Positions 1-64,000 of a stretch of DNA of 64,000 bases are shown in pieces. The translations under genes and the position numbers were made by a program. Position 1 is the stretch's first letter. Each line of letters begins with the position of its first letter. A model generated the notes under the pieces. It worked only from the letters and a program-made list of their open reading frames with translations, had not been told where the DNA came from and searched no databases. This DNA is from Anaerolineales bacterium (GTDB lineage Bacteria > Chloroflexota > Anaerolineae > Anaerolineales > Villigracilaceae), in contig JACMLM010000034.1 of assembly GCA_014379595.1 (NCBI GenBank), forward strand, positions 62,001-126,000, read 5' to 3'.

Positions 1-3000
1 CTGGGCATAGGCATTGAGATCGCCCATAATGAGGAAGTCCGGGTCGCCGCTGCCTGTCGGGTCAGTCGCCAGCCAATCCACCAAGGCCTGTGCCGCAAGC
101 GTGCGTGTCCCGTTACAGTTTCCCTGACCATCGCCGGCATCCGGGTCACCAGCACACGCAGAACCCTTGGATTTGAGATGGTTTACAACCACAGTGAATC
201 GAGCGCCTGTTGCCAGTTCTTCGAATGTCTGTGCTAATGCTGGTCGGCTTCGAGTATCGATAAAGCGTGGATCATCGGTCGAATCCAGAATTTGGTACGG
301 ACCGATCGGTGTGACGACTGCGGGCCTATAAATGATACCCACTTTGATCGCGTCGGTGCCAATGGGGCCCGTATCGATATAGTCATAGCCAGGCATCCCG
401 GATGTGATGCTATCCAACGGTTCAGCACCTGGCGTGCTCTCTAATTCATTCAAACCGATAACATCGGCGTCGAGACCCAAAAGGGCTGTGAGGAGTTTGT
501 CGCGTTGACGTGTGAATTCATTCGGCTCGATTGAATCGGCACCACGGCAATCTAGATTCTGAAGGGCACCACAAGGTCCACCGCCAGTATCGCTGGCGGT
601 AGTGTCGAGGGTCACGAAGAAGTTGAGCGTATTCATCGCCGCAACGCGGAGAGTACCACCCACCGGTTCAGGCGAAGCTGGGCGTGGGTTCACAGGTGTG
701 TAGTCTGCAGGTCCCGTTGGGATGATGCGGTACAGGCTGAAGTCGAAGCCGAGCACACCGACCGCATTCTCGACTGTATCACCGCCACGGAAGAGGTTGC
801 TCAACGAGAATGCTAATCCGTTCGGATGGCGCAAAGTGCTTGGATTCTGGGCGCTCTGCACATCATCCAGCGTGATGCGGCTCAAAGCGTTGGCAGCGAT
901 ACGTGCGTTCGCTGGTGCGCCGGGTTCGTCAATTGCCGTTCCTGAGAAGGGCCGGGACTCGCTACCAAGAGGCAGTGCAAGAACCATTTCGCCAAAACGG
1001 GCATAGTTGAAATATTCAGCAATGACCAACGGTTGCGGGAAGCGCACCAACATGCCCTCATACCGTTCAGCAAACGTTGCACTGACAAAAGGCAAAGTCA
1101 CATCTGTTACAGGAACACCACCTGTATCACAATTAACAACGTTCGTTACCGGAGCTGAGTCGCTGTTCGAGCCATTGAGCGTGGTCTGGTTGAAGCGTTC
1201 GCGTGCAAAACCGGTCACGCGTACTACATCCCCAATATTGACCAAGTTGGAAGCACCGGTAAATACGAAGATACCATCCGAGGTTGTCGCATCACCATCA
1301 CCAGTTAGATCCTGGATATAGAAACCCGAAGCGGCTGCAGTCCCTTCAAAGTCACCAACTACGACGCCCTCTGTAGTGACATTGCCAGGAATAGTTGTAG
1401 CAGCACCACTGCCCTGGATGCTATATATAGGTGTGAATGATTGTGTACACACATCAACATCATCGTTGACAATGGTTCCCAGGCCCTGTCCATCGACAAG
1501 AATAGCGCCTGTCACATTGCTGACATTGACGAAAAATGTCTCGTCAGCTCCTTCGTCAGTTGCATCTCCGTTGACTAAGACACTAAAGGAGTAACTTGAA
1601 CTATTAGCTGGAATGGATTGCCCGGTCAGAGAATTAGTTTGGTAATCATTGTCAGCAATAGTTGCTGTGTTTTCAGCAGTCGTGATATCAAATGTCACGC
1701 CGCCTGCGTTGGCAGGGGATGAGAGATTAACTGTGAAGTCGAATGATGTTGTTCCCGAGTTGCCTTCACTCATAGAAACATCAGTAATCGTTAAGTTGGG
1801 ATTGGGTGGAGGAGTGTTGCGCGGATTTGGTGCACTAGTAGAAAAATCAGCTGTATTATTGTCTGTATCTGTAGCGCCATTTGCAGCTCGGAAGATAGCT
1901 GTTGTTGTGCTTGGTGCAGGAGCTGGTGCTCCACCCTCAGAACAGTTCGCTGTAGCGCCATACCCTACAAAATCAACAATTGGCGCGGCGATCGGACAAC
2001 CGTTGGTCCCGCTCAACGCGGTTGAATTGTTAACCAACGCCACCTTACCAGCAGTTGCACTCATTGCAATGGTGCCAGTTGCATTTGGTGTGGGGAGCGG
2101 ACTGACACCATTAGCGTTTCCACCCTCCTGAACCAGATAATACTGACCAGGAGCTACAGTGCCAGATAGGGCCGTTACCTGCCAGCTTGTGCCAGCAGCC
2201 GAAGCATACTGCACCGACCAACCAGTAATATTAACAGGGTTCGCGCTGCGGTTGTAGAGTTCAATGTAGTCATTCGTATAGGTTGAACAGCCAGCCGTAC
2301 CACAACCCGCACCACTATAAATCTGACTAATAACAACTTCGCTGGTTGAAAGAGGAGCTGCTGTATTGAAACTGGCACTGAAGTTAGCAGCCATCTCATT
2401 GGGTGGATCATTCGCATCCTCATCTGTCACACTACTTGCAGTCACGTTAATTGTGCAAGTGGTGCTCGCTGGCAAATCACTTGCCGGGTCAATGACAACG
2501 CTGGAAAGGTTATCAACTATAGCGTTGCTCGCGACCACACTACCCGCAGGGCACTCAACGGTGATCGCACCTGCGGCTACATCCACTGCCTCGCTGAAAT
2601 TGACGGTGATATTGGTATTGACAGCGACATTTATTGCGCCATTCGTGGGAGTAGTGCTAGAAACAGAAGGAGCGGTATCCCCTACTACAATGGGATTACC
2701 ACTAACAGTAAAGTTATCCACCCGGTTCGTTCCACCAATTCCGCCGGCTGCGCTGGTGGCGATGAGTCTGAAATAGACATTTGACTGATTGTCGACGGCC
2801 GTGACAGCAGAGAGATTAAAGCTAAAGTTAGACGAAGCAGGCGTGGAGGAACTCCAAGTAGTCGCGGCAACAGTATACGAACCGAAATCGGTAAAGGTAG
2901 TTCCGTCTGTACTGTATGCCAGTTTGAAGTCAGCCGGCCCAGTGCCGCTCCGGGTTTGATCCCAGGAAACCTGAATGCTTTGAAAGGTCAATGTGCTGAC

Positions 3001-3303
3001 GGTGAACTGATAATAATCACCGATTGCCCAGGTGTTCGAACTGAAGGAATCGGTCGAACCATTTCCGGCTGGCGTCGTCCAATCGGTGGATGCGCTCGCG
3101 TGAAAACCGCCGGCGTTACCGGACCCTACAACGGGTGCTATGGCGTTGGGATAGGTTGCCGCATCCGTGGCATCGAGGGGCGGTGGTTCAAAAGTCCATT
3201 GCGCGATGTTGGTAGCAGCCTGCGCGCTTTGCACCGGCAAAGCCATCAGCATCAAAGCCAGAATCGTAATCGCTGAAAACATCTTGAACAAAGATTTATT
3301 CAT
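1..3303 (-). CDS. Secreted ExeM/NucH-like multidomain nuclease (3' end outside window)
   Basis: An open frame reads from an ATG at 3303 (GAGGAGAG ribosome site upstream) to base 1 without a stop, giving 1101 residues, so the C-terminus is missing. Residues 1-26 are a signal peptide (MNKSLFKMF.., LMALPVQSAQA). After an N-terminal beta-rich region come a Big_5/SbsA-type Ig domain (about 207-294), a lamin-tail domain (about 320-400, VVISQIYSGAG..DYIELYN), a Calx-beta domain (about 501-614), an OB-like domain of the ExeM/YhcR type (about 622-700) and an endonuclease/exonuclease/phosphatase domain from about 882. The last shows AAMNTLNFF, GLNELES (catalytic-type Glu near 954) and GDLNAY at the edge. 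Known relatives are extracellular DNases; a role in scavenging or biofilm DNA turnover is inference. Identification is strong, the exact substrate is not. Confidence 0.9.
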   Translation of the reverse strand, partial: MNKSLFKMFSAITILALMLMALPVQSAQAATNIAQWTFEPPPLDATDAATYPNAIAPVVGSGNAGGFHASASTDWTTPAGNGSTDSFSSNTWAIGDYYQFTVSTLTFQSIQVSWDQTRSGTGPADFKLAYSTDGTTFTDFGSYTVAATTWSSSTPASSNFSFNLSAVTAVDNQSNVYFRLIATSAAGGIGGTNRVDNFTVSGNPIVVGDTAPSVSSTTPTNGAINVAVNTNITVNFSEAVDVAAGAITVECPAGSVVASNAIVDNLSSVVIDPASDLPASTTCTINVTASSVTDEDANDPPNEMAANFSASFNTAAPLSTSEVVISQIYSGAGCGTAGCSTYTNDYIELYNRSANPVNITGWSVQYASAAGTSWQVTALSGTVAPGQYYLVQEGGNANGVSPLPTPNATGTIAMSATAGKVALVNNSTALSGTNGCPIAAPIVDFVGYGATANCSEGGAPAPAPSTTTAIFRAANGATDTDNNTADFSTSAPNPRNTPPPNPNLTITDVSMSEGNSGTTSFDFTVNLSSPANAGGVTFDITTAENTATIADNDYQTNSLTGQSIPANSSSYSFSVLVNGDATDEGADETFFVNVSNVTGAILVDGQGLGTIVNDDVDVCTQSFTPIYSIQGSGAATTIPGNVTTEGVVVGDFEGTAAASGFYIQDLTGDGDATTSDGIFVFTGASNLVNIGDVVRVTGFARERFNQTTLNGSNSDSAPVTNVVNCDTGGVPVTDVTLPFVSATFAERYEGMLVRFPQPLVIAEYFNYARFGEMVLALPLGSESRPFSGTAIDEPGAPANARIAANALSRITLDDVQSAQNPSTLRHPNGLAFSLSNLFRGGDTVENAVGVLGFDFSLYRIIPTGPADYTPVNPRPASPEPVGGTLRVAAMNTLNFFVTLDTTASDTGGGPCGALQNLDCRGADSIEPNEFTRQRDKLLTALLGLDADVIGLNELESTPGAEPLDSITSGMPGYDYIDTGPIGTDAIKVGIIYRPAVVTPIGPYQILDSTDDPRFIDTRSRPALAQTFEELATGARFTVVVNHLKSKGSACAGDPDAGDGQGNCNGTRTLAAQALVDWLATDPTGSGDPDFLIMGDLNAYAQ

Positions 3304-3544
3304 GCTACTCTCCTCTAATTGGTAGAAAGGCCGGGATATTAAAATATGCCTCAAGGGCTGGAATGGGTGTGAAGTTCGGTTTTCACGAACGCAAAGCACC
3401 TCCTAAATTACTCACATGCAATCCAATACTTTTATGCTTTCCCACTATGTTATGTCTATTATTATAGGTCAAGCCTGAAAAAAAGCAAGATGACTTGTGA
3501 CCCATTAGCGATTTTTAAGTTAGTACCTTGTACAAAACCCCTGC

Positions 3545-3550
3545 TATAAT
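3545..3550 (+). promoter_or_regulatory. -10 box TATAAT close to the start codon
   Basis: TATAAT lies 14 nt before the ATG at 3559, and there is no purine-rich Shine-Dalgarno between them. Transcription would start within a few bases of the ATG. No convincing -35 is seen at 16-18 nt spacing. Confidence 0.5.
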
Positions 3551-3558
3551 TTTGGCCC

Positions 3559-4383
3559 ATGACCCTCATTCGAAATGCACTAAAACATCTCTGGACCCGC
3601 GATAGCAGCGTGCTGCTAGGTGGGTTCTTTGTCACTATCATTCTTATTCTTTATATTTGGTGGCCGCTTGCACAGGAAGTACTCTCCTATATTGATTGGA
3701 ACGGTGCCTGGTGGCTGTACATGGATTGGCTTTTGCTGGGCGTTTTCCTGTTCATGTCCATTACGATTGTGGCGCGTGCGAATCTCAAGACCGATGTGCT
3801 GATCGTCTTCGTTGGCATGTGCGGCGGATTGGCTATTGAGTCATGGGGTACGCAAACAAATCTCTGGCATTATTACACCGCCGAACGCCCACCTTTGTGG
3901 ATCATCCCTGCCTGGCCGATTGCAAGCCTTTCGATTGACCGAATTACAAGATTCCTTAACGCAACAATTGAAAGAGTGAGCAAACAAATCAAGCCAACTA
4001 TTCTCCATTCTCTATTCTCTCTTTTCTATTGGCTGACCTTCGTTTCTTTCTTAACCTTGATGCTGGTCTTCGTTTCTCCAACATTTGACAAGTCCTATAC
4101 ATGGCTCGCGATAATCTTGTGTATTCTTCTGATCGCTACTCCAACAAACTATCGTTTTGCTTTACTAACGTTTATTGCAGGTGCAGGACTCGGTTACTTC
4201 CTGGAGTTGTGGGGGACAACTCGTGAATGTTGGATCTACTATACTAATGAAAAGCCACCGTTATTTGCAGTGCTGGCACATGGTATGGCGGCTGTCGCTT
4301 TTTGGAGGGCGGGGTTACTGGTCAGTATGGTATTGGAAAAGATACCCATTAGCAGGAAGTTGTTTGTTAGAAGTGAACAATAG
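3559..4383 (+). CDS. Unknown 8-TM integral membrane protein with an internal duplication
   Basis: This 274-residue protein has about eight hydrophobic segments (near 16-38, 50-72, 78-97, 110-125, 149-173, 180-195, 199-220 and 235-262). Two copies of one motif are visible. The first half has GLAIESWGTQTNLWHYYT followed by ERPPLWIIPAW. The second half has GYFLELWGTTRECWIYYT followed by EKPPLFAVLAH. This suggests 4+4 TM halves from an ancient duplication with the conserved E-WGT-W-YYT-E-PP residues facing one site. I do not recognise a named family. It is a single-gene unit, with a promoter box just upstream and a terminator just downstream. Confidence 0.8.
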   Translation: MTLIRNALKHLWTRDSSVLLGGFFVTIILILYIWWPLAQEVLSYIDWNGAWWLYMDWLLLGVFLFMSITIVARANLKTDVLIVFVGMCGGLAIESWGTQTNLWHYYTAERPPLWIIPAWPIASLSIDRITRFLNATIERVSKQIKPTILHSLFSLFYWLTFVSFLTLMLVFVSPTFDKSYTWLAIILCILLIATPTNYRFALLTFIAGAGLGYFLELWGTTRECWIYYTNEKPPLFAVLAHGMAAVAFWRAGLLVSMVLEKIPISRKLFVRSEQ

Positions 4384-4384
4384 A

Positions 4385-4420
4385 TAAAAACACGCGAGCT
4401 GAAAAGCCTGCGTGTTTTTA
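4385..4420 (+). terminator. Rho-independent terminator
   Basis: A perfect 11-bp stem TAAAAACACGC / GCGTGTTTTTA with a 14-nt loop starts 2 nt after the stop at 4383. The right arm ends in a T run. Confidence 0.8.
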
Positions 4421-4493
4421 TTCTCAGTGTGACCAAAATTTTCAGAAAACAGAATCAAGCCTGAGTGAGAGAAGAAGCGGACTCAGAAGCCCC

Positions 4494-4521
4494 TTGACAG
4501 TGGGCAGAATCGTCCTATAAT
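4494..4521 (+). promoter_or_regulatory. Consensus sigma-70-type promoter of the tetR-ABC operon
   Basis: TTGACA (4494-4499), a 16-nt spacer and TATAAT (4516-4521) form a near-perfect promoter. The expected start site is near 4528, inside the palindromic operator and upstream of the ATG at 4559. Confidence 0.85.
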
Positions 4522-4522
4522 G

Positions 4523-4552
4523 TGACCTGCAGGTCATATGACCCTGAGGTCA
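4523..4552 (+). promoter_or_regulatory. Tandem palindromic operator, probable TetR-family binding site
   Basis: Two inverted repeats sit 16 bp apart (start to start): TGACCTGCAGGTCA (4523-4536, perfect) and TGACCCTGAGGTCA (4539-4552, TGACC/GGTCA arms). They begin right after the -10 box and cover the likely start site, so a repressor bound here would block initiation. Autoregulation by the adjacent TetR protein is the simplest reading. Confidence 0.75.
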
Positions 4553-4558
4553 CATTTT

Positions 4559-5239
4559 ATGCCTAAACAGACTTTTCTCAACCTTCCCGAAGAAAAACGC
4601 GAAATAATCATAAACGCCGCGGTAGAAGAATTTGCCGAATACGGTTTAGAGAACGCTTCTACGAATCGCATTGTAAAAAACAGCAGCATTGCAAAAGGAA
4701 GTTTCTATCAATATTTTGAAGACAAACAGGATGTCTTTATGCATTTGCTCGCTGTAATCGAGCAAAAGGAAATAGAGTTTTTTAAAGATAGGCATCCACC
4801 TACTCATAACATGGATACCTTCCAATACTTCCACTGGATGGTCAAAACAGGTATGGAGTTCGGACTCGATCACCCGCGTATGATCCAAGCCTCCTGGCGT
4901 GTATTACTTGGCGACGGTTTGTATTACGGGAAGGATTTTGCACTATATCGTGAGAAGACAAAGCAGGCGCTTACGATGATGATCAAGCAAGCTATCCAAA
5001 ATGGCGAAGTTGATCCAAGTGTGGATGTTGAACTGGCTGTCATGATTATGGAAACATGGAGTAATGCAATCACCTCATATTTCTTGAACGAAGGCACAAA
5101 ACAAAAAGATATCTTAAAGTGGATGCGTTCAGCAAAGACTCAGGACAGAATAGATAAATTGTTATATGTAATGGAATACGGATTACGAAAAACAGAATCA
5201 GAATTCAAAGAAGTATTTAAAGAAAGGAAATCAAAATGA
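4559..5239 (+). CDS. TetR/AcrR-family transcriptional regulator
   Basis: This 226-residue repressor-type protein opens with a classic TetR helix-turn-helix (KREIIINAAVEEFAEYG, then STNRIVKNSSIAKGSFYQYF). An in-frame ATG at 4538 lies inside the operator, only about 10 nt after the predicted transcription start, so I place the start at 4559 (MPKQTFLNLP) with GAGG 10 nt upstream. The C-terminal domain should bind an unknown ligand. Its stop overlaps the ATG of the next permease (ATGA), so regulator and transporter are one transcription unit. It probably represses the export operon through the palindromes at 4523-4552. Confidence 0.9.
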   Translation: MPKQTFLNLPEEKREIIINAAVEEFAEYGLENASTNRIVKNSSIAKGSFYQYFEDKQDVFMHLLAVIEQKEIEFFKDRHPPTHNMDTFQYFHWMVKTGMEFGLDHPRMIQASWRVLLGDGLYYGKDFALYREKTKQALTMMIKQAIQNGEVDPSVDVELAVMIMETWSNAITSYFLNEGTKQKDILKWMRSAKTQDRIDKLLYVMEYGLRKTESEFKEVFKERKSK

Positions 5240-6465
5240 ATTTATATCTGCGCCTTGCATGGCGTAACATTTGGCGTCATCGTCGTCGTACCGTCATTAT
5301 CGCATTGGCGATGGGGCTTTCACTTGGCATGATGATGTTTTATGACGGTTTGATCGATGGATTCAATCAAGCGATTGCTGGAAATGCAGTACGCGTACTT
5401 GGAGGAAATATTCAAGTCCATGCACAAGGCTATCGCGAAAAAGTAGATAGCAATCCGCTTCTTCCTTTGACCGATGACTCGGCGATTGTTCAAGCGGCAT
5501 TATCTCAACCTGACGTAGTTGCCGCTTCGCGTCGCATCCAAACAGGTGGACTGGTTAGTAATAGTGAAGGATCATTTCCACTTAATATCATCGGCATTGA
5601 ACCCGAAGCGGAAGCTCCTGTTAGTTTAATTGCAGAGCATATTGTTGATGGACGATATTTGGAATCAACAGATGAAGATTCAATCCTGATCGGTAAAGGA
5701 TTGGCAGATGCTCTGGCATTAGAAGTAGGTGACCGTATCACAATGGTTGGAAGTGACATTCACAAACAAAATCGTCAACGTACAATGACGGTAATTGGTA
5801 TTTACGATATCGGCATCCCAAGCATGGAAAAAGGCACGCTTTATATTTCACTCGCTGAAGCACAAAACCTTTTCGATCTGCGTGACCAATCTACCGAAGT
5901 ACAAATTACATTGAAGAAAGTTGGCTTGGAATCAAAAGTAGTGTCTGCACTTTCTGCTGTTTTACCAAATTATGAAGTTGAATCGTGGGCCAATAATTAT
6001 CCTGAACTTGGCAATGCAGTCGGACGAAAAAATATCGTCATGGATATTTTCAGCGTCATCATCGTGGCGATTGCTGGCATCGGTATTTTGAATCTGCTTT
6101 TGATGGCAATCTACGAACGGACTCGTGAAATTGGTTTGCTTGGTGCCATGGGACTCAAACCTAGTCAAATCGCTACTACATTCATCTTTGAAGGTGCATT
6201 GATCGGCGTAGTAGGTGTAATTGCAGGCATAGCCATGGGATTGGGAATCAACCTCAGCCTTATGCAAGTGGGCATGGACTACAGTCAGTTTGCAGGTATG
6301 ACGGATTACATGGCTTTGATTAGTGGACGTGTTTATCCCACATTGGGTGTAAGTAAATTATTTATGCGCGCTGTGATTATGCTCATAATCGCTGTTTTAG
6401 CTGCATTGATTCCTGCTGTGATTGCATCCAAGCGTGAGCCATCTGAGGCATTACATCACGTATAA
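5236..6465 (+). CDS. ABC transporter permease, FtsX/MacB (LolC/E-like) family
   Basis: This 409-residue permease has the family layout: an N-terminal TM (about 18-40, RRTVIIALAMGLSLGMMMF), a large extracytoplasmic MacB-type periplasmic core domain (about 45-240), and three C-terminal TMs (about 270-295, 320-345, 375-398) with the FtsX motif ERTREIGLLGAMGLKPSQI between the first two. The start overlaps tetR by 4 bp, with AAAGGAAA upstream. It is paired with a second permease at 6550 and the ATPase at 7772. Such complexes act by mechanotransmission to export lipoproteins, peptides or drugs. The substrate here is unknown. Confidence 0.9.
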   Translation: MNLYLRLAWRNIWRHRRRTVIIALAMGLSLGMMMFYDGLIDGFNQAIAGNAVRVLGGNIQVHAQGYREKVDSNPLLPLTDDSAIVQAALSQPDVVAASRRIQTGGLVSNSEGSFPLNIIGIEPEAEAPVSLIAEHIVDGRYLESTDEDSILIGKGLADALALEVGDRITMVGSDIHKQNRQRTMTVIGIYDIGIPSMEKGTLYISLAEAQNLFDLRDQSTEVQITLKKVGLESKVVSALSAVLPNYEVESWANNYPELGNAVGRKNIVMDIFSVIIVAIAGIGILNLLLMAIYERTREIGLLGAMGLKPSQIATTFIFEGALIGVVGVIAGIAMGLGINLSLMQVGMDYSQFAGMTDYMALISGRVYPTLGVSKLFMRAVIMLIIAVLAALIPAVIASKREPSEALHHV

Positions 6466-6470
6466 AGAAT

Positions 6471-6532
6471 AGACCTGATAGGTTTCCGCGAATAAGTCTA
6501 ATGGTGAAAACCCTATAAAACCTGTCAGGTCT
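6471..6532. repeat. Intergenic inverted repeat (AGACCTG-AGGTTT type)
   Basis: AGACCTGATAGGTTT (6471-6485) faces AAACCTGTCAGGTCT (6518-6532) with one mismatch in the arms. It sits inside the transporter operon between the two permease genes and has no T run, so it looks like a dispersed palindromic element rather than a terminator. Confidence 0.6.
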
Positions 6533-6549
6533 GGAAAAGATAAATAAAT

Positions 6550-7770
6550 ATGACACAAGCATTCAAATTAGCATTTCGCAATCTGGGACGTAACAAATCC
6601 CGTTCACTGCTCTCTGCTTTAGCAGTAGGTATTGGCATGGCATTGTTGCTCCTCATGGTATCTGTTCTTGAAGGTGAAATGAACGGTGCGTTGAATAACA
6701 CCATTCGCCTACAAAGCGGACATTTGCAAATAAGACCAGCGGCTTATGATGAAAATAAAATCAGCTTGAAATGGGATGAAATGATAGCAGACCCTGAACA
6801 AGTTGCTGAAAAGATTAAAACTTTGCCGCAAGTGACGGTCGCAACACCTCGATTGATCGCCAGCAGTATTCTCACTATCAGTGATGAATCAAAAGGCGTA
6901 CAAATCCTTGGCATTGACCCTGACTCTGTAGCGAATCAGCCTTTTCGTGATGGGATGATCGCTGGTGAATTCATTCAAGCTGATGATCGTGAAGGTATCC
7001 TGATAGGCAACGTCCTTGCTGATAAATTGAGCCTAAACGTTGGCGATAAAGTTAATTTATTGGTCACTACGTCCAATGGCGATGTAAATGAACAGTTGTT
7101 TACCATTCGTGGCATCTTTACAACAAGAACGCCTGGATATGATGAAAGTACGATCTTCATGCCGCTTGCTAAAGCCCAAACCATTACAGCCACTGAAAAT
7201 CATGCCAGCACAATTTTTGTGATGTTAAAAAACGGTGAAGATGCCGAAGCCGTTGCACAAGCCATTCAATCAAACAATTACAAAGTTCTCACTTGGCGCG
7301 AGCAAAATGTATTCATCACTCAATTTGAAGATTATGCCAATGCATTCTTTATCGTTCTCTATCTGATCGTTCTTGGAATCACTGCTACAGTGGTCACAAA
7401 CACATTGGTCATGGCGGTCTTTGAACGTACACGAGAGATCGGTATTCTAGCTGCTATTGGAATGAAAGGGCGCGGTATCATGGCGCAATTTCTAGCTGAA
7501 GCCGCATTACTTGCAACGGGCGGTGTCATCGGTGGACTAATTATCGGTGGAGCCGCAGTTGCTTATTTCACTATCAATGGGATTTACATTGGCGATCTTG
7601 GTGTTAGTGGCGTACTCTTTGAAGACCGCATCTATGCCCACCTCACATTAGAAAATACGATCACGTTAGGTATTGTTACATATATTATTACTCTTATCGC
7701 TTCACTTTATCCTGCATCACTTGCTGCACGCATGGAACCTGTTGAAGCATTACATGGAGCAGGAGCTTAA
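6550..7770 (+). CDS. Second ABC transporter permease, FtsX/MacB family
   Basis: This 406-residue protein has the same architecture as the upstream permease: TM near 18-42, a MacB_PCD extracytoplasmic domain, and three C-terminal TMs, with [20 protein letters not shown] as the family signature. Similarity to the 5236 permease is clear but limited, so this is an old paralogue and the pair likely forms a heterodimer (LolC/LolE-like arrangement). The stop is directly followed by the ATPase start (TAA then AATGG). A palindromic element separates it from the first permease. Confidence 0.9.
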
Positions 7771-7771
7771 A

Positions 7772-8470
7772 ATGGAAGTTACAAAAGTTACAGATGCAAC
7801 ACGCACATATAAAATTGGTGAAGTAGAAACCAAGGCATTACGCGGCGTAAGCTTATCAATTGACAATGGTGAATTCACTGCATTGGTTGGACCATCAGGT
7901 TCGGGCAAAACAACATTATTGCAACTTATCGGTTTGCTGGATCAACCCACCACAGGAACCGTATCTATCAATGGAAAAGATGCCACAGGTTTGAATCGCA
8001 ATCAACGTGCAGACCTGCGCAAAGATGCCATTGGATTCGTCTTTCAATTCTTTGCACTCATTCCAACATTGACCGCTTATGAAAATATAGAAATGCCTTT
8101 GTTGCTGAACAACACCAAACCAGCCGATAGAAAGAAACGAGTCAATGAAATGCTGGAAGCTGTGGGACTCACTGACCGTGCGCATCATCGCCCTGACCAG
8201 CTTTCTGGCGGACAACAACAACGCGTCGCTGTCGCTCGAGCGCTTGCTGCCAACCCCAGGCTGATCCTAGCTGACGAACCTACCGCCAACCTCGATACCG
8301 AAAATGGTAAGCAAGTGATGGATATTATGCAGAGACTTAATCAAGAAACTGGTGTGACATTTGTATTCGCCACACATGACAACCGTGTCATCAGCTATGC
8401 CAAACGAATTGTCACTTTAGAGGACGGATTAATTACGCAAGATAAAAAAGTCAACGGAAAATCGAAATAG
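7772..8470 (+). CDS. ABC transporter ATP-binding protein (MacB/LolD-type)
   Basis: This 232-residue ATPase powers the two adjacent permeases. It has Walker [10 protein letters not shown] (about residues 40-48), a Q-loop at [11 protein letters not shown], the signature [15 protein letters not shown], Walker [13 protein letters not shown] and the H-loop in FATHD. The frame is open upstream to 7673, but the ATG at 7772 with GGAGC upstream fits family length and falls just after the permease stop. The [10 protein letters not shown] signature plus the permease type identify the MacB/LolD/FtsE-like subfamily. Confidence 0.93.
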
Positions 8471-8477
8471 AGTAAGC

Positions 8478-9314
8478 ATGAAGAAAATATATTTGATCAC
8501 AGCAATAATTATAAGTTTGTCTCTCACCGCCTGTGGCTCAGCATCCACACAGGAAGCTATTCCCACAATAGTTTTAGATGATGGCAGCCCTGCTCCGTTG
8601 AACAGCTCATCAAGTTCAGGGGGGGCTATCCCAGCTTCTGCAATTGTTGTTCCGTTACAGGAAGCTAGTCTTTCATTCACATCTGTTGGCCGTGTGACCG
8701 ATGTAAATGTACAAGTTGGTGATGTCGTTAAAGCAGGAGACATCCTTGTTAAATTGGATACAAGTATTTTGGAAGCGAAGGTCAAAGAGGCGGAAGCCAA
8801 TCTGGCGTACGCAGAGATCCAACTCAGTTATTTGATTCGCGTCACAGGTTGTCGCGGAGAAGGTTGTGCGCCCAGTCAACAGCATATTGAAGTGGCAGAA
8901 AATGATATCGCACACGCTCACGCTTTGGTCGATTCCGCAAAAGCAGTTCTGGAATCTCAATCGAATCTGACTGCACCTTTTGATGGTGTTGTTGTCTCTG
9001 TTGATATTTCTCCAGCCGAAACTGTTACGCCTGGGCAGGTTGTGATCGTAATCGGCGATCTATCTCATTATCGAATCGAAACAACTGATTTGAGTGAACG
9101 GGATGTGTCGAAGGTGAAAGTGGGGCAGGATGTTAATGTGTTTATTGAAGCTTTGAATCAAAATCTTACCGGCAAAGTGGCAGATGTATCACGCATCTCA
9201 ACCACTCTCGGCGGGGATGTGGTTTACAAAGTGACCATTGACTTCGATCAGCAGCCTGATGGTTTACTCTGGGGTATGAGTGCAGACGTTGAAATCCTTA
9301 TTGATAATGAATGA
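8478..9314 (+). CDS. Membrane-fusion (HlyD/RND-adaptor-like) lipoprotein
   Basis: This 278-residue predicted lipoprotein has the signal MKKIYLITAIIISLSLTAC with lipobox LTAC. The mature part has a split biotinyl-lipoyl-like domain (VGDVVKAGDILVKLD and LTAPFDGVVVSV), a short helical hairpin between the halves (about 95-155) and a beta-barrel segment (DVNVFIEA..GKVADVSRIS). The hairpin contains an unusual VTGCRGEGCAPSQ insert with two cysteines. In an organism without an outer membrane it would sit on the outer face of the cytoplasmic membrane and work with the MacB-type permeases. It overlaps the next adaptor gene. Confidence 0.85.
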   Translation: MKKIYLITAIIISLSLTACGSASTQEAIPTIVLDDGSPAPLNSSSSSGGAIPASAIVVPLQEASLSFTSVGRVTDVNVQVGDVVKAGDILVKLDTSILEAKVKEAEANLAYAEIQLSYLIRVTGCRGEGCAPSQQHIEVAENDIAHAHALVDSAKAVLESQSNLTAPFDGVVVSVDISPAETVTPGQVVIVIGDLSHYRIETTDLSERDVSKVKVGQDVNVFIEALNQNLTGKVADVSRISTTLGGDVVYKVTIDFDQQPDGLLWGMSADVEILIDNE

Positions 9315-10158
9315 GAAGATGAAAATGAAAAGATTGATTGGGTCAATGTTTTTGATCATCTTCGTAACAGCTTGTGGAAACCCAACGCCTGTTGTTGAAG
9401 TTACGCCCGCTTCGCCTCTATCTGATACAACGCTTATTACCCAATCTAACTCTGATGTGGTGGTTGCATCGGGTGTTGTCGAACCTGCACAGGTTTCTGA
9501 ATTGGGATTTTCCATTTCCGCGTTAATAAAAGATATCCCTGTAGTAGAAGGTGACTCAGTTCAAGCAGGTCAAACTTTAATAGTATTAAATACACCCGAT
9601 TTAGAATTTGCAGTCATTGCTGCTGAACAGAATTACAACGCCCGCGCACTTGCAGCAGAATTGCAAAGAGCGGAAAAGGTAATATATGTGAACCCAAATA
9701 CAGGTAAGGTCCGATGGTACGCTATCCCGAGGGAGGTATATCTAAAAGCATTGGCTGTTGCCGATCAATCGAAAGCAGTCTGGGATTCTGCAGCGGCCGA
9801 TCTGGCGCAAAGCACTCTCACTGCACCATTTGATGGGACCGTGATTGATATTTCAGCCACTTCGGGCGGAACCGTGCAGGCGAGCCAAACTGTGCTTGTT
9901 CTTGCTGACCTAAATCACCTGCAGATCACAACGACCGACTTAAGCGAACGCGACATCACCCTGGTGAAATTGGGGCAAACTGTTGATGTAACTATTGAAG
10001 CATTGGGCGCGACCGTAACTGGTAAGGTAATTCGCATCTCTCCCATTTCTGAAAATGTTGGCGGAGATATTGTTTTTCCCGTGACCATTGAATTAGATGA
10101 ACAACCTGATGGTTTACTATGGGGAATGACTACAGAAGTGGAAATACAAACGAAATAG
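9307..10158 (+). CDS. Second membrane-fusion (HlyD-like) lipoprotein
   Basis: A paralogue of the upstream adaptor, with lipobox FVTAC in MKRLIGSMFLIIFVTAC. The lipoyl-like halves are EGDSVQAGQTLIVLN and LTAPFDGTVIDI, separated by a short helical hairpin, followed by a beta-barrel (DVTIEALGATVTGKV) that ends in QPDGLLWGM, also seen in the first copy. ATGs at 9307, 9319 and 9325 are all possible; 9307 overlaps the upstream stop. Two adaptors and two permeases in one operon point to a heteromeric exporter. It is the last gene before the hairpin at 10165. Confidence 0.83.
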   Translation: MNEKMKMKRLIGSMFLIIFVTACGNPTPVVEVTPASPLSDTTLITQSNSDVVVASGVVEPAQVSELGFSISALIKDIPVVEGDSVQAGQTLIVLNTPDLEFAVIAAEQNYNARALAAELQRAEKVIYVNPNTGKVRWYAIPREVYLKALAVADQSKAVWDSAAADLAQSTLTAPFDGTVIDISATSGGTVQASQTVLVLADLNHLQITTTDLSERDITLVKLGQTVDVTIEALGATVTGKVIRISPISENVGGDIVFPVTIELDEQPDGLLWGMTTEVEIQTK

Positions 10159-10164
10159 TGTAAT

Positions 10165-10197
10165 AGACATCCGAGTTCTTTAAGAACTCGGATGTCT
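10165..10197. terminator. Perfect palindrome CCGAGTTCTT-type at operon end
   Basis: AGACATCCGAGTTCTT (10165-10180) is followed after one base by its exact complement (to 10197), 16 bp per arm. No strong T run follows. The core CCGAGTTCTTTAAGAACTCGG recurs at 18408 and as a variant at 39220, so it is a dispersed element that may also terminate the exporter operon. Confidence 0.65.
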
Positions 10198-10230
10198 GAT
10201 TTATGGAAGTAAAGTGAATTGGAGAGTAAT

Positions 10231-10563
10231 ATGCTTTCGTTTATTTTGACATCGCTGATAGTATTGTATTTTACAATATCAGGTTCGAAGATTGATATCT
10301 TCACAGAAATCGTTTGGATTTTGCTGTTGTATGTTTCAATTAATGAGTTGATAAAAGCAATACTTATTGTTGCAAAAAATCAGGTTCACTATGTTTTGGC
10401 AGCTCAAATTGGTTTCTTTTTCATTAAATTGTTTCCAACTTCATCTGAAAGACAAAATGCTCTAATGAAAGATTACAAAGAAAATATGAAAATGTATGCT
10501 CTTTTTACGCTAATTGGGGCTCCATTCTTTATTTGGATAGTTATTTCCGAACTTATGAAATAA
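10231..10563 (+). CDS. Small hypothetical membrane protein
   Basis: This 110-residue protein begins at an ATG 5 nt after GGAGAG. The frame opens slightly upstream but without a better site. It has hydrophobic segments near 2-17, 25-45, 50-65 and 87-107, and a polar loop (PTSSERQNALMKDYKENMK) before the last. No family is recognised. It lies between the exporter operon and the GH4 gene and could be co-transcribed with the latter (21-nt gap). Confidence 0.65.
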   Translation: MLSFILTSLIVLYFTISGSKIDIFTEIVWILLLYVSINELIKAILIVAKNQVHYVLAAQIGFFFIKLFPTSSERQNALMKDYKENMKMYALFTLIGAPFFIWIVISELMK

Positions 10564-10584
10564 ATTTTGTAATAGGAGAACCTC

Positions 10585-11970
10585 ATGACCACCATCACCG
10601 TCATTGGCGCAGGCAGTGCATCATTTGGAGAGAATACACTCTCTGCAATTCTTCGTTCCAAAAAATTGAAAGGTTCCACATTACGTTTGGTGGATCGCAA
10701 TGCCCAAAGCCTTGATATTGTTCATAGATTGGCGAACAGGTTGAATAAAGACTGGGATGCGAAATTCAATTTCACTGCACATACGAATCATAAAGATGCT
10801 CTTGACGGTGCAAACTTTGTTGTTTCTGCTATTGAAGTAGGTCCGCGTGAAGAATTGTGGAAATCAGATTACGACATTACATTGAAATATGATGTACATC
10901 AGCCTTATGCTGAAAATGGCGGCCCCGGTGGATTTATCCATGCGGCGCGTAATATCAAGCCGCTTATGGAAATCGTCCATGATATGGAACAGGCTTGCCC
11001 CGATGCGTGGTTCATTAATTTCACCAACCCAATGGTTCGTATTTGTGATGCAGTTAATCGTCACAGCAAGATAAAAGTTGTAGGTTTATGTCATCAAATT
11101 TATGCAGGCTATGGCATGGTGGGGGTTGCTCTTGCAAAAGACCTCGGCATCGAAATCCCCGATGGACTCGAAGGCATGCACGCCGATATCATGCAACATC
11201 CGCTTCAACAAATGGTTATGCATCAAACTGTTCCGTTGATAGATATCCGCGCTGCAGGTACGAATCATTTCACATGGATCATTTCCGTTCACGATAAGCG
11301 CACAGGCGAAGATTTATATCCGCTTTTGAGAAAACGATTCTTTGAATTGGATGAAAAATTTGAACCGCTCACGCGCCGCATCTTTCAGGACTTCGGCCTG
11401 TTCCCGGTTCCCGGAGATACTCACCTCTGCGAATACCTCCCCTGGATGAGTGACTCCGCTTGCAAGCCGTGGGATAAATACAATATCCGCTTGTATGATT
11501 GGGATCTGATGGCAGGTGTACGTGATTTTAGTTTGGATCGATTAAATGAAATGGCAGGCGATAATATGACCATTGATAGTCTGCTGGATACTGATTCAGA
11601 AGGCGCATTGGAAATGATAGAGAATATTGCTTATGCAGGTAATCATTATCATCTTGCTGCAAATATTCCAAACGTGGGCCAAATTACAAACCTGCCTTTA
11701 AACACAATTGTCGAAACTCCAGTGATGGTAGATGGTGCAGGAATTCATCCCGTACATGTTGGTACTTTGCCTGAACCGATTGCAGAGTTATGCCGCCGCG
11801 AGTTAATGATCGCACAACTAGGTGTTGATGCGGCAATTGAAGGTAGTTATGAAAAAGGATTGCAATGTCTGCTGCTTGACCCTGTTATTCGCGATCTTGA
11901 TTCTGCAAAACTCATTCTCGATGATTATTTGAAAGCATACAAGGAACATTTGCCGCAATTTTGGAAATAA
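10585..11970 (+). CDS. Glycoside hydrolase family 4 (NAD- and metal-dependent glycosidase)
   Basis: This 461-residue enzyme has the GH4 signature: an N-terminal Rossmann motif VIGAGSASFG (residues 6-15), PGGFIHAARNI, FINFTNPMVRICDA (about 143-156) and GLCHQIY, whose Cys near 169 together with a downstream His (GTNHFTWI, about 228) matches the metal ligands of the family. GH4 enzymes oxidise C3 transiently with NAD+ and cleave alpha- or beta-glycosides, often alpha-galactosides, alpha-glucosides or glucuronides. GLCHQ fits the alpha-glycosidase side. galK about 1.4 kb downstream makes alpha-galactosidase attractive but unproven. AGGAG lies upstream of the ATG, and a terminator follows. Confidence 0.88.
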   Translation: MTTITVIGAGSASFGENTLSAILRSKKLKGSTLRLVDRNAQSLDIVHRLANRLNKDWDAKFNFTAHTNHKDALDGANFVVSAIEVGPREELWKSDYDITLKYDVHQPYAENGGPGGFIHAARNIKPLMEIVHDMEQACPDAWFINFTNPMVRICDAVNRHSKIKVVGLCHQIYAGYGMVGVALAKDLGIEIPDGLEGMHADIMQHPLQQMVMHQTVPLIDIRAAGTNHFTWIISVHDKRTGEDLYPLLRKRFFELDEKFEPLTRRIFQDFGLFPVPGDTHLCEYLPWMSDSACKPWDKYNIRLYDWDLMAGVRDFSLDRLNEMAGDNMTIDSLLDTDSEGALEMIENIAYAGNHYHLAANIPNVGQITNLPLNTIVETPVMVDGAGIHPVHVGTLPEPIAELCRRELMIAQLGVDAAIEGSYEKGLQCLLLDPVIRDLDSAKLILDDYLKAYKEHLPQFWK

Positions 11971-12006
11971 AATTTAAGTAGTGATCATTGTTATAGATAA
12001 TTTATT

Positions 12007-12040
12007 AATAGATGCGGAAATTATTCCGCATCTATTTTCT
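12007..12040 (+). terminator. Rho-independent terminator after GH4 gene
   Basis: AATAGATGCGGAA pairs exactly with TTCCGCATCTATT (12024-12036), followed by a T-rich tail. Confidence 0.8.
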
Positions 12041-12164
12041 TAATAATGTTAAACATAATGTCAATTACAAATTAAAAATAAATTTTATCTATCATACTCA
12101 CATAATATTTTAAGAAAATTGTATGCTCAAAAACCTTTACATAAATCAATAGTTGTATAACAAT

Positions 12165-12203
12165 AAACAAACAATAATAATTAATCATCATTATTGTTTG
12201 TTT
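12165..12203. repeat. AT-rich inverted repeat, function unknown
   Basis: AAACAAACAATAAT (12165-12178) and ATTATTGTTTGTTT (12190-12203) form a perfect 14-bp stem with an 11-nt loop. It lies about 90 bp before the ATP-grasp gene and could be an operator or a weak terminator. Confidence 0.5.
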
Positions 12204-12291
12204 GAATCATAAATAGTTAATTATAAAAAATGATTCCTCAAAATTAAATTGATAATTAGATGATAAAAGGAAAATAATTAAAGGATACATT

Positions 12292-13311
12292 ATGTATATC
12301 TGCGTATTAACAAGTGTTCCAGATGAAAATGATATTCCATACGATCCATCACCTTATATGAATGGGTATCGTTGGAAGCAGCATCTTGTGGCACCAAAGA
12401 ACGTTGAAAGACAAATTCGAGATCTGATGGATGATGGTGTAGATGCATTCGTCAACTTGTGTGATGGCACACCTGATGATGCGTTATCAGGCATTGCTCT
12501 TGTAAATGCACTTGAAAAATATAACGCTGCCTTCACCGGAGCAGATTCGAAATTCTTCGACCCCACACGTGACGAAATGAAAAATGCCGCGCGGCGTGTT
12601 TCAGTTCCCACGCCAAATTGGACTTTCGTGAATCGTGTGGAAGATGCGGAGAAAGTTGCTAAACGTTTGAAATTCCCAATGCTGGTTAAGCCGCCGCATG
12701 GGTATGCCAGCATTGGCATCCGCCGCAATTCCCGTGTTGAAAACATTGATCAATTGCGTGAACAATTGAAATTTGAGATCAATGAATTTGGGCGTGCGCT
12801 TATCGAAGAATTTGTCGATGGACGTGAATTCACTTGTCTCATCGCGGAAAATCCTGATGACCCGAAGAAGCCGCTCACATTCACCCCAGTTGAATTCATT
12901 TTCCCCACAGGCGAATCCTTCAAACATTATGATATGAAATGGGTTGAATACGAAAAGATGTCTGTAGCGGTTGTGGATGATCCAAAAATTGAAAAGACCT
13001 TGCGTGATCAAACTACACGCGTCTTTAAAGAATTAAAAGGCAATGGATATGCCCGTTGTGATTATCGCATGGATGCTGATGGCGTGATCTATATGCTCGA
13101 GATCAATCCTAATTGCGGTATCTTCTATCCTCCCACCGAGCCAGGTTCTGCAGATTTCTCACTTCTCAATGACCGCACCGATCATAAGAAGTTCATGAAG
13201 TTGATCATTCGAAATGCTCAAATGCGGCAGACCCGTATTGCGGCAGAAAAGATCATCAAGCGCCAAACCCGCAAACGCGCCGTCGAAGTTGAAGAGATGG
13301 CATACAGCTAA
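12292..13311 (+). CDS. ATP-grasp protein, D-Ala-D-Ala-ligase-like
   Basis: This 339-residue single-domain ATP-grasp enzyme has PMLVKPPHGYASIGI (ATP-binding lysine and glycine-rich loop, about residues 128-142), ALIEEFVDGREFTCLI (adenine-side strand) and YMLEINPNCGIFYPP (Mg-binding Glu-Ile-Asn-Pro-Asn). The N-terminus is shorter than in true Ddl, and the real ddl is at 32994, so this is a paralogue with another acyl-acceptor substrate. ATP-grasp ligases join a carboxylate to an amine or thiol with ATP. It is monocistronic, with a strong terminator straight after. The exact reaction is unknown. Confidence 0.82.
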   Translation: MYICVLTSVPDENDIPYDPSPYMNGYRWKQHLVAPKNVERQIRDLMDDGVDAFVNLCDGTPDDALSGIALVNALEKYNAAFTGADSKFFDPTRDEMKNAARRVSVPTPNWTFVNRVEDAEKVAKRLKFPMLVKPPHGYASIGIRRNSRVENIDQLREQLKFEINEFGRALIEEFVDGREFTCLIAENPDDPKKPLTFTPVEFIFPTGESFKHYDMKWVEYEKMSVAVVDDPKIEKTLRDQTTRVFKELKGNGYARCDYRMDADGVIYMLEINPNCGIFYPPTEPGSADFSLLNDRTDHKKFMKLIIRNAQMRQTRIAAEKIIKRQTRKRAVEVEEMAYS

Positions 13312-13315
13312 AATG

Positions 13316-13349
13316 AAAAATGGACACGGAAACGTGTCCATTTTTTTAT
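13316..13349. terminator. Bidirectional terminator between convergent genes
   Basis: AAAAATGGACACG (13316-13328), tetraloop GAAA and CGTGTCCATTTTT (13333-13345) form a perfect stem followed by a T run. The A tract on the left gives the minus-strand galK a T tail, and the element overlaps the galK stop codon. Confidence 0.9.
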
Positions 13350-14485
13350 TTGACCAGGCTTGCTCCCTCACTTGCTTTACAGACGTAAACACTCGCGTCC
13401 ACACCTGACCTTTGCCTGTATGCGGCGGAAACAGCATTTACAAACTCTTCGGCATTTTCCTTCTGCACCAAAGCAACAGCACATCCGCCAAAGCCTGCAC
13501 CTGTCATACGGGCGCCATAACAACTTTCCTGTTCGCGTGCACATTCGACCATAATATTTAATTCATCATTCGTCACTTCAAAGTCATCACGCAGGCTATC
13601 ATGACTGGCGTTAAATAACTCTCCCAGTCTTTTTACATTGCCCGCCTTCATTACTTGAACTGCTTCGAGGACGCGCTCGTTCTCTGTAACGATATGCCTG
13701 GCTCTTTTCAAAACAACTTCATCTAATTTTTCTTCTTTCGTTTTTCTATAGAACTCAGCCACGCTCACATCTCTCAAAGCCTTTACGCCAAACCAACGCG
13801 CCGCCTCTTCACATTGACTACGTCTTTCGTTATAAGCTGAATCCACCAATCCACGCCGGGTGGACGTATCTAATATCACGACAGAAACATTTTCTGGCAG
13901 CGGGGCGTATTGATATCCTAATGAACGACAGTCTAAAAATAAGGCAAACCCTTCTTTGGCTGCTGCACTTGCCATTTGATCCATAATGCCGCAATTGACT
14001 CCGACCCATTCATTCTCAGCTTTTTGGGCAAGTTGTGCCATTTGAGTTGCGTCCCATTTGAAGCCAGACACAGCTGCGAAAGCCCGCGCAGTTGCCAGCT
14101 CCACTGCTGCAGATGAGGATAACCCAGCCGCACGTGGCACATCACCTGTCATAACTGCATCAAAGCCTTTTAATTTATATCCAGCATTTTGTAATTCATT
14201 AGCCATTCCTTTAATGTATTCGACCCAGCCTTCGCCTTTCGCGAGGGAATGCAGATCGAAAACAGCATCAGTTTCAAGGTCCAAAGAGCGGATGCGGATT
14301 TGCGAATCGTCTCGCGGCGAAAGCGCGATCCACATGGCGCGGTCAATTGCCATCGGTAATACGAATCCATCGTTGTAATCTGTATGTTCACCGATCAGAT
14401 TCACACGTCCCGGTGCGCGAACAATGAATTCCGGTTTGGAGTTAAAATGTGTTGAGAAGGATTGTTGGAGAGTTTCAGCATTCAT
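13346..14485 (-). CDS. galK: Galactokinase
   Basis: This 379-residue GHMP kinase phosphorylates galactose at O1 in the Leloir pathway. It carries the galactokinase signature GRVNLIGEHTDYNDG (residues 26-40), the phosphate-binding motif AAGLSSSAAVE (119-129) and the C-terminal GHMP motif ARMTGAGFGGCAV. The frame stays open 198 nt further upstream, but the family N-terminus (MNAETLQQSF) starts at 14485, 13 nt after a TATAAA box, so a leaderless message is likely. It is divergent from the gene at 14512. The GH4 enzyme upstream could supply galactose; galT and galE are not in the window. Confidence 0.93.
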   Translation of the reverse strand: MNAETLQQSFSTHFNSKPEFIVRAPGRVNLIGEHTDYNDGFVLPMAIDRAMWIALSPRDDSQIRIRSLDLETDAVFDLHSLAKGEGWVEYIKGMANELQNAGYKLKGFDAVMTGDVPRAAGLSSSAAVELATARAFAAVSGFKWDATQMAQLAQKAENEWVGVNCGIMDQMASAAAKEGFALFLDCRSLGYQYAPLPENVSVVILDTSTRRGLVDSAYNERRSQCEEAARWFGVKALRDVSVAEFYRKTKEEKLDEVVLKRARHIVTENERVLEAVQVMKAGNVKRLGELFNASHDSLRDDFEVTNDELNIMVECAREQESCYGARMTGAGFGGCAVALVQKENAEEFVNAVSAAYRQRSGVDASVYVCKASEGASLVK

Positions 14486-14492
14486 ACCTGCG

Positions 14493-14498
14493 TTTATA
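14493..14498 (-). promoter_or_regulatory. -10 box of galK (minus strand TATAAA)
   Basis: TATAAA on the minus strand begins 13 nt before the galK ATG with no Shine-Dalgarno between. It lies in the 26-bp gap between the divergent starts, so galK and the 14512 gene must share or compete for this DNA. Confidence 0.5.
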
Positions 14499-14511
14499 CC
14501 ATAGAGGCCGC

Positions 14512-16068
14512 GTGACTGATCTTGAATTACTAAAAGAATATGAACCGGTGCTGCGTTTTGCAAAAAGCGAACGTTTTTTTCCCATGGCAGTGGAGCCATA
14601 TTTGGAACAGTGTTCGATCTTCCCAAGCGGACCACAAGGTGTGATGGAATCGCTGGCTCATTTGAATGAACCATTGAGCACACGTATTGGCAGATTGCAA
14701 AGCGAACAATATTATTTACGCTTCGTCAATAAACCTCTAAATGATTTTGATGCCTGGGTTTGGTGGGCTGGAGCTTCCGTGGCTGGCATGATAGCAGGCT
14801 GGTTTACTGCAGGTTTGGTTGGTGTTGAAACCATCGTTGTTCTTTCACTTATTGCTGCATTGACCATCTTTATGCTTGCTTCTCCCATTCGATTGCGAAT
14901 CATTCCAGCTGCTTTGGCGGCATTAGCCTTTTTTATATTAGGCGCTGTACCAATTCGATTTTTCCTTCATCGAAGCGAATATATAAGTATTGAAGTGGAA
15001 TATCTTGTTTTACTTCCGATCTACTTGATGGGGTTATTTTATCTTTCAGTGCGGACGCTGAAATTTATTCTTGATTATGTGCTGCCCGAAGGCCCCGGCT
15101 TGATCATGGATATACTCTCGCAGGCAACAGAGAAGATTGCACGTGAATCATATTTGCAATATAGCGGAATACTTGAGAAAGAACCTGAGCCTTTATATTA
15201 TGGTCGTGTACTGCGTGAAGCAGACAAGGATGGTAATCACTGGACGATCCTGCAATATCATTTTTTTTATGCCTTTAATGATTGGAGACTTGCCGCGAAT
15301 GGTATGAACCATCATGAAGGTGATTGGGAAATGGTTGCAGTTTATCTGAAGCATGATTCTCCATATGCAGTTTTGTTTTCACAGCATGGCGCAGGAAATA
15401 TTGAAAAATGGGAAACGATCATCAAAGCGATTGATAAACAGGGAAATGCCACCACGCATCCTGTTGTGTATGTGGCGCTTGGATCACATGCAAATTACAG
15501 CAAGCCAGAGGTAATCCGTTCACCAACCATGTATAGGCCTGGGAAGTTACAACGCTTCCTTTTCTGGATCGACGGCTTGATTCATTATCTATTTTTATTG
15601 GTCAACCCGAATCAAAAGGCACGTCAGATCGCGTTGAAAGAGATACAGGCACAAGGGACAAAATTTCTGTCTGAGGATGCATTCGTTTACATGCGCGATG
15701 AAGAAGATCATTATGTAGTGAGTTTGCCAATGGAGATCGCTTCAGGAGACGGATATCGGATTGGTTTTCAGGGAGACAGCTTAAAAGAATGGGTCTTGAA
15801 ATCAAGCAGTTATATAAAGCGTGTCATGTCTGATCGAGAAACGACACGGCCCAAGGTTAAAGAATGGCAGCGCGTATTATTGAATCCTGAGCCTAATTGG
15901 GTACAATATAAAGGTTTATGGGGAGTGAAAAGCTTCTTGAATGATGAATCAGGTCCGCCCGGCCCAAGATGGGACAGACCGCGCAAGAAGCAGATAGGTG
16001 TAACTGAACGAAGACGATGGGCGAAGCCGCTGGACTGGCTTGAAGAGTTGGAACGTTTATCTCATTAA
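14512..16068 (+). CDS. Membrane protein with Vps62/DUF946-like C-terminal domain
   Basis: This 518-residue protein probably starts at GTG 14512 (AGAGG upstream). Longer in-frame starts would run back over galK. After a soluble N-terminus come four TM segments (about 82-185), then a soluble domain whose pattern (ILQYHFFYAFNDWR.. NHHEGDWEMVAVYL.. VLFSQHGAG.. HPVVYVALGSHANY) matches the Vps62-type fold of yeast Vps62 and plant DUF946 proteins. The function of that family is not settled. Conserved His, Glu and Asp in HHEGDWE may bind metal. It is divergent from galK and followed by another membrane protein. Confidence 0.72.
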   Translation: MTDLELLKEYEPVLRFAKSERFFPMAVEPYLEQCSIFPSGPQGVMESLAHLNEPLSTRIGRLQSEQYYLRFVNKPLNDFDAWVWWAGASVAGMIAGWFTAGLVGVETIVVLSLIAALTIFMLASPIRLRIIPAALAALAFFILGAVPIRFFLHRSEYISIEVEYLVLLPIYLMGLFYLSVRTLKFILDYVLPEGPGLIMDILSQATEKIARESYLQYSGILEKEPEPLYYGRVLREADKDGNHWTILQYHFFYAFNDWRLAANGMNHHEGDWEMVAVYLKHDSPYAVLFSQHGAGNIEKWETIIKAIDKQGNATTHPVVYVALGSHANYSKPEVIRSPTMYRPGKLQRFLFWIDGLIHYLFLLVNPNQKARQIALKEIQAQGTKFLSEDAFVYMRDEEDHYVVSLPMEIASGDGYRIGFQGDSLKEWVLKSSSYIKRVMSDRETTRPKVKEWQRVLLNPEPNWVQYKGLWGVKSFLNDESGPPGPRWDRPRKKQIGVTERRRWAKPLDWLEELERLSH

Positions 16069-16107
16069 ACATTGCACAATTATTAATCATAATCAGAGGA
16101 GATATGT

Positions 16108-17055
16108 ATGAGTATTCCACAAGTTCTTGAAGTTGCTGTTGGTCTTATTGTTATATATTACATCCTGGGTTCCGTTGTTTCGCTCGTCACACAATGGATC
16201 AATGAATTTTTTGAGTCGCGCGGCAGAGCATTGGAACAGTATTTGATTAAAATTATCGGGAATAAAAGGATCGGAGATTTCAAGAATCTCCCGCAAATGC
16301 AGGCACTTCGCCCGATTCGATATAAAGGTTTTCTTAGCGTGTTTGGTTCAGATACGGAACCTAAAATGATCGAAAAGATACCTGTTGCTACTCTGGTGGA
16401 TGCGTATTTTGATATGGCAGGATTAACCGCGAACAAGGAGTTGGAATTATTACAGCTGGCCGAGTTGGTTGATAAACTTCCTGAATCTGACGGTAAGGCC
16501 GCATTTATCAGCTGGATCAATCAAGGGGTGACCAATATCGCTGACCTGCGTACGCGTACAACTGCTTATTTCACGGGCCTCATGGAGCAAGCAGCGTCCA
16601 CTTTTCGCGCACGCTCTCGTAGTTTTGTGATCATACTTTCTATTGGAATAACCCTTCTATTTGGTACAGACACTATTCAACTTGCACAGGCTTTATGGAC
16701 GAATGCTGAGTTGCGGACCATTGCTGCTGCTCAGGCAGATGCAGTTGTAGCAGAGGGCGGCACCACTGCAGATTTGTCTGACCTTGTTGATCAACTCAGT
16801 CAGTTTTCGATTAAGATCGGTTGGTGGCAAACTCAACAATTCCCTCAAACTAATAATATAGGAGCATGGGCCTTGTATATCTTCTTGAAGGCGCTCGGGT
16901 TTGCTTTGACTGCCGCGGCAGTTTCACAAGGTGCATCGTTCTGGTATGACTTGTTGAAGAAATTATCATCGCCTGCCACGAGCAGCAGCACTGGCAGTAG
17001 GATCAGCGAGGGCAGCAGTACCAGTATCACCACTAGTAGTACTAGTAGTGGGTAG
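16108..17055 (+). CDS. Hypothetical membrane protein with Ser/Thr-rich tail
   Basis: This 315-residue protein starts after AGAGGAG. It has an N-terminal TM (about 8-28, VGLIVIYYILGSVVSLVT), a soluble middle with helical features, a central TM (about 170-195, SFVIILSIGITLLFGTDTI) and a C-terminal TM (about 250-275). The last 25 residues are almost only Ser, Thr and Gly, encoded by AGC/ACT/AGT runs (about 16980-17050). This low-complexity tail may be an exposed linker and could slip in replication. No family name can be given. It probably forms an operon with the 14512 gene (39-nt gap). Confidence 0.65.
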   Translation: MSIPQVLEVAVGLIVIYYILGSVVSLVTQWINEFFESRGRALEQYLIKIIGNKRIGDFKNLPQMQALRPIRYKGFLSVFGSDTEPKMIEKIPVATLVDAYFDMAGLTANKELELLQLAELVDKLPESDGKAAFISWINQGVTNIADLRTRTTAYFTGLMEQAASTFRARSRSFVIILSIGITLLFGTDTIQLAQALWTNAELRTIAAAQADAVVAEGGTTADLSDLVDQLSQFSIKIGWWQTQQFPQTNNIGAWALYIFLKALGFALTAAAVSQGASFWYDLLKKLSSPATSSSTGSRISEGSSTSITTSSTSSG

Positions 17056-17071
17056 AGCTAAGTTTAAATAA

Positions 17072-17100
17072 AAATTCCGAGGTGATGAGCCTCGGAATTT
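17072..17100 (+). terminator. Hairpin terminator
   Basis: AAATTCCGAGG (17072-17082) pairs with CCTCGGAATTT (17090-17100) across a 7-nt loop, just after the stop at 17055. Confidence 0.75.
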
Positions 17101-17139
17101 CATATATCATTCATGTGGATCGTAATAGGTTTAAAGAAA

Positions 17140-18381
17140 ATGAAGAAACAGGTGTTGCTGTTTATATTCCTGGTGTTCACGCTGCCTATCAGTTCTTGTA
17201 CCACTGAACCTATTGCGCAGACTTACTCAATGGAATGCATCAAATCATTTCAAGAATTTGCTTATTCAAGACCTGACTTGTATCCACAAATAGAAATCGT
17301 ATTGCCCTCTGCTCCATGGGAGATTGAAGCGAAAGTCCCACTTCAAAAGATTGAGAATTATCAGGTGGCTGGATCTCAAGTTGCCGCAAGTCGTTCAATA
17401 GACGGTAAGCGGGAAATCTGGCTTATTCAGACTTTATCCCCTACTAACGAATCAAACCAACAGTACACAAATAATTTTTTAGTCTACCAAACCGAATTAC
17501 AAAACTGGGAAACTATTTTGGCAGAGATTGAGGATTCGGGGTTATTTGTAGATGATATTTTCGTGACAAGCGATGGGAGTATATGGGGAAAAACCGTATG
17601 GGATATTACCCATGAGCGAACTGATCTTGAAAAAGCGCCTGTCTTGAGTAAATTTAATGAAAACACACGGCGCTTCGAATTTGCAAAAGGAGTGTTAGAA
17701 ATCCCATGGACATTGTTTTCCTACGGTTCTTTTCCTTGGCCCGAAATTGTAGTAGATAACAAGGACGTCTTCTGGATATTTTCTGAAAATGACGGAATAT
17801 ATCGTTATGATCCTATCTCGCAAAGAACTGATAAACAAGCAGACCTTTTAGGGTTAGATGTGACTGAAATAGCTTTATCTCCTGATGGAAGTATCTATTT
17901 CAAGGTGTACAGTGAAAAAATATATTCACAAGAAAGTTTCTTTCGCCTTTTAGACGATATGCTGTATCAATTTATCCCTGAAACAAAAGAGATTGTTTCA
18001 TTGAAAATCCCTGAGGAGCCTTGGCTTATATTTTCAGGAATGTTGATTGGTCATGATAATAAATTATGGTTAGGAGCAATTGGTTATCGAGAACCGGAGG
18101 ATAATTGGCATTTAATTCACCCCAACCCCGAAAATATGTTTGTGGGCGCAGGGGATATCTACCAAGCCCCTCCTTTTATCATATTGGAAAGTTCTAACGG
18201 GATTTTATGGTACAGAAATTTCTTATATGATGAAAGAGCCGATGGCACAGCTTGGTACGATCCTCAAACGAGAGAAGGTTGTATGTTTACAAATATTGCG
18301 GCGAATATTATTGAAGACCCTAAACAACAACTGTGGTTAGTGGCTGATGGGAAGTTATTCAAGTATCAATTGGCTCCATAA
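17140..18381 (+). CDS. Lipoprotein with propeller-like repeats
   Basis: This 413-residue predicted lipoprotein has the signal MKKQVLLFIFLVFTLPISSC with cysteine at about 20. The start at 17140 gives a normal lipoprotein signal; the frame opens 27 nt earlier without benefit. The body holds repeated blocks of the type VTSDGSIWGKTVWD, VDNKDVFWIFSENDGIYRYD, LSPDGSIYFKVYSE and GHDNKLWLGAIGY, which resemble beta-propeller blades of the streptogramin-lyase/two-component-propeller kind. It is likely exposed on the outer membrane face. The function is unknown. Confidence 0.72.
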   Translation: MKKQVLLFIFLVFTLPISSCTTEPIAQTYSMECIKSFQEFAYSRPDLYPQIEIVLPSAPWEIEAKVPLQKIENYQVAGSQVAASRSIDGKREIWLIQTLSPTNESNQQYTNNFLVYQTELQNWETILAEIEDSGLFVDDIFVTSDGSIWGKTVWDITHERTDLEKAPVLSKFNENTRRFEFAKGVLEIPWTLFSYGSFPWPEIVVDNKDVFWIFSENDGIYRYDPISQRTDKQADLLGLDVTEIALSPDGSIYFKVYSEKIYSQESFFRLLDDMLYQFIPETKEIVSLKIPEEPWLIFSGMLIGHDNKLWLGAIGYREPEDNWHLIHPNPENMFVGAGDIYQAPPFIILESSNGILWYRNFLYDERADGTAWYDPQTREGCMFTNIAANIIEDPKQQLWLVADGKLFKYQLAP

Positions 18382-18407
18382 TTGACGCTTACCAACCTTG
18401 TATGTAA

Positions 18408-18440
18408 AAATCTCCGAGTTCTTTAAGAACTCGGAGATTT
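18408..18440. terminator. Bidirectional palindrome (CCGAGTTCTT family)
   Basis: AAATCTCCGAGTTCTT is followed after one base by its exact complement (to 18440), 16 bp per arm with A/T-rich ends. It lies between convergent genes and shares its core with 10165, so it is both a repeat and a plausible two-way terminator. Confidence 0.75.
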
Positions 18441-18442
18441 CG

Positions 18443-19354
18443 TTACTTGCTGGACCATCTTGCAAAAACGGCCTGCGATAATAATCTGTTTGCGCTTGTT
18501 TCGCGAGTGACCAGTTCGCCGCTGTCAATATTCCCATCATATTTTTTCATCATTTCATCGAGGGCTTGTGCTACATGAATTGCAGAAGCGCGTACTGCAT
18601 ATAAGGTGGTGATCACAAAGAGGGGATTATCACTTAAACATGCGCGGCATATCTCAAATAAATTCGGCAGGGACTTATATACTTCCCATACTTCACCTTT
18701 GGGTCCGCGCCCGAATTTGGGAGGATCAAGAATAATGCCGTCGTATTTCATTCCACGCTTTTCTTCGCGCTGCATATATTTAATTGCATCTTCCACGATC
18801 CAGCGGATGGGTTTATCGCTTAATCCAGATAAGGTTTGATTTTCACGCGCCCAGTTGACTGATTTTTTGGATGCGTCCACATGAGTCACTTGTGCGCCTG
18901 CAGCTGCCGCTGCAAGAGATGCGAGGCCTGTGTAACCAAATAGGTTGAGCACTTTTATGGGGCGAGTCGCTTTTCGGATGGTATCAGACATAAAGTCCCA
19001 ATGAGATGCGACTTCAGGAAAGACTCCCAGATGTCGGCCGGGGGTTGTCATCACTTCAAATTTAAGATCGCCTATGTTGGGAAGGGGATAAGTCATTTCC
19101 CATTTCTCTGGTAACTTCTTTTTTTCCACCCAATGACCGCCACTCTCTTCAGCAGTGGGTTGAAAGACTGCGTGTGCAGCATCCCAATCTTTTTGAGACA
19201 AAGCACGGCTCCACATCGCTTGTGATTCAGGCCGTGCAAAAACAAATTTTCCAAAACGTTCAAGTTTTAATCCATCACCTGAATCGATTAATTCATAATC
19301 TTTCCAATTCGATGCTTCGAGTAGTGAAAACGAGGGAAGTTTTTGCATGGGCAT
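18443..19354 (-). CDS. Class I SAM-dependent methyltransferase, RlmI/RlmK-like
   Basis: This protein of about 304 residues shows the class I fold: motif I VLNLFGYTGLASLAAAAAG, then THVDASKKSVNWARENQ, and the catalytic-loop motif ILDPPKFGRG, which is typical of rRNA methyltransferases of the RlmI/RlmK group. The N-terminal 100 residues are a separate domain with no PUA motif that I can see. Starts at 19354 or 19348 (ATG) are both possible, and a TTG lies further upstream; no clear Shine-Dalgarno decides. Substrate is inferred to be rRNA. It is divergent from the dcw cluster. Confidence 0.78.
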   Translation of the reverse strand: MPMQKLPSFSLLEASNWKDYELIDSGDGLKLERFGKFVFARPESQAMWSRALSQKDWDAAHAVFQPTAEESGGHWVEKKKLPEKWEMTYPLPNIGDLKFEVMTTPGRHLGVFPEVASHWDFMSDTIRKATRPIKVLNLFGYTGLASLAAAAAGAQVTHVDASKKSVNWARENQTLSGLSDKPIRWIVEDAIKYMQREEKRGMKYDGIILDPPKFGRGPKGEVWEVYKSLPNLFEICRACLSDNPLFVITTLYAVRASAIHVAQALDEMMKKYDGNIDSGELVTRETSANRLLSQAVFARWSSK

Positions 19355-19399
19355 TACCAATTTACTATCTAAATACAATGTAAATAATACTCAAATTCC

Positions 19400-19427
19400 T
19401 TGATTTTTACCTACAAAGTTGTATAAT
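19400..19427 (+). promoter_or_regulatory. Promoter of the dcw (mraZ) operon
   Basis: TTGATT (19400-19405), a 16-nt spacer and TATAAT (19422-19427) form a good promoter. The -10 box directly abuts the MraZ-type repeats. Confidence 0.75.
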
Positions 19428-19457
19428 GTGGTATGAAGTGGTAGAAAGTGGTAAGAG
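19428..19457 (+). promoter_or_regulatory. MraZ box: three 10-bp direct repeats
   Basis: GTGGTATGAA, GTGGTAGAAA and GTGGTAAGAG lie in perfect 10-bp register at 19428, 19438 and 19448. MraZ in other bacteria binds tandem TGGGN5-type or GTGG-type repeats with 10-bp period near its own promoter. Here the repeats cover the transcription start, consistent with autorepression of the dcw cluster. Confidence 0.8.
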
Positions 19458-19476
19458 CGCCGAGATGTCCTCGGCG
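19458..19476 (+). other. Hairpin in the mraZ leader
   Basis: CGCCGAG and CTCGGCG pair across a 5-nt loop, just after the MraZ box and about 30 nt before the mraZ start. No T run follows, so it is more likely an mRNA-stabilising leader stem than a terminator. Confidence 0.5.
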
Positions 19477-19505
19477 TTCAATGTATTAAAGGAAGTATAG
19501 CACAA

Positions 19506-19946
19506 ATGTTCTTAGGTCATTTCCAACACAACCTCGATGATAAAGGACGCCTGATGATCCCGGCGCCCTTTCGTGCGTTGTTAAAAGGCGGCGCCTTCAT
19601 TACACAAGGCTTTGATAAATGCCTGATGGTATTGACCGAAACGTATTTTACACAGGTTTATGAACGTATTGAAGCTATGAACCTTGCAGACCCGACTGCT
19701 CGTTTACTTCGCCGTTTGATCTTATCCAATGCCTATCCTGTCGAAGTAGATAAAGTGGGGCGCATTCTCGTCCCACAAAACCTGCGAGCCTTCTTACAAA
19801 TAGAAGGTGAGGCTATTGTAGCAGGCCAGGGCGAATACTTTGAAGTATGGAAGCCTGCTGAATGGAATGAGCAAATGACTCAATTGCAGGATACCGAATC
19901 TAATAACCAACGCTTTGCAACACTTGATCTTTCATCGAAACCGTAG
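19506..19946 (+). CDS. mraZ: Transcriptional regulator MraZ
   Basis: This 146-residue protein (family usually about 143) has two SpoVT/AbrB-like swapped-hairpin halves. The first is MFLGHFQHNLDDKGRLMIPA, with the conserved D-KGR. The second is NAYPVEVDKVGRILVPQNLR, with the repeated D-GRI-P. It is the first gene of the dcw cluster, with AAAGGAAG upstream. MraZ binds the tandem repeats in its own promoter and sets expression of the division and cell-wall genes. The last 25 residues (MTQLQDTESNNQRF..) are variable. Confidence 0.96.
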   Translation: MFLGHFQHNLDDKGRLMIPAPFRALLKGGAFITQGFDKCLMVLTETYFTQVYERIEAMNLADPTARLLRRLILSNAYPVEVDKVGRILVPQNLRAFLQIEGEAIVAGQGEYFEVWKPAEWNEQMTQLQDTESNNQRFATLDLSSKP

Positions 19947-19951
19947 GAGAA

Positions 19952-20004
19952 GTGCGTCGCACCTGACGGGTAGGCATTTTCCCATCGAGTAAGGTGCGAC
20001 GCAC
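19952..20004. repeat. Inverted repeat GTGCGTCGCACCT between mraZ and rsmH
   Basis: GTGCGTCGCACCT (19952-19964) and AGGTGCGACGCAC (19992-20004) are perfect 13-bp arms. The left arm is itself near-palindromic. The element fills the 67-bp gap and leaves no recognisable Shine-Dalgarno before the rsmH ATG, which suggests insertion of a dispersed element into the operon. Confidence 0.7.
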
Positions 20005-20013
20005 CCTCATAGC

Positions 20014-20928
20014 ATGAGTCACAAACCTGTACTTTACCAAGAGATTATACACGCACTGCAACCACAACGTGGTGGTCGTTATGTGGATGGCACTCTGGGC
20101 GCGGGCGGTCACGCTCGCGGGATCTTGGAGGCCTGCTCGCCAGATGGGCTTTTGCTGGGTCTTGATGTTGACCCGCAGGCGCTGGCGCTTTCTCGTGAGG
20201 CCTTGGCTCCTTACGAAGAGCGCATTCATCTCGTGCAGGCCTCCTACATCACCATCACAAAACAACTCGCCGAGTTGCAATGGGATTCGGTAAACGGCAT
20301 TGTGCTTGACCTGGGTGCATCGTCCATGCAGTTTGATACAGCCGAACGTGGATTTTCATTTATGCAGGATGGTCCGCTCGATATGCGCTTTGGTTCGAAT
20401 GCATTTCAAAGCGCAGAAGATATTGTCAACACATATGATGAAAAAGACCTGGCCGACTTAATCTTTCGCTATAGTGAAGATCGTGACTCAAGAAAGATCG
20501 CCAAAGCCATTGTGATGAACAGACCGCTTCGCACTACCCGTGAACTGGCTGCCGTGATCGAGAAAGCATCTCCCCGCAGAGGTGACCGAGTACACCCCGC
20601 GACGCAAACTTTTCAAGCGTTGCGAATCGCCGTCAACGAGGAATTGTCATCAGTGGAGAGTGTGCTTCCGCAAGCAGTAGCAAGCCTCAAGTCCGAAGGA
20701 AGACTCGCAGTGATTTCCTTCCACTCGCTTGAAGACAGAATCGTTAAAGATTATTTTCGAGAACAAAGCAAGGATATCGTCAATCCGCCTTACGAAAGAA
20801 TTTATGAAGTGGAACGCAAGGCTGTTGTAAAAAGTATAACGAAAAAACCAATTGTTGCTTCTGAAGAAGAAATAAAAGATAACCCGAGAGCGCGTAGTGC
20901 AAAACTGAGAGTTGTAGAAAAATTATGA
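20014..20928 (+). CDS. rsmH: 16S rRNA (cytosine-N4) methyltransferase RsmH (MraW)
   Basis: This 304-residue enzyme methylates N4 of C1402 in 16S rRNA. It shows HKPVLYQEIIHAL, the SAM motif YVDGTLGAGGHARGIL, GLDVDPQAL, IVLDLGASSMQFD, RGFSFMQDGPLDMRF and the C-terminal ISFHSLEDRIVKDYF, all family hallmarks. It is second in the dcw cluster as usual. The stop overlaps the ftsL start by 4 bp (ATGA). The gap to mraZ holds a palindromic repeat and lacks a clear ribosome site. Confidence 0.96.
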   Translation: MSHKPVLYQEIIHALQPQRGGRYVDGTLGAGGHARGILEACSPDGLLLGLDVDPQALALSREALAPYEERIHLVQASYITITKQLAELQWDSVNGIVLDLGASSMQFDTAERGFSFMQDGPLDMRFGSNAFQSAEDIVNTYDEKDLADLIFRYSEDRDSRKIAKAIVMNRPLRTTRELAAVIEKASPRRGDRVHPATQTFQALRIAVNEELSSVESVLPQAVASLKSEGRLAVISFHSLEDRIVKDYFREQSKDIVNPPYERIYEVERKAVVKSITKKPIVASEEEIKDNPRARSAKLRVVEKL

Positions 20929-21395
20929 ACATACAAAATGTTACTCATCTGGTCCATGCTTATAAGATCGCTCCCTGGCGGGTAAATCGTCAGTGGGTGG
21001 GCACTTCATTGCTTGCTGTGGTTGCGCTTGCGATGATTGCCACACTCTATCTGGATGTTACTTCGCAGGCTGCGATTGCCGGGCGCGAGATACAAGATCT
21101 GACTGCTGCAATTACAATCAATAAACAGGTGAGCGGAGATTTGCAAACACAACTTGCCACTCTCACCTCTGCCAGTGTGATGAAAAGCCGCGCACTTGAA
21201 CTTGGCTTTCAGCCTATGGAATCTGGTCAGGCTGAATATCTGGTTGTACCGGGATATTCTGTGATCGAACCTGATATTCTTTCTTCTGCTCCGTTACCGC
21301 AAATGAGCGCATTAAGTATCCCGCCGGAATATAACCAATCATTATTGGATTGGATGGATGAAAAAATATCATCATCTTCCCGAGGGCTGCAATGA
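20925..21395 (+). CDS. ftsL: FtsL-like septum protein
   Basis: This 156-residue bitopic protein has a short basic cytoplasmic tail, one TM (about 27-45, TSLLAVVALAMIATLYLDV) and an external coiled-coil-prone stretch (IAGREIQDLTAAITINKQVSGDLQTQLATLTSA), then a variable tail. Sequence similarity to FtsL is always weak. The call rests on topology, size and its place between rsmH and ftsI with 4-bp overlaps on both sides. FtsL recruits and activates the septal FtsW/FtsI synthase. Confidence 0.85.
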   Translation: MNIQNVTHLVHAYKIAPWRVNRQWVGTSLLAVVALAMIATLYLDVTSQAAIAGREIQDLTAAITINKQVSGDLQTQLATLTSASVMKSRALELGFQPMESGQAEYLVVPGYSVIEPDILSSAPLPQMSALSIPPEYNQSLLDWMDEKISSSSRGLQ

Positions 21396-23140
21396 GACAG
21401 CAGTACGCGCGCCGCACCCAGGTATTGAGTTTGGTATTGGGAGTGATCGCGCTTGCTATCATCGTGCAGATGACTCGTATTCAAAATAGTGCCGAAGCGG
21501 CTATCTTTCGTCAGCGGGCATCGAATTACGCATATGAACTACGTACATTTTATCCAGACCGTGGGGAGATCTATGATCGGACAGGTCATCTGTTAGCAGG
21601 CAATAAAACTGTTTTTGAAATTGGCGTGGACCTAAAGTCTGTGAAAGACCCAAACGCTATTGCAGCCGCTATCAGTGTGGAGCTTGGTCTTGATTATGCT
21701 CAAGTATTGGATGTCATTCAAAACCCGCCTGAGGGTTTAGCGTATGTGGTGCTCGCAGATTATGTCGAAGCACAGAAAGCCATCAATCTTCAAGAGTTGA
21801 AGAAAGTTGTTCAAGAGCAAGCCCCAGAAGGTGCGCTTGGCGAGTTAACTGGTTTGGAATTCAAATCTCATCCACAGCGAAGTTATCCTGAAAACGCTTT
21901 AGCTTCGAATATTATCGGTTTTATAAATCGTCAGGGTCTCGGATATTTTGGTATTGAAGAAAAATACGATACGTTGCTGGCCGGCAATCCCGTGCAAGTG
22001 CTTGTTCCAACTGACCCAAATAAAGCTACAGAAATTGCACGCGTGCCTGATGGTACAACTCTTGTTCTTACTATAAATCGTGACTTGCAGGCCGCAACCG
22101 AACAAATTTTAGATGAAGCACTTGTCACCTATGGCGCACAAGGCGGGACAATTGTTGTCATGGACCCACGTAACGGTGAAGTGCTTACAATGGCCGTTAC
22201 CCCACGCATGGATTTGAATCAATTCTGGAATTACGATGTCATTTATAACAATGCCACTGAATTTAATCCTGCGGTTTCCATGCCTTATGAACCAGGCTCC
22301 GTATTAAAGATATTGACCATGGCCGCTGCGTTGGATACGGGTGCAGTTATTCCCAGCACAACATATCTTGACACAGGTTCCATTCTTGTCGGTGGTGCCA
22401 CCATTCAAAATTGGGATCAACAACCATGGGGCGTGCAGGATATGATCGGCTGTTTGCAGCACTCGCTCAATGTTTGTATGGCTACACTATCCACGCAAAT
22501 GGGCGCGAACACTTTTTATAGTTACATGAATAATTTTGGTTTTGGTCATCTCACAGGCGTAGACCTAGCCGGAGAAGCAGCAGGCAGGCTCAAGATCCCC
22601 GGTGATTCGGATTGGTATCCTGTGGACTTGGCCACGAATTCATTTGGTCAGGGAGTTACTGCCACTCCATTGCAGGTGATGATGGCAGCTTCATCCGTTG
22701 CAAATGATGGACGCACCGTTACGCCGCATGTACTCTATGCAATGGTACGCGATGGACGCCAATACAATGTCCCCGCACAATTTGCAGGCTCTCCCATCTC
22801 TGAACAAACCGCACATACACTTTCTGAAATGCTTGCTATTTCACTTGAATCAGAAGGTTCACTTGCACTATTGCCTGGTTATCGTGTGGCTGGCAAAACA
22901 GGTACAGCTGAGATCCCGGTCAATGGTTTTTATGACAGCACACAAACCAATGCATCTTTCATCGGTTGGGGCCCGGTGGATGATCCGCAATTCATGATCT
23001 ATGTTTGGCTTGAAAGACCTGAATCTTCCATTTGGGGTTCTGAAACTGCTGCTCCTGTTTTTGCCGAGGTAGCTGAACAAGCCGTCATCCTTTTAGATAT
23101 TCCTCCCGATAGCATTCGCCAACAACTCGTAACCAAATAA
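21392..23140 (+). CDS. ftsI: Septal peptidoglycan transpeptidase FtsI (PBP2x/PBP3-type)
   Basis: This 582-residue class B penicillin-binding protein has an N-terminal TM (about 12-32), a dimerisation/pedestal domain beginning at FYPDRGEIYDRTGHLLAGN, and a transpeptidase domain with SVLK (catalytic Ser303, Lys306), SLN (358-360) and KTG (502-504). No PASTA domain is present. It cross-links septal peptidoglycan with FtsW. It overlaps ftsL by 4 bp. murF follows after 1 bp, so the murE that often sits between them is absent. Confidence 0.95.
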   Translation: MRQQYARRTQVLSLVLGVIALAIIVQMTRIQNSAEAAIFRQRASNYAYELRTFYPDRGEIYDRTGHLLAGNKTVFEIGVDLKSVKDPNAIAAAISVELGLDYAQVLDVIQNPPEGLAYVVLADYVEAQKAINLQELKKVVQEQAPEGALGELTGLEFKSHPQRSYPENALASNIIGFINRQGLGYFGIEEKYDTLLAGNPVQVLVPTDPNKATEIARVPDGTTLVLTINRDLQAATEQILDEALVTYGAQGGTIVVMDPRNGEVLTMAVTPRMDLNQFWNYDVIYNNATEFNPAVSMPYEPGSVLKILTMAAALDTGAVIPSTTYLDTGSILVGGATIQNWDQQPWGVQDMIGCLQHSLNVCMATLSTQMGANTFYSYMNNFGFGHLTGVDLAGEAAGRLKIPGDSDWYPVDLATNSFGQGVTATPLQVMMAASSVANDGRTVTPHVLYAMVRDGRQYNVPAQFAGSPISEQTAHTLSEMLAISLESEGSLALLPGYRVAGKTGTAEIPVNGFYDSTQTNASFIGWGPVDDPQFMIYVWLERPESSIWGSETAAPVFAEVAEQAVILLDIPPDSIRQQLVTK

Positions 23141-23141
23141 T

Positions 23142-24563
23142 ATGCTCAGATTAGCTGACGCCCTCGAAGCCATCACACGCAGCACAGTTCTTAGTGCGAA
23201 CGCGAATGCTGTCATCACCGAAGCGGCAATCGATTCTCGTCAGGTAATTCCTGGCTCGCTCTTTGTTGCGATTCCCGGTGAACAAGTGGACGGACATGAC
23301 TTCATTGCGGATGCATTTAAGAGGGGTGCTTCTTTTGCTTTAACGCAGAAGGACATGCCCGATTCATTTCATACCCTTGACCTGCGCAATGATCAATTAG
23401 CAGACTCTTCCCTCGACCTTACTTCGCCTCTCTGCCTACGAGTAGATAATACTATCTCTGCCCTCCAGCAGATCGCACGTTTCTGGCGTCGCAAATTGGA
23501 TCTGCGTGTGATCGGAATTACCGGCAGTGTGGGTAAGTCCACTACAAAAGAAATGGTTGCAGAAGTATTGGGCACAAGATATCGCACACTCAAAAGCCCC
23601 GGTAATTTAAATAATGAAATTGGCTTGCCGCTCACGATCTTAAAACTCAGCAGCGGATATGAACGCGCTGTACTTGAAATGGGATTTTTCGTCCCGGGTG
23701 AGATTCAATTCCTATGTGATATTGCACTGCCTCAGATCGGTGTTGTCACAAATATTGGTACAGTCCACGCCGAACGTGCAGGTTCACAGGAAGCCATTGC
23801 TCGCGGCAAAAGTGAATTGATACAAGCTCTTCCAGCAGACGGAGTTGCCATCCTTAACTTTGATGATCCCTGGGTCCGCAAGATGGAAGAAAAATCGAAG
23901 GCACGCGTTTTCTTCTATGGACTTTCCTCTGAAGCGAATCTATGGGCAGATCAAATCGAAGGCCTTGGACTTGATGGCATTCGATTCCGTTTGCACTATA
24001 AAGGTGAAACCATTCATTCCCATGTTCCCATGATCGGACGGCACTCTGTACACACTGCATTGCGTGCTGCTGCGGTTGGCCTTGTTGACGGATTGACCTG
24101 GCAGGAGATCTTTGAAGGGTTCGCACAAGGTCATGCACAATTACGTCTCGTAGCTGTTCGCAGTAAAACAGGAGCATTGATTTTGGACGATACTTATAAC
24201 GCTTCTCCAGAATCCATGCTGGCTGCACTCAATTTACTTGATGAAATGGACGGGCGTAAGCTCGCCGTGTTAGGTGATATGCTTGAACTTGGCCCCTATG
24301 AAAAACAAGGACATGAATTGGTTGGAATGCGTACTGCGCAAATCGCAAAGACGCTGCTTACATTGGGTCCGCGTGCACATATGATCGCTGATGCTGCACG
24401 TCGTGCTGGTATGAAGAGTGCAAATATTATTGAATTTGAAGAGGCAGAACCAGTTGTGGATTGGTTAAGCAAAAATCTTACATCAAACGATGCTGTACTT
24501 ATTAAGGGGTCTCGCGGCTTACGCATGGACCGCATCACTTCTGCATTAGAGGTAAAGTCTTGA
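23142..24563 (+). CDS. murF: UDP-MurNAc-tripeptide--D-Ala-D-Ala ligase MurF
   Basis: This 473-residue Mur ligase adds the D-Ala-D-Ala dipeptide in the cytoplasm. It has the N-terminal UDP-MurNAc-binding domain (IDSRQVIPGSLFVAIPGEQVDGHDF), P-loop GITGSVGKSTTKEM, the MurF motif SPGNLNNEIGLPLTIL and the C-terminal ligase domain with ILDDTYNASPESM. The last motif and LNNEIGLP separate MurF from MurE. It overlaps the TTG start of mraY (TTGA). The ddl product at 32994 supplies its dipeptide substrate. Confidence 0.96.
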   Translation: MLRLADALEAITRSTVLSANANAVITEAAIDSRQVIPGSLFVAIPGEQVDGHDFIADAFKRGASFALTQKDMPDSFHTLDLRNDQLADSSLDLTSPLCLRVDNTISALQQIARFWRRKLDLRVIGITGSVGKSTTKEMVAEVLGTRYRTLKSPGNLNNEIGLPLTILKLSSGYERAVLEMGFFVPGEIQFLCDIALPQIGVVTNIGTVHAERAGSQEAIARGKSELIQALPADGVAILNFDDPWVRKMEEKSKARVFFYGLSSEANLWADQIEGLGLDGIRFRLHYKGETIHSHVPMIGRHSVHTALRAAAVGLVDGLTWQEIFEGFAQGHAQLRLVAVRSKTGALILDDTYNASPESMLAALNLLDEMDGRKLAVLGDMLELGPYEKQGHELVGMRTAQIAKTLLTLGPRAHMIADAARRAGMKSANIIEFEEAEPVVDWLSKNLTSNDAVLIKGSRGLRMDRITSALEVKS

Positions 24564-25558
24564 AGCAAATTGCTCTTTCCCTAAGCCTCGCCGGGCTCGC
24601 TTTTCTGATGACGGCAATTTGGGGTGGACCTTTGCTGCGTATCCTGCGCCATTACAAAGTTGGCAAGATCATCCGCGTGGAAGAACCTGATCATCACCGT
24701 GTGAAGATGGGCACACCCACCATGGGTGGTGTCATGTTTATTTTTCCAGTGTTGTTGTTGAGCGGCTTACTTAATGCAGTCGCTTTGATCGGTGTAACGT
24801 CAGGTGGTGTAGGTCGTTCTATACTTGTACCAATGGCTGTAATGATCGGTTTTGCTGTTCTGGGTGCTGTTGATGATTGGGAAGGGATTCGTGGCAAGCG
24901 CAAAGGCGAGGGGATGCGCGCGCGCACCAAATTTATTTTTCAAGTTGTCCTTGCCCTTGCAACAGCTTACGTTTTGAAATATCGAATGGATGTACCTGAT
25001 TTATATTTCCCCGGCCTGTTTTTTGAAATTGAATTTGGCTGGTTATATGTGCCAATTGCTGCTTTTATCATTGTTGCAGAATCAAATGCAATTAACTTCA
25101 CAGATGGGCTTGATGGTCTCGCAGGTTTGATCGCAGCCACAGCCATCGCTGCATTCGGCGGCATTGCCTTGATGCAGGAACAGGTATATCTCGCGCGTTT
25201 TTGTTTTATTTTGGTTGGCGGACTTTTTGGTTTTTTATGGTTCAACGTGCACCCTGCCGAATTAATCATGGGTGATACAGGTTCACTCTCGCTTGGTGCA
25301 GTGATTGCGGTGATCGCATTAATGACAGGTCAATGGTTGATGTTGTTGATCATTGGCATCATCCCATTGAGTGAAATGTTAAGTGTTGTGATTCAGATCG
25401 GATATTTCAAGTGGACAAAAGGAAAACGTTTTTTCAAAATGGCTCCCATCCATTTGCATTTTGAATTGCTTGGCTGGAGTGAAACACAGGTCGTGCAGCG
25501 TTTTTGGTTGATCGGTTTGATGGCTGCATTGATCGGTATTGGATTATCGCAGGTTTAA
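24560..25558 (+). CDS. mraY: Phospho-MurNAc-pentapeptide transferase MraY
   Basis: This 332-residue polytopic enzyme (about 10 TMs) forms lipid I. It begins at TTG 24560 (AGAGG upstream), overlapping the murF stop. Conserved blocks are HRVKMGTPTMGGVMFI, VDDWEGIRGKRK (Asp pair), SNAINFTDGLDGLAG, MGDTGSLSLGA and FFKMAPIHLHFE (His cluster). All catalytic aspartates and the HxHxE loop are present. Its product is taken on by MurG (28154). Confidence 0.96.
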   Translation: MKQIALSLSLAGLAFLMTAIWGGPLLRILRHYKVGKIIRVEEPDHHRVKMGTPTMGGVMFIFPVLLLSGLLNAVALIGVTSGGVGRSILVPMAVMIGFAVLGAVDDWEGIRGKRKGEGMRARTKFIFQVVLALATAYVLKYRMDVPDLYFPGLFFEIEFGWLYVPIAAFIIVAESNAINFTDGLDGLAGLIAATAIAAFGGIALMQEQVYLARFCFILVGGLFGFLWFNVHPAELIMGDTGSLSLGAVIAVIALMTGQWLMLLIIGIIPLSEMLSVVIQIGYFKWTKGKRFFKMAPIHLHFELLGWSETQVVQRFWLIGLMAALIGIGLSQV

Positions 25559-25570
25559 GAATTACAAATT

Positions 25571-26995
25571 ATGACCAACTGGAATGGAAGCCGCGCACTT
25601 ATCCTCGGAGCAGCGAGACAGGGAATTGCCCTTGCCCGCTGGCTCTCCCGTCACGGTTCAAACGTGACCTTGAGCGACGCGCGCCACGAGGATGAACTTA
25701 TCTCCGCCCGTGCATCTCTCGCGGATACAAATGTGCAATGGGCGATAGGTGGGCACCCATTAGAATTATTGGATAACACTGATGTACTTTGTATTTCTGG
25801 CGGTGTCCCTTTGACATTACCAATTGTGCAGGAAGCAATCAAACGCGGCATTCCACTTTCGAATGATACACAGATATTTATGGAAGCTGTCCCTTGCAAG
25901 ACGATTGGTATTACTGGCTCGGCTGGTAAGACAACTACAACGACATTAGTTGGAAAAATGGCGGAAGCGGACTATGGACAACAGACCGTTGACCGTGAAA
26001 ACCTAGCGTCTACCATCCATCGTCCACGGTCGTTCGTCGGTGGCAACATCGGTGATCCGCTCATCAATTACGTAGATGATATGAAAGCTGATGACATTGC
26101 AATTCTTGAGATTTCATCTTTTCAATTAGAGCAAATGACGATCTCACCGAATATCTCTGCTATTTTAAATATCACACCCAATCATTTGGATCGTCATGGC
26201 ACGATGGATGCGTATACAAATGCCAAGGCGCATATTTTAGAATTTCAGACTGATAAAGATACTGCGATCTTGAGTCATGATGACAAAGGTGCATGGAATT
26301 TAAGAGATAAGGTAAAAGGTGAACTGCTCACATTCAGTTTGAAAGATTTGGATGAAGGTTTGAACGGCGCATATTTGCATGACCGAGAATTAAAACTGCG
26401 CGATGGAAATACAAATTTATCTTTGCTTCCACGTGAGAAGATCCAGTTACGCGGTGACCATAATGTAAGCAACGTGCTGGCTGCATTCACTATAGGACAT
26501 GCCGCAGGTTTCAAAACGGATGCCATGCTCAAAGCTGTTGAGGAATTTCGCGGCGTGGCGCATAGACTGGAACTTGTTCGCGAATTGCATGGTGTGCGCT
26601 GGTACAACGGCTCGATTGCAACCGCTCCAGAGCGAAGCATGGCGGATATTCATGCATTTGATGAGCCGATCGTTTTAATGCTCGGCGGCCGTGATAAAGA
26701 TTTGCCGTGGGATGAAATTGCAAAATTGATTCACAAACGCGTGGATCATGTTGTGCTCTTTGGTGAAGCGGCAGAACTGATTCAGAAAGCCGTAACAGGT
26801 GTCGGCGGACGCGAAGCGCGAAGCGTGGATATTTGCTGCGCAAAAAATCTTAAAGAGGCAATTGTCAAAGCCGCAGAAGTTGCCAGTGCAGGAGACATCG
26901 TCCTGTTTTCACCGGGCGGCACTAGTTATGATGAGTTCAAAGATTTTGCTGAGAGAGGAGAAGCTTTTAGAAAATGGGTACTGGAACTTTCGTAA
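25571..26995 (+). CDS. murD: UDP-MurNAc-L-Ala--D-Glu ligase MurD
   Basis: This 474-residue Mur ligase adds D-Glu. It has an N-terminal Rossmann-like domain (ALILGAARQGIALARWL), P-loop GITGSAGKTTTTTL (about 115-128), EISSFQLEQM and HLDRHGTMDAY in the central domain, and the C-terminal GGRDKDLPWDEI and LFSPGGTSYDEF, both typical of MurD. About 25 residues after the P-loop (DYGQQTVDRENLASTIHRP) form an insertion not seen in the E. coli enzyme. It overlaps ftsW by 22 bp. Confidence 0.95.
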   Translation: MTNWNGSRALILGAARQGIALARWLSRHGSNVTLSDARHEDELISARASLADTNVQWAIGGHPLELLDNTDVLCISGGVPLTLPIVQEAIKRGIPLSNDTQIFMEAVPCKTIGITGSAGKTTTTTLVGKMAEADYGQQTVDRENLASTIHRPRSFVGGNIGDPLINYVDDMKADDIAILEISSFQLEQMTISPNISAILNITPNHLDRHGTMDAYTNAKAHILEFQTDKDTAILSHDDKGAWNLRDKVKGELLTFSLKDLDEGLNGAYLHDRELKLRDGNTNLSLLPREKIQLRGDHNVSNVLAAFTIGHAAGFKTDAMLKAVEEFRGVAHRLELVRELHGVRWYNGSIATAPERSMADIHAFDEPIVLMLGGRDKDLPWDEIAKLIHKRVDHVVLFGEAAELIQKAVTGVGGREARSVDICCAKNLKEAIVKAAEVASAGDIVLFSPGGTSYDEFKDFAERGEAFRKWVLELS

Positions 26996-28248
26996 ACGAA
27001 CGACCTTACGCGAAGCAACCGAACAACCCCGCTGCACGAAACTTTTTGAGCGGCTTCGATATGCCATTGCTTGTCTCCATTGTGGCATTGATCGTTTTTG
27101 GATTGGCTATGCTTTTTTCAGCCTCATGGGATTTTTCGTTGGGCGCATACGGCGACCCAATGTATATGTTTAATCGTCAAGTGACATGGCTTGCGCTTGG
27201 ATTGGTGGTCGCGATCTTTCTCGCATTCTTTGATTATCATCACTGGCGTAAATTTGTTTTGCCCGCCATGGCTTTGACCGTTGGATTGTTGATGATCGTT
27301 TTATTAATGAACGAGATTCGCTTCGGAGCAAAGCGCGCCATCTTCGATGGCTCGGCGCAGCCTTCTGAGTTAGCGAAGCTGGTTTCAATTCTTTATCTCA
27401 GTGTCTGGTTATATGCAAAGCGCCAATACTTGCAGGATATTTCACTCGGTTTAATTCCATTGGGCATCATTCTTGGAGTTGTCGGCGGTTTGATCTATCA
27501 ACAGCCTGACCTCAGCGCCGCTGCCACAGTTCTCATCATGGGTGGTTTGCTTTTCTTCCTTGCAGGTGGTGATCTAAAACAGATCGGTGTTCTATTAATT
27601 GTTGCATGTGTTGCTGCATGGGTGGTGTCATCTGTCAGCGCAACAGGACAGCAGCGTGTGGGTGATTTTCTTGCAGGTATCAAAGATCCGTTACAGGCTT
27701 CATATCATGTGCGCCGTTCGTTTGAAGCCATCGTCAATGGCGGATGGTTCGGTGTTGGGCTGGGTCAGTCACAATCCAAGTTAACTGGTTTGCCAGTTCC
27801 TCCTACGGATAGTGTCTTTGCTGTTGTAGCGGAGGAGCTAGGGTTATTCGGCTCTGTTGGATTAATCGCTTTATACGGTTTTCTCGTTTGGCGCGGATTG
27901 GTGATTGCACGTCGTGCGCCTGATATGCTTGGTACACTTCTTGCTTCGGGTCTTGTGACCTGGATCGCATTCGAAGCATTGCTTAACATGGCTGTTATGG
28001 TTGGTCTTATACCTTTTGCAGGCAATGCATTACCTTTCATCAGCGCGGGCGGTTCCAATCTTGTTGCAACACTTGCTGCGCTCGGAATTATCTTTAACAT
28101 TTCTCGCCAAAGAGGCGAAGGCACGATTACAGATGAAGAATGGAGGTCTTATAGTGCGGTTGCTAATTTGCGCTGGTGGAACGGGCGGGGGAGTGTATCC
28201 CGCGCTCGCCGTCCACAGCGCGCTCATCGGTCAACACCCAAACCTTGA
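26974..28248 (+). CDS. ftsW: Septal peptidoglycan polymerase FtsW (SEDS family)
   Basis: This 424-residue SEDS glycosyltransferase has ten hydrophobic segments and polymerises lipid II with FtsI. Family motifs include QPSELAKL, YQQPDLSAAATVL, ASYHVRRSFEAIVNGGWFGVGLGQSQ, TDSVFAVVAEELGLFGS and the near-terminal FISAGGSNLVATL. The start at 26974 gives a short 28-residue tail before TM1. The last roughly 30 residues (RWWNGRGSVSRARRPQ..) are read out of frame over the start of murG, an unusual 95-bp overlap, and are probably not conserved. Confidence 0.94.
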   Translation: MGTGTFVNERPYAKQPNNPAARNFLSGFDMPLLVSIVALIVFGLAMLFSASWDFSLGAYGDPMYMFNRQVTWLALGLVVAIFLAFFDYHHWRKFVLPAMALTVGLLMIVLLMNEIRFGAKRAIFDGSAQPSELAKLVSILYLSVWLYAKRQYLQDISLGLIPLGIILGVVGGLIYQQPDLSAAATVLIMGGLLFFLAGGDLKQIGVLLIVACVAAWVVSSVSATGQQRVGDFLAGIKDPLQASYHVRRSFEAIVNGGWFGVGLGQSQSKLTGLPVPPTDSVFAVVAEELGLFGSVGLIALYGFLVWRGLVIARRAPDMLGTLLASGLVTWIAFEALLNMAVMVGLIPFAGNALPFISAGGSNLVATLAALGIIFNISRQRGEGTITDEEWRSYSAVANLRWWNGRGSVSRARRPQRAHRSTPKP

Positions 28249-29251
28249 GACTCTCTGGGTCGGTGGTGAAGGCGGTATGGAAGAGGAACTCGTGAATCGC
28301 GCGGGAATCTCTTATCGTTCCATTCCTGCTGCCGGTGTGCATGGTGTTGGTTTGCGCGCCTTGCCGCGTAACATCGGCAAACTTACGCGCGGTGTGTTTG
28401 CTTCACGTCGCATTTTGCGTGAGTTCAATCCCGATGTTCTCTTTGTCACCGGTGGTTTCGTTGCTGCACCCATGGCTCTTGCTGGCCGAAGTATTCCAAC
28501 CGTATTGTATGTGCCTGATATTGAACCAGGCCTCGCGCTTAAGTTCCTTTCTCGATTTGCGGATCGCATCACTGTGACAGCTTCTGACTCAAAAAAATAT
28601 TTCTCACACTCGGCTAAACTTTTCATCTCAGGTTATCCGCTTCGCCCTGACCTTTCAAACTGGTCCCGCGAAAAAGCAACTCAGCACTTTGAGTTGGATT
28701 CGACGAAGCCTGTATTGCTTGTCACTGGTGGAAGCAAAGGGGCACGTTCGATCAATATGGCCGTGTTGAAACACCTCGATAAACTTCTTGAGATCGCGCA
28801 GATCATCCACGTCACAGGTTTTTTGGATTGGCCTGTTGTAGAAAAAGCTGCACAGGAACTACCAGAGCAGATCAGGAATCATTATCATGCCATGCCTTAT
28901 TCACATGAAATGGGTGCTGCACTTGCAGCGGCAGATTTAGTCATCTCACGTGCAGGGGCATCATCATTGGGAGAATATCCTTTCTTTGGTTTGCCAGCCA
29001 TACTTGTGCCATATCCATATGCCTGGCGCTATCAAAAAGTAAATGCAGATTTCCTTGCTGAAAAAAATGCGGCGGTCATCTTGCAGGATGAATTATTGGA
29101 AAATAAACTTCTGCCTGTTATACAGGATTTGCTGCTTAATAAGAATAAACTTGAGGCCATGCGCATCGCCATGAAAAAAATATCGCATCCCAATGCGGCA
29201 AACATTATTGCCAGCCAGTTGGTTGAATTGGCAGGAGCACAACCCCTATGA
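28154..29251 (+). CDS. murG: UDP-GlcNAc transferase MurG (lipid II synthase)
   Basis: This 365-residue GT28 enzyme starts at GTG 28154, preceded by GGAGG at a 7-nt spacing. The start lies inside ftsW. The N-terminus RLLICAGGTGGGVYPALAV has the two glycine-rich motif residues of MurG. The C-terminal domain has VTGGSKGARSINMAV and SRAGASSLGEYPFFGLPAILVPYPYA, which contact UDP-GlcNAc. MurG acts at the inner membrane face on the MraY product. It overlaps the next gene by 4 bp. Confidence 0.95.
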   Translation: MRLLICAGGTGGGVYPALAVHSALIGQHPNLETLWVGGEGGMEEELVNRAGISYRSIPAAGVHGVGLRALPRNIGKLTRGVFASRRILREFNPDVLFVTGGFVAAPMALAGRSIPTVLYVPDIEPGLALKFLSRFADRITVTASDSKKYFSHSAKLFISGYPLRPDLSNWSREKATQHFELDSTKPVLLVTGGSKGARSINMAVLKHLDKLLEIAQIIHVTGFLDWPVVEKAAQELPEQIRNHYHAMPYSHEMGAALAAADLVISRAGASSLGEYPFFGLPAILVPYPYAWRYQKVNADFLAEKNAAVILQDELLENKLLPVIQDLLLNKNKLEAMRIAMKKISHPNAANIIASQLVELAGAQPL

Positions 29252-29778
29252 TGAGTATCATTTATATTTTCTGGATGTACGTCATCCTATTTGCTATTAT
29301 TGGCGCGATGCGCGGCTGGGTAAAGGAATTGCTTGTTACATTCAGTGTGATCACTGCACTGGCCATGAATTTGTTGCTCGAAAAATATATTCCGCTCGTC
29401 CGTGACCTGCCCAAGGATGGCGTTTCGATCTTTTGGATTCGCACCATTATCCTGATCGCTTTGGTGTACTTCGGATATCAAACAGTTGCATCTGTTCCAC
29501 GCCTTGCATCCAAAGCCGCTCGTGAACGTTTGCAGGACGGCCTCTTCGGTGCAGTGATGGGAGCTATTAATGGCTATTTCGTTGCAGGCACCATTCTCTT
29601 CTATAACCATGTGGCACAATATCCATACAGAAATGTGATCAGCCCTGCAACAGACCCAACCATTGCTCAAGCTGTTGAGTTAATGATGAGATATATGCCG
29701 CCTCGTCTTCTAGGCGAGCCTGGCATTTATTTTGCTGTCATCGTTATTCTTATTTTTATTATTGTGGTTTATATCTAG
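29248..29778 (+). CDS. CvpA-family membrane protein
   Basis: This 176-residue protein has four TM segments (about 5-22, 28-46, 66-84, 106-122, plus a fifth at the C-terminus, 158-176). The arrangement GAMRGWVKELLVTFSVI near the start and the GxxxGxxxG-like LFGAVMGAINGYFVAGTI are typical of CvpA proteins. CvpA homologues have roles in envelope homeostasis, and their biochemical function is unclear. It overlaps murG by 4 bp and is followed by a palindromic element, then murC. Confidence 0.75.
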   Translation: MMSIIYIFWMYVILFAIIGAMRGWVKELLVTFSVITALAMNLLLEKYIPLVRDLPKDGVSIFWIRTIILIALVYFGYQTVASVPRLASKAARERLQDGLFGAVMGAINGYFVAGTILFYNHVAQYPYRNVISPATDPTIAQAVELMMRYMPPRLLGEPGIYFAVIVILIFIIVVYI

Positions 29779-29784
29779 GAGTAA

Positions 29785-29853
29785 TTTGGAGTGCAACAGC
29801 TCACCTGCCCTGCGGGTGCTGTTGCAGCAGGAGCAAGCTCCTGCATTCCAAAA
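29785..29853. repeat. Cloverleaf-like palindromic element before murC
   Basis: The outer arms TTTGGAGTGC (29785-29794) and GCATTCCAAA (29843-29852) enclose two inner hairpins: GCAACAGC/GCTGTTGC (29793-29825) and GCAGGAGC/GCTCCTGC (29827-29844). A related, shorter element with the same TTTGGAGT/ACTCCAAA ends lies before ftsZ. It looks like a small non-autonomous repeat. Confidence 0.7.
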
Positions 29854-29863
29854 GAAAATAATT

Positions 29864-31249
29864 ATGAAACGCGTTCACTTTATCGGTATTGGTGGTTCAG
29901 GGCTTTCTGCCATCGCGCGTTTTCTTAAAGAAAGCGGATACGAAGTCACTGGTTCTGATAATGCCCTCTCTCAATTTGCAGTCGATCTTCAAAATGATGG
30001 AGTGAGCATTTATATTGGACATCATCCGCGTAATGTGAGCGGAGCCGAGTTTGTGATTCGTTCATCCGCGATTGCAGATGATAATCCTGAGGTTGAAGCA
30101 GCAAAGAAAGCAGGAATTCCTGTTTACAAGCGTGCTGATTATTTGGGTCAGTTGATGGCGAATAAAACAGGAATTGCAGTTGCTGGAACGCATGGCAAAA
30201 CCACTACCACAGCCATGATCGCATGGACGTTATATGAAATGGGACGCGACCCATCCTTTATCGTTGGCGGCACATTGAATAATTTAAAAGTCAATGCGCG
30301 CTCTGGGCAGGGTGACCCATTTGTGATCGAAGCAGATGAATATGATCGCATGTTCCTTGGTCTCAAACCGCATATTGAAGTGATAACCAACCTTGAACAC
30401 GATCACCCTGATTGCTATCCAAAATTTGAAGATATGTACGCTGCCTTTCAAAGCTTTGTTGACCTGCTTCCTCCTGATGGCACATTGATCGCATCTGCTG
30501 AAGATGAAGGCGCTGTAACTTTGCTTAGCCATGCACGCCGTAAAGGAGTGAATGTAGTCTCTTATAGCGTGCAAGGCGAGATGACCATCAACAGCCCCCA
30601 ATGGATGCAGGCCCGTACGCTTAAGCCCAATCAGCAAGGCGGATATGATTTTTCTGTGATGACGAATATGGGTGCAGCTGCTGCAACCATGTTGGATGTT
30701 TCTTTGCAAGTGCCAGGTGAACATAATGTACGTAATGCTCTGGCTGCCTTATCCGTTATTGCGATATTAGGCCTGCCGCTCAAAGAGGCAGCAGATGCAT
30801 TAAGTGAATTCACCGGCACAGGCCGCCGCTTTGAAGTGCGCGGCGAACGCAAAGGCATAACTGTAGTGGATGATTACGCTCATCATCCTACAGAGATAAA
30901 GGCTACACTTGCAGGCGCAAAGGTGCGTTATCCCAATAGTCGTATTTGGGCGGTCTGGCAGCCTCACACTTATTCGCGCACACAAACTTTATTTTTTGAA
31001 TTCTCACGTGCATTTGCAGATGCAAATGAAGTGCTTGTTACAGAAATTTATGCCTCGCGTGAAGCCAAACAGGATTTTTCATCCGCTGAAGTAGTAGGCT
31101 CCATGCCTCATGCTTCTGCACGCTATACAGGTTCGCTTGACGATACAACGAAGTATTTACTCAAAAACCTTCGTTCAGGTGACGTTGTCATTGTGCTTTC
31201 TGCCGGTGACGCAGACCAGATCAGCACAAACCTTTTGAAGGAATTATGA
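29864..31249 (+). CDS. murC: UDP-MurNAc--L-alanine ligase MurC
   Basis: This 461-residue Mur ligase adds the first stem residue. It begins with the Rossmann motif VHFIGIGGSGLSAIARFL, has P-loop GTHGKTTTTAMIAW (about 106-119), EADEYDRMFL and LEHDHPDCY in the centre, and the C-terminal FTGTGRRFEVRGERKGITVVDDYAHHPTEI, the MurC hallmark. The frame is open back through the palindromic element, but 29864 gives the family N-terminus. There is no strong ribosome site, only AAAAGAAAA. Confidence 0.95.
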   Translation: MKRVHFIGIGGSGLSAIARFLKESGYEVTGSDNALSQFAVDLQNDGVSIYIGHHPRNVSGAEFVIRSSAIADDNPEVEAAKKAGIPVYKRADYLGQLMANKTGIAVAGTHGKTTTTAMIAWTLYEMGRDPSFIVGGTLNNLKVNARSGQGDPFVIEADEYDRMFLGLKPHIEVITNLEHDHPDCYPKFEDMYAAFQSFVDLLPPDGTLIASAEDEGAVTLLSHARRKGVNVVSYSVQGEMTINSPQWMQARTLKPNQQGGYDFSVMTNMGAAAATMLDVSLQVPGEHNVRNALAALSVIAILGLPLKEAADALSEFTGTGRRFEVRGERKGITVVDDYAHHPTEIKATLAGAKVRYPNSRIWAVWQPHTYSRTQTLFFEFSRAFADANEVLVTEIYASREAKQDFSSAEVVGSMPHASARYTGSLDDTTKYLLKNLRSGDVVIVLSAGDADQISTNLLKEL

Positions 31250-31254
31250 GGTGA

Positions 31255-31473
31255 ATGATGTCTGAAAAAAATGAAAAGAAAAGTATTAATATGGATGTGA
31301 TCGCGCTCCCGCCCTTGAAGATGGTTTTGGTCTATGCCAAAGAGGAACGCATGAATAGAACCAGGCTGGCCTCTGACATTGAGAAGGATGTTATTCAGTC
31401 TACAACGAAAGATGAACATCTTGAACAAAAAGATTTGAAAAAGATCATTGAGCATTTGGAAAAGAAATCGTAA
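31255..31473 (+). CDS. Small hypothetical protein between murC and murB
   Basis: This 72-residue, strongly charged protein (MMSEKNEKKSINMDVIALPPLKM..) follows GAGGTG and starts at 31255 or 31258. It has no TM or signal. Its second half (EKDVIQSTTKDEHLEQKDLKKIIEHLEKK) should be helical. Tight spacing on both sides (5 nt after murC, 3 nt before murB) argues that it is translated with the operon. I do not recognise it. Confidence 0.65.
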   Translation: MMSEKNEKKSINMDVIALPPLKMVLVYAKEERMNRTRLASDIEKDVIQSTTKDEHLEQKDLKKIIEHLEKKS

Positions 31474-31476
31474 AAA

Positions 31477-32400
31477 ATGATTATGACTGCTTCCACAATA
31501 TCCGTTGATGTGTTGCGCCTTCATTTTGGCGCTGCAGTGCAGGAGAATGTTTCACTTGCACCGTATACATCTGCGCGTATTGGTGGGTTGGTGGATGTTT
31601 TGGTCACTGTCAAATCTGCGGATGAGTTGGCAGATGTGACGAAGGTTATCTGGGAATATGAGATGCCTTATTACATCATAGGCGGTGGATCAAATGTATT
31701 GGTTAGTGATAAAGGTCTGCGCGGCGTTGTGGTTTTGAACCGGGCGAAGGAAGTGCGTTTCGAAAGCGGTGACCAGCCTACAGTCTGGTGTGAATCGGGA
31801 GTTATCTTTAGCAATCTTGCGAATCGTTGTGCATCCAAAGCCATGGCTGGTTTGGAATGGGCGGCCACTGTCCCCGGCACGATCGGCGGCGCAGTATATG
31901 GAAATGCAGGTGCGTTCGGCGGCGAGATATCAGAGAATTTGATCTGGGCTGAAATGTTGACAAAGAATGGACGCGAAAAATTTTCTGCCGAGCAAATGGG
32001 ATACGGCTATCGCGCAAGTGTTTTAAAGCGCGGTGAAATTAATGCAATAGTACTTTCGGCTTTATTGAGATTAAAAAATTCAAATAAGGAAGAAGTGTCT
32101 GTTAAAATTGAAGAATTCAGCGAACGCCGTAAGGCCACGCAGCCGCCCGGTGCCAGCATGGGTTCCATGTTTAAAAACCCGGCGGGCGATCATGCAGGCC
32201 GTTTGATAGAAGCTGCGGAATTGAAAGGCACGCGCATTGGTAACGCTGAGATCAGCAAGCTGCACGGAAATTTTTTTATCAATCATGGTGAGACCAAGGC
32301 GGAAGACATTCACGCCTTGATTCGTTTGGTGCAAAAAACTGTAAGTGAAAAATTTGGTGTTGCTTTAGAGTTGGAAGTGGAATTGGTTGGTGAATGGTGA
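31477..32400 (+). CDS. murB: UDP-N-acetylenolpyruvoylglucosamine reductase MurB
   Basis: This 307-residue FAD enzyme reduces UDP-GlcNAc-enolpyruvate to UDP-MurNAc. It shows LAPYTSARIGGLVDV, the FAD motif YYIIGGGSNVLVSDKGLRGVV, WAATVPGTIGGAVYGNAGAFGGE, then GYGYRASVLKRG, and PPGASMGSMFKNPAGDHAGRLIEAAELKG with the catalytic Ser in the GSMFKNP loop. This is the type II MurB pattern. The inserted S23 unit begins right after its stop. Confidence 0.95.
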   Translation: MIMTASTISVDVLRLHFGAAVQENVSLAPYTSARIGGLVDVLVTVKSADELADVTKVIWEYEMPYYIIGGGSNVLVSDKGLRGVVVLNRAKEVRFESGDQPTVWCESGVIFSNLANRCASKAMAGLEWAATVPGTIGGAVYGNAGAFGGEISENLIWAEMLTKNGREKFSAEQMGYGYRASVLKRGEINAIVLSALLRLKNSNKEEVSVKIEEFSERRKATQPPGASMGSMFKNPAGDHAGRLIEAAELKGTRIGNAEISKLHGNFFINHGETKAEDIHALIRLVQKTVSEKFGVALELEVELVGEW

Positions 32401-32405
32401 AAGTG

Positions 32406-32422
32406 CGTAATGCGTAATCCGT
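32406..32422 (+). repeat. Left inverted repeat flanking the S23 gene
   Basis: CGTAATGCGTAATCCGT is the exact reverse complement of the 17 bp at 32962-32978. The pair brackets the four-helix-bundle gene and starts 5 bp after the murB stop. Confidence 0.85.
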
Positions 32423-32471
32423 GATACGTAAAGTGCAGAGTGCGCGATGCAATCGACGTAGTGAGGTTTTG

Positions 32472-32951
32472 ATGAATTACGAAGAATGGGAAGTGACTGT
32501 GCCAGACACGATCACGAAAGACCCTTTGTGGAAGATGTCGGTTTACAGATATGCTTTGTTTGTTGGCGATCTCGGTTGGTTTGATGTAACAAAGATTCAT
32601 AAGGATGGTCGTTTGTATAAAGTTTCTAATCAGTTATATGGTTCGTTAGGATCGGTCAGCGCGAATATTGCAGAAGGATATTCGCGAGGAAGCAATAAAG
32701 AACGCGCTCATTTTTATGAATACGCTCTTGGTTCGGCGCGCGAAAGCCGAGATTGGTATTACAAAAGCAGACATATTCTTGGAGAAAATGTTGTAGAGCA
32801 CCGTTTTAGTTTACTTGTGCAAGTTATTCGTTTGCTTTTGACCATGGTGCCACAACAACGCGGCAAAAGTTTGCACGAAGAAGCCGCGACTTATGAAGTA
32901 AATGAAGATATAGCTATTGAAACAATTCTAAAAGAAGTACCGATGCCTTAA
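32472..32951 (+). CDS. Four-helix-bundle protein (S23 / TIGR02436 family)
   Basis: This 159-residue protein has the family core VSNQLYGSLGSVSANIAEGYSRGSNKERAHFYEYALGSARES in two pieces of helix, with the diagnostic S-NIAEG motif, followed by helices around HRFSLLVQVIRLLLTMV. These proteins were first seen in 23S rRNA intervening sequences, and relatives act as accessory proteins (Avd) in diversity-generating retroelements. No rRNA or reverse transcriptase is near. It is wedged between murB and ddl and bracketed by inverted repeats, so it looks inserted. I start it at ATG 32472 (GTGAGG upstream). Confidence 0.88.
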   Translation: MNYEEWEVTVPDTITKDPLWKMSVYRYALFVGDLGWFDVTKIHKDGRLYKVSNQLYGSLGSVSANIAEGYSRGSNKERAHFYEYALGSARESRDWYYKSRHILGENVVEHRFSLLVQVIRLLLTMVPQQRGKSLHEEAATYEVNEDIAIETILKEVPMP

Positions 32952-32961
32952 TTCGTTTTTT

Positions 32962-32978
32962 ACGGATTACGCATTACG
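32962..32978 (-). repeat. Right inverted repeat flanking the S23 gene
   Basis: ACGGATTACGCATTACG, perfect inverse of 32406-32422. It is nested in a hairpin CTTAATTCGT/ACGAATTAAG (32947-32956 and 32976-32985) whose left arm contains the S23 stop codon. Confidence 0.85.
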
Positions 32979-32993
32979 AATTAAGAATTTATT

Positions 32994-34127
32994 ATGCCAA
33001 GCATACCCACTACCCCCCGCAAACTCCGCATCGCCGTCCTCTTCGGTGGTCGTTCAGGTGAACATGATGTTTCACTCATGTCTGCACGTTCAGTGTTGAA
33101 TGCATTGGATGCGGAGCGATATGAAGTGATCCAGATTGGTATCACATTGGATGGCGATTGGTTGACTGGTACGAATACGCTCGAAGCATTTGAAAAAGGA
33201 AATACCAAAGACCTTGATCGAGTTATCCCTCCATCACAGCCTGATCAACAATCTTTATATATTTTACGTTCTACAAAAATAGGGGATAAGCTCGAAACAC
33301 TGGCAGGTGTGGATGTGTTCTTTCCTGTTTTGCATGGACCGTTTGGCGAAGATGGGACTATTCAAGGCTTGCTTGAACTGGCAGATGTAGCGTATGTAGG
33401 TGCAGGTGTAGCAGGTTCATCAGTTGGTATGGACAAAGGCATTTTCAAAGATGTGATGCGTGCCAATGGGATTCCGATTGTCAATTCACTGCTTGTTCTG
33501 CGAAGCGAGATTGAGAAGAATATTGATACGGTGATCGAGAAAACCGAAAAGATGGGTGCATATCCATTCTTTGCGAAACCCGCTAATCTCGGGTCGTCGG
33601 TTGGGATCAGTAAATGCAATTCACGTTCAGATCTTGCTGAAGGGCTAATGGAAGCCTCACGTTATGACCGCCGTATTATTATTGAAAGCGGTGCAGGCAA
33701 TGTACGTGAAGTTGAAGTAAGCGTATTAGGCAATGAAGAACCTCAAACTTCTGTATGCGGTGAAATTTTGCCAAGCCGTGAATTTTATTCCTATGAATCA
33801 AAATATGTAGATGGCACTTCTGGTCTTGTGATTCCTTCGCAACTGCCAGATGAAGTTACAAACAAAATTCGTGAATATGCTGTACAAGCCTATAAAGCCA
33901 TTGACTGTGCTGGCATGGCGCGTGCAGATTTCTTTGTTGAAAATGATACGAACAAGATTTTTCTGAACGAGTTGAATACATTACCAGGCTTTACATCCAT
34001 TAGTATGTATCCAAAATTATGGCAGGCCAGCGGACTCACATATCCTCAGCTTGTTGACCGTTTGATCGAACTCGCACTTGAAAGAAAAGCACAACGTGAC
34101 CATACTGAGCGTCGGAGGACGGCATGA
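32994..34127 (+). CDS. ddl: D-alanine--D-alanine ligase
   Basis: This 377-residue ATP-grasp ligase makes D-Ala-D-Ala for MurF. It has the N-terminal LFGGRSGEHDVSLMSARSV (with the Glu and Ser contacting substrate), LHGPFGEDGTIQGLLELADVAYVG, PFFAKPANLGSSVGISK (ATP-binding) and ADFFVENDTNKIFLNELNTLPGFT (Mg ligands Glu and Asn). Length and motifs fit Ddl of the VanA/DdlA subgroup. ftsQ overlaps by 4 bp. The upstream region is the right end of the S23 insertion, which may have displaced the original ribosome site. Confidence 0.95.
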   Translation: MPSIPTTPRKLRIAVLFGGRSGEHDVSLMSARSVLNALDAERYEVIQIGITLDGDWLTGTNTLEAFEKGNTKDLDRVIPPSQPDQQSLYILRSTKIGDKLETLAGVDVFFPVLHGPFGEDGTIQGLLELADVAYVGAGVAGSSVGMDKGIFKDVMRANGIPIVNSLLVLRSEIEKNIDTVIEKTEKMGAYPFFAKPANLGSSVGISKCNSRSDLAEGLMEASRYDRRIIIESGAGNVREVEVSVLGNEEPQTSVCGEILPSREFYSYESKYVDGTSGLVIPSQLPDEVTNKIREYAVQAYKAIDCAGMARADFFVENDTNKIFLNELNTLPGFTSISMYPKLWQASGLTYPQLVDRLIELALERKAQRDHTERRRTA

Positions 34128-35125
34128 GCGACAAACGTCCGATTCCGCTCAGCCGCGCCGAACTCGTCCGTCAGCGCCGTGCGCAGCGTACTCTGAAAGA
34201 AATGGAGCAGACCACAAAACGCGCACTGAAACCGATCGCTCCTGTTACTTCGCGTGCAGTGCCCACTCGCCCGATCATCAAGCCGAAACGTGTGGACGAT
34301 ACTCGCACGCGTCGTTTCAATATTGCACTTGGGCTGCCTGAGATACATTTTCATAAACCAAGTTTCACCATGCCGCGTTTCCGCGCGAATTGGCGTTTTG
34401 TTTCTTTTGTAATGGCATTGCTGCTTGGCACTTCTATTTATTTCGCGTTGACGCTTCCTTACTTTCATGTGCCCAGTGCAACAATACTTGGCAACACCCG
34501 TTTAACCCGCGAAGAAATGGATATCGTACTGGGCGTTACAGGCCAGTCGATTTTCACGGTCAAGCCTGATGAAGTAGCGACCCGCCTGCGTATGAATTAC
34601 CCGGAACTGGCTTCAGTGAAAGTAGAAGTTTATTTGCCGAACCATGTCTACGTTACAGTGACCGAGCGTCAGCCAGTCATTTTGTGGCAGCAGGATGCAG
34701 GCTACACATGGATCGATTCGACAGGTGTTGCATTTCGCCCGCGTGGTGCATCAAATGGATTAGTTTCTGTGATCGGTTTAACCACACCGCCTGCCGGGGT
34801 TGCTTTACTGGATGACCCATATAGTCCTCTGCCATTTATGGAAAGAGATCTGGTGGATGCAGTGCTCGTTCTTTCGCCGAGTGTGCCTGCTGGCTCGACG
34901 ATGATCTTTGACCCTACCTTTGGGCTTGGGTGGAATGACCCCCGCGGCTGGCAAGCATTTTTTGGAACTAGCGCAAAAGATATGGCTTTGAAAGTGCGCG
35001 TGTATCAGTCATTGGTTGACTCGCTTGTGAGTCGCAATCAGGTTCCTGAATTTATCAGCGTGGTCTATCCCGATGCGCCTTTTTATCGAATGAAAGAAGC
35101 AACCGTAGAAGATGGACAAGAATAA
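34124..35125 (+). CDS. ftsQ: Cell-division protein FtsQ/DivIB
   Basis: This 333-residue bitopic protein has a long basic cytoplasmic tail (about 1-88), one TM (about 89-108, FVSFVMALLLGTSIYFALTL), a POTRA domain (about 113-185, VPSATILGNTRLTREEM..PNHVYVTVTERQPVILW) and the FtsQ beta domain. DivIB-type proteins hold FtsL in the divisome. The position just before ftsA agrees. It overlaps ddl by 4 bp, and ftsA follows after 2 nt. Confidence 0.9.
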   Translation: MSDKRPIPLSRAELVRQRRAQRTLKEMEQTTKRALKPIAPVTSRAVPTRPIIKPKRVDDTRTRRFNIALGLPEIHFHKPSFTMPRFRANWRFVSFVMALLLGTSIYFALTLPYFHVPSATILGNTRLTREEMDIVLGVTGQSIFTVKPDEVATRLRMNYPELASVKVEVYLPNHVYVTVTERQPVILWQQDAGYTWIDSTGVAFRPRGASNGLVSVIGLTTPPAGVALLDDPYSPLPFMERDLVDAVLVLSPSVPAGSTMIFDPTFGLGWNDPRGWQAFFGTSAKDMALKVRVYQSLVDSLVSRNQVPEFISVVYPDAPFYRMKEATVEDGQE

Positions 35126-35127
35126 TC

Positions 35128-36372
35128 ATGGATGAGATCGTAGTTGGCATTGACGTAGGCACCACCAAGATCTGCACTCTCGTTGGGCGGGTGGAGGATG
35201 CAAAGACCATTCGCATTCTTGGCGTGGGCATTGAACCTTCGGACGGTATCCGCAAAGGGATTATCGTTGACCTTCCTGCTGCATCTCAAGCCATTAAACG
35301 TTCAGTGGAAAAAGCGGAGAGTACTTCTGGTTTGGAAATTACAACTGGATTGGTAAGCCTCGCAGGCGCACATGTTTCATCGGTCAATAGCCGCGGAGCA
35401 ACAGGTGTACCCGGCGGGGTCATCGATGCAGTCGATATTGCGCGAGCACTCGAACAGGCACAAGCAGTTGCCATTCCACATGACCGCGAGATCGTACATA
35501 TCATTCAACGCGGCATCACTGTCGATGGACAGGAAGGCGTGAAGACTCCCGTGGGAATGCACGGTTATAAACTTGAAGTGGAAACACACATCATCACGGC
35601 TGCTGCTGCAACCGTGGATAACCTTCGTCAATGTGTGGGTGCGGCGGGAGTTGCAATTCAGCAATTCGTTTTGAATCCGCTTGCCTCTGCGGAAGTGGTA
35701 TTGACCGAGCAGGAACGTCAGATGGGTGTTGCAGTTTGTGACATCGGCGGCGGCACAACGGATTTGGCAATTTATGTCAACGGTGATGTATGGCATACGA
35801 TGGTTCTTGCAGTGGGTGGCAATCACATCACACAAGATATTGCTCATGGCTTGCGTTTGAATTTATCTCAGGCAGAAGAAGTGAAAAAGCAGCAGGGCTA
35901 TGCCATTCGGTCCGAAGTTGGAGCCGAGGAATATTTTTCCATTCGGCCATTTGGTGAAGATAAAGATGTCAAGATCAATCGTCAGGATCTTGCTCATATC
36001 ATCGAAGCCCGCATTGAAGAGACGTTTCGTTTGATCATGCAGGAAATAAAACGTTCTGGTTATGACGGTTTACTTCCCGCTGGTATGGTGTTGACGGGCG
36101 GAACATCTGCATTGCCGGGTATCAAACGCATTGCATCAGAAATCTTAGGAATGCCTGTGCGTACTGCACAACCAGAAAATTTAACGGGTCTTATTGACAA
36201 ACTTGCTTCGCCTGCATATTCCACAAGTGTTGGCTTATTACGTTGGGCTACAAGCATGAGAGATCATGATGTGGCATCTTCAAGCGGCAGAAAAGGCCGC
36301 AGAACAAGAGGAGAGAAATTTATGAATTTTGATGCAATCAAAAATTGGATAAGACGCATACTACCTTATTAA
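35128..36372 (+). CDS. ftsA: Cell-division protein FtsA
   Basis: This 414-residue actin-like ATPase tethers FtsZ to the membrane. It has phosphate 1 GIDVGTTKICTLVGR (residues 7-21), an SHS2/1C region after it (GLVSLAGAHVSSVNSRG), phosphate 2 VAVCDIGGGTTDLAIY, and the adenosine motif PAGMVLTGGTSALPGI. The extreme C-terminus (FDAIKNWIRRILPY) is the amphipathic membrane-binding helix. There is a Gly/Arg-rich linker before it. A palindromic repeat separates it from ftsZ. Confidence 0.96.
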   Translation: MDEIVVGIDVGTTKICTLVGRVEDAKTIRILGVGIEPSDGIRKGIIVDLPAASQAIKRSVEKAESTSGLEITTGLVSLAGAHVSSVNSRGATGVPGGVIDAVDIARALEQAQAVAIPHDREIVHIIQRGITVDGQEGVKTPVGMHGYKLEVETHIITAAAATVDNLRQCVGAAGVAIQQFVLNPLASAEVVLTEQERQMGVAVCDIGGGTTDLAIYVNGDVWHTMVLAVGGNHITQDIAHGLRLNLSQAEEVKKQQGYAIRSEVGAEEYFSIRPFGEDKDVKINRQDLAHIIEARIEETFRLIMQEIKRSGYDGLLPAGMVLTGGTSALPGIKRIASEILGMPVRTAQPENLTGLIDKLASPAYSTSVGLLRWATSMRDHDVASSSGRKGRRTRGEKFMNFDAIKNWIRRILPY

Positions 36373-36373
36373 C

Positions 36374-36418
36374 TTTGGAGTCAGACAGCTTGCTGTCGTT
36401 AAGCTCCTGCACTCCAAA
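36374..36418. repeat. Palindromic element between ftsA and ftsZ
   Basis: TTTGGAGT (36374-36381) and ACTCCAAA (36411-36418) enclose a GACAGC/GCTGTC hairpin (36384-36397). Its ends match the element before murC (29785), so it belongs to the same repeat family. Confidence 0.65.
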
Positions 36419-36492
36419 ACAAGTGCTTGTTAACCCTGTTAAAAAATCGCAATATCGTTTAAGATTGGCATACCCTTTGCCAGGAGGAACAC

Positions 36493-37662
36493 ATGGACTC
36501 GAATAAGAAAAATCTGCAATCCGAAGCCTTCGCCCGAATCAAAGTGATCGGCGTTGGTGGAGCCGGTCAGAATGCCGTCAACCGTATGATGGAAGAAGGC
36601 ATTCAAGGCGTTGAATTCATTGCCTGTAATACTGATGCGCAGGCGTTGACACTTTCACGCGCAGCGGTTCGTGTGCGTTTGGGTGACAAGCTCACGCGCG
36701 GACTTGGCGCAGGTGGTGATCCTGAGATCGGCCGCAAAGCCGCAGAAGAATCATCAGACGAACTCTATAATGTGCTCAAAGGCGCGGATATGGTCTTCGT
36801 CACTGCGGGCATGGGCGGCGGTACCGGTACCGGTGCGGCTCCCATCGTTGCGCAGGTTGCCAAGGAAAGCGGCGCGCTCACCATTGGCGTCGTCACGCGT
36901 CCATTTACATTTGAAGGCGGCAAGCGCACAACATCTGCTGAGGCGGGCGTGGCAAAAATGAAAGAACATGCGCACACCCTCATCTCGATCCCGAATGACC
37001 GTTTGCTGCAGCTTGCAGATAAAAAATCATCCTTGCAGGATGCCTTCCGCATGGCCGATGAAGTTCTGCATCAGGGTATTCAAGGCATTTCTGAATTGAT
37101 CACGATCCCAGGTTTGATCAATCTTGATTTTGCCGATGTACGCGCCATTATGTCTGAGGGCGGCGCAGCGTTGATGGCAGTCGGTCGCGGCTCCGGTGAT
37201 GACCGTGCCAAGAATGCGGCTGAGCAAGCCATCTCAAGTCAGTTACTCGATATCACCATTGACGGCGCGCGCGGCGTGCTCTTCAATGTAACAGGCGGCT
37301 CGAACATGACCCTCTTTGAGGTCAATCAGGCTGCTGCTATCATTCGTGAAACGGCTCATCCTGATGTGAACATGATCTTCGGTGCAGTCATTGATCCTGA
37401 AATGGGTGACGAGATCCGTTGTACCGTCATCGCCACTGGATTTGAACGCACTGGCGTACCGCGCCGCGCATTGGAACGCCCGCTTCGCACCAACGAGAAG
37501 CCTGTATCCGCTTCCAATACGCCTTTCACACGCCAGAATGAATCTGTCAGCGTGGGTGCTGAATATAATACTTCACCGAATACTGAATCAAAATCTGCAT
37601 CACAACCGTCGATCAACAGTGACGATCTGGACGTCCCCACGTTTTTGAGAAATAGAAGATAA
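36493..37662 (+). CDS. ftsZ: Cell-division tubulin homologue FtsZ
   Basis: This 389-residue GTPase forms the Z ring. It shows [15 protein letters not shown], the tubulin signature [13 protein letters not shown] (about 106-118), the T7 loop [11 protein letters not shown] and a C-terminal tail [13 protein letters not shown] that matches the conserved FtsZ tail bound by FtsA. A variable linker (about 335-375) precedes the tail. AGGAGG lies 8 nt before the ATG, the best ribosome site in the cluster, which fits a highly expressed protein. It is the last gene, with a terminator after it. Confidence 0.97.
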
Positions 37663-37674
37663 AACAAAAACGAT

Positions 37675-37712
37675 AAAGTCCCTAAAGGTTTCCAAGCCTT
37701 TAGGGACTTTCT
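37675..37712 (+). terminator. Terminator at the end of the dcw cluster
   Basis: AAAGTCCCTAAAGG (37675-37688) and CCTTTAGGGACTTT (37697-37710) form a perfect 14-bp stem with an 8-nt loop, ending in T-rich sequence. Confidence 0.88.
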
Positions 37713-37810
37713 TATTTTAAATACGATCATTCGATGATGGCGGGACGTTTGCTATGATTTCACTAAAAAATAATTCATGTATAATGCTGTACATAATCTA
37801 TTAAACAGCA

Positions 37811-37878
37811 CGTTGCTGTATAACATCCCGCACGGGGAAATTTTACAGGGTGATGCTGTATAACTCATAGTTAGGCGC
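37811..37878 (+). other. Possible integron-type boundary upstream of an orphan gene
   Basis: TGCTGTATAAC occurs twice here (near 37812 and 37854), and the block ends with GTTAGGCGC (37870-37878), which fits the attC R' consensus GTTRRRY. A matching R'' is not convincing, so this is only half of a site. Confidence 0.35.
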
Positions 37879-37900
37879 TTTCATGTTGACAGGATAATAA

Positions 37901-38434
37901 ATGATACTATTTTCACAATTTGGTTACGCGTCGCGTCATAGCATGAAGTACAACCCCAAGTCGAAACCAGGCAATCTTAGACTCTGGTCCTCCTATAATG
38001 GCTCTATAGGCAGTGCCGACCCAATAGAGAACGGCGAAGACTCATTTTTAGAACTTCTTTCTCATCAATTCAATCGACCTAATATTTTTGGCTCCACTAT
38101 TTATTTAGACCTATCCATTGGTGCCGATGATGATATTTTTTTAATTTTGGTCGCAGTTTTGATGATAAGAGAGGGAAAAGATTATTCATTCAAAAACTAT
38201 GCGGGCAGACTGGTTACCTTTTCTCGGACAAAAATCGGCAAAAACAATTATGATATTGTTCTGGTTAATGTTCGCCATAAAGACAACACAGGAATAATTA
38301 CTCTTAAAGAACTTGATGAGTTAGAAGCTGTTGTAAGAAATATATTGGCCAATCTTGGATATTCAAATGAAGAAATCTCAAATAAAGTTAATCGCATAGT
38401 AAATCAATCATTGGTTCAAGATGATAAGAAATAG
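37901..38434 (+). CDS. Hypothetical soluble protein in a cassette-like context
   Basis: This 177-residue protein is not recognised. It has no TM or signal. The middle alternates hydrophobic strands (STIYLDLSIGADDDIFLILVAVLMIREG, GRLVTFSRT, YDIVLVNVRH) and the end is helical (LKELDELEAVVRNILANLGYSNEEIS). The gene is more AT-rich than the dcw genes and is bracketed by GTTAGGCGC and GCGCCTAAC. Both observations fit an integron gene cassette, which often carries an orphan gene. AGGA precedes the ATG. Confidence 0.6.
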   Translation: MILFSQFGYASRHSMKYNPKSKPGNLRLWSSYNGSIGSADPIENGEDSFLELLSHQFNRPNIFGSTIYLDLSIGADDDIFLILVAVLMIREGKDYSFKNYAGRLVTFSRTKIGKNNYDIVLVNVRHKDNTGIITLKELDELEAVVRNILANLGYSNEEISNKVNRIVNQSLVQDDKK

Positions 38435-38453
38435 GCTATTAAATTACCAAGCC

Positions 38454-38470
38454 GCGCCTAACAAAGCGTG
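38454..38470 (+). other. attC-like R''/L'' motif after the orphan gene
   Basis: GCGCCTAACAAAGCGTG carries GCCTAAC (RYYYAAC consensus) and the AAAGCG extension common in integron attC sites. No partner GTTRRRY is found within the next 150 bp, so any site is truncated. Confidence 0.4.
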
Positions 38471-38566
38471 TAGCAACTAGGTTCAAAGCCGTAGAAGTGC
38501 TTGACAATAAAATAATATAGAAAAAATTAAGATGTGGACTTTTGTACTTATGCTACAATTCAATCA

Positions 38567-38995
38567 ATGAAAGCCAAACTTCCACACCCCGAGCATTATT
38601 CCTATATCAAGCATCGCAAACAGCGCCTCGCGCAAATCATCTTGCCAGTCGTGTTGAGTGCGTTATTATTTATCGGGATGATCGTCTTGATCAGCTCCGC
38701 TACCTTCAACTCCGGCGGGGATGTGGGCCGCTGGGCGGCTATCTCCACGATGTGGATCGTGATTCCCGTTATGCTGGCAGGCTTGATACTTCTCGCCCTT
38801 TTAGGCGGTCTCATCTACTTAATGATCCTTGCATTGGGAGCCTTGCCGCATTACACAGGCCTCACGCAGGATTATGTTCACAAAGCGCAAGGCTATATTA
38901 TCCGCACCGCAGATATGGCTGTGAAACCCGTCATTGTTATCAATGGCTATCTTGAAAACATCATTGCATTTTTTGAAAGGATACATAAACGATGA
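38567..38995 (+). CDS. Hypothetical membrane protein
   Basis: This 142-residue protein has a basic start (MKAKLPHPEHYSYIKHRKQRL), two clear TM helices (about 23-47 and 63-92), and an amphipathic C-terminus. TACAAT lies 13 nt before the ATG with no ribosome site, as for several other genes in this window. It overlaps the next small gene by 4 bp (ATGA), and the two probably work together. Unknown family, seen as a phage-holin-like size but without support for that role. Confidence 0.65.
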   Translation: MKAKLPHPEHYSYIKHRKQRLAQIILPVVLSALLFIGMIVLISSATFNSGGDVGRWAAISTMWIVIPVMLAGLILLALLGGLIYLMILALGALPHYTGLTQDYVHKAQGYIIRTADMAVKPVIVINGYLENIIAFFERIHKR

Positions 38996-39192
38996 ACAAA
39001 AGTACAAGTACCATTTTAATTGGCGCATTGATCGGCGCTGTCACAGGTATCGTTGCCGCTACACTTCTCACACGGCGCGCTGAAGGAGATAACCGCGAAA
39101 CCGCCATCACCACCGGCGAAGGTCTCAAACTCGGCGTACTCGTGATTGGCTTGTTGAGAGCAATAGCAAGCCTGGATGATAAGAAAGCATAA
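38992..39192 (+). CDS. Small hypothetical membrane protein
   Basis: This 66-residue protein begins with a glycine-zipper-like TM (ILIGALIGAVTGIVAATLL), a charged segment (TRRAEGDNRETAITTGEG) and a second hydrophobic stretch (LKLGVLVIGLLRAIASL). The pattern recalls YtxH-like small envelope proteins, but that is only a resemblance. It is translationally coupled to the gene before it. Confidence 0.6.
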   Translation: MNKSTSTILIGALIGAVTGIVAATLLTRRAEGDNRETAITTGEGLKLGVLVIGLLRAIASLDDKKA

Positions 39193-39219
39193 AACCGCAA
39201 TAACAAAACTCGAATAGCA

Positions 39220-39250
39220 GAACTCGGAGGTCTTTAAGACCTCCGAGTTC
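39220..39250. repeat. Perfect palindrome, CCGAGTTC family, probable terminator
   Basis: GAACTCGGAGGTCTT is followed after one base by its exact complement (to 39250), then TTGTTT. It shares the ACTCGG/CCGAGT ends and the CTTTAAG centre with 10165 and 18408. Confidence 0.7.
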
Positions 39251-39261
39251 TTGTTTAAAAT

Positions 39262-39365
39262 ATGTCGTTGCGAGGAGGGCATTTGCTCTTTCCGACGAAG
39301 CAATCTCCTACTTCATAATAGGGGGTTGCTTCGGGCATAGAACAAGAACGCCCTCGCAACGACAT
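39262..39365. repeat. Palindromic MITE-like element (GTCGTTGCGAGG type)
   Basis: The outer arms ATGTCGTTGCGAGG and CCCTCGCAACGACAT bracket about 75 bp with GACGAAGCAATCTCCT inside and its partial inverse GGTTGCTTCG. This pattern (TTGCGAGG..GAAGCAATCTCC) is a well-known type of dispersed intergenic element in many bacteria. Confidence 0.7.
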
Positions 39366-39400
39366 GATACACAAATATTTCATTATTAGAATTAATGAGC

Positions 39401-39406
39401 TATAAT
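39401..39406 (+). promoter_or_regulatory. -10 box TATAAT of the YcaQ-like gene
   Basis: TATAAT 19 nt before the ATG at 39420 leaves room for a leader of only about 7 nt without a Shine-Dalgarno. The upstream side is the palindromic element at 39262-39365. Confidence 0.5.
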
Positions 39407-39419
39407 CGCCCAAACTACC

Positions 39420-40670
39420 ATGGACACTATATCAAAACTCACCTTTCGTCGTTTCCTCCTCGGTCAACAAGGACTTTGGCCGGGCCGCCGTTTTAAAGGA
39501 TTGAACGGTGTCGATGCTGCGCTTCGTCAAATCGGAGTCTTGCAGCTTGATCCGCTTAACATCGTAGCGCGCAGTCAGGAGATCGCCATGTATGGCCGCG
39601 TGTTGGATTTTAAGCCTGAGCATATTTATCAAGTGGCGTATGAAAAACGCAGAGCCTTCGATTATGGCGGTTGGCTGGCCATGTATCCCATGGATGAATT
39701 ACCCTATTGGCGTACCTATATGAATCGCCGCATGGAGTTTGGTCGCTGGGGCACAGATTTTGCGCGTAAAAATGAAGCATTGATGAAAGAAGTTCGAGAC
39801 GCGTTAAAAAAACGAGGTCCGCTGGGGAACCGCGATTTTACAGGCAATGCACTGAAAGAGTGGAGTTATCGAGGCCGCAAGGAAACATCCCTCATCCTAT
39901 ATTATCTATGGCTGACCGGCGAATTGATGATTTCCCATCGCAAAGGCTTTGACCGTTATTATGATCTGCGTGAGCGAGTCGCCCCGCCTGAGTTTCATCA
40001 CGTCGCTTCTGAAAAAGAAGCCGAAGATTTTTTTGCACGCAAGACCATTGAGATTCCCAATATCATGCGTGAAAAACGTTTTGCTGTTGATTGGCGTTAT
40101 GCCATTGGGCGGGTGATCACAAAGAAAGAAGCGGAAGACAAACTGAATGAGATGTATGAAAAGAAGGTGATCACTTCGCTTCAATTGGAAGGCTCCAAAG
40201 AAAAATGGATCATGCTTTCAAAGGATTTACCTGTCCTCGAAACACTTGAGTCTGGTCGCATTCCCAAAGCATGGAAGCCGTTGAAGACCACCACTGAAGA
40301 AGAAGTGACATTGTTTGCACCGTTGGAAATGGTCAGCGCTCGTGGACGCGCGAAAGTGGTTTTTGATTTTCAATATACATGGGAAGTGTATGTACCCGCG
40401 CCAAAACGCCGTTGGGGATATTACGTCCTGCCGATTTTATATGGTGACGATCTCGTGGCAAGGCTGGACCCGAAACTGGATCGAAAAACGAATACACTTC
40501 ACATCCTCGGATTCTGGCTCGAAGATGATGCTCCGAAAGATGAAGCCTTCGCCAGCGCCCTCGCTAAAGGACTTAAACGATTTAAGGATATGATCGGCGC
40601 AGACAAAATTGACGTAAGCGGAATCGCTCATACAAAAATCCGCTCTTACCTGAAGAAGAATTTGAAATAA
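39420..40670 (+). CDS. YcaQ-like winged-helix DNA glycosylase (crosslink repair family)
   Basis: This 416-residue protein matches the YcaQ/AlkX/AZL family: GLWPGRRFKGLNGVDAALRQIGVLQLDPLNIVARSQEIAMYGR at the start (with the conserved QxD, here QLD), YDYGGWLAMYPM-type block at about 82, and HRKGFDRYYDLRERV. E. coli YcaQ unhooks DNA interstrand crosslinks and Streptomyces AlkZ protects against azinomycin. The role here, repair of crosslinks or bulky adducts, is inferred. No other repair gene is near. Confidence 0.83.
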   Translation: MDTISKLTFRRFLLGQQGLWPGRRFKGLNGVDAALRQIGVLQLDPLNIVARSQEIAMYGRVLDFKPEHIYQVAYEKRRAFDYGGWLAMYPMDELPYWRTYMNRRMEFGRWGTDFARKNEALMKEVRDALKKRGPLGNRDFTGNALKEWSYRGRKETSLILYYLWLTGELMISHRKGFDRYYDLRERVAPPEFHHVASEKEAEDFFARKTIEIPNIMREKRFAVDWRYAIGRVITKKEAEDKLNEMYEKKVITSLQLEGSKEKWIMLSKDLPVLETLESGRIPKAWKPLKTTTEEEVTLFAPLEMVSARGRAKVVFDFQYTWEVYVPAPKRRWGYYVLPILYGDDLVARLDPKLDRKTNTLHILGFWLEDDAPKDEAFASALAKGLKRFKDMIGADKIDVSGIAHTKIRSYLKKNLK

Positions 40671-40678
40671 AAAACTCA

Positions 40679-41077
40679 ATGAAAACAAAAACACTCATGA
40701 TAGCAAGCAGTTTATTCCTTGGGTTTACAGGATTGTTTGCATTATTTGCTCCTGAAGAATTGTTGAAGATAGTAAACCTACCACAGACAAATCCTTTGCC
40801 TGTACTCATGCAACTGATGGGCGCAATGTATTTGTCCTTCGCGCTGATGAATTGGACATCTAAAGACAATATCATCGGCGGGGTTTATCTACGACCAATC
40901 TCGATTGCAAATTTTTCTCATTTCACGATAGGTGCACTTAGTCTCGTAAAATATCAATTATCGAATGTAGGGAATACTTTTCTTTTAATTCTATTAATCG
41001 CGTATGTTATTTTTGCAATTGTTTTCGCCTGGCTCGTCTTTGTCCATACCGGTATAGATAACAAACCCAAAGCGTAA
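40679..41077 (+). CDS. Hypothetical 4-TM membrane protein
   Basis: This 132-residue protein has four hydrophobic segments (about 4-23, 40-58, 76-90, 97-122). A polar loop FAPEELLKIVNLPQTNP follows the first, and LMQLMGAMYLSFALMNW is the second. This layout resembles small DoxX/DUF4345-like proteins, but I cannot name a family firmly. It follows the YcaQ-like gene by 8 nt and may be co-transcribed. Confidence 0.6.
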   Translation: MKTKTLMIASSLFLGFTGLFALFAPEELLKIVNLPQTNPLPVLMQLMGAMYLSFALMNWTSKDNIIGGVYLRPISIANFSHFTIGALSLVKYQLSNVGNTFLLILLIAYVIFAIVFAWLVFVHTGIDNKPKA

Positions 41078-41086
41078 TACCAAAGA

Positions 41087-41092
41087 TATAAT
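41087..41092 (+). promoter_or_regulatory. -10 box TATAAT of the GNAT operon
   Basis: TATAAT starts exactly 12 nt before the ATG at 41099, which places the expected transcription start on the start codon. Confidence 0.5.
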
Positions 41093-41098
41093 ATCGCC

Positions 41099-41686
41099 AT
41101 GTCATCTTCAAAAGAAGCGACAAACGATCTGGAACTTCATCCAGTCTCCATGGATAGGTGGGATGATCTCAATGCTTTTTTTAAGCAGCATGGCAATCCG
41201 AATTATTGCTCATGCATGCGTTGGCGATTGAAGAGCACAGATTTTACAAAGTTAAAAGCTTCAGAACGCCGTAACAAACTTCAGGCTTTAGTTAAAGGAA
41301 ACGTTCCAATTGGAGTCCTTGCCTATCATCAAGGGAAACCAGTGGGTTGGTGCTCCATTGCGCCGCGCGAAACATATACACTCCTTGAAAGCTCAACCAC
41401 ACTAAAGCGCATCGACGATTTACCAACCTGGTCTGTCGTCTGTTTCTTTTTAGATCCCAATTTTCGGGGACAAAATTTATCGGTCAAATTATTACAAGCC
41501 GCTGTAACTTATGCAGCCTCGCAGGGAGCAACGATCATTGAAGGCTATCCAGTGGAGCCAGATCAAAGTTATCGCTTTATGGGGTCACATACTACATTTG
41601 AACAGGCTGGTTTCCATCAGGCGGGTATTGCAAAAAATGGCAGGCCAATTGTGCGATTTTTTGTAAATGAAAAGGAACGAAAATGA
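41099..41686 (+). CDS. GNAT-family N-acetyltransferase
   Basis: This 195-residue protein has the GNAT core: IGVLAYHQGKPVGWCSIAPR (strand with bulge), VVCFFLDPNFRGQNLSVKLLQAAVTYAASQG (acetyl-CoA pyrophosphate loop, R-G-Q-N-L) and FEQAGFHQAGI. The N-terminus contains HGNPNYCSCMRWR, a Cys-rich motif of one GNAT subgroup. Substrate unknown. A TATAAT 12 nt before the ATG suggests a leaderless start. It overlaps the next gene by 4 bp. Confidence 0.85.
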   Translation: MSSSKEATNDLELHPVSMDRWDDLNAFFKQHGNPNYCSCMRWRLKSTDFTKLKASERRNKLQALVKGNVPIGVLAYHQGKPVGWCSIAPRETYTLLESSTTLKRIDDLPTWSVVCFFLDPNFRGQNLSVKLLQAAVTYAASQGATIIEGYPVEPDQSYRFMGSHTTFEQAGFHQAGIAKNGRPIVRFFVNEKERK

Positions 41687-42021
41687 TGAACCTCGCAGGA
41701 ACTACATTTCGCGCTGTGGCGAATTCAACGCATGGGACTATCAATATCCAAACAGAGATGCGTTTCACCTCCGACGATGACATTGTGATCGGCAACTATA
41801 GCGGCGGCACTGTCATAACTGGGCATGTCCTTGGGAAAAGACTTGGCGAGGCAGAGATGGATATGTTGTACCAAAGTGCAAACATAAGTGGTGAGATACA
41901 AGCTGGTAAAGCACATGCAAGGTTCGCATTAGATCAAGAAGATCAGATGCATATGTATTTGGATTGGCAATGGTTAACTGGAGATCAATCCAGCGGGCAG
42001 TCTGAATGGCTTCTCGTGTAA
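41683..42021 (+). CDS. Small beta-rich protein (often annotated N-acetylglutamate synthase-like)
   Basis: This 112-residue protein has the pattern GTTFRAVANSTHGTINIQTEMRF, VIGNYSGGTVITGHVLG, MDMLYQSANISGEIQAGKA and WQWLTGDQSSGQSEW, a family frequently labelled N-acetylglutamate synthase without evidence. Predicted all-beta, no GNAT motifs, so the enzymatic label should not be trusted. It is coupled to the GNAT gene by ATGA overlap. Confidence 0.7.
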   Translation: MMNLAGTTFRAVANSTHGTINIQTEMRFTSDDDIVIGNYSGGTVITGHVLGKRLGEAEMDMLYQSANISGEIQAGKAHARFALDQEDQMHMYLDWQWLTGDQSSGQSEWLLV

Positions 42022-42042
42022 TTCTATAATGGGAGACAATCA

Positions 42043-42495
42043 ATGACTACATTCCATATTGCTCAGGTCAACATTGGCAAAATCAAAGGGCCAATGGATG
42101 GTCCTATCATGGCGGGTTTCGCAGCTCGTCTTGATGAAATCAATGCTCTTGCGGATACAAGCCCGGGCTTTGTGTGGCGCTTACAAACTCCTGAAGGCAA
42201 CGCAACTGATCTACGTCCCTATGACGATGATCGCCTCTTGGTCAATATGTCTGTCTGGGAATCGATTGAGCAGTTAAAACATTATGTCTATAAAACTGTA
42301 CATGTTGAATTACTAAAACAACGACAATCATGGTTTGAAAAATTTAGCGGCGTTTATACTGCGCTCTGGTGGGTTCCTCAGGGACATATCCCCACTGTGG
42401 ATGAAGCCAAAAAGCGATTAGAGCATCTGGATGCTCATGGCCCAAGTCAGTTCGCTTTCACTTTTCAAAAGCCTTTTCCTGCTGACGAGCAGTAG
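42043..42495 (+). CDS. DUF3291 protein (dimeric alpha/beta barrel)
   Basis: This 150-residue protein matches DUF3291: FHIAQVNIGKIKGPMDGPIMAGF, DEINALADTSPGFVWRLQT, LVNMSVWESIEQLKHYVYKTVHVELLKQR and ALWWVPQGHIPTVDEAKKRLEHL. The fold is like antibiotic-biosynthesis monooxygenases (ferredoxin-like), but its activity is unknown. GGGAG precedes the ATG. It follows the GNAT pair in the same direction and is followed by palindromes. Confidence 0.82.
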   Translation: MTTFHIAQVNIGKIKGPMDGPIMAGFAARLDEINALADTSPGFVWRLQTPEGNATDLRPYDDDRLLVNMSVWESIEQLKHYVYKTVHVELLKQRQSWFEKFSGVYTALWWVPQGHIPTVDEAKKRLEHLDAHGPSQFAFTFQKPFPADEQ

Positions 42496-42508
42496 GTAAA
42501 GTGAGTAG

Positions 42509-42565
42509 GTCAGGCTTGTAGCCTGACACTCTCAAACATAAGTTTTGGCAGGTTACAAACCTGCC
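42509..42565. repeat. Two adjacent short palindromes
   Basis: GTCAGGCTTGTAGCCTGAC (42509-42527) and GGCAGGTTACAAACCTGCC (42547-42565) lie 19 bp apart. Both share the frame 'GTAGGTCAGG..' / '..CCTAC' of dispersed intergenic repeats and neither has a T run. Confidence 0.6.
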
Positions 42566-42597
42566 CTACAACACCAGTGACACATTGGAGAAATACA

Positions 42598-42984
42598 TTG
42601 CCTGTCATTAAACACAATCCTGAAACTATGTACCCAAAATATCAAAGTTATAGCCATGCAATTGAAGTTGCCAATGGCTCTCGCTTGTTGATCATTAGCG
42701 GACTCAACGGCTTTTTAGCAGATGGCAAATCCATGCCTGAAACATTTGAGGAACAAGGTGAAGTCATATGGCAGCATTTAGGCACAATTTTAGAGTCTGC
42801 CAATATGACTTATAAAAATATTATCTCTATAAGAACCTATCTGGCAAGCCCTGAATATGATGAAGCAAATGTGCAGTTAAGAAAGAAATATTTAGGGAGT
42901 CATGAAACCACTTTGACCGTTGTGTGTTGTCAACTACTTGACCCGCGCTGGAAGTTGGAAATAGAAGCCATGGCTGCGGAGTAG
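42598..42984 (+). CDS. RidA/YjgF-family protein
   Basis: This protein of about 128 residues probably starts at TTG 42598, 7 nt after GGAG; a GTG at 42577 lies inside the repeat region. It shows LIISGLNGFLADGKSMPETFEEQGEVIWQHLGTILESANMTYKNIISIRTYLASPEY..NVQLRKKYLG, the trimeric chorismate-mutase-like RidA fold. True RidA deaminates enamine/imine intermediates with a conserved Arg; here IRTYL carries that Arg at the expected place. Exact role is uncertain. Confidence 0.82.
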   Translation: MPVIKHNPETMYPKYQSYSHAIEVANGSRLLIISGLNGFLADGKSMPETFEEQGEVIWQHLGTILESANMTYKNIISIRTYLASPEYDEANVQLRKKYLGSHETTLTVVCCQLLDPRWKLEIEAMAAE

Positions 42985-43002
42985 CTTGAAAGGAAAAGTG
43001 TT

Positions 43003-43926
43003 ATGACTGGAATTATCACCACCTTAGGTCGTAAGAGTTCTGACGAATTGGGCATGATATTGCCTCATGAACACATCTTTGTAGACCTGCGAACTTGGAA
43101 TACTCCCGGTTATACGGAGGCTGAAGTTGAACAAGTTATTCAGCTCATGGCCCCGGAAATAGAAAAAGCACAAGCAGCCGGTGTGACAGCCATTGTAGAA
43201 TGCAGTACAGTTGGCGTGGGGCGCCGGGCAGATATTGACCGAGCGGTTTCCGAGGCAGCCAAGATTCCTTTGGTGATCCCAACTGGTATTTATCGTGAAC
43301 CCTGGATTCCTGATTGGGCACATGCGGCCACTGAGGCCAAATTGGCGGAATGGATGTTAAGTGAACTACAGGATGAAATTGAAGAGAGCGGGGTGCAAGC
43401 CGGTTGGATTAAGTTGAGCGCAGGTGATGATGGATTAACAACTTGCGAAACAAAAATTTTGCGAGCAGCTGCCAATGTTGGTCAGGAAACAAATGCCGTT
43501 ATAGGCAGCCACACAATTCAAGGTCGCGTGGTTCGTGATCAACTCGATATTATTGAGCAGATGGGTTATTCTGCAGAACGATTTATCTGGATTCATACGC
43601 AAGCAGAGCCTGATTTTGAATTACATCTGGAGATGGCCAGGCGCGGGGCCTGGCTGGAGTATGACTCAATTGGCAACCCAGAGTGGAGGAGTGATGAATA
43701 TCTTGTGGAGCACATTCAACGACTGTTAGATGCTGGTTTTGGCGATCAATTACTTCTGAGTCATGATCGAGGCTGGTTTGACCCGGCGTTACCGGGCGGT
43801 GGTGTTCCCAAACCCTATACATATCTATCAGATCACTTTCTGCCCAAACTCCGAGCTGTCGGAGTGGATGAGGCAACCATCCATCAATTAACTCATATCA
43901 ATCCCTTTCGAGCATTTGCCCGTTGA
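43003..43926 (+). CDS. Phosphotriesterase-family metal hydrolase
   Basis: This 307-residue amidohydrolase-superfamily protein carries the full metal centre: HEH (His22, His24), a lysine for carbamylation (Lys137 in AGWIKLSAG), His170 (IGSHT), His198 (IWIHTQAE) and Asp255 (LLSHDRGW). The family includes phosphotriesterases and lactonases (PLL). The late-loop motif DPALPGGGVPKPYTYL is more like lactonase/'PTE-like' members than paraoxonases. Substrate is unproven. AAAGGAAAA precedes the ATG. Confidence 0.88.
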   Translation: MTGIITTLGRKSSDELGMILPHEHIFVDLRTWNTPGYTEAEVEQVIQLMAPEIEKAQAAGVTAIVECSTVGVGRRADIDRAVSEAAKIPLVIPTGIYREPWIPDWAHAATEAKLAEWMLSELQDEIEESGVQAGWIKLSAGDDGLTTCETKILRAAANVGQETNAVIGSHTIQGRVVRDQLDIIEQMGYSAERFIWIHTQAEPDFELHLEMARRGAWLEYDSIGNPEWRSDEYLVEHIQRLLDAGFGDQLLLSHDRGWFDPALPGGGVPKPYTYLSDHFLPKLRAVGVDEATIHQLTHINPFRAFAR

Positions 43927-44071
43927 TGCCTGAATATGCGGCTTTGGGGAAATGTAAACTGATTTATCTTTCCGCGCTTGATCTTGCCCATTGAAGATCG
44001 CACAATTTCAAAAGCCATGCAGTTATCATATTAATGGGCTTATACAAAGCTAAATAACCAAGGAGAGACAG

Positions 44072-44458
44072 ATGCAATTTAGTCAGATTCATCATTGTAG
44101 TATGGCCGTGCAGGATCTTGATCGCGCAGCTGTGTTTTATCGTGACATACTTGGCCTGACCGAGATTGCCATTCCTCCCACATTTCAGCCTGCTGGGCTT
44201 AACGTTCGTTGGTTCCGCTTAGGCTCCCAGCAAATCCACTTACTTTTAGAGGTACAAACGCATCCGCCCAGCCAGCGTCATATGGCGCTGCAAGTGGACG
44301 ACGCCCAGACAGCACGTTTGTGGATGAAAGAGAAGGGTATCAATATTGAGGAGACGGTTCTCATCCCCGGAGCCGATCGTTTCTTCATTACAGACCCTGA
44401 TGGTAATCAAGTCGAAATCATTGAATGGAAAGATGCATATCTTACTATTGATATCTGA
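44072..44458 (+). CDS. VOC-family (glyoxalase-like) protein
   Basis: This 128-residue protein has the vicinal-oxygen-chelate pattern: IHHCSMAVQDLDRAAVFYRDILGLTEI, then RWFRLGSQQIHLLLEV, HMALQVDDAQTARLWM and FFITDPDGNQVEIIEW. The likely metal ligands are the early His, the His of HLLLEV/HMALQ and the late Glu. GGAGAGA precedes the ATG. Function within VOC cannot be fixed (fosfomycin resistance, glyoxalase or dioxygenase types). Confidence 0.85.
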   Translation: MQFSQIHHCSMAVQDLDRAAVFYRDILGLTEIAIPPTFQPAGLNVRWFRLGSQQIHLLLEVQTHPPSQRHMALQVDDAQTARLWMKEKGINIEETVLIPGADRFFITDPDGNQVEIIEWKDAYLTIDI

Positions 44459-44577
44459 TTCCAATGTTTTTGCTATGATAAATGCTTTATGCTATTCACT
44501 ACCTTGTTTGATTTTGCTGGTTGAAAGTCGTACAACGAAAAAAGTTTGTTTCTATATTAATTTCTGGGATTTTAAAT

Positions 44578-45201
44578 ATGAAGATTATTCTCGCCGATAT
44601 ACAAAGTCCTCTTATCACTGCATGGAAAAATGAATTTCTCAACTATGAGAATATTGTCGTATATCACGGCTCAATTTTTAATGTTGATGCAGATGCCCTT
44701 GTTAGCCCCGCTAACAGCTTTGGCTTTATGGATGGGGGATTGGATTTACGAATCTTAGAGTTCTTTGGCTGGCATGTGCAAAATCGTCTTCAAGATTTGA
44801 TAAAGAGTAAGCATCATGGAGAGCTAATTGTTGGAGCGGCTGAAATTGTTTTTAGTGATCACCCCAAGATACCTTTTATTATTTCTGCTCCAACAATGCG
44901 CGTGCCAATGATTTTAGGCCGTGAAAGTATCAATGTATATTTAGCAACTCGTGCTGTGTTATTGCTTGTACGATATGGCAGATTTGCTGATGATACATCT
45001 GTAAGCGAAAGAGTAAAGTCAGTTGTGTTTTCAGGTATGGGGACAGGTGTTGGTAGAGTACCACCAGAAATTTGTGCGAGGCAAATGAAACAAGCAATAC
45101 AAGATGTAAATATGACCTACGAATTTCCGCATTCGTGGTCCGATGCGCAAAAACGTCATCAATTACTATACTCAGAAAATTATCGCGATCTGCAGCGGTA
45201 A
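44578..45201 (+). CDS. Macro-domain protein
   Basis: This protein of about 207 residues has the macro fold motifs: VYHGSIFNVDADALVSPANSFGFMDGGLD (N-rich loop that binds ADP-ribose), GELIVGAAEIV, IPFIISAPTMRVP and VVFSGMGTGVGRVPPEICARQM. This subgroup resembles the phage-tail/DarG-like 'macro domain' proteins. It may remove or bind ADP-ribose. ATG 44578 is preferred because the frame upstream uses a TTG and hydrophobic stretch with no sense. The gene is more AT-rich than its neighbours. Confidence 0.8.
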   Translation: MKIILADIQSPLITAWKNEFLNYENIVVYHGSIFNVDADALVSPANSFGFMDGGLDLRILEFFGWHVQNRLQDLIKSKHHGELIVGAAEIVFSDHPKIPFIISAPTMRVPMILGRESINVYLATRAVLLLVRYGRFADDTSVSERVKSVVFSGMGTGVGRVPPEICARQMKQAIQDVNMTYEFPHSWSDAQKRHQLLYSENYRDLQR

Positions 45202-45299
45202 GTGCATATCAAATATCGCATTTATAGGATGGTAAGATATTTGTCACGTTCAGTTAAGTTTACACTACCCAACACATAAATTAATCCCTCAACACAGCT

Positions 45300-45305
45300 T
45301 ATAAT
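45300..45305 (+). promoter_or_regulatory. -10 box TATAAT of the DUF58-transglutaminase operon
   Basis: TATAAT begins exactly 12 nt before the ATG at 45312 with no Shine-Dalgarno, the same spacing as at 41087. Confidence 0.5.
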
Positions 45306-45311
45306 TGAATC

Positions 45312-46601
45312 ATGACCACGCGCGTAAAACTTAACTCCGTTTTATTGCCTATATTGACGCTTGGAATGGTTGTTATGCAGCTGCTTGACCCATCCAAGAT
45401 TTGGCAGGGATTGATCGTGGCATTTGGTGGTGTATGGTTGATTGCAGTAGTATGGATTTGGTCGCTGCGAAAGAACTTGCGCTTGATGCGCGAAGTGCGG
45501 TTTTCATGGGCGCAGGTGGGAGATACACTCGAAGAACAATTTACATTAACAAATAACGGGTTTGCTGCAGCCACATGGGTTGAGTTGATCGATCATTCAA
45601 CCTTGCCGGGTTACTCCGCGGCACGCGCAGTAGGTATTGGTCCGTATGAAACGAATACATGGCGTACATCCGGTGTGTGTAAGCGGCGCGGCGTTTATGA
45701 ATTGGGCGGAACCACATTGCGCAGCGGTGATCCATTTGGAATTTATAGCGTTGAAGTTTTTCTACCTGAGAGCTCAACACTCGTGATCATGCCGCCAGTT
45801 ATTCCATTGCCTTTGGTTGAGATCATGCCCGGCGGCTGGATGGGCGATGGACGTCCACGCCCAAATATTATTGATCAAACGGTTAATGCAGCGAGTGTGC
45901 GCGAGTTTGCTCATGGCGATAACCCAAAATTAATTCACTGGCCCACTACTGCGCGGCGCGGAAAATTTTATTCGCGCATTCTGGATGGCGCGCCCGCCAG
46001 TGATTGGTGGATCGCGCTGGATGTGGATGCGAATGTTCAAGCAGGTGAAGGTTGGGAGAATACAATTGAGCTTGGAGTGATTCTCGCAGCTTCTCTTGCT
46101 GATCGTGGGTTGCGTGCGCGTCACTCCGTTGGCTTGCTTGCCAGCGGCGCAAAAACAGTTTGGTTGAAACCGCAATCAGGCGAACAGCATCGTTTTGAGA
46201 TCATGCGTGAGCTGGCCATGCTTGAGCCAGGTGAAATGCCATTTTCAGAATTGCTTACACGTGCGAATCCAACAATGGGTCATCGCACCAGTTTAATTGT
46301 GATCACGCCTTCGATAAAAACCGATTGGCTGCCCTCGCTTACTCAATTGTTATGGAAGGGGATCAGTCCAACTGTTCTTTTGATGGATCCCGCTTCATTC
46401 GATGCTCCTCAAAGTGCGGACTCGCTGGCAAGTGTGCTCGCCGAAAAGGGCATTCCTCGCTTCACTCTTAACCGTAGCCTGCTTCAACAACCCGAGGCGA
46501 ATCCAGGCTGGCGCGGACAATGGGAGTGGCGCATCACCTCCACTGGCAAAGCTGTCTCCACTCGCTCGCCCGGCGACCTCACATGGAAGAGGCTGGGATG
46601 A
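45312..46601 (+). CDS. DUF58 membrane protein
   Basis: This 429-residue protein has two N-terminal TMs (about 10-27 and 30-50), a beta-sandwich (EEQFTLTNNGFAAATWVELIDHST.., the immunoglobulin-like part) and the DUF58 core VREFAHGDNPKLIHWPTTARRGKFYSRIL, then a vWA-like domain (WWIALDVDANVQ). DUF58 proteins usually work with a MoxR ATPase and a transglutaminase-like protein; the latter follows with a 4-bp overlap, but no MoxR gene is in the window. Confidence 0.87.
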   Translation: MTTRVKLNSVLLPILTLGMVVMQLLDPSKIWQGLIVAFGGVWLIAVVWIWSLRKNLRLMREVRFSWAQVGDTLEEQFTLTNNGFAAATWVELIDHSTLPGYSAARAVGIGPYETNTWRTSGVCKRRGVYELGGTTLRSGDPFGIYSVEVFLPESSTLVIMPPVIPLPLVEIMPGGWMGDGRPRPNIIDQTVNAASVREFAHGDNPKLIHWPTTARRGKFYSRILDGAPASDWWIALDVDANVQAGEGWENTIELGVILAASLADRGLRARHSVGLLASGAKTVWLKPQSGEQHRFEIMRELAMLEPGEMPFSELLTRANPTMGHRTSLIVITPSIKTDWLPSLTQLLWKGISPTVLLMDPASFDAPQSADSLASVLAEKGIPRFTLNRSLLQQPEANPGWRGQWEWRITSTGKAVSTRSPGDLTWKRLG

Positions 46602-48949
46602 TGCAAGCTGTTTTCAAGCGCCTCTTTCATTTTCAAGAAATGATTCTTGTGCTTTCGTTGATGGCGTTGGCATGTTTGCCCTCGGCCTTAAGTGAAATTG
46701 TCCGTGATGCGGGCGTGAGCTTATTAATCCCCTTAACTCTTATCGGCGCGTTAATTGCATGGGCGCTTGCCACGCGCAACATAGACAAAACTTTATCATT
46801 ATTTATTTTAGTCATTCTCGGGCCTTTGGCTTTGTATGTGCGTATTGGTCAAATGGGTAGTTCATTATTTGAATTCACCAAACAAGCATTTAATATGATC
46901 CCGGCGCTTTTTAATTGGTTTATTAATAAAATTCCATTTGATCCTTCTGTTTTTATATCATCGAGAGAAGACCTTTTACTAAGAGCATTCACACTCAGTA
47001 CCCGTCTTTCATTATGGTTTACAGGTCTCTTAAACGGAATACAAATTGAAGACCCTGTCGTCCGCACATTGATCTGGAGCGTAGGCTTATGGTTGATCGC
47101 GGTCTGGGCAGGCTGGCAAATGTATCGCAACAAAAGATTTTTAGCAGGCATGCTCCCTTCTACTATCGTGCTGGCTTTTGTTCTTGATTACACGGGCAGA
47201 GAGCTGCCAATTCTTTGGTATCACCTTGCACTGCTTTTGTTTGTATATGGATTAAGCAACTACATTAATTTGCAAAAACGCTGGAGCGCATCACAAACGG
47301 ACTATGCTGAAAGCACCAGCGTTGATACATTAATATTGGTTGGTGCGATGACGTTTGGATTGGTATCTGCCTCGTTTCTTGTTTCCACCATTTCGCTCAG
47401 AGACATCCTTGCAGATTTTCGTGAAAATCGCGCTGGCTCGAATGAGTCACAGGCACAGTCTCTTGGGCTTGAATCAATAAAAGATAATTTCAGGGTGACA
47501 GGTTTTGACGGCGGCCTGCCTCGTTCTTATTTGTTGACCGCTGGCCCTCAACTTTCTTCTCAACTTGCGATGACCATTTCCACAGGTGACCTGCCATCCA
47601 TGCCTGCAAGTGCACGCCCCACCGTGCCTCGTTATTACTGGCGTACTCTTAGCTATTCGATCTACACTGGCTCAGGTTGGACCAATCCATCTGCTTCGGC
47701 TGAAGATGTTCCCGCTGAACAAGCATTGCTTGAGCAGCCGAATCTAAATCATCGCATTGTTCGTGAAGAGGTGATTTTCCCTAACGATAGCGGCGGACGT
47801 TTATATTGGACTGGCACATTGATCAGTGCAGATGTTCCTTTCCAGGCCGCATGGTTTCGTCAAACAGAAGATGATCAATTCATTGATGCAGATATGCTCG
47901 CTGCACTTGCACCTGTTGAATCTTATACTGCTGAATCCATTTTGCTGGATCCCACGGCGGATGAATTGAGAGAATCTCCCAGTGTGTATCCTGATTGGGT
48001 ACGGGAGCAGTTTCTCGTTGTGCCTGATTCGGTGCCCGAGCGTGTACGATCTTTGGCGCGTGATCTCACTGCGTCCGAGCCAAATGCATATGATCGCGCG
48101 CTTGCCATCCAAAATTATTTGCGCGAATTTCCTTACACGCTTGAAGTTGGTGCTCCGCCTGCGGGCCGCGATGTTGTTGATTATTTTATATTTGATCTCA
48201 AGCAGGGATATTGTGATTACTACGCCACCAGTATGGCTGTGCTTGCGCGCGCTGCGGGTTTACCCGCACGCATTGTAGTGGGTTACGTGAATGGAACGTA
48301 TGATACTGAGCGTGCACAATATCTCGTCACTGAAAATTATGCCCATTCATGGGTTGAGATTTATTTTGCAGATATTGGCTGGGTTGAGTTTGAACCAACC
48401 GCCAGCCAGCCTGTTATTTTTTATGAAGAAGATATTGCACCAACTGAAATCACAGAAATATTGCCAGTCGAACGATCATGGAGAGAACAGTTTGCAACGC
48501 TCTTCCAGCGTGTGCGCAGCAATACCTGGATTCCCATTCTCTTTATTTTTGTTTGTGGAATTTTATGGATCGGGTTTGATTCTCTAAGACTTAGTCGACT
48601 TGACCCATCGCGAACGATACAACTTTTGTATAAACGCCTGCGCCGCCTCGCCCGCCCTGTGACTGGATCCGCTTCGAGCAACCAAACAGCGCATTTATAT
48701 TCTCACGCCCTCATCGAGAGGCTTTCATCCATAAAGACTTTTTCCCGTTTGCAAGAATGGATTATGCCTTCATATAGTGAGATCAATCAGATGACTGAAC
48801 TATATTCGCTCAGCCTGTTTGCGCCAATACCTCCAACTCGTGCGGATGCAAATGATGTGATCAAAACCTGGTCACGTTTGCGCTGGAGATTGTTGCTAGC
48901 AAATTTATTAAATGGTAAAAGTAGGTCACGCTTAAAGCGTGACAACTAG
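46598..48949 (+). CDS. Transglutaminase-like membrane protein (TgpA type)
   Basis: This 783-residue protein has about six N-terminal TMs, a DUF3488/TgpA-type extracytoplasmic region, the transglutaminase-like core (catalytic Cys539 in GYCDYYATSMAVLARAAGLPARIV, His583 in NYAHSWVEIYF, and Glu599 in FEPT where Asp is usual), a late TM (about 655-673) and a cytoplasmic DUF4129-like tail. It is coupled to the DUF58 gene (ATGATG). TgpA relatives are linked to envelope integrity. The last residues (SRSRLKRDN) are encoded by a dispersed palindrome. Confidence 0.87.
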   Translation: MMQAVFKRLFHFQEMILVLSLMALACLPSALSEIVRDAGVSLLIPLTLIGALIAWALATRNIDKTLSLFILVILGPLALYVRIGQMGSSLFEFTKQAFNMIPALFNWFINKIPFDPSVFISSREDLLLRAFTLSTRLSLWFTGLLNGIQIEDPVVRTLIWSVGLWLIAVWAGWQMYRNKRFLAGMLPSTIVLAFVLDYTGRELPILWYHLALLLFVYGLSNYINLQKRWSASQTDYAESTSVDTLILVGAMTFGLVSASFLVSTISLRDILADFRENRAGSNESQAQSLGLESIKDNFRVTGFDGGLPRSYLLTAGPQLSSQLAMTISTGDLPSMPASARPTVPRYYWRTLSYSIYTGSGWTNPSASAEDVPAEQALLEQPNLNHRIVREEVIFPNDSGGRLYWTGTLISADVPFQAAWFRQTEDDQFIDADMLAALAPVESYTAESILLDPTADELRESPSVYPDWVREQFLVVPDSVPERVRSLARDLTASEPNAYDRALAIQNYLREFPYTLEVGAPPAGRDVVDYFIFDLKQGYCDYYATSMAVLARAAGLPARIVVGYVNGTYDTERAQYLVTENYAHSWVEIYFADIGWVEFEPTASQPVIFYEEDIAPTEITEILPVERSWREQFATLFQRVRSNTWIPILFIFVCGILWIGFDSLRLSRLDPSRTIQLLYKRLRRLARPVTGSASSNQTAHLYSHALIERLSSIKTFSRLQEWIMPSYSEINQMTELYSLSLFAPIPPTRADANDVIKTWSRLRWRLLLANLLNGKSRSRLKRDN
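48925..48943. repeat. Palindrome overlapping the 3' end of the tgpA-like gene
   Basis: GTCACGCTT, one base, AAGCGTGAC lies inside the last codons and supplies the C-terminal residues of the protein. It resembles the GTAGGTCA-type elements at 42509 and also sits between convergent genes. Confidence 0.6.
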
Positions 48950-48955
48950 AGCTTA

Positions 48956-49408
48956 TTAATCTCTTCCCTCACCTGGGAACGGTTGTAATATTTCCATCCA
49001 GCCCTCGGGGTTTGCAAGTGCATCAAATCCATATTGCTTATACAACCCATGTGCATCGCGTGTGACCAAAGTCCAGCGGCGCAGGCCTTGCAAGTCAGGG
49101 TGTGACATAATGGCCTCTATCAGCCATTTGCCGAGTCCGTGCGCGCGGTAATCTTCATGAATGAATACATCACAGATATATGCAAAAATGGAATAATCGC
49201 TTATCACGCGCGCGATACCAATTTGTTCCTTTCCTTCATACACACCAAATACAAGTGAATTCTCAAGGGCGCGTTCCGTGCGTTCACGCGGACGTCCCTT
49301 CGTCCAGTAGGCGCGCGTGAAGAAATCCAGAATGGCTTCAATATCTAATCGTGCAGAGTCGGTACTGATGGTAAATTGATCACGGTGGGTTTCAATGATT
49401 TGTGTCAT
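48956..49408 (-). CDS. GNAT-family N-acetyltransferase
   Basis: This 150-residue protein shows LVFGVYEGKEQIGIARVISDYSIFAYICDVFIHEDYRAHGLGKWLIEAIM, in which R-A-H-G-L-G-K is the acetyl-CoA loop, then LRRWTLVTRDAHGLYKQYGFDAL. This matches the small GNAT subgroup of the YjbC/Sas kind. It is convergent with the tgpA-like gene and divergent from the tetR-P450 unit. A GATAAA box lies 14 nt before the ATG, so this message too may be leaderless. Confidence 0.85.
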   Translation of the reverse strand: MTQIIETHRDQFTISTDSARLDIEAILDFFTRAYWTKGRPRERTERALENSLVFGVYEGKEQIGIARVISDYSIFAYICDVFIHEDYRAHGLGKWLIEAIMSHPDLQGLRRWTLVTRDAHGLYKQYGFDALANPEGWMEILQPFPGEGRD

Positions 49409-49440
49409 GCGGCCAGTTTATCACAACATGGTATCAAGAC

Positions 49441-49469
49441 TTGACAGTCATTTCCATCTCGGCTAGAAT
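49441..49469 (+). promoter_or_regulatory. Promoter of the tetR-P450 operon
   Basis: TTGACA (49441-49446), a 17-nt spacer and TAGAAT (49464-49469). The -10 overlaps the left end of the 30-bp operator palindrome. Confidence 0.8.
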
Positions 49470-49494
49470 AACTGAATATATATTCAGTTATTCT
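49465..49494 (+). promoter_or_regulatory. 30-bp perfect palindromic operator
   Basis: AGAATAACTGAATAT is followed directly by its exact reverse complement (to 49494). It covers the -10 and the expected start, and the core TGAATATATATTCA recurs in degenerate form at 49535. A TetR-family dimer encoded just downstream is the natural ligand. Confidence 0.8.
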
Positions 49495-49534
49495 GGGATT
49501 GGCGTATATGCGCCGGGTTTTCGGCCTAAATACC

Positions 49535-49546
49535 GAATAAATATTC
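49535..49546 (+). promoter_or_regulatory. Second, weaker operator-like palindrome
   Basis: GAATAAATATTC shares the GAATA/TATTC arms with the 30-bp palindrome and lies between it and the ATG at 49564. Confidence 0.5.
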
Positions 49547-49563
49547 AATCTAGGAGTGTTCTG

Positions 49564-50148
49564 ATGCCCCGACCTGATGTCAGTGATGAACGTAAACGCG
49601 AAATTCTGAAGGCCGCACTTAATATATTTAATAGCAAAGGGTTTACCGCCGCGCGAATGGAGGATATTGCCCGTGAAGCAAAATTAAGTGTTGGCGCAGT
49701 GTACTGGTATTACAAAAGCAAGGATGATGTCATTCTTGCCATTATGGATAAAGTGATTGCTGATGACATGGCTGTGATGAAACAATTATTGAATGAAACT
49801 GGCACCGTGCGTCAAAGACTAATCAAGTACTTGCAAGAAGGTGCGCAAGAAGGCATCGTTTACCTTCCGTTGACATACGAACTTTACACATTAGCCCAGC
49901 GCAATGCAAAAGTGCGCCATCACATTCAAAAACATATTGCCCATTATCATGATGCATTAGCAGAAATAATTCAACAAGGAATCCAACGCGGCGAGATTCG
50001 CAAAGTAAATTCCCAAGTCGTTGCCACAACCCTTTCTGCCTTGTATGAAGGCGCGCTTGAATTAGCCATGCTCGACTCGAAAAATATAGATGTGACAAAG
50101 ACACTGACACAATCTGTGAATATTATTTTTGACGGCATTGCAACATAG
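49564..50148 (+). CDS. TetR/AcrR-family transcriptional regulator
   Basis: This 194-residue regulator has the TetR helix-turn-helix: KREILKAALNIFNSKGFTAARMEDIAREAKLSVGAVYWYYKSKDDVI (two pieces of helix-turn-helix with the WYYKSK end). The frame is open 162 nt upstream through the operator, but ATG 49564 with TAGGAG upstream is the right start. It probably represses itself and the P450 gene (24-nt gap) by binding the palindromes at 49465 and 49535. Inducer unknown, perhaps the P450 substrate. Confidence 0.92.
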   Translation: MPRPDVSDERKREILKAALNIFNSKGFTAARMEDIAREAKLSVGAVYWYYKSKDDVILAIMDKVIADDMAVMKQLLNETGTVRQRLIKYLQEGAQEGIVYLPLTYELYTLAQRNAKVRHHIQKHIAHYHDALAEIIQQGIQRGEIRKVNSQVVATTLSALYEGALELAMLDSKNIDVTKTLTQSVNIIFDGIAT

Positions 50149-50172
50149 ATATTTGTTGAAGGAGAACTTTGT

Positions 50173-51630
50173 ATGACCAAATCTATTGAACAAATCCCTG
50201 CCCCTGCACCCATGCCGCTGTTTGGTTGGCGTGGAACGCTTTGGCAACTTTTTAGTGACCCATTAAATTATTTGCAAAAACTTCGTCAACAACATGGGGA
50301 TGTCTTTGCATTTGTTCGCGGCGGCAATCCGCCCATATTCTTTCCAGCAAATGGCAGGCCTCATACGTTGATGGCATTTGGTGCAGAATTTAATCGCCAA
50401 TTGCTTTCTAATTCAGATGTTTTTTATTCAGGTCCACTACTTGGCCCAATGCACCCGATGGGTGAAGTCAATGCACGTCGCAGTGTGCTCAAACGATTAG
50501 GCACAGGTTTGTTCGGCGTGAATGGAATCGAACATCGCCGTCAACGCCGATTGGTCATGCCTGCCTTTCATAAACAAAAACTTGGCGAATATTATCAAGA
50601 TATGATTCGAATTATTCAATGGAATCTCGATTCATGGAAGCTTAACGAACAACGCGATATCTGGAATGACATGATGAACATAACTTTGCAAGTAGCCGCG
50701 CAATGTCTCTTCGGGTTGGATATTCGCCGTGAGGGTCAAGCGTTTGGCGACCTCATTCAAGAATGGCTGCATCATGCTACATCTCCTCAAACCGTCAGCC
50801 TACAAATTGATTTGCCTGGTTTTCCATATCATCGTTTTCTTAACCTTTCACACAAACTGGATACCACCATTCGCGAGTTGATTCAACAACGCCGCAATGC
50901 AGAAGGTCAAGATGTTCTTTCTTTATTACTCAACTCAAGAGATGAAAATGGCAACCCTGCATTCACCGACGATGAAATTATTGGTCATAGTGTCATCTTC
51001 ATTATCGCAGGGCATGAAACCAGTTCCAACGCACTTGCATGGACGTTCTTCCTACTTTCTCAACATCCACAAGTGATGAAAAACCTGCGCCTCGAACTTG
51101 ACGAAAAGCTTGGTTCTCAAACCCCAGCATATGACTCTCTCAAACAGTTGACCTATCTCGATAACATTGTTAAAGAAAGTATGCGCATCCTGCCACCCGT
51201 ACCAATGAGTGCGCGTGTAGTTGCCTCTCCTATTGAATTGGGCGGCTATTTATTGCCTATTGGAACAGAAATAGGCTTTAGTCACTTTCATACCCATCAC
51301 GATTCATCCATCTATCAAGATCCCGAGACCTTTAACCCCTCTCGTTGGCAACATATTAATCCTTCAGCACATGAATATATGCCATTTAGTGCTGGTATTC
51401 GCGCTTGTATTGGTATGCCCTTTGCATTGATGGAAATTCCATTAATACTTGCCCTCACCCTTCAACGATATCGTTTAGAGCTTGTCCCCAATTCCAAAAT
51501 TGACTTAAACGTAGGAATTACCATATCCCCAAAACATGGCTTGTCTATGTTCATCCGCCCGGCAGATGGAAACTACGAAGCAGGCGCCGGGAATGTAAAA
51601 GGCACAATAAGAAATGTAGTCAATTTATAG
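50173..51630 (+). CDS. Cytochrome P450
   Basis: This 485-residue heme monooxygenase has the I-helix AGHETS (279-284), K-helix ESMR (335-338), the PERF-like NPSRW region and the heme loop FSAGIRACIGMPFA with axial Cys412. No membrane anchor is seen, so it is a soluble class that needs separate redox partners, none of which is in the window. Longer than typical bacterial P450s (about 400-410) by a C-terminal extension (after 455). AAGGAGAA precedes the ATG. Regulation by the upstream TetR fits an inducible detoxification or biosynthetic role. Confidence 0.93.
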   Translation: MTKSIEQIPAPAPMPLFGWRGTLWQLFSDPLNYLQKLRQQHGDVFAFVRGGNPPIFFPANGRPHTLMAFGAEFNRQLLSNSDVFYSGPLLGPMHPMGEVNARRSVLKRLGTGLFGVNGIEHRRQRRLVMPAFHKQKLGEYYQDMIRIIQWNLDSWKLNEQRDIWNDMMNITLQVAAQCLFGLDIRREGQAFGDLIQEWLHHATSPQTVSLQIDLPGFPYHRFLNLSHKLDTTIRELIQQRRNAEGQDVLSLLLNSRDENGNPAFTDDEIIGHSVIFIIAGHETSSNALAWTFFLLSQHPQVMKNLRLELDEKLGSQTPAYDSLKQLTYLDNIVKESMRILPPVPMSARVVASPIELGGYLLPIGTEIGFSHFHTHHDSSIYQDPETFNPSRWQHINPSAHEYMPFSAGIRACIGMPFALMEIPLILALTLQRYRLELVPNSKIDLNVGITISPKHGLSMFIRPADGNYEAGAGNVKGTIRNVVNL

Positions 51631-51636
51631 TAGAAA

Positions 51637-51674
51637 AGAAAAAGAGCCTCTCATCAAAAGAAGGGCTTTTTTTT
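51637..51674 (+). terminator. Terminator after P450
   Basis: AAAAAGAGCC-type left arm and GGGCTTTTTTTT right arm (one mismatch) with a long T run starting 6 nt after the stop. Confidence 0.7.
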
Positions 51675-51764
51675 GATAATTGATTTAATAGGAGAGGTAG
51701 TAATATCTCTTCGATGGCATTAAAAAATCCTAACTAATCTATTTTTTCAGTAAAAAGGACGTCC

Positions 51765-52952
51765 ATGCAAAATAACATGACTCCAACCGCTTCCGCAGAA
51801 CGTATTCACATTCTGGATATTTTGCGCGGCTTCGCCATCTTTGGCATTTTGGCAGTGAATATTGGCGGGTTTGCAACGCCACAATTTTTTCCTGGGTACA
51901 GTATTCCTGCCATGCCCTGGTATGACAATCTTGCACATAATCTAATGCTCTTCTTTGCTGAAGGCAAGTTTTACAGCATATTCTCATTTTTATTTGGGCT
52001 CGGGTTTGCAGTGCAACTCAATCGCGCTCAAGCTAAAGGGCGCGATATTAATTCCTTTTACCCGCGCCGTTTATGGATATTGTTTGGTTTTGGAATTTTA
52101 CATGCTCTTTTGTTTTGGCTGGGTGATATTCTTCGTTTATATGCCCTGCTCGGATTTGTATTGCTGGCTTTTCGAAATCATACTTCACGAACACTGCTTG
52201 TTTGGACAGGAATCTTCTTTGCACTTTCATTTTTCATGCTCATCCTGATGGGCGGGCCAAATGGCGGCAACGAGCCAGTCCCTGGGATTGATTTGGTTTC
52301 GATGGCTCAACAAGCCTATGGAGGCACATCATACCTAAATATTCTTATTTTTCAGGGCCTTATTATTTTGCCGTCGTTCATTATCATTGCACTGATTCAA
52401 GGCTTTAGTGTAATGGCATTATTTTTGTTGGGCATGCTCGCCGGGCGCAGTCATTTCTTTGAGCAATTAAATGAGAATCGCCACCGGCTCAAGCGTGCAT
52501 TTGTCACAGGCCTATTGATAGGGATACCGGGCAATGCACTCTTAATCTGGGCAGCCAATCCATTGTGGACCAGCCTGGGTTTCACGCTGGGCGCACCGGC
52601 ATTGGCAGTGACATATATTGCGGCACTTTCACTTGCTTCTCTTACACAGACCGGACAAAAAATTCTTGCGCCTCTTGCCTCAGTCGGGCGCATGGCTTTG
52701 ACCAACTATTTTTTGCAATCTGTACTATGTTCGATCCTATTTTCTGGCTATGGAGCAGGGCTTTATGAAAAGATTGGTGCGGCGGGTTTGTGGGGAATTA
52801 CCTTCTTGATTTACCTTGCGCAAATTCCATTTAGTATGTGGTGGTTAAGCAAATTCCAATTTGGTCCATTGGAATGGGTGTGGCGATCTCTGACTTATAA
52901 ACAACGACAACCTTTCATACGAGCTGAAAATCCCACAGGAAATTTACTGTGA
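51765..52952 (+). CDS. DUF418 membrane protein (YeiB-like)
   Basis: This 395-residue protein starts at ATG 51765 with AAAGGA upstream. It has the HGSNAT-like N-terminus RIHILDILRGFAIFGILAVNI, about ten TM segments, and the C-terminal DUF418 block SVGRMALTNYFLQSVLCSILFSGYG..GPLEWVWRSLTY. This block GPLEWxWRxLTY is diagnostic. DUF418 proteins are of unknown function, possibly acyl transfer across the membrane. It is a single-gene unit. Confidence 0.9.
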   Translation: MQNNMTPTASAERIHILDILRGFAIFGILAVNIGGFATPQFFPGYSIPAMPWYDNLAHNLMLFFAEGKFYSIFSFLFGLGFAVQLNRAQAKGRDINSFYPRRLWILFGFGILHALLFWLGDILRLYALLGFVLLAFRNHTSRTLLVWTGIFFALSFFMLILMGGPNGGNEPVPGIDLVSMAQQAYGGTSYLNILIFQGLIILPSFIIIALIQGFSVMALFLLGMLAGRSHFFEQLNENRHRLKRAFVTGLLIGIPGNALLIWAANPLWTSLGFTLGAPALAVTYIAALSLASLTQTGQKILAPLASVGRMALTNYFLQSVLCSILFSGYGAGLYEKIGAAGLWGITFLIYLAQIPFSMWWLSKFQFGPLEWVWRSLTYKQRQPFIRAENPTGNLL

Positions 52953-53069
52953 CAAACTCATAAAACTGCATCTCATTAAGAGTACTGATCTGTCATTTGC
53001 AATTTCTTCAAGGAAAATGTGAATGACGTTTTGGTTTAAATGGTATTATCACTCCTTCAAAGGAGACTT

Positions 53070-53735
53070 ATGTTAAAACCCATTCGTTGGAACACTTTTA
53101 TTCGTGACTTTTTTGTCATTCAAATTGGTTTTGCTTTGTATGGCTTATCGATCGCGCTTACTATCCAAGCTGATCTCGGGACAGGCACATGGTCTGTGTT
53201 TGAAGTGGCACTTGCAAATCTTACAGGTTTAACCATCGGAACGATCACTATTCTTGTTGCTTTCGGAGTATTGGTTCTGGTATTACTATTCAAAGAGAAA
53301 GTAGGATGGGGAACTCTGGGAAATATCCTCAGTATTGGCTTATGGTTAGATGTGTTTATGAAGATTATCCCATTTGAAGAATCAAATTTACCTTTGCAGG
53401 TAGTGATGTTGTTTGCAGGGATTCTGCTTATGGGAATTGCTAGTGCCGTTTATATTGGCGTAGATGCAGGTGCGGGCCCGCGAGATAGTTTGATGTTGGC
53501 GATTCATCGTACTACCAAATTAAGTTTACGAATGGCTCGTGCTTCCGTTGAAATTATAGTTTTCATCATCGGCTGGTTGCTTGGCGGACCTGCTGGAATT
53601 GGTACATTGATCTTCGCTATTTTGATTGGTCCATCTGTACAATGGGCATTTAAGATATTTAATGTGCGGCCGCATCAGGAAGAAAAAGTAATACTTACTT
53701 CACCAGTATCGATTGAAGGAGATGCAAATGACTGA
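53070..53735 (+). CDS. YczE/YyaS/YitT-family membrane protein
   Basis: This 221-residue protein has five TM segments and the family sequence RDFFVIQIGFALYGLSIALTIQADLGTGTWSVFEVALANLTGLTIGTI (in several runs), AVYIGVDAGAGPRDSLMLAIHRTTKLSLRMARASVE. Family members (Bacillus YczE) influence secondary-metabolite and peptide export, but the activity is unknown. The ATG at 53070 follows AAGGAG. It overlaps the protease gene by 8 bp, so the two are probably co-translated. Confidence 0.87.
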   Translation: MLKPIRWNTFIRDFFVIQIGFALYGLSIALTIQADLGTGTWSVFEVALANLTGLTIGTITILVAFGVLVLVLLFKEKVGWGTLGNILSIGLWLDVFMKIIPFEESNLPLQVVMLFAGILLMGIASAVYIGVDAGAGPRDSLMLAIHRTTKLSLRMARASVEIIVFIIGWLLGGPAGIGTLIFAILIGPSVQWAFKIFNVRPHQEEKVILTSPVSIEGDAND

Positions 53736-56058
53736 AGCTACTTCTGATACACCGATCTCTGAACCACAAAATCGTTCAACAAACGCGCTCGTGCTCTTTT
53801 TGCTTTTTGTGCTGCCCATGCCGTTTTGTTTGTTCATCTATCATTTCATTGTGTGGTCAACTGAACAAACGGCGATCACTTCTTTGAGCTTAAAGTCTGT
53901 TGCATGGGCTGGACCAATCGGTTTGCTTGTTCAAGCCATTGTAATGACAGGTATTACGGCAGCATTATGGCGTTTTACCAAAGATGACCGCTTCAAGCCA
54001 GTATATGCAGGCTTATTCGGTGCGGCTGTGATGGCCTTCCCTGCGTTGCTTTTGCGTGCGCTTGGCCCAAATAATGATCAGCTTGGTTCCATTGCACAAT
54101 TCATTCTTTGTTTAATCGGCGCAGGAGTCGTGATCTGGCTTCGTAAAAATAAAATTGAATGGGATCGCGTTTCCTTACCATTTGGTCTTGTCATTGCGGC
54201 TATTGGCTTTGCACCGTTTGCGATCTATGGTTCGTTTGGTTCATTTGGTGATGCGTTCTTAAGTCTGTTGGCGAGCATGTCATTTGGTTTGCTTGCCGCC
54301 ACATTGATTGGATCTACAACAGGTAATTTGTTTTTAGATGGTGTTGGCATCGGCGGAGTGCTTGCATTGCTTGGCTCTGCCATAGGGTACGATGGCTCAC
54401 AATTACTTCTGCTTGCCATTCTTCCATCATTTGCGTTTGCGATTTCTGCCGTCATGCCATCCAAACTTGCAGCAGGCGCGGCCACGTCATTACTTGCATT
54501 TGCAGGCTTTGCACTTTTTGACCCAACTGAGTTGACGATTGTTTTGGGCGATATTCTTGGTGTGGCTACGAAAGCAAGCGGCATCGTAATTCTTATCGGG
54601 CTGGGAACAAGTATCATTGCGCTGGTCATGCGTTTCGCAACAGCATCAGGCTACAGTCAAAGTGCGAAGCGGGCGGTTGGCTGGGCAGGAGTTGGAGTCA
54701 CATGGCTGGTTGTCATCACATTATTTTTTATGTTTGGCAATCCAGGAAATTATAGCGACCGCCTCTTTGTCATTCTGAAGGATCAAGCGGATATTTCTGA
54801 TGTTGCGAGTATCGAAGACCGCGATGAAAGATTAACTGCAGCTTACGAACAATTAACCGAACATGCTAATGAAACGCAGGCTGATCTACGGAATTTCTTT
54901 GATAAAGTTGGTGTTGAATACACTCCATATTATTTGGAAAATGCGATTGAAGTTCGCGGTGGAACTTTGGTGCGATTCTATTTGATGACCCGCTCCGAAG
55001 TAGACCGAGTCATTCCAAGCCCGCGCCTGCGTGCTGTTCCTGCTGATGAACCTTCGCTGGGATATATTACCGAAGCAAGTGATGAAGTGCAATGGAATAT
55101 CTCAATGATCGGCGCAGATAAAGTATGGAATGAATTTAATGTGCAAGGTGAAGGCATTGTGGTGGGGCAATCTGATTCTGGTGTGGATGGGAATCATCCT
55201 GCTATCCATGATCGATATCGCGGCGTGACTCAAGGTGATGATTACAACTGGTTCGATCCATGGGATGGAACGACATCACCCAATGATGAAGGCGGACATG
55301 GCACACATACAACGGGAACGATTCTCGGTGCAGATGGGATCGGTGTAGCGCCAAAAGCGCAATGGATTGGTTGTGTGAATCTTGATAGAAATCTTGCCAA
55401 CCCTGCATTGTATTTGGATTGTATGCAATTCATGCTTGCGCCGTTTCCGCATGGTGGTGATCCATTAAAAGATGGTGACCCGACCAAAGCTGCGCATGTG
55501 ATGAACAATTCATGGGGCTGCCCCTCGATTGAAGGTTGTGACCCGAATGCATTGTTGTCTGCGGTGGATAATTTAAGATATGCAGGTATCTTTGTGGTCG
55601 TATCCACTGGCAATGACGGACCGAGTTGTGAGACCGTTGAATCGCCATTGTCTTTATATGATTCTGTTTTTTCGGTTGGCGCCGTTGACCAATTTGGTGA
55701 TATGGCTCAATTCAGCAGCCGCGGCCCCGTTATCGCAGATGGTTCTGGAAGAAACAAACCCGACATCGTTGCACCTGGCGTGGATATTCTTTCATCATTA
55801 CCAGGCGGTACATATGGCGCCAACAGCGGAACATCCATGGCTGGGCCTCATGTTGTAGGAGTGGTGGCATTGATCTGGTCTGCTCAACCCGATTTGATCG
55901 GTGATATTGATGCAACTGAACAACTCATCATTGATACAGCACAGCCTTATACAGGTGACACATCACTCGGTTGCTTCACTGGCGACACTCCGAGCAATGC
56001 GTATGGTTATGGTGTTGTGGATGTATATGAAGCCGTGAAGAAAGCGTTAGGGAAATAA
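53728..56058 (+). CDS. Subtilisin-like (S8) protease fused to an N-terminal polytopic membrane domain
   Basis: This 776-residue protein has about ten TM segments in residues 25-345 and an S8 peptidase domain from about 470. Catalytic residues are Asp483 (GQSDSGVDGNHP), His524 (GGHGTHTTG) and Ser703 (GTSMAGPHVVG), with oxyanion Asn in VMNNSWG. Between them is a stretch (about 350-460) with inhibitor-I9-like features (FYLMTRSEVDRVIPSP). S8 proteases normally have a signal peptide and are secreted; a multi-TM anchor is unusual. ATG 53728 follows GAAGGAG. It probably faces outwards. Substrate unknown. Confidence 0.88.
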   Translation: MTEATSDTPISEPQNRSTNALVLFLLFVLPMPFCLFIYHFIVWSTEQTAITSLSLKSVAWAGPIGLLVQAIVMTGITAALWRFTKDDRFKPVYAGLFGAAVMAFPALLLRALGPNNDQLGSIAQFILCLIGAGVVIWLRKNKIEWDRVSLPFGLVIAAIGFAPFAIYGSFGSFGDAFLSLLASMSFGLLAATLIGSTTGNLFLDGVGIGGVLALLGSAIGYDGSQLLLLAILPSFAFAISAVMPSKLAAGAATSLLAFAGFALFDPTELTIVLGDILGVATKASGIVILIGLGTSIIALVMRFATASGYSQSAKRAVGWAGVGVTWLVVITLFFMFGNPGNYSDRLFVILKDQADISDVASIEDRDERLTAAYEQLTEHANETQADLRNFFDKVGVEYTPYYLENAIEVRGGTLVRFYLMTRSEVDRVIPSPRLRAVPADEPSLGYITEASDEVQWNISMIGADKVWNEFNVQGEGIVVGQSDSGVDGNHPAIHDRYRGVTQGDDYNWFDPWDGTTSPNDEGGHGTHTTGTILGADGIGVAPKAQWIGCVNLDRNLANPALYLDCMQFMLAPFPHGGDPLKDGDPTKAAHVMNNSWGCPSIEGCDPNALLSAVDNLRYAGIFVVVSTGNDGPSCETVESPLSLYDSVFSVGAVDQFGDMAQFSSRGPVIADGSGRNKPDIVAPGVDILSSLPGGTYGANSGTSMAGPHVVGVVALIWSAQPDLIGDIDATEQLIIDTAQPYTGDTSLGCFTGDTPSNAYGYGVVDVYEAVKKALGK

Positions 56059-56059
56059 A

Positions 56060-56365
56060 ATGATTTCAAGAATGTGGCATGGCCGAGTTCCAACCTCAAA
56101 GGCGAAGGCTTATCGAGAATTCCTCAATTCTCGTGCAATTCCAGATTATCAGTCTGTAGCTGGCAATATCAGCGTTCATATCCTTGAACGAAATGAAGGT
56201 GATATTACTCACTTCATCACGCTTACATTTTGGGAGACTCTGGAATCGATCAAAGCATTCGCAGGGGAAGATGCTGAATTAGCAAAATATTACGATGAAG
56301 ATAAAGACTTTCTGCTTGAGTTTGAGCCATTTGTCGTGCATTACGAAGTAGTAGGACAATCTTAA
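56060..56365 (+). CDS. Antibiotic-biosynthesis-monooxygenase (ABM)-fold protein
   Basis: This 101-residue single-domain protein reads MISRMWHGRVPTSKAKAYREFL, then GNISVHILERNEGDITHFITLTFWETLESIKAFAG, then AELAKYYDEDKDFLLEFEPFVVHYEV. This is the dimeric ferredoxin-like ABM fold with the usual WxxxESIKAFAG helix. Such proteins include monooxygenases and heme-degrading enzymes. It lies 1 nt after the protease stop. Confidence 0.8.
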   Translation: MISRMWHGRVPTSKAKAYREFLNSRAIPDYQSVAGNISVHILERNEGDITHFITLTFWETLESIKAFAGEDAELAKYYDEDKDFLLEFEPFVVHYEVVGQS

Positions 56366-56403
56366 CAAGAAGTAATTTCCGCATGTTTTTGCGTGGAGGA
56401 GAT

Positions 56404-56832
56404 ATGAAAAAAATATTCATCACCTTGATTTCCATCTTGTCATTGGCAGGTGCAATGCTGGCATGTAGTGCGTCTTCGACACCAACGCCTGCACCGATCC
56501 CTCCAGAACCGCCAACTCCACCATTTGTGGGAATGTGGATGAGTGAAACGGAAACGCTTGTCTTTACCAAAACGAATCTATATCGCGTAGAGTCAAATTC
56601 TGGAACAAGCCAGGCCACTGAGCAATTTGCAGTGATCATTGCGCACGATGCGATTCACCAACGCATCACAGTACAGACCCAATGGGTCAAAGCAAATGGT
56701 ATCTCTGTAGGCTTTGACTCGCCCATCTACTCCCTGTCCTATAAAATTGAAGGCGACGTTCTGCAAATTGGATTGGGCACAGCAAATGAATTCACGACCG
56801 AGCTTTCCCCGACGGCCTATTACCGAAAATAA
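56404..56832 (+). CDS. Small lipoprotein
   Basis: This 142-residue predicted lipoprotein starts after GGAGGAG. The signal MKKIFITLISILSLAGAMLAC has lipobox MLAC; a Pro/Thr-rich linker (SSTPTPAPIPPEPPTPP) follows, then a beta-rich domain with FVGMWMSETETLVFTKTNLYRVES and IGLGTANEFTTELSPTAYYRK, lipocalin-like in style. Function unknown. Same orientation as the neighbours. Confidence 0.72.
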   Translation: MKKIFITLISILSLAGAMLACSASSTPTPAPIPPEPPTPPFVGMWMSETETLVFTKTNLYRVESNSGTSQATEQFAVIIAHDAIHQRITVQTQWVKANGISVGFDSPIYSLSYKIEGDVLQIGLGTANEFTTELSPTAYYRK

Positions 56833-56838
56833 TATCTT

Positions 56839-57441
56839 ATGTGGATCTATCTCCTTCAAGGCATTGGCTATGGCTTCGCAGCTTCATCGCAGCCTGGACC
56901 TTTACAAACTTATCTTATTTCTCAAACTCTTACCCGTGGTTGGAAGCAAACACTCCCAGCAGTATTGGCACCGCTTATCAGTGATGGGCCTATTGTCATG
57001 ATCTGTTTGTTCGTTTTGAGTCAGGTACCTATATGGCTGCAAAGAGGTCTGTATATTGTTGGGGGATTATTTGTTTTATACCTGGCTTATGGTACTTATA
57101 AATCATGGAAAAGCTTTGATCCTTATACAGTTGCGATAGCAACGGATCAGCCAAACGTATTTAGAACTGCATTATTGAATTTCTTAAATCCTGGTCCCTA
57201 TCTTTTTTGGTCTCTTATCTCTGGCCCGATCTTGATCAAAGGCTGGCGTGAGGCACCTGTATATGGAATTAGCTTCCTGCTGGGTTTTTACATAACCTTG
57301 ATTGCTGGTTATGCTCTGACTGTCATTATCTTTGGCCTCGCACAAAAACTTGGACCCAAAGTCAACCACGCCATGTTAGGAATTTCAGCGGTCGCGTTAT
57401 TAGGGTTTGGTGTATATCAATTATGGCTGGGAATTTTCTGA
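56839..57441 (+). CDS. LysE/RhtB-family amino-acid exporter
   Basis: This 200-residue protein has about six TMs and the LysE-type start YLLQGIGYGFAASSQPGPLQTYLISQTLTRGWKQTLPAVLAPLISDGP (in runs), where SQPGP corresponds to the family's PGP motif, and LLNFLNPGPYLFWSLISGP in the second half. Exports amino acids or related compounds; substrate not predictable. It is the last gene of the plus-strand run and lies 6 nt after the lipoprotein gene. Confidence 0.87.
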   Translation: MWIYLLQGIGYGFAASSQPGPLQTYLISQTLTRGWKQTLPAVLAPLISDGPIVMICLFVLSQVPIWLQRGLYIVGGLFVLYLAYGTYKSWKSFDPYTVAIATDQPNVFRTALLNFLNPGPYLFWSLISGPILIKGWREAPVYGISFLLGFYITLIAGYALTVIIFGLAQKLGPKVNHAMLGISAVALLGFGVYQLWLGIF

Positions 57442-57724
57442 TGTCTTCTTGGAGAAGACTTTGATTGCGAACAGTTTTTAGGGAAACCCGATCCCTTTGA
57501 GTGAGTTGGAATTGACAGATGTTTTAGAAAAGTCACTCTAAAAAATAAACCCCATCTTATCTTTTCATTGCGTAGGACTTGAGCTTAGAGCCTAGCTAGG
57601 TTCGGCTCAATTCCTAGCGGGATACATTTTGGCCTAACGGCTTGCGCTACCCGCTGGTGGGCGGCGAGATGACTACAAACAACGAATCCAAGATATTTGC
57701 ACAAGACTACATTTAATACATGGA
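57442..57724. other. Intergenic junction between the Chloroflexota-like genes and the prr-type locus
   Basis: 283 bp between convergent genes. It contains GGCCTAACGGCTTGCGC (about 57631-57647), an attC-like half site on one strand only, and no clear terminator with a T run. I see no tRNA or direct-repeat attachment site. Confidence 0.5.
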
Positions 57725-60700
57725 TTAAATCTGCCCGCCCACGCCTTTAAACTTCTCAACAAAAGCGGCGATCTTTTGAAAAACGGTTTGTTTTTTGCTT
57801 AAGTATTGCGGATTAAGTGGACTCATTTTGGGCAGAATCGCATTGAGTTCTGTGCCGTTTTCACTAGCATATTCACGCTTTAATGATGCAATGATATAAC
57901 GCTTAGCTGCTTCTGCATTTAGGTTTTCATCATTAATTAATTCGTTTGCTTCACGTTGTTGCTCCGCTTGAGCAAAGGTAAAGAAAGCATCAATAATACT
58001 GGCTTTGTCAAGAATGTTGTCCAAGTTGGTTAGGTTAATAAAATCAACCATCAAACTCTCTTTGGCACGGTTACCAAGGCTGGCGCGAATTAAACGGCGT
58101 ACTTCTTCAACCAATGTCACTTTGTCTTTAAGCTTTTTATTGTGTTCGAATATCAATTCCAGAATGTAATCCAGATTAATCTCTTGTGATTTGAGCAGAT
58201 CCACCTCAAAAACCACATCATCCCAATCAATGGTGGCGATGTCTGTTTCTGCGCCCGCTTTTTCTCGGCGAAGCCAATCGAGAATATCGTTATAGGTTGA
58301 ACGGTAATCTTGAATAATGCGCTCGGCTGGCACCTTAATCGTTTGCATAGCCGCTAAGTCGTCATCGTTTAAATAGTGCTTAGCTTTAAACGCCTCTACA
58401 GCTATAGGATCGGTCATATCTAAGCCTTGTAAGGCTTTTAACCCAGCAAATTCGTCGTAGTTTTGCAAAACATTCTCAACACGCAAATATTCGCCAAATA
58501 ATTTAGCGAACTCTTTTTTATCTTGTTCTCTAACAATTTCATCAGGGTTGGGAAAGCGTTGTTGTAACTCTGCCACCACAACCAAATAACCACGCCGTGC
58601 TTCACCCGTCGCTACATCGGTAAAGCCTTCCATGTATTCTTTGTAGCTTTTTTCCAGCACCACGTTTTTGGTGTTCTTGTCACCAAATAAAGTAATGGCA
58701 TCAATTGTCGCTTGTTCTAAATCGCGGAAGGTGACTATATTGCCAAACGTTTTTGTCGCATCATAAATGCGGTTTGTGCGTGAATAGGCTTGGATCAAGC
58801 CGTGGTAGCGCAGGTTTTTATCCACGAACAAGGTGTTTAAAGTGGGTGCATCAAAGCCTGTTAAAAACATACCCACTACAATCAGCAAATCAACTTCTTG
58901 ATTGATGACTCGCTTGGCAAAGTCGCGGTAATAGTTTTGAAATTCATTGCTATCAACGCCATAATTGGTTTTAAACATCGCGTTATAGTCATCAATTGCC
59001 GCACTTAAAAATTCTTTCGCACTGCTATTCATTGCCGTGAGTTCAAAACTTTCATCAGGAATTTCCCCTGCCGCATCTTGTTCTTCATTGGCCGCAAAAG
59101 AGAAGATGGTGGCAATCTTAAGCGGCTTGTTACTGTCTTTCTGCAAATGCTTAAACGATTCATAGTACAGTTTGGCTGCATCCACACTGCTCACAGCAAA
59201 CATGGCATTAAAGCCTTTGCCACCCGCCTGTAAACGATGGGTTTTTTGTTTGAAGTTATTCAAGATGTACTGCGAAATTTCTCGAATGCGGTCGGGATGC
59301 AATAGCGCTTGTTTGTTTTCTGCCGCCGTGAGTTTTTTCTCGTCTAGTTCCGTTTCAATCGTCTTAAATTGCGGGCGCACATCGTTGTAGTCCACTTTGA
59401 ATTTCAACACTTTTTCATCGCGAATGGCGTCGGTAATCACATAAGAATGCAATTCACGCCCAAACACGCTGGCAGTGGTATCTGCGCCCAAGGCATTTTG
59501 TGGAAAAATTGGAGTACCCGTAAAGCCAAACTGGTAGAATTTTTTGAATTTTTTCTTTAGGTTTTGTTGTGCCTCACCAAATTGGGAACGGTGCGCCTCA
59601 TCAAAAATAAATACCACTTGCTTGTTGTAGATGGGCAAGTCGCCTTCACTTTTCATTAAGTTATTCAATTTTTGAATTGTGGTAACAATGATTTTATTGT
59701 CATCTTTATCAAGGTTGCGCTTTAACCCTGCGGTGCTGTCTGAACCATTGACGCTATCGGGCGAAAAGCGTTGATATTCTTTCATGGTTTGATAGTCGAG
59801 GTCTTTACGGTCAACCACAAAAAAGACTTTATCAATAAATTCTAGCTCGGTCGCCAGGCGTGCCGCTTTAAAGCTGGTTAAGGTTTTGCCTGAGCCTGTG
59901 GTATGCCAAATATAGCCGCCGCCTTCGGTGGTGTTCCATTTTTTTGCTTGATAAGCGCTGTTTATTTTCCATAAAATGCGCTCGGTCGCGGCAATTTGGT
60001 AGGGGCGCATGACTAATAAGGTGTCATTAACGTCAAACACTGAATAGTTGAACAGCACATTCAACAAGGTGTTTTTCTGAAAAAACGTGGCAGTAAAATC
60101 TTTTAAGTCTTTTATTAAGCTGTTATCTGACTTTGCCCAATTCATGGTGAAATCAAAACTGTTTTTGTCACGCTTGGTGGTATTGGCAAAGTAACGGCTA
60201 TCTGTTCCGTTTGAAATCACGAAAAGCTGCAAATATTTAAACAGTGAGTTGTCTGTATTAAAACTTTCTTTGCTGTAGCGGTGCACCTGGTTAAAGGCTT
60301 CGCGAATGGCCACCCCCCGTTTTTTGAGCTCGATTTGTACCAATGGCAAACCATTCACCAAAATGGTGATATCGTAGCGATTGGCCTGCGTACCTTTTTG
60401 TTCAAACTGTTTAATTACCTGAACTTTATTGCGAGCAATTTTTTGCTTATCCAATAGATAGATGTTTTGGATGTGCCCATCATCAAAGACAAAATCGTGG
60501 ATATAGTCGTCATGAATTTTGCGCGTTTTATCGATACTGTTATCGCTGGGCTTATCTAAATAAGATTCAACAAAACGTTGCCATTCGCCATCCAAAAACT
60601 GCACATGATTTAGCGCTTGCAACTGCACCCGCACGTTTGCCAGCATTTTGTCGAGGGTGTTTAAATCGGGCAGGTATTCATAGCCTTGGTTTTGTAGATC

Positions 60701-60823
60701 GGTGATGAACTCAGCCTCTAAAGCGTATTCGCTTTGATAGGCTTCATTGATCTGCCAACTCTTGGTGTATTTATCCAGCACGATAAAGTTATTCGATTCT
60801 GCAATGGGTTTGTATTCAATCAT
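57725..60823 (-). CDS. hsdR: Type I restriction endonuclease subunit HsdR
   Basis: This 1032-residue motor/nuclease subunit has an N-terminal nuclease site (Asp151 in YDITILVNG, Glu165 and Lys167 in QIELKKRG), Walker A HTTGSGKT (Lys313), DEAH box (408-411, [12 protein letters not shown]), FGFTGTPIF, and the helicase motif QAYSRTNR. The C-terminal ~250 residues are the helical domain that binds the HsdM/HsdS core. The length matches type IC enzymes (EcoR124I, EcoprrI). It is the last gene of the locus, 28 nt after prrC, as prrD/hsdR is in the E. coli prr locus. Confidence 0.95.
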
Positions 60824-60851
60824 ATATTTACCTTCGAATAATGTCTTTTAC

Positions 60852-62018
60852 TTAGCGAACGCTCGACTTGAAACGATACGTTTCATTAATTTGTCTCACC
60901 AGGTAGCTCAAAACACGCTTATCCTCTTCTGTAAGCTCAGTCACTTCTTCACCAGCCTGTTTAGAGTGACTAGAGATATTAATTATTCTTGTCTCATAAG
61001 GATTAGGCTTTCCATCACCTGTTGTCGGTAATAGGTTTCCCCAATTTTCATAACCGAGAAATGTGGAGGTTTTTTCTAAAATGTTTCTGAGAAAATTAAA
61101 GTGGTACTTATGCAACTGACCTGTCTCAATCGCTTTTTCAAGTTCTGCTTTGAGATAAAGATGATACGAAAACGGTGAATCATTCTTTGGTTGGGGGACT
61201 AAATCATATTCCCCATTATCATGTTTATTCAGAAGATATTTTTTAAATTTAACGTCCTTGAACTCATTGTGCAGCACATTATAAAAAAGCGGGTTATGTG
61301 TGGTGATAATAAATTTAAGTTCTGAACGACTGGATTTAATCAGTTGCGCCAAGTCCACCGCTAATTCAATCAAATGATTTTCATCTAAGGAGCTAACAGG
61401 GTCGTCAATAAATACATATTCCAACTGATTAAACTGATCTGTTTCCCGCTCACTGGGTTCGGCGACATTCAACACAGCAATCACTTGCACAAGCAGACTA
61501 TAAAATACACTCCAAATAAAGTTGCTCTCTTCACCCTTTGAAATTTTGATATTTTCGGTTTGTTCTTCATTGCCCCGTTCAAAGGAGAATGTGACTTCAG
61601 AGAAATCTGGACTAAAACGCGGCGTTAACTTTTCATCAGTATAGCGCTGAAAATGAGCAATAATGTTTTGATCTTGCCCCTGGTCTTGGAGCACCCATTC
61701 TGTAAAAGAGTTAGACTGGATTTTTAATTTCGGCTCGGTATCACGCTCTAAATCATTATCCCAATAGAACAAATCTTCCGTAAACGCATTGTAATAGAGG
61801 ATTTTTGTGCGAGCTAACGCTGTTTCTTCTGCTTCTTCATCACTATCGGCTCTCGGTGCGATTAACTGTTTAAATTCCCGTGACAAGCGAGTTTTACCCG
61901 TGCCATTAAACGCAAAGATAAGCTGTACTTTTACACTGGAAATTGTTGCAACTGCTGACCGAGTTCTATGTTCAGCAACTTTTAGTTGCTGTGCAATGTC
62001 CGTTAACGACTGCCCCAT
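60852..62018 (-). CDS. prrC: Latent anticodon nuclease PrrC
   Basis: This 388-residue toxin has an ABC-type ATPase half: Walker A AFNGTGKT (36-43), the PrrC-specific [18 protein letters not shown] (73-90), signature [11 protein letters not shown] (160-170), Walker [13 protein letters not shown] (201-212) and His241 (ITTHNP). The C-terminal anticodon-nuclease half has the catalytic triad of PrrC: Arg311 and Glu315 in FLRNILEKT and His351 in ISSHSK (E. coli Arg320, Glu324, His356). E. coli PrrC cuts tRNA-Lys 5' of the wobble base when phage T4 Stp disturbs the HsdRMS complex. ATG 62018 lies 1 nt after the hsdS stop with GAGG upstream. Confidence 0.95.
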
Positions 62019-62019
62019 G

Positions 62020-62676
62020 CTATGCCTCATCGTCTACTTTTGGAAAGGTTAACAACTTCTCGCGATAATACTCATATTGTTTTTGCCTTGCTGTGAGTTC
62101 GGCTGTGAGTTCGGCTGTAAGCGCAGTGTATGTGTCCAAAATGCGGACAATTTTAGATTGGATATCACTTGGAGGGACGGGGATTTGGAGTTTTTTAAGC
62201 TCACTCATAGGCAAGCTGACTACAGGTGAACCAACAATTTTTTTGCTGTATTCTTTTACAATATATTGTGTGTTAAGTAGATAAGAAAGGTATCTTGAAT
62301 TAATGACTTTCTGGTCTGGCTTTATTACATAAACCCCTTCTTTCACATTCCAGTTTTCAGGATTGATTTCAATAACCGCTGTTCGACCTACAGTTCCTGT
62401 TCCAGAAAACAAAATATCTCCAACCTCTAAGTTGGAACGGTTGTTTATGAGTTTTAAAGCACTGTTATTCACCCTATCAGTTTTATCAAGAAATACTATT
62501 TTTCCGTTCTGAATTTCACGAACTGTCACATAAAAATTATTGGCATCCGCTGTATTTAGTTGGAAATTTTTACGCGGATTTAAACCTGTTTTTAAAGACT
62601 TTATTACTTCCCCCAAAGCCTTCCACTCCACCTCAACGCCTTCAAGCAGTTTCTCCATAAAGCTCAACTTACTCAT
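62020..62676 (-). CDS. hsdS: Half-length type I specificity subunit HsdS (single TRD, type IC)
   Basis: This 218-residue protein has one target-recognition domain (about 8-160, ending in [24 protein letters not shown]) and one conserved coiled-coil region ([32 protein letters not shown]). Type IC HsdS proteins normally are about 400 residues with two TRDs. The TAEL repeats are the ones that set the spacer length in EcoR124I/EcoR124II. No second TRD is encoded before prrC. Half-subunits can dimerise and then read a symmetric bipartite site. Start overlaps hsdM by 4 bp. Confidence 0.9.
62095..62118 (-). repeat. Tandem 12-bp repeats encoding TAEL in hsdS
   Basis: ACAGCCGAACTC occurs twice head to tail (62118-62107 and 62106-62095), flanked by degenerate TALT and TARQ codons. 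Changes in this copy number alter spacer length in the recognition sequence of type IC enzymes. Confidence 0.85.
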
Positions 62677-64000
62677 GCTTCAATCTCCGCCACAATCGCA
62701 TCAATCTCGGCGCGTAGCTGGTTGATTTTCGCGACCGTGGTTTTCAGCTCGGCATTCAGCTTGGTAATATCAATCACTTCGCGGGTGTCTTCTGCTTCCA
62801 TATAGGAGCTTGCCGATAGGCTGTAATCGTTGGCGGCTATCACATCGTATTCCACCGATTTTGCAAAGTATGCAACATCATCTTTACTATCGAAAGCTTG
62901 CATAATTTGCTTGATGTTTTCATCGGTTAATACGTTGGTATTGGATTGTGGCTTAAATAGCTTACTCGCATCAATAAACTGGATTGTGGTGTCGGTTTTG
63001 TGTTTAGAAAGCACCAGGATATTGACGGAGATTGAGGTGCCAAAAAACAAGTTGGGCGCGAGCGAGATTACGGTTTCGACATAGTTGTTATCTACCAAAT
63101 ATTGGCGGATTTTCTGCTCCGCGCCGCCCCGGTAAAAAATACCGGGGAAGCAGACAATCGCGGCGCGGCCCTTGCTGGATAAATAACTTAATGCATGCAG
63201 CACAAAGGCAAAGTCGGCTTTGGATTTGGGCGCTAACACGCCTGCGGGGGCAAAGCGTTCATCATTAATCAGGGTTGGGTCGTCGCTGCCAATCCAGGTC
63301 ACCGAATAGGGCGGGTTAGAGACAATGGCATCAAAGGGTTTTTCATCGCCAAAATGCGGATCTAACAGAGTGTTGCCAAGCGCAATATTGAACTTGTCGT
63401 AGTTAATGTTGTGCAAAAACATATTCATACGCGCAAGGTTATAGGTGGTGTGGTTGATCTCTTGACCAAAAAAGCCATCTTCGATTATATGGGCATCAAA
63501 GTGTTTTTTTGCTTGTAATAATAAGGAGCCTGAGCCTGCTGCTGGGTCGTAAATTTTATTGACGGTTGTTTGCTTGTGCATGGCCAGCTGTGCAATGAGC
63601 TTGGATACGTGTTGCGGGGTGAAAAATTCGCCACCTGATTTACCTGCGTTGGCTGCATAGTTAGAAATCAAAAACTCGTAGGCATCACCAAACAGGTCGA
63701 TTTGGTTTTCTTGGAACTCGCCAAAGCGAAGCCCCGCCACCCCTTTCAGCACGGCGGCTAAACGGGTGTTTTTGTCGGTAACGGTGTTGCCTAGGCGGTT
63801 GCTGGTGGTATCAAAATCGGCAAACAACCCCTTGATATCTTGTTCAGATGGGAAGCCATTGGCCGAGCTTTCAATGGCGGAAAATATAGCAGCTAAGTCG
63901 GTGTTCAGATTGGCGTTGGTATTGGCGTTGGCGGCGATGTTGGCAAATAGCTGGCTGGGGTAGATGAAATACCCTTTGGTTTTAATGGCATCTTCTTTGA
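62673..64000 (-). CDS. hsdM: Type I restriction-modification DNA methyltransferase HsdM (N-terminus outside window)
   Basis: This subunit transfers methyl to adenine N6 in the HsdM2HsdS core. The frame is open to base 64000 with no start needed inside, so the protein continues beyond the right edge (442 codons visible). It shows [18 protein letters not shown] motif [34 protein letters not shown], catalytic NPPYS ([11 protein letters not shown]) and [19 protein letters not shown]. Part of the N-terminal helical region precedes it. It is upstream of hsdS-prrC-hsdR and overlaps hsdS by 4 bp. Confidence 0.95.

Follow-up and report, generated by a model that had tools for sequence, protein, structure and literature searches.

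A one-TRD HsdS in an EcoprrI-like type IC operon that carries prrC

Among the closest described systems, EcoprrI/PrrC recognizes an asymmetric site, CCAN7RTGC (PMC3874165). Palindromic sites read by HsdS proteins with one TRD have been published for both natural and truncated enzymes. NgoAV of Neisseria gonorrhoeae, a type IC enzyme, has an HsdS of 208 aa and the site GCAN8TGC (PMC3874165, PMC9577141), and Helicobacter pylori JHP0785, attributed to recombination between repeats (PMC3077401), has the palindromic motif RTAYN5RTAY as determined by SMRT (PMC3936762). The truncated EcoR124I-delta50/EcoR124INT reads GAAN7TTC and EcoDXXI-deltaC reads TCAN8TGA, and these half-HsdS keep the parental distance between the methylated adenines, which is set by the number of TAEL repeats (PMC3874165, PMC3320862). 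M-half-S and an M-half-S fusion of CC398 have been engineered (PMC6158711), and 'Type IMS' has been put forward as a name for such fusions (PMC3510504). Our search found no report of PrrC combined with a half-HsdS, which is weak evidence of absence given that subscription papers lay outside it. For HsdM-HsdS fusions and one-TRD HsdS, the titles and abstract openings among the matches listed named no combination with PrrC.

The operon and its half-length HsdS

In the stretch of DNA analyzed here (hereafter, the window; 64,000 nucleotides), hsdM, hsdS, prrC and hsdR follow one another on the minus strand from the right end inward, i.e., in the EcoprrI order, and all four are open. The features are as follows.

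62673–64000, minus strand: hsdM, the C-terminal 441 codons inside the window (whole gene 513 aa, L004:8674-10215); N6_Mtase E 6.6e-118, TIGR00497, DPAAGSG and NPPY motifs
62673–62676, minus strand: overlap of the hsdM stop and the hsdS start, ATGA, read from the sequence; a 4-nt overlap is common to 12/12 of L027-L038
62020–62676, minus strand: hsdS with one TRD, 218 aa, starting inside the ATGA overlap and ending in TAG; one Methylase_S stretch; PADLOC type I specificity model PDLC03077, positions 1-214/417
62170–62676, minus strand: N-terminal conserved segment and single TRD (residues 1-169), from the predicted structure; aligns with TRD1 of L024 and L025 and TRD2 of L026
62050–62169, minus strand: single long helix (residues 170-209) in the predicted structure, a putative dimerization helix with two TAEL repeats at spacing 15
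62023–62088, minus strand: D2-like helix end and tail (residues 197-218, from Arg197) by D1/D2 profile scores, the downstream side of the putative deletion join
62019–62019, minus strand: 1 nt separating the hsdS stop from the prrC ATG (62018), read from the sequence; same gap in 57/79 loci measured
60852–62018, minus strand: prrC, 388 aa (ORF opens at 62030); PADLOC PrrC 494 bits, Walker A, Arg311-Glu315-His351 triad
57725–60823, minus strand: hsdR, EcoR124 type, 1032 aa; HSDR_N, EcoR124_C and T1R_D3-like domains, D..ExK, Walker A and DEAH

In the gap measurement, 7 of the 79 loci gave no value, at least L085 owing to the search pattern. The start of prrC at 62030 given by the mechanical ORF list was rejected, because the 62018 ATG is where the other 7 of 8 aligned PrrC begin. 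Elsewhere in the window (53713–56058), a 781-aa ORF read by eye has a long membrane-type N-terminal part and an apparent subtilisin-type serine protease domain.

HsdM and HsdR are of the EcoR124 type (EcoR124_C E 5.1e-70; NCBIfam TIGR00497 538.9 bits, cut-off 242.75), and the HsdM motifs DPAAGSG and NPPY as well as the D..ExK, Walker A and DEAH motifs of HsdR are all present. IC-linked PrrC are anticodon nucleases that cut tRNA-Lys and are kept silent by the restriction-modification complex. The window PrrC has a Walker A motif and an Arg-Glu-His triad that is invariant in all eight aligned PrrC; its Arg311, Glu315 and His351 align with positions 320/324/356 of a 396-aa PrrC from an E. coli plasmid (L032), which are the published triad positions of E. 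coli PrrC (PMC2610378, PMC3014915). No solved relative of this PrrC was detected at E up to 1 in a comparison with PDB sequences. With the motifs of hsdM, prrC and hsdR intact, the original prediction of a prr-type operon stands. The system is rare in its phylum (HsdM matches with E no higher than 1e-150 in 8 of 400 genomes, counting that of the window), and the nearest tree relatives of this HsdM are of mixed taxonomy (Bacteroidota and Pseudomonadota), which points to horizontal acquisition.

HsdS was confirmed to be a one-TRD protein, with prrC starting 1 nt after its stop as initially noted. Pfam scans detected one Methylase_S stretch (residues 15-194) compared with two each in the full-length relatives L025 and L034 (2 relatives scanned). 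The type IC arrangement TRD1-D1-TRD2-D2 is thus reduced to one TRD and one helix, and the TAEL repeats typical of the type IC D1 helix are retained. As expected of a one-TRD homodimeric HsdS, the protein combines a single TRD with a predicted dimerization helix, and no partner HsdS was found in the assembly, which is 95% complete. The AlphaFold monomer model (mean pLDDT 79.3, pTM 0.74) folds as a TRD, with low confidence in the loop at residues 61-79, and has a single uninterrupted helix of 40 residues (170-209) that spans the putative join. The model superposes on individual halves of type I S subunits, namely those of the solved PacII 7vru (Z 18.5, rmsd 2.8, 188 aligned) and EcoR124I 7bst (Z 11.7, rmsd 3.6, 196 aligned), and of the EcoKI model 2y7c (Z 15.2, rmsd 4.6, 204 aligned).

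The closest sequences are halves of plasmid-encoded HsdS, aligned over 210-217 residues including the helix: the N-terminal half of a Moellerella HsdS (77% amino-acid identity), the N-terminal half of the E. coli pLR-13 HsdS (74%) and the C-terminal half of the E. coli pCE33-2 HsdS (72%). Such identity to three HsdS halves indicates that the ORF is not a chance one. Judged by these alignments, full-length enterobacterial HsdS carry relatives of the TRD module in the TRD1 position as well as in the TRD2 position. The dN against the three halves was 0.16-0.22 and dS was returned as -1, read as saturated; the purifying selection on the TRD may predate the putative deletion. A first search for relatives with HsdS alone (61 genomes) gave, besides its own gene, a best match of ≤40% identity, and relatives of the TRD (~70% DNA identity, query 62180-62640) were detected in 22 of 5426 E. 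coli genomes, E2348/69 among them. The literature searched yielded no methylation motif for an enzyme with the same TRD, and we claim no half-site; the 'GNN..NNC' motif originally suggested has no basis, as no half-site can be assigned to this TRD. The label 'EcoprrI subunit S' on pLR-13 was rejected as support for a CCA half-site, being annotation only.

A chimeric D1/D2 helix and the probable origin of the half-length HsdS

Of 71 full-length HsdS from prr-linked or closely related systems, 58 had both helix anchors and were used to profile the D1 and D2 helices, the other 13 being left out; scores are log2(D1/D2), and the ranges given for D1 and D2 copies are in-sample, with the window HsdS outside the profiles. 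The 28 residues before Arg197 scored +99.1 for D1 (58 D1 copies, 33.4 to 124.1; D2 copies, -100.0 to -58.5). From Arg197 on, the 16 following residues scored -12.2 (D1 copies, 3.3 to 22.0; D2 copies, -26.3 to 4.8) and the tail -4.3 (D1, -0.4 to 14.3; D2, -11.3 to -0.4). By these scores the helix is a chimera, derived from the central (D1) repeat before Arg197 and from the C-terminal (D2) repeat thereafter. The initial description of one TRD plus the central conserved helix was therefore right about the TRD, while the helix passes from D1 to D2 and is not simply the central one; similarly, the C-terminus resembles the end copy and not the middle and end copies equally. For comparison, L106 and L112, where HsdS is split, have first halves that show no D2-like turn in this segment (+1.4 and +3.3). 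Chimeras were also scored in three other prrC loci (L050, L059 and L069) and more weakly in L130, and the fusion half-HsdS of L085, L099 and L110 gave no clear chimera score.

Given the chimeric helix and the usual hsdM/hsdS and hsdS/prrC junctions, the most economical history, and our preferred reading, is an in-frame deletion inside hsdS that joined D1 to D2, consistent with the clean deletion, not a frameshift, that had been proposed. For the recombination between HsdS repeats suggested along with it, the DNA repeats are weak. In 42 full-length prr-linked or closely related hsdS, the longest stretch identical between D1 and D2 was 6-22 nt (median 8; per-locus maxima of 20 shuffles, 7-11 nt), with a median identity of 69% over 45 nt, and this comparison gave no DNA-level proof of repeat recombination. 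As the repeats in these relatives are short and divergent, ordinary homologous recombination between D1 and D2 is not favored, and microhomology slippage, or an unsampled parent with better repeats, appears as likely.

A deletion of this kind could also have killed sequence recognition, leaving an inactive remnant with hsdM, prrC and hsdR on their way out, and broken type I systems are indeed not rare (8 of 39 genomes with an IC-type HsdS match have one with an internal stop). We consider a remnant improbable here, given that all four genes are open with their catalytic motifs, that the junctions and one unbroken predicted helix are preserved, and that the same layout recurs in other genera. 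Collapse of a full-length hsdS at internal repeats during assembly might be suspected in a genome of 72 contigs. The words used in assembly are usually longer than the 6-22 nt shared by D1 and D2 in the 42 relatives, and L050 and L059, from two further assemblies, share the chimeric layout, which makes an artifact very unlikely.

One-TRD HsdS among prrC loci

To place the window in context, we compared a profile of single HsdS halves with the 4.2 kb upstream of 107 prrC homologues, i.e., 80 from GTDB (the best 80 of 494), 20 from viral contigs and 7 from plasmids, the window not counted. One HsdS ORF with two halves was found in 87 of them. A single separate half-HsdS was found in two (Peristeroidobacter L050 and Kouleothrix L059, the latter with a gap of 14 nt instead of 1 nt between hsdS and prrC), a half-HsdS fused to the C-terminus of HsdM in five (L069, L085, L099, L110 and L130), and two separate half-HsdS ORFs in two (L106 and L112). 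No HsdS half was seen in three loci, and six with HsdS cut by a contig end were left out. The distant PrrC relatives L132 and L133 (34% identity), with one half-domain hit each, were not counted as one-TRD.

Several other arrangements were observed at these loci. The two half ORFs of L106 (4298-5502) and L112 (4316-5505) are adjacent and upstream of prrC, and presumably form an obligate heterodimer. Genes of the RhuM family (L042, L101 and L102), Bro-N (L112) and Fic/DOC (L044, L074 and L098) lie between hsdM and hsdS, and an 860-aa AAA_13/SMC-like ATPase is encoded immediately upstream of prrC on a viral contig (L127:2753-5335).

The natural HsdM-half-HsdS fusions (704-723 aa), including one from the genome samples described below (L155), lie directly upstream of prrC, and each has N6_Mtase and a single Methylase_S stretch.

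L069:3370-5505, HsdM-half-HsdS fusion
L085:3373-5508, HsdM-half-HsdS fusion
L099:3364-5508, HsdM-half-HsdS fusion
L110:3394-5508, HsdM-half-HsdS fusion
L130:3329-5500, HsdM-half-HsdS fusion
L155:1749-3893, HsdM-half-HsdS fusion

Residues 459-638 of a solved Vibrio vulnificus MTase chain (7eew, 610 residues) align to the window HsdS, and the chain may be another natural fusion; nothing on this structure appeared among the literature matches listed.

We also sampled 398 and 395 genomes from two phyla, in which an HsdS match at E up to 1e-25 was found in 39, or 37 after leaving out the centers G459 and G460, chosen for their prrC. Of these 37, a single genome has an HsdM-half-HsdS fusion (L155), with prrC and hsdR downstream; it belongs to the 14 in which prrC adjoins the HsdS match. 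With so few cases (1/37 fusion, 14/37 with prrC), enrichment of one-TRD HsdS in prrC systems is not claimed. Another IC system (L157:2325-3462) has HsdS split into frames of 197 and 191 aa, reminiscent of NgoAV, and its genome (G566) has no prrC match at E up to 1e-20.

A quick HsdM tree of 78 rows was calculated with SH-aLRT as branch support and no bootstrap; of 75 inner branches, 31 are open, and the tree is unrooted. The eight one-TRD rows, including the window, require 7 label changes. Counted by type, the starred branches force at least 3 changes for the three separate halves and at least 4 for the five fusions (shuffled means, 3.0 and 4.9), in counts that do not tell gain from loss. This pattern points to several origins of the one-TRD state. 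Half-HsdS precursors have been postulated for the evolution of type I systems (PMC3510504, PMC3874165), so that the window HsdS could be an ancestral half never fused to a second TRD. On this tree, the window HsdM pairs with the full-length system of Pontibacter (L034; SH-aLRT 98), which makes TRD loss the simpler reading; together with the three changes needed for three separate half-HsdS rows and the D2-type tail, it renders an ancestral half highly improbable.

A half-HsdS could also pair in trans with another HsdS and read an asymmetric site, given that in H. pylori an orphan HsdS encoded at another chromosomal site can serve HsdM (PMC3936762), but a trans partner seems very unlikely for the window HsdS, since no second IC-type HsdS was found in the assembly (72 contigs; 95% complete, which leaves a little room for a missing partner) and the other HsdS-like matches are weak and lie in only two long frames of 409 and 428 aa (best E 9.6e-13 and 7.3e-10). 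Likewise, no second IC-type HsdS was detected in the six of seven one-TRD survey genomes searched (L050, L059, L069, L085, L099 and L110; the viral contig L130 was left out), where the next best match had E 2.8e-16 or weaker.

A proposed symmetric complex and comparison with known systems

We consider it likely that hsdS underwent an in-frame deletion and that the locus encodes a working type IC, EcoprrI-like system in which two copies of the half-HsdS replace one full-length HsdS, the site is palindromic and PrrC is silenced. On this model, the deletion would have taken out the last part of D1, TRD2 and the first part of D2. Two TRD-plus-helix copies would pair antiparallel through the helix to take the place of one full-length HsdS, two half-HsdS and two HsdM would form an M2S2 methyltransferase, and two HsdR would complete an R2M2S2 nuclease. 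PrrC would be held silent inside this symmetric complex. The original prediction likewise proposed an enzyme of symmetric specificity that also has to hold PrrC, by analogy with the engineered EcoR124I and EcoDXXI half-HsdS, an analogy that the accounts of those enzymes support (PMC3874165, PMC3320862).

We predict that the target is an interrupted palindrome in which ~7 bp separate the two methylated adenines, a spacing taken from the two TAEL repeats that the window helix shares with EcoR124I-delta50. The TAEL spacing of 15 in this helix is that of 41 of 68 full-length D1 helices, with a spacing of 19 in 64 of 64 D2 helices measured. The spacing is the weakest part of the model, since the CC398 half-HsdS departed from the TAEL rule with an unexpected shift in spacing (PMC6158711). 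A half-HsdS need not work: TRD1 of H. pylori JHP1422 alone did not methylate its palindrome (PMC3936762). A truncation was also attempted in S. xylosus (PMC10030836).

More tentatively, and somewhat short of an even chance in our judgment, reduction to one TRD may have occurred repeatedly and independently in prrC-bearing type IC systems, with the half-HsdS separate or fused to HsdM, and PrrC may be held by a two-fold symmetric (M-half-S)2 core. In that case, silencing of an anticodon nuclease would require neither a second TRD nor TRDs that are covalently joined, and symmetry of the target may be under selection in abortive-infection systems like these.

Taken as a whole, the sequence evidence makes a functional, symmetric version of an EcoprrI-like system the most likely identity of the locus. 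In a natural minimal symmetric complex of this kind, the surface that silences PrrC could be tested without an asymmetric HsdS. The half-HsdS and HsdM-half-HsdS designs, engineered to model the evolution of restriction enzymes, exist in genomes, and the D1/D2 chimera provides a sequence signature for finding further half-HsdS. The one-TRD principle itself is already known from the published natural palindromic systems NgoAV and JHP0785, which the original prediction did not mention; what may be new is the association with prrC and its repeated occurrence, natural HsdM fusions included.

The window shares with EcoprrI/PrrC the order hsdM-hsdS-prrC-hsdR, the PrrC triad and Walker A, and an EcoR124-type HsdR, as far as these are described (PMC3014915), but its HsdS has one TRD; the EcoprrI HsdS sequence itself was not part of the comparison. 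The natural one-TRD HsdS is shared with NgoAV, which differs in that its truncation is a phase-variable frameshift at a poly-G tract that leaves a remnant hsdS2, and whose genes are given, in the accounts available, as hsdM, hsdS1, hsdS2 and hsdR without prrC. JHP0785 is also a natural one-TRD HsdS; it arose among alleles of one species sharing TRD-flanking repeats, and no prrC is mentioned in the accounts consulted. In EcoR124I-delta50/EcoR124INT and EcoDXXI-deltaC, an N-terminal TRD with D1 dimerizes, much as proposed here, but these truncations were made in the laboratory or by transposon insertion, and, in the descriptions available, join the N-terminal TRD to the central conserved region, unlike the chimeric D1/D2 helix of the window. 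Finally, the CC398 and 'Type IMS' designs have the same architectures as the window HsdS (separate) and the six natural fusions (fused), which differ from those engineered forms in being genomic and located upstream of prrC.
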